Translations under genes and position numbers: made by a program
Shown: in pieces, positions 1 through 11,094 of the stretch
Position numbering within the stretch: the first letter of the stretch is position 1
How the letters are laid out: the number at the start of each line of letters is the position of its first letter
Notes under the pieces: generated by a model
Seen by the model: only the letters and a program-made list of their open reading frames with translations
The model's database searches: none
Told to the model about the DNA's origin: nothing
NCBI GenBank assembly: GCA_947365485.1
Contig: CANAXK010000035.1
Coordinates: 1 to 11,094 of the forward strand
Source: an uncultured bacterium
GTDB lineage: Bacteria > Cyanobacteriota > Vampirovibrionia > Gastranaerophilales > Gastranaerophilaceae
Direction: 5' to 3'
DNA length: 11,094 bases

Positions 1-488
1 CGCGTAAGACAGGCGTTTTGATGAACATGTTTATAAAAATGATGAACGCAAAAAGCGCTCTTGAAATTGGCACCTCTAACGGGTATTCAGGGCTCTGGCT
101 TGCAAAAGCGTTGAAGACAACCGGCGGAAAACTTACGACAATCGAGTATTACGACAAGCGCCAGAGTATCGCAATCGAGAACTTCAAGACCTGCGGTGTT
201 TTTGATATTGTAAGACCGCTTCAAGGCTCGGCATGTGACATAATCAAATCTTTTGACGATAGCGAGAAATTCGATTTTGTCTTTATCGACGCGAACAAAC
301 GCGAGTACGTTGAATACTTCAACCTTATAAAGCCGCATTTAACGGATAAGGCAATGATTGTTGCTGACAACATCACTTCACATGCTGAAAAAGTGCAGAC
401 TTTTATTGACGCTGTGGACGCTGACGACGAGTTTCAATATGAGATAGTGGAAGTCCCCGGCGGAATCCTTGTTGCATATAGAGGGTAA
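1..488 (+). CDS. SAM-dependent O-methyltransferase, class I, catechol-OMT-like (5' end cut by window edge)
   Basis: Transfers a methyl group from S-adenosylmethionine to a hydroxyl acceptor that cannot be named from sequence; cytoplasmic, no signal or membrane segment. The frame is open to the window edge (codons from base 3 read R-K-T-G-V-L-M), so the TTG at 18 and ATG at 21 are probably internal and roughly 50-60 N-terminal residues of this ~220-residue family are missing. Counting the TTG codon as residue 1, SAM-binding motif I is LEIGTSNGYSG (15-25), the ribose-binding acid is E43 in TTIEYYDK, and the divalent-metal ligands of the O-methyltransferase 3 family are D91 (FIDANK) and D117-N118 (VADN). 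The protein ends at a TAA at 486-488 with a normal C-terminal strand (GGILVAYRG). It converges with the minus-strand gene ending at 544. Family call is firm; substrate unknown. Confidence 0.88.
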   Translation, partial: RKTGVLMNMFIKMMNAKSALEIGTSNGYSGLWLAKALKTTGGKLTTIEYYDKRQSIAIENFKTCGVFDIVRPLQGSACDIIKSFDDSEKFDFVFIDANKREYVEYFNLIKPHLTDKAMIVADNITSHAEKVQTFIDAVDADDEFQYEIVEVPGGILVAYRG

Positions 489-490
489 AA

Positions 491-536
491 GGCAGCTGGG
501 CAGCTCATCCCTCCTCCCCGGTGCGGGTGAGGGGAA
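491..536. repeat. Intergenic hairpin/repeat between convergent genes (possible bidirectional terminator)
   Basis: Two tandem GCAGCT octamer units (492-507) precede a GC-rich hairpin. CCTCCCC at 513-519 pairs with GGG (525-527) and GAGG (529-532) around a five-base loop, with T528 bulged. No T-run follows on either strand, so termination is a guess from position between convergent genes. The order GCAGCT, about 26 nt, then GGTGAGGG recurs near 8252-8286, suggesting copies of one intergenic repeat. Confidence 0.5.
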
Positions 537-543
537 CTAAATG

Positions 544-2106
544 TTACTGCTTTTCCTTTTCAGGTTTTTCTTTCTTGTCGTCGTTACCCCCGGCAGCGAC
601 ACCGAATCCGGTTGCTTGAGGGGCTCCGTCTTTGCCGTCACCTTCCGGAATTTCCGGTACTTCTTCCGGCGCTTCCATATCGTCAGGGATTTCGAGTTCT
701 AAGTCTTCAACGTTAGACATGTAGCCTTCATAATCGCCAATGGATTCGTCATAAATATCGCTTGTGGCAGTATTAAATTCTTGTGCAACTTCTCTCATGC
801 CGATTTCTGTGCCGACTTCGCCTGCCCATTTGAGTTGCTGTGTAACACCAACTGCACCGCTTGTTGCTCCGGCTGCAATTGCAGCTCCACCCATAATCCA
901 TTGTCCGATATTAAGCCCTGCCGTAGCGCATAGCCTTGCTCCGGAAGTTGCTCCATTGGCAGCATTCAAACCTTGTGCAGCTGCCTCTATGTAACAACTA
1001 GTTTGTGTTTGACTATCAAAGCTTTCAGCATAATCGGTCAAGCCCTGAACCTCTGCAACTGTTTCTGCTGCATTATCATAGCCGTCTTGATATGTATCCA
1101 TTTCATCAAAGATTTCGCCTACAACATCGGTTGTTTCTTCGGTCATTTCTTCCATAGTAACACCGAGTTCCTGCATTACAGGAACAAGCTCTTGAAGCAA
1201 AGCTTTTTCATCTTCTGTTAATGTTTCGCCGGCCTCAACTTTTGCCATAAGCTCTTCGTAGCTAGCTTTGTAAATATCAAATTCAGATTTTTGCTCTTCA
1301 ATATTTTCATTTGTCTCTTCGTTATACATTGCAGCTTCATCAGACAAGTCTATGAGTTCCGCTCCCATAGCATCCATATCTGTTTGTGCTGCCATTGTTG
1401 CGTTCTGCGCATTTGTCATTTCGTCCTGCAATTCATCACAAGCTTCTTTTTGGGTTTTGTTTGGTTTTTTAGCTAAATAAGTAGCTGTTGTTGCAATTGC
1501 TATACCTGCTGAAACCCAAGCACTTGCGCCGGCTTTTTTTGCACCTTCTTTAGAAGCTTCCTTAGAAGCTTCCTTTCCGGCTTCTTTTCCGACCTCTTTT
1601 GCAGCTTCTTTTCCGACTTCTTTTGAAGCTTCTTTGGTTGCCTCTTTCGTTGCTTCTTTAGCAACTTCTTTGCTTGCTTCTTTGGCTGCTGCTTTTCCGG
1701 TGATCTTACCTGCTACTTTTTTTACTGCATTGCCAACGGCTTTGGCTACGACTGGACCAGTCGTCATTACAGCACCTGCAACTGCACCTGCTGAATCTAC
1801 AGCTGTACGAGTCCACATCCCGCCAGTCTTTCCGCTGTAACCACCGGTAGCCTCTTTACCGCTGTCCTTGCCCTTATTAACAGCTCTGGAGAAATCATCG
1901 TCTTCTATCTCATACGCATTCTCATCATCTGTAGCAGTCGCTTTCCAGTTGCTTAGCTCGCCGCTCCAGGTCTGGGTGATTTCACTCATATCACGTGACG
2001 ATATCCCCATTGTGTTGTTGCCGTAATTGTAGTTGTACCAGCATTTGTACGCGTATGACTGAGAATCGAGTGCGTTGTGTAAATTGAATGAGCCTTGAAT
2101 TGCCAT
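544..2106 (-). CDS. Unrecognised 520-aa protein with KEAx tetrad-repeat rod, Gly/Ala hydrophobic segments and acidic helical region
   Basis: No family recognised. Architecture seen: a polar, Tyr/Asn-rich N-terminus (1-60); a Gly/Ala/Val segment (102-137); thirteen four-residue units (142-193), twelve starting K-E and the last K-K, predicted as a long charged helix; a short hydrophobic stretch (194-212); an acidic, Met/Glu-rich region likely to form helices or coiled coil (216-380); a second Gly/Ala-rich hydrophobic stretch (about 390-430); and an acidic tail ending in Lys/Glu (490-520). No classical signal peptide. The layout of helical rods around glycine-rich amphipathic segments would suit a membrane-interacting or surface protein, but that is only analogy. 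Start ATG at 2104-2106 is supported by GGAGGG at 2110-2115, 3 nt upstream, rather tight spacing. It lies 103 nt downstream of the HTH-repeat gene. Confidence 0.8.
   Translation of the reverse strand: MAIQGSFNLHNALDSQSYAYKCWYNYNYGNNTMGISSRDMSEITQTWSGELSNWKATATDDENAYEIEDDDFSRAVNKGKDSGKEATGGYSGKTGGMWTRTAVDSAGAVAGAVMTTGPVVAKAVGNAVKKVAGKITGKAAAKEASKEVAKEATKEATKEASKEVGKEAAKEVGKEAGKEASKEASKEGAKKAGASAWVSAGIAIATTATYLAKKPNKTQKEACDELQDEMTNAQNATMAAQTDMDAMGAELIDLSDEAAMYNEETNENIEEQKSEFDIYKASYEELMAKVEAGETLTEDEKALLQELVPVMQELGVTMEEMTEETTDVVGEIFDEMDTYQDGYDNAAETVAEVQGLTDYAESFDSQTQTSCYIEAAAQGLNAANGATSGARLCATAGLNIGQWIMGGAAIAAGATSGAVGVTQQLKWAGEVGTEIGMREVAQEFNTATSDIYDESIGDYEGYMSNVEDLELEIPDDMEAPEEVPEIPEGDGKDGAPQATGFGVAAGGNDDKKEKPEKEKQ
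1528..1683 (-). repeat. In-frame 12-bp tandem repeat encoding 13 tetrads (KE-A/V-x)
   Basis: Residues 142-193 of the 520-aa protein are thirteen consecutive four-residue units, twelve beginning Lys-Glu and the last Lys-Lys; position 3 is Ala or Val (once Gly) and position 4 is Ser, Thr, Ala or Gly. At DNA level this is a diverged 12-bp tandem array, so copy number could change without breaking the frame. Confidence 0.9.
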
Positions 2107-2126
2107 AATCCCTCCGATGTTTAACT

Positions 2127-2155
2127 TTGTATTAATGTTTACGGCATAATTTCAA
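2127..2155 (-). promoter_or_regulatory. Weak candidate promoter for the 520-aa protein gene
   Basis: Reading the minus strand, TTGAAA (2150-2155) is followed after 17 nt by ATACAA (2127-2132), or after 15 nt by TAATAC (2129-2134). Neither -10 is a good match, so this is only a possible sigma-70 site in the 103-nt gap upstream of the gene. Confidence 0.25.
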
Positions 2156-2209
2156 AAAACTTTAGGGATTAGGGCAAAAACGTTACAAAATTTAACAATC
2201 AAAATAATT

Positions 2210-3115
2210 CTACTTTGATTTTTTTGCGTATTTATAACGTTTATCTTTCACAGTCAGTTTTGAGATTCCGAGAATCTCAGCAATCTCCTGATCTGAAAGA
2301 TTTTTGTTAAAAAGCTTCTTAACGTTTTCTTGACGCACTTCAAGTGTTGATTTTGGGGAGTACTTTTTGACGTAATGATAAACAGTGGAGACTTTTTTAC
2401 CAAGTTTTTCTGCGATTTCTTCCAACTTGTATCCGGCATCAACGTAAGGCTGGATTAAAGTTTCCATTTTTTTGCGGTTCATTTTGGAGATTGACTCCAG
2501 ACCAAAGCTCTTAGCAGAAGCTGAAACATAGCTGTTAGAAACGCCTAAAATTTTGGCAATTTCGCGTCCGCTTTTACCCTGATTAATTAAATTCTCCAGC
2601 TCTTCCCGTGTTATCTTCTTTTTCAACACGTGGGGTCTTCTGTATCCTGCTCTTTTGTAGTGATCCTGAACAGAGCTTTTTGAAATATTAAGCTTTTCCG
2701 CTATTTCTTGCGTGCTTAATCCATTTTTGACCTCTTCCATAACCTTGGTTGTTATTTTTTCAATAGCTAATTTTAAAGGCAATGTACCTCGTGATTTCTT
2801 TTGCGATGAATAGATTTTTGTTCTGCCGTATCCGGTTAATTCTGTAATTTCATCAACAGAAAGTCCTTCTTCAACATACTTGTTTATCTGTTGAGCCGCG
2901 CTTTTCATGTTTCTGGCATAAACAGGGGTTAATTCGTAATCCTTTAAAAGCCTTGAAACAGAACTTCTGCTGCACTTAAGCTCATTAGCAATTTCTGTGT
3001 TGCTCAAACCCATATTCAGCATTGACTGCAGTTTGGATTTTGTTACATTTATTCTTATCTGTCCTGTAAAACTCTTATTGTAATTGTTTTGACTATGTAT
3101 TGTTGTGATTTGCAT
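2210..3115 (-). CDS. Six-fold helix-turn-helix repeat protein (putative modular DNA-binding protein)
   Basis: A 301-aa protein built almost entirely of resolvase/Hin-type helix-turn-helix units. Each unit reads roughly hydrophobic helix, G-(L/K/Y), polar, then EIAxxLGxSxxxVxxxxK. The six copies span about residues 26-62, 74-110, 121-158, 170-206, 217-253 and 261-298. The turn Gly falls at 36, 84, 132, 180 and 228, exactly 48 residues apart, and the sixth unit comes 44 residues later with Asn272. There is no catalytic or ligand domain, so DNA binding is inferred; targets unknown. A short polar leader ends in SFTG (15-18). The open frame extends to an ATG at 3184, but that sits inside the ahcY terminator; ATG 3115 has AGGAG at 3126-3130 with 10-nt spacing and is preferred. 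It probably has its own promoter (3137-3169). Unrelated known modular DNA binders cannot be excluded as relatives. Confidence 0.85.
   Translation of the reverse strand: MQITTIHSQNNYNKSFTGQIRINVTKSKLQSMLNMGLSNTEIANELKCSRSSVSRLLKDYELTPVYARNMKSAAQQINKYVEEGLSVDEITELTGYGRTKIYSSQKKSRGTLPLKLAIEKITTKVMEEVKNGLSTQEIAEKLNISKSSVQDHYKRAGYRRPHVLKKKITREELENLINQGKSGREIAKILGVSNSYVSASAKSFGLESISKMNRKKMETLIQPYVDAGYKLEEIAEKLGKKVSTVYHYVKKYSPKSTLEVRQENVKKLFNKNLSDQEIAEILGISKLTVKDKRYKYAKKSK
2228..3040 (-). repeat. Diverged 144-bp tandem repeat encoding the six HTH units
   Basis: The first five HTH units have identical 48-codon spacing and the sixth is 44 codons on. The core E-I sits at residues 41-42, 89-90, 137-138, 185-186, 233-234 and 277-278. 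This implies tandem duplication of a 144-bp unit followed by strong sequence divergence. Confidence 0.8.
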
Positions 3116-3125
3116 TTTAAAATAA

Positions 3126-3130
3126 CTCCT
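3126..3130 (-). promoter_or_regulatory. Ribosome binding site fixing the HTH-protein start
   Basis: AGGAG on the minus strand, 10 nt before the ATG at 3113-3115. It argues against the upstream ATG at 3184, which would place the start in the ahcY terminator stem. Confidence 0.75.
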
Positions 3131-3136
3131 TTTGTT

Positions 3137-3169
3137 ATTATAAAACCCCGTAAAAATATTTTTTGTCAA
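3137..3169 (-). promoter_or_regulatory. Candidate promoter of the HTH-repeat gene, overlapping the ahcY terminator tail
   Basis: Minus strand carries consensus TATAAT (3137-3142) and consensus TTGACA (3164-3169), but 21 nt apart rather than the usual 16-18. The TTGACA grows out of the terminator's T-run. A start about 7 nt past the -10 would fall at the ribosome binding site and give a leader of only ~15 nt. Confidence 0.45.
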
Positions 3170-3196
3170 AAAAAAGAGAGGCAACGCCTCTCTTTT
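3168..3196 (-). terminator. Rho-independent terminator of ahcY (smc-sORF-ahcY unit)
   Basis: Perfect 11-bp inverted repeat: AAAAGAGAGGC (3172-3182) and its complement (3186-3196) around a 3-nt loop, followed on the minus strand by a run of eight T (complement of A3168-A3175). It starts 7 nt after the ahcY stop codon. Confidence 0.93.
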
Positions 3197-3203
3197 CTAT
3201 AGA

Positions 3204-4644
<1,441 letters not shown>

Positions 4645-4662
4645 AAATCCATATCCATCGAC

Positions 4663-7600
4663 TTAGTCACGGAGCTTAACCCCTGTAACTTTTGAAATCC
4701 CCTTCTCTTTCTGCGTAACCCCGATTGTGCGGTTTGCAGACTCAATCATCGGCTTTCTGTGGCTTACAACAATAAACTGAGTTGTTTCTGCCTGTGACTG
4801 AACAATGTGTGCAAGCTTCTCAACATTGATACCGTCCAAACTTGCGTCAACCTCGTCAAATGCGTAGAAAGGCGCAGGCATGTATTTCTGGATTGCAAAC
4901 ACAAAAGACAAAGCTGTTAAAGCCTTTTCTCCGCCTGACATGCCGGCAAGCCGCTGCTTCTTTTTGTCTCTCGGCTGCGCCTCAATGTCGAGCCCGCCTT
5001 CAAACGGCCGCTCTTCGTTCTCCAGAATCAATGTCCCTTCACCGTCAGAAAGCCTGTGGAAAATGTCCTTGAAGTTTTCGTTGATAACGTTGTAAGTCTT
5101 GAGGAAAGTCTCTTTCTTCAAATCCTCATAACCCTTCATTCGCTCCAAAATCTGCTCGCGCTCATGGCTCAATGTCTCAATCTGACCCTGTAATTCCTGC
5201 TGGCGTGCTGAAACCTTTTCAAAATCCTCTAACGCCTTCATGTTAACCGCGCCAAGCTCATCCATTCGTTTTTGGAGTCTCTGAATACGGTTTGTAATTT
5301 CTTCGATTGACATCTCAACAGGTGTCAAATCATTAATATTTACTCCTGATTCTGTCAAAAGATTCTTTGTTTCTTCAAGCTGCGGTTCCAATTCGCGGCG
5401 TCTTGCCTTGAATGACTCAATTTGCTCTGCAATCTTTTCAATGTCAGAAGCCTTCAGATTCTTCTGGGTCTCAATATCAACAAGGTCTTTGTTAATGTCG
5501 TCGCGCTGTTTCAAAAGCTCGCCAAGCTTGTCTGTGATTTCTTTAATCTGGACTTCCAGAACCTCAAGCTGCTCGTTCAAACCATTGATTTCTTCTGCAA
5601 ACTTAGCCTTATCAAGAGCCAAATCCCTGTTTACACCAAGCGTTCTGGAAATTGTGTCATTGTGGGTGTTAATCGTTGTTTTGATAAAATCAATTCTCTG
5701 ATGAAGCCCGTCTATCTCATTGTTGGCATCAGCCATGTTCTTTTCGTAGCGCTTGATTTCGGCTTCCACGCCTGCTGTTTTTTCTTTCAGGTCTTTCAAG
5801 TCAGCGTCGTTCATGAGTTTTTCAACTTCTGAAATCGAGGTCTGAACATCGGTCATTTTTTCAGAAATTCCGATGTGCTCTTCTTCAATCTTGTCAAGAG
5901 TTTTTTCTATGCCGGAAATCTCAGGCTCGGTTGTTTTGATAAACTCCTGTTTCTCATCAATGTTTTTCTGTGTGTTTTCAAAACTTGTTTCAAGATTCGA
6001 CAACTCCATTTTTGCTTTGTTAAATTCAGTCGTTGAAGAAGAATACTTCCCTCTAACGTCTTCCATTTTAGCTTCCAAGCTTGAGCGTTTTGAAATCAAC
6101 GCAGAGTACTTTGACTCCATTTCTTTAAGTCTCGCTCTAAATGTGTCAAGCTCGCTGTCAGAGTTTTGGGCGAATTTTAAGCCGGTTTTTCTGATCGCAC
6201 CGCCGGTGATTGAACCTGATTTTTCAAAAAGGTCGCCGGACAATGTCACCATTCTGTATTTTCCGATAAGCTTGTTTGCAACGCTTCTATCTTCAACAAC
6301 AAGAGTTTCGCCAACCGCATAATAAAAAGCGTTCAAATACTCGTCATCAAAATCAATGAGGTTGATTGCAAAATCAATAACTCCCTTTTCTTTAGGAAGA
6401 TTAAGACTCCTCGGGCACTTAACAATCTTGTTCAAAGGAACAAAAGTTGCCCTGCCTGCGTTTGAGGATTTGAGAAGCTCAATACAAGTTGAGGCTACAT
6501 GTTCATCATCTACAACGATATGCGCCATTCTTCCGCCTACCGCGATTTCCATTGCGGTAGAGTACTCTTCATCGACCTGACCCAGCTTCATTAGTGGCGC
6601 ATGTACGCCACGGATGTTTGCGTTTACAACTGTATCAACCGCACGTCCGAGGTTAGCATCCTCGCTTGCCTGTTTAGCAGCTTCAAGCATGTATATCTTC
6701 TTACGCGCTGCCTGAAGGTCATAGTCCATGTCTGTAATTTCGTTTTTAGTCTTATCATACTCATTTAATGTATTTTTAAGGATAATTTTGAAATCGTCAA
6801 GTTCTTTTCCCAGCTGTTCAATCAAAAGCTCTTTTGAAGCCTTTGTCTCTGAAAAATTAGCCTTGAAAGTCTCAAGCTCGGTTAATTTTCTCTTCGCATC
6901 CTCAACAGCCTTCTTCTTTGTAGAAAGGTCAGCTTCCAATGGTGCCTGCTTCTGGATAAGCTTTGTTTCCTTGTCCTGCAAATCCTCAAGCTCTTTTCTC
7001 AAAGCGTTTCGTTTCTCGATATGTTTTTCAGCGGTCTCGTTTAAGCCTGACATGTCTTCCAGAATTTTGTGAAGAATTGCTTTTTGCTCGTCAATATTCT
7101 TCTGAATCCCTTTGATTTCGTCCTGCTTGAGCGTAATTTTTAGTTCAGAATCCTTGATTTTACCTTCCTGAACCTCAATCCCGTTTTTGGTGTTCTCAAT
7201 TGTTTTGAGGTTGTCCTGAATCTGCTTGTCAGCAAACGTTATTGAGGAATTTTTGCGCGAAATCGAACCCTTGATTTCTTCTGCTTTTTGTTTTAATTCA
7301 AGCTGGTGAGCCTCGCCTTTTTCCTTGATTGTTGCAGAAATCTCGTCATACTTTTCCTTGATAAGTTTCAGACGCTCTTCAAGGTCTTTTGACTTAAGTT
7401 CTTCTTCTTTTTTGCGTTTAGTAAACTCCAGAATATTTTCATGCGCTTTTTCAAGGTTCCTGCGCAGGTCAAAGAACTTAACCGTGTTTATCTGGCTTTC
7501 AAGCCCTGATTTTTCATCCTTTAATTTCTGATATTTCAATGCAACTTCGCGTTCTTCGTTCAGCTGTTCAAGGCGCGTGTTAACTTCGTTCAGAATCAGA

Positions 7601-8154
7601 GTTGAATTAACAACCCGCTTTTCAACTGTTTCAAGTTCGTTGGTAGCCTGTTCTATACGACGGTCAAAGTCTGCAACTCCGGCGATTTCGTCAATAATTT
7701 TTCTGCGCTCGCCCGGAGTGCAGTTTGTAATACTCATTACATCGCCCTGCATCATTACGTTGTAGCTGTTCGGTGTAATGTTGTATTTTTCAAGCTTAGC
7801 ATGGATATCAGAAAGTGTTGCAATCTTGTCATCCAGGTAATAAATACTGTTGAAGCCCTGAGTGGATTTGCGGATTCTTCTTGCAACCGAAAAATCACCG
7901 TCTTCTGTTTCTCCGAAGGTCACTTTTACAAAAGCTTCGTTTCTTTTGTTGTAGGTGGAGATTAGGTGGAAAAGCTTTTCAGCACGCAAAGTACGGCTGG
8001 TTGAGAGTCCGAGAGCAAACAGGATGCTGTCGATAATATTACTTTTGCCGGAACCGTTCGGGCCGGAAATCGTAGTAAACCCTTTGAGCATAGGTATTTC
8101 GACTTTGTTTGCAAACGATTTGAAGTTATCAACTTCCAGCTGCTTTATATACAT
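4663..8154 (-). CDS. smc: Chromosome segregation/condensation ATPase SMC
   Basis: SMC dimers with ScpA/ScpB compact and help segregate the chromosome by ATP-driven DNA looping. The 1163-aa chain has the full architecture: N-terminal head with Walker A GPNGSGKS (31-38) and Q-loop region MQGDVMSI; a first long coiled coil (about 165-500); a hinge (about 505-655) with RGVHAP near 513 and GGAIRKTG near 653; a returning coiled coil (about 660-1030); and a C-terminal head with signature MSGGEKALTAL (about 1070) and Walker B FYAFDEVDAS (about 1098). The LAGMSGGEK and PAPFYAFDEVD wording matches the archaeal-like SMC of cyanobacteria rather than the Firmicute LSGGE form, supporting the proposed lineage. 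ATG at 8154 has AGAGGG (8161-8166) 6 nt upstream and a near-consensus promoter. It heads a unit with the 54-aa ORF and ahcY. Confidence 0.97.
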   Translation of the reverse strand: MYIKQLEVDNFKSFANKVEIPMLKGFTTISGPNGSGKSNIIDSILFALGLSTSRTLRAEKLFHLISTYNKRNEAFVKVTFGETEDGDFSVARRIRKSTQGFNSIYYLDDKIATLSDIHAKLEKYNITPNSYNVMMQGDVMSITNCTPGERRKIIDEIAGVADFDRRIEQATNELETVEKRVVNSTLILNEVNTRLEQLNEEREVALKYQKLKDEKSGLESQINTVKFFDLRRNLEKAHENILEFTKRKKEEELKSKDLEERLKLIKEKYDEISATIKEKGEAHQLELKQKAEEIKGSISRKNSSITFADKQIQDNLKTIENTKNGIEVQEGKIKDSELKITLKQDEIKGIQKNIDEQKAILHKILEDMSGLNETAEKHIEKRNALRKELEDLQDKETKLIQKQAPLEADLSTKKKAVEDAKRKLTELETFKANFSETKASKELLIEQLGKELDDFKIILKNTLNEYDKTKNEITDMDYDLQAARKKIYMLEAAKQASEDANLGRAVDTVVNANIRGVHAPLMKLGQVDEEYSTAMEIAVGGRMAHIVVDDEHVASTCIELLKSSNAGRATFVPLNKIVKCPRSLNLPKEKGVIDFAINLIDFDDEYLNAFYYAVGETLVVEDRSVANKLIGKYRMVTLSGDLFEKSGSITGGAIRKTGLKFAQNSDSELDTFRARLKEMESKYSALISKRSSLEAKMEDVRGKYSSSTTEFNKAKMELSNLETSFENTQKNIDEKQEFIKTTEPEISGIEKTLDKIEEEHIGISEKMTDVQTSISEVEKLMNDADLKDLKEKTAGVEAEIKRYEKNMADANNEIDGLHQRIDFIKTTINTHNDTISRTLGVNRDLALDKAKFAEEINGLNEQLEVLEVQIKEITDKLGELLKQRDDINKDLVDIETQKNLKASDIEKIAEQIESFKARRRELEPQLEETKNLLTESGVNINDLTPVEMSIEEITNRIQRLQKRMDELGAVNMKALEDFEKVSARQQELQGQIETLSHEREQILERMKGYEDLKKETFLKTYNVINENFKDIFHRLSDGEGTLILENEERPFEGGLDIEAQPRDKKKQRLAGMSGGEKALTALSFVFAIQKYMPAPFYAFDEVDASLDGINVEKLAHIVQSQAETTQFIVVSHRKPMIESANRTIGVTQKEKGISKVTGVKLRD

Positions 8155-8187
8155 TAAATTCCCTCTAACTACTCCGTCCTTACATTA

Positions 8188-8216
8188 ATTACACACTAAA
8201 ATCAGCTCTATGTCAA
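8188..8216 (-). promoter_or_regulatory. Sigma-70-type promoter of the smc unit
   Basis: Minus strand: perfect TTGACA (8211-8216), 17-nt spacer, TGTAAT (8188-8193, 5/6 match). Predicted start near 8181, giving a leader of about 26 nt that contains the AGAGGG ribosome binding site. The -35 lies 12 nt from the edge of the intergenic repeat. Confidence 0.8.
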
Positions 8217-8227
8217 TGTGTTAAGAG

Positions 8228-8344
8228 GCGGTCGGGCAGCTAAGAAGTTAGGCAGCTAAGCTAATATCTTTTGACCGTGGTGAGGGTTAAGATTACATTT
8301 AAAACTTCCCAGCTGTCTAGCTGCTTGGCTTCTCAGCTGCTCTT
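8228..8344. repeat. Intergenic repeat with imperfect inverted arms built of 16-bp GCAGCT units
   Basis: Left arm: GGCAGCTAAG occurs exactly twice, at 8235 and 8251, 16 bp apart. Right arm (8306-8342) read on the minus strand has the same 16-bp phasing: a GCAGCTGAGAAGCC unit, then GCAGCTAGACAGCT. First units of the two arms match at 12 of 16 positions, and the differences are all transitions. Between them lies a non-coding core containing GGTGAGGG (8279-8286), also present at 526-533. The 194-nt gap 8155-8348 otherwise holds only the smc promoter and ribosome binding site. Confidence 0.7.
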
Positions 8345-8348
8345 CCTT

Positions 8349-9113
8349 TTATCTGTCCACCTTCTTCACAGTTTTCGTCTCGCCGTCATACTGTATAAGA
8401 ACCTCTCCAGATGCAGTACTCCGCTTTATTTCAGTAAGTTTTCCTGCTCTATCAAATTTGCAGCTTATAACAGAAAGCTCCCCGGCTTCGTTTTCCTTCA
8501 TTTCCATATATCTTACAGGCACTGTTGTATCAGGATTACGCATGAGCGCGCGGAAGGATTTTCCTTCGCCTGAAAACTCTGTTGTGCTTTCAACTAGCCC
8601 GTCTTCTTCTGTCTGAAACAGTATGTATTTGTTGTTTTGCTTCTCATCAAAAACCGTAATATTGGTTTTCAAAGTCCCTTCTTTTCTTACGGCAGGCTCA
8701 TATTTGGCTATCATTCTGCCTGTCTCCTTGTCCAGCTCTTCTATCATTTCTACGCTGATTCTAGCGTCCTTCACTTCTTTTGCCGGGTAAAAATTCCTTA
8801 TCGAATCTTCTCTGTATTCGCTTATAAAAGCCAATGTACCGTCCGGGTTATAAAAACTTTCGCCGTTGATTTCATCAATCTTGAAACTTTGCGGGAGTCT
8901 GAATCTCATTGGGGTTATGCTGTTTAGATACGCAACATTGTTCATTACCTCCGCAGAATCTTTGTCAATCTTCGGCTTAACCAGCACCTGATTATAGTTG
9001 GCTAACACTGTGTCTGCCCTCTGGCACAAAGGATTCGGGGTAAAACCTTGTGAGCTCTGCGCTGCCTGTTTGTTATGCGCAACACTTATTTTAAATGTTA
9101 TCGGATTAATCAT
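8349..9113 (-). CDS. Unrecognised 254-aa protein, polar leader plus beta-rich body
   Basis: No family recognised. The first ~45 residues are polar and probably disordered, with QGFTPNP at 22-28. The rest alternates hydrophobic and charged residues with turns such as YNPDGTL (88-94) and FDRAGKLTEI and QYDGETKTV near the C-terminus, suggesting repeated beta-hairpins reminiscent of YD/MORN-like strands, though too few to assign. No signal peptide, membrane helix or catalytic motif is visible; soluble location is assumed. Start ATG 9111-9113 has only a poor ribosome binding site (GGTG about 7 nt upstream), and no better internal start exists near the N-terminus. It follows the metalloprotease gene by 67 nt, and the repeat element begins just past its stop. 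Confidence 0.75.
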   Translation of the reverse strand: MINPITFKISVAHNKQAAQSSQGFTPNPLCQRADTVLANYNQVLVKPKIDKDSAEVMNNVAYLNSITPMRFRLPQSFKIDEINGESFYNPDGTLAFISEYREDSIRNFYPAKEVKDARISVEMIEELDKETGRMIAKYEPAVRKEGTLKTNITVFDEKQNNKYILFQTEEDGLVESTTEFSGEGKSFRALMRNPDTTVPVRYMEMKENEAGELSVISCKFDRAGKLTEIKRSTASGEVLIQYDGETKTVKKVDR

Positions 9114-9140
9114 CTACACACCAGATTTTGGAGTTACATG

Positions 9141-9167
9141 TTTATATAAAAACACCGGCGTTGTAAA
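9141..9167 (-). promoter_or_regulatory. Weak candidate promoter upstream of the 254-aa gene
   Basis: Minus strand TTTACA (9162-9167) and TATAAA (9141-9146), 15 nt apart, slightly short. It would allow independent expression of the 254-aa gene in the 67-nt gap after the metalloprotease gene. Confidence 0.3.
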
Positions 9168-9180
9168 AATTGCCCGAAAA

Positions 9181-9963
9181 TTAGTTTTGTCTGTTGTTTT
9201 TTAAATAATTCGTTACATTTGGAGACAAAGAAATATTTTGAAGCAGCATGTTGTAACGCTTCAAATCCCCGATATTAGAGGCTTCTTCCAGCAAATCCCG
9301 CTGGGTGGAAATACTCATCTTCTTATCTTCACTTTGTAAAGATTTGTTATCTTTAGTCTCAATCTTTCTTATAACAGAATCAATGTCAGTGGAAGTCGAA
9401 ATCCCGTATTTCGAAGCAATCTGCTTAACAGAAGCACCTGCTGGCAGTCTGTAAAGCCAGTTAATCGAGTGTTTATCATTCTCCGAAAGCGCTGCAACTC
9501 CGTACTGGTGCGGGGTGTACATAATATCTTCTCTGTAAGGGCTGTGGTTGAGCCCGAGCGCATGTCCGACTTCGTGCAGAATCGTGTGGTAGACTTCGAT
9601 GTCACTGTCATACTGTTTGTGGATTCTTCCGTCTGTTAGTCCGATAGACACTTCTGCGCCGTACAATCTACCTTGAGCATCCCAGTTGAAGTAGCAGTGG
9701 CCGAGAGCCTGTCTGTCAACGCGTTTCCAGTCAACATTGATATTGGATTCCAGAAGCACATTTGTAATCCTGAAATGCAGTTTTCCGCCTGTTGCTGCAG
9801 CCCACACAGAAAACGCATCCATAACCATTTTGCGAAATTTAGCGTCCTCTCCGGGTTTTGAGTAGAACTTCATCGGTGCAATATAGACAACCAGATTATT
9901 GACCGGCCATCTCATGATGTTTCCGTTTTTTATACTGCCGTTAAGATAGGTTCGCTTCTGCAT
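9181..9963 (-). CDS. Matrixin-like zinc metalloprotease (metzincin, M10-type) without signal peptide
   Basis: Predicted zinc endopeptidase. The metzincin motif HEVGHALGLNH (130-140) supplies three His ligands (H130, H134, H140) and the catalytic Glu131; the Met-turn follows at DIMY (M148). Upstream features typical of the matrixin fold: RWPVNNLVVYIAP (18-30) as first strand, the helix FRKMVMDAFSVWAAATG (43-59), and GAEVSIG (102-108). There is no signal peptide and no cysteine-switch propeptide; the catalytic domain starts almost at residue 18. A charged helical tail (about 165-260) carries a short SVKQIASKYGIS stretch resembling an HTH helix pair. The start is uncertain: ATG 9963 lacks a Shine-Dalgarno site, and M17 (9915) is an alternative. 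The frame upstream is open for about 13 codons but has no start codon. It lies 14 nt after yidC. Substrate unknown. Confidence 0.88.
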   Translation of the reverse strand: MQKRTYLNGSIKNGNIMRWPVNNLVVYIAPMKFYSKPGEDAKFRKMVMDAFSVWAAATGGKLHFRITNVLLESNINVDWKRVDRQALGHCYFNWDAQGRLYGAEVSIGLTDGRIHKQYDSDIEVYHTILHEVGHALGLNHSPYREDIMYTPHQYGVAALSENDKHSINWLYRLPAGASVKQIASKYGISTSTDIDSVIRKIETKDNKSLQSEDKKMSISTQRDLLEEASNIGDLKRYNMLLQNISLSPNVTNYLKNNRQN

Positions 9964-9969
9964 ATTTAT

Positions 9970-9975
9970 ATTATA
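9970..9975 (-). promoter_or_regulatory. Isolated TATAAT just before the metalloprotease start
   Basis: A perfect minus-strand TATAAT lies 6 nt from the ATG at 9963, so a transcript from it would start at or next to the start codon. No -35 match at the right distance (AAGCAA at 9993-9998). AT-rich chance occurrence is quite possible. Confidence 0.25.
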
Positions 9976-9977
9976 AC

Positions 9978-11060
9978 TTATTTTTCCTTTATTTGCTTCG
10001 CGTTAGCCAAATCAATGTCATCAACCTTAGCTTCTTTTCTCGCATCCTCTGCTTCTAGCTGTTTGTTGATAATCACGGTCTGGATAACCTGGAATATGTT
10101 GCTTGAAATCAAGTAAAGCAGAACACCTGCCGGAATAGGAATGATTACAAAAGTGAAAGTAAGCATAATCGGCATAAACGTGTTCATTGATTTTTGCATA
10201 GCAGCCTGCGCAGGATCCTGCTGCGCGTTCTTGTTCATTGCCATCATTGCTTTTTGTGAAAGTATCATTGTAACTGCAAACAGGGCAATCAAAAGAAGCA
10301 CGTCATAGTGAAAAGAAGCCTTCATTTCTTTTGTCGGAATTGATGAAACAAGAAGTCCGTCTTTTCTTTCAAAAGTCATTTTTTCAGATTCTTTTGTCTG
10401 AACATCAGTAACGTCGATTTCTGCTTTTTCAATCTGGTCAAGCTGGCTGAACTTGAGGTTCAAGCTGTCAAGGCTGATTTTGAAATCAGCAGTCTTGCCC
10501 GGTTCAAGCTCGCCCTGAACTTCTACTGCTTTGTTCGGTTTTTCAATCTTAACATTTTCAAGTGGCTCATCAATACCTTTTAGGTATACTTTTGCAGTCT
10601 TACCTGTCATAAAGGTATCGTATTTTGAAACACCCAAAACTCCGTCATTAGAAATTCCTGCGGAAGTCTTAAGAGTTGCGTCCAATCTTTTTATGAATAA
10701 GAACTGGGAATCACCTGCCATCTGGATAAATTGAGGGCTCATCAAAGTTGAGTATAGCAAAATAAAAATAGGCATTTGTATAAGCAGCGGGAAGCAGCCT
10801 GCCATTGGATTAAACTTGTGTTCTTTGTAGAACTCCATCATTTTTTGCTGCATAATCTGTGGGTTGCTTTTGTATCTTTCCTGGATTGCTTTCATCTTAG
10901 GCTGCAAAAGCTGCATTGTTCTCATTGAGCGCTGCTGGGTTAAGCCAAGAGGCCACATTGCTGCTCTTACGATAACTGTAAGCAAAATAATCCCGATTCC
11001 GTAACTTCCTGCAACAGAAAGCATTTTCAAAACGTCGATGGTTAGTGTAGTAAAATCCAT
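9978..11060 (-). CDS. yidC: YidC/Oxa1-family membrane protein insertase, cyanobacterial-type
   Basis: Inserts and folds inner-membrane proteins, alone or with SecYEG. The 360-aa chain has five likely membrane segments: about 18-38 (with the conserved groove Arg32), 88-107, 253-271, 294-309 and 311-331. Family signatures include RAAMWPL (32-38), NPMAGCFPLLIQMPIFILLY (84-103) and PAGVLLYLISSNIFQVIQT (310-328). A charged, beta-predicted insert of about 130 residues (117-250) lies between segments two and three; E. coli instead has its periplasmic domain between its first two segments, while the cyanobacterial Oxa1/YidC protein has an insert in this same place. The C-terminus is short and charged. 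ATG at 11060 has AGGGA (11068-11072) 7 nt upstream. It is often preceded by rpmH-rnpA, which would lie beyond the window. The metalloprotease follows 14 nt downstream, likely co-transcribed. Confidence 0.96.
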   Translation of the reverse strand: MDFTTLTIDVLKMLSVAGSYGIGIILLTVIVRAAMWPLGLTQQRSMRTMQLLQPKMKAIQERYKSNPQIMQQKMMEFYKEHKFNPMAGCFPLLIQMPIFILLYSTLMSPQFIQMAGDSQFLFIKRLDATLKTSAGISNDGVLGVSKYDTFMTGKTAKVYLKGIDEPLENVKIEKPNKAVEVQGELEPGKTADFKISLDSLNLKFSQLDQIEKAEIDVTDVQTKESEKMTFERKDGLLVSSIPTKEMKASFHYDVLLLIALFAVTMILSQKAMMAMNKNAQQDPAQAAMQKSMNTFMPIMLTFTFVIIPIPAGVLLYLISSNIFQVIQTVIINKQLEAEDARKEAKVDDIDLANAKQIKEK

Positions 11061-11094
11061 ATTCTCTTCCCTAAATTTAGTGTGATATCAAAAA

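Follow-up and report, generated by a model that had tools for sequence, protein, structure and literature searches.

A six-unit helix-turn-helix ladder in Gastranaerophilaceae as a candidate modular reader of extended DNA sites

The ladder gene, its product and its surroundings

The window, that is, the whole stretch of DNA analysed here, comprises 11,094 nucleotides of contig CANAXK010000035.1 from a draft genome (G000, 84% complete) of an uncultured Gastranaerophilaceae bacterium. Its minus strand carries a gene for a protein made of a short leader and six helix-turn-helix (HTH) units, hereafter called a ladder. The frame was re-read and runs from an ATG at 3115 to a stop codon at 2210–2212, in agreement with the initial annotation. 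The features of the locus are the following:

2210..3115, minus strand: HTH-ladder gene, 301 aa, leader and six helix-turn-helix units (reading frame, Pfam, unit profile, AlphaFold2)
3053..3115, minus strand: N-terminal leader, residues 1–21 (MQITTIHSQNNYNKSFTGQIR), disordered in the model and of a type common to unrelated proteins (pLDDT, leader profile)
2909..3052, minus strand: unit 1, residues 22–69, turn Gly 36 (unit profile, Pfam, model)
2765..2908, minus strand: unit 2, residues 70–117, turn Gly 84, helix triad predicted (unit profile, model)
2621..2764, minus strand: unit 3, residues 118–165, turn Gly 132 (unit profile, Pfam, model)
2477..2620, minus strand: unit 4, residues 166–213, turn Gly 180 (unit profile, Pfam, model)
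2345..2476, minus strand: unit 5, residues 214–257, turn Gly 228 (unit profile, Pfam, model)
2213..2344, minus strand: unit 6, residues 258–301, turn Asn 272 (unit profile, Pfam, model)
3126..3132, minus strand: ribosome-binding site AAAGGAG upstream of the ATG, read from the sequence and conserved in the 91% orthologue L027
3133..3203, minus strand: gap between the upstream gene and the ladder gene, with a terminator-like hairpin, a T run and promoter-like boxes (by eye)

Read by eye, this gap contains the hairpin and T run and then TTGACA and TATAAT boxes 21 bases apart, which suggests that the ladder gene may be transcribed separately from the upstream gene; a terminator and promoter scan reported neither hairpin nor promoter there. 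The upstream neighbour (3204–4469, minus strand) is presumably ahcY and the gene at 4663–8154 (minus strand) is taken to be SMC, both identities being assigned by eye. The downstream neighbour (544–2106, minus strand) encodes a 520-residue protein with no Pfam match above threshold. When it is compared with L027:7010–8578 (the two proteins being 520–522 residues long), residues about 76–200 are swapped for a different sequence between similar flanks. A matrixin-like protease is encoded at 9181–9963 on the minus strand (Pfam M10, E 5.7e-14); no signal peptide is visible by eye, and a weak HTH-like stretch lies near its C-terminus (HTH_23 E 0.016). By eye, lookalikes of this protease occur near ladders in L052 and L054. 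The orthologue in L027 (MAG contig CATLDC010000002.1) has the same gene neighbours as the window ladder, and across the family the neighbouring genes, again judged by eye, vary from place to place.

The initial annotation had described a turn glycine every 48 residues with a sixth unit at 44, an E-I core in register, and nothing in the protein besides the units and a short leader; all three observations were borne out. The unit profile places the turns at residues 36, 84, 132, 180 and 228, a pitch of exactly 48, with the sixth (Asn 272) 44 residues further on, and Glu at +5 and Ile at +6 recur in six of six units. Turn residues of L027 fall at the same positions, and those of P0002 are all one residue earlier. 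This profile derives from units 1–5 of two proteins, the window protein and L027; its only independent cases are unit 6, P0002 and other proteins. Units 1–5 share 26% mean pairwise identity. Pfam HTH_23 matches five stretches of the protein (whole-protein E 5.8e-28), and five of the six units still hit HTH models at E ≤ 0.01 when cut out singly, the exception, with no Pfam match at this level, being unit 2. The AlphaFold2 model, predicted for the whole chain without DNA, shows 18 helices arranged as six triads (pLDDT 70.8) behind residues 1–20 with pLDDT under 50, and an HTH fold is predicted in every unit at moderate confidence. Both the single-unit searches and the structure prediction had been proposed as checks, and their outcome favours HTH units. 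Model residues 112–158, in the region of unit 3, superpose on a DNA-bound DeoR domain. Unit-to-unit placement is not confident, with pTM 0.29 for the window protein and 0.38 for a nine-unit relative, whose model (30 sequences, mean pLDDT 83.5) contains 27 helices in the units and six in the linkers. The window protein is basic, with 57 K/R against 31 D/E and a pI of 9.8.

Unit spacing, recognition helices and distribution of the family

The spacing of the units is inherited. Orthologues at 91% and 63% identity have the same spacing as the window protein, the sole gaps being one leader residue and one C-terminal residue. The window's genome encodes a second ladder (contig C29, 480 aa), which belongs to a sister subfamily with a period of 52 residues. 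Among the 36 proteins of this subfamily that were scanned, nine units were found in 28, eight in two, seven in four and six in two. Their 272 intervals, which are not independent because the proteins are related, measure exactly 52 residues in 218 cases, 51 in 36 and another length in 18; hence 54 deviate, 49 of these by 1–2 residues. Three of the seven-unit members match units 3–9 in order and the fourth has six of its seven units matching 4–9, and the two six-unit members match units 4–9 with one or two units unassigned. As read from these alignments, the subfamily varies by whole units. Further subfamilies have a pitch of 54–62 or 59–63. As a control, eight distant multi-HTH proteins taken from the same homology searches showed mostly irregular steps of 42 to 112 residues, the longest of which may conceal missed units; the exception, P0003, has seven units spaced nearly regularly at 48–51. 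From the orthologues and the subfamily intervals, the pitch appears to be a family property, with small changes tolerated at some linkers. The earlier claim that spacing is preserved despite sequence divergence is upheld, and the claim that insertions and deletions are excluded from the first five units is too strong for the family as a whole. Homologues with random linker lengths, named beforehand as evidence against the idea, are not what the family contains, although its linkers are not perfectly rigid; the comparison of homologues likewise gave six to nine units at a conserved pitch within the family, with mostly irregular spacing in the distant multi-HTH proteins.

Helix 3 differs from unit to unit and is inherited unit by unit. 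At the four most conserved core positions of the nine-unit family, residues are shared between units as often as within them (ratio about 1), whereas most helix 3 positions are shared 2–3 times more often by orthologous units than by units of one protein. Across 20 non-redundant proteins of this family, the mean ratio is 2.52 at the six DNA-contact positions, which we take from canonical HTH proteins, and 1.37 at 16 other exposed positions, exposure being assigned by hand from the helix pattern (p 2.7e-5; p 0.008 in an index version of the same contrast); it is 1.43 at eleven core positions and 2.32 at other helix-3 positions. In absolute terms, the DNA-facing positions are no better conserved (0.33 vs 0.34). 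Between P0001 and P0002, position +18 agrees in five of six units and +19 in four of six, against two and one of 15 pairs between units; in the six-unit lineage +15 and +22 lack that orthologue-specific pattern and +14 agrees in two of six units. The divergence of helix 3, greater among units than among orthologues, suggests that each unit of a chain carries its own inherited specificity, in the simplest case for one of a series of DNA subsites.

The ladder gene is under purifying selection. Between the window and L027, dN/dS is 0.112 for the whole gene and 0.067 for helix 3, compared with 0.025 for ahcY and 0.009 for SMC, indicating that the ladder changes more rapidly than either neighbour and is nonetheless constrained.

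These results bear on the possibility that DNA binding has been lost and that the HTH units of an alpha-helical scaffold serve protein contacts instead. By sequence and by Foldseek, the best whole-chain match in the PDB is the repeat protein 8vd6, a 'CAP repeat', with the designed helical repeat 5cwb also among the best, and the six predicted linker helices of the nine-unit relative would suit such a role. The 'CAP repeat' shares with the ladder the signature G-K-T-xx-E-I-A, differs from it in a 33-residue period and near-identical repeats, and is probably artificial. The strong positive charge of the ladder, the HTH signature in every unit and the concentration of between-unit variation in helix 3 all speak against a scaffold, which we consider improbable.

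A protein search with the six-unit protein returned two relatives at E ≤ 0.001, a three-row profile returned eight rows at 0.01, and the nine-unit protein returned 40 rows including the query's own entry. Among 57 whole genomes, 12 matched the six-unit query; the match in G056, outside the genus, is a response-regulator tail to judge by its sequence. The nine-unit profile at 1e-10 matched 10 of 77 genomes, all within the genus, and gave no match in 31 genomes outside it. Combined by hand, the two genome searches matched 16 of the 46 genomes of the genus; for 12 of these 46, the search was with the nine-unit profile only. Unit profiles confirmed at least three units in 14 of these 16 and at least six in nine, G013 and G018 being the two matches in which three or more were not confirmed. 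In the genomes searched, the ladder family therefore appears to be confined to one genus. An additional HTH-array gene of the window's genome (G000:C32, L010:1636–2496) ends at a contig edge.

The ladder might also be what is left of a mobile element, or of the part with which a homing endonuclease binds DNA. Distant multi-HTH relatives do carry nuclease parts, namely GIY-YIG in P0008 and P0009 (by precomputed Pfam accession) and an HNH-like part in P0004 (by eye), and transposase and resolvase HTH families are found among the matches of the window protein. Nevertheless, the ladder has no catalytic domain, occupies the same place in L027 and is held by purifying selection. Searches of 50,697 phage and 72,556 plasmid records gave no match to the six-unit protein, nor did a search of viral contigs with its alignment, and an origin from phage or plasmid was rejected on these grounds. 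A remnant is accordingly disfavoured, as the least probable of the explanations considered.

The N-terminal leader and a second flagellar-type export gate

Ladder leaders begin M-x-I and later show F-x-[GSAR]-x, usually with Lys (core form M-x-I..F-x-[GSA]-K); in the stretch between the two, Asn, Tyr, Pro, Thr and Gln are abundant and Glu, Asp and Gly are scarce. With this lax pattern, and with P0013 and P0044 excluded, F-x-[GSAR]-x occurs at residues 8–35, ahead of the first unit, in 36 of 36 ladders, and the third residue is Ile in 29. The motif is present in 14 of 15 ladders drawn from genomes, sitting later in L051, and all six members of the 52-residue subfamily with seven or six units have kept the leader. 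Over the window's genome, the lax pattern marks 14 of 365 N-termini, without excess over shuffled sequences (mean 10.4, maximum 18) or internal Met (39/1,798).

A stricter, position-specific leader profile was trained on 30 ladder leaders and cut at 10 bits; P0002, P0013 and P0044 (the last two with uncertain starts), the near copies P0022 and P0026, and P0023, P0027 and P0043, in which motif placement is ambiguous, were left out of training. Gene starts are approximate, since calling relied on a simple script that takes the longest frame. In the sample from the window's genome the profile marks nine of 365 N-termini (two ladders and seven others), against 3/1,798 internal Met and 11/10,966 internal places. 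In relatives' loci chosen for their ladders it marks 12 of 153 (nine of them ladders) against 1/907 internal Met and 6/5,131 places, in G009 three of 187 against 0/947 and 10/13,645, and in the outgroup G039 one of 169 against 0/849 and 9/12,371. About 2% of the other sampled proteins of the window's genome thus seem to bear the leader. By the leader profile, the seven non-ladder bearers are:

L035:5033–5953
L038:1602–1877
L038:4845–5453
L039:16770–17393
L044:365–1537
L046:11261–11944
L047:6016–7185

Pfam searches with ten leader-like proteins, three weaker hits among them, identified an alpha/beta hydrolase, two AAA ATPases and an M16 peptidase, the other six having no match.

Proteins of the FlhA family were found in 37 of 37 genomes searched. 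A canonical kind and a second, divergent kind (full-length, nearly full-length or fragmented) occur together in 33 of the 37, and an FlhA-like protein of the second gate is counted in 35 of the 37, the rows being sorted by hand. The second gate is located as follows:

G000:C117 (L064), G000:C47, L066:3941–9930 and relatives: second, divergent export gate (FlhA and FliP searches)

In G009, the second FlhA kind adjoins FliE-, FliF- and FliH-like genes. Flagellin was found in 36 of the 37 genomes; in G046 (87% complete) it was not found, and the second FlhA kind and one FliP are retained. A third FlhA relative (G000:C42, L065:2910–4388) combines just the C-terminal half of the family with a different N-terminal part, and counting by hand gave 36 of 37 genomes for it.

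The leader may be tied to this second gate. It has accordingly been considered whether the leader is a putative export signal, perhaps for that gate, the ladder then acting on DNA outside the cell of origin in the manner of a TAL effector. Such export would fit the recurrence of the leader motif in ladders, those with seven or six units included, as well as its predicted disorder and its faster evolution relative to the units (dN/dS 0.32 between the window and L027, from only 10.5 synonymous sites). It would fit, too, the stricter profile's hits on unrelated proteins, the doubling of FliP (two copies in 31 of 34 genomes), the presence of two FlhA kinds in 33 of 37, and the gate kept without flagellin in G046. 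On the other side, the leader also stands on proteins of ordinary, cytoplasmic-looking fold, the lax pattern is not in excess in the window's genome, and by score the second gate is of the flagellar and not of the injectisome type: the G009 protein reaches 697 bits on the FlhA model (cut-off 772) and 585 on SctV, and the adjoining FliE passes the flagellar FliE cut-off. Export of the ladder is judged unlikely, and it is somewhat more doubtful still that one genus exports ladders of six to nine units together with roughly 2% of its proteome through the second gate, which would make them a putative HTH-based analogue of TAL effectors.

Known relatives, dispersed repeats and the favoured mode of action

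The nearest known parallel is archaeal Cbp1. Its three HTH units are reported to be arranged sequentially on the CRISPR repeat, and its tandem HTH domains, joined by short linkers, to have arisen by duplication (PMC10883916). Like Cbp1 (NCBIfam NF040595; PDB 2lvs), the ladder consists of tandem HTH units on short linkers, and residues 73–198 of the window protein align to model positions 4–128 of NF040595. The score (47.4 bits, E 1.7e-12) lies below the 140-bit cut-off of that family; the ladder has six units rather than three, a bacterial host and a leader, and on score, unit number and host it is not a Cbp1. Furthermore, a search for Cas1 was negative in all 22 genus genomes examined (the 84% complete draft of the window among them) and positive in 10 of 15 genomes outside the genus, a further difference from the Cbp1 setting; for this reason CRISPR repeats are an improbable target and were set aside for the genus.

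Ladder units also match the trihelical models HTH_23, HTH_28, HTH_38 and resolvase-type HTH of Pfam. Proteins of these families usually have one or two such domains plus a partner domain, whereas the ladder has six in a row and no other domain. Among the structural matches are also the paired domain (Pax), the DNA-binding domains of the Tc3 and Mos1 transposases, and Reb1, mostly matched by a single unit or at high rmsd. These place at least two HTH or Myb-like units per chain along DNA, and have fewer units and other partner domains than the ladder. TAL effectors and TALE-like proteins are one-chain modular DNA readers whose units, of fixed length, follow a lead segment. They are defined by two-helix repeats of 33–35 residues with a repeat-variable diresidue and by type III secretion. 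Their likeness to the ladder is one of working only: its three-helix units of 48 residues are divergent (26% identity), TAL repeats are near-identical, and the repeat type rules out classification as a TAL effector. With its tandem HTH signatures and predicted HTH folds, the ladder belongs among multi-HTH DNA-binding proteins, which form a kind and not a curated family. No account of such a protein was found in the literature on HTH arrays, judged by titles and abstract openings among the matches listed, and no paper was found on Gastranaerophilales HTH proteins or N-terminal motifs, Vampirovibrionia secretion systems or tandem-HTH repeat binding. Within this known kind, the ladders form a fixed-pitch, leader-tagged HTH family.

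Arrays of 8-bp units (AGCTGCYT and variants, among them AGCTTCTC) are dispersed over intergenic regions of the window's genome. Two were read from the sequence of the window:

about 8228–8345: array of 8-bp units
487–510: array of 8-bp units

The copy at 8228–8345 is missing from the matching place in L027. A second dispersed intergenic repeat, about 40 bp long (CCCTCTCCTTAGGGAGAGGGCTAGGGTGAGGGGTCAA with its variants), occurs in L011, L030, L031, L033, L034, L036 and others, and variants of it are present in G009 too.

It is conceivable that the ladder coats the octamer arrays, as Cbp1 coats CRISPR repeats. Exact AGCTGCYTAGCTGC sites number 14 in the window's genome and 15 in G077, the genome of L027, which are the two genomes known to carry a six-unit ladder; none were found in 43 of 45 other genus genomes, and none anywhere for the pattern read backwards. 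A period of eight would suit about 8 bp per HTH unit, as may be expected from Cbp1. However, these two genomes are close relatives, so the co-occurrence counts as one event. Moreover, octamer sites were found in G006 (4), G023 (1), G038 (5) and G069 (1), in which no ladder match was obtained (G069 having been covered by the nine-unit profile only), and, the window's own genome apart, those with nine-unit ladders lack such sites. Binding to these arrays is about as improbable as the scaffold considered above.

The reading that we favour, with a probability of roughly 0.6, is that the ladder is a sequence-specific modular protein that reads an extended DNA site, Cbp1-like in its working. A stand-alone chromosomal gene would give a basic protein with six trihelical HTH domains per chain, 48 residues apart, whose recognition helices would bind DNA together, reading consecutive short subsites of one long, non-palindromic site as Cbp1 does on the CRISPR repeat. 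By analogy with Cbp1, six units would cover roughly 50 bp. Such a ladder would most likely act on its own chromosome, as a site-specific repressor or a local chromatin protein. This is in part the role first proposed for the protein, namely a modular reader of an extended site; predicted HTH folds, inherited spacing, unit-specific helix 3 and positive charge all point to it, DNA binding itself being what these features lead us to expect.

HTH domains are among the commonest bacterial DNA-binding folds and normally act in ones and twos. A natural chain of six, or nine in relatives, with a conserved pitch, differences by whole units and unit-specific recognition helices would represent a new natural way of recognising long sites, and might offer another scaffold on which to build programmable DNA binders. 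In addition, the ladder gives a handle on the role of a leader common to unrelated proteins and on the cargo of the second flagellar-type gate.
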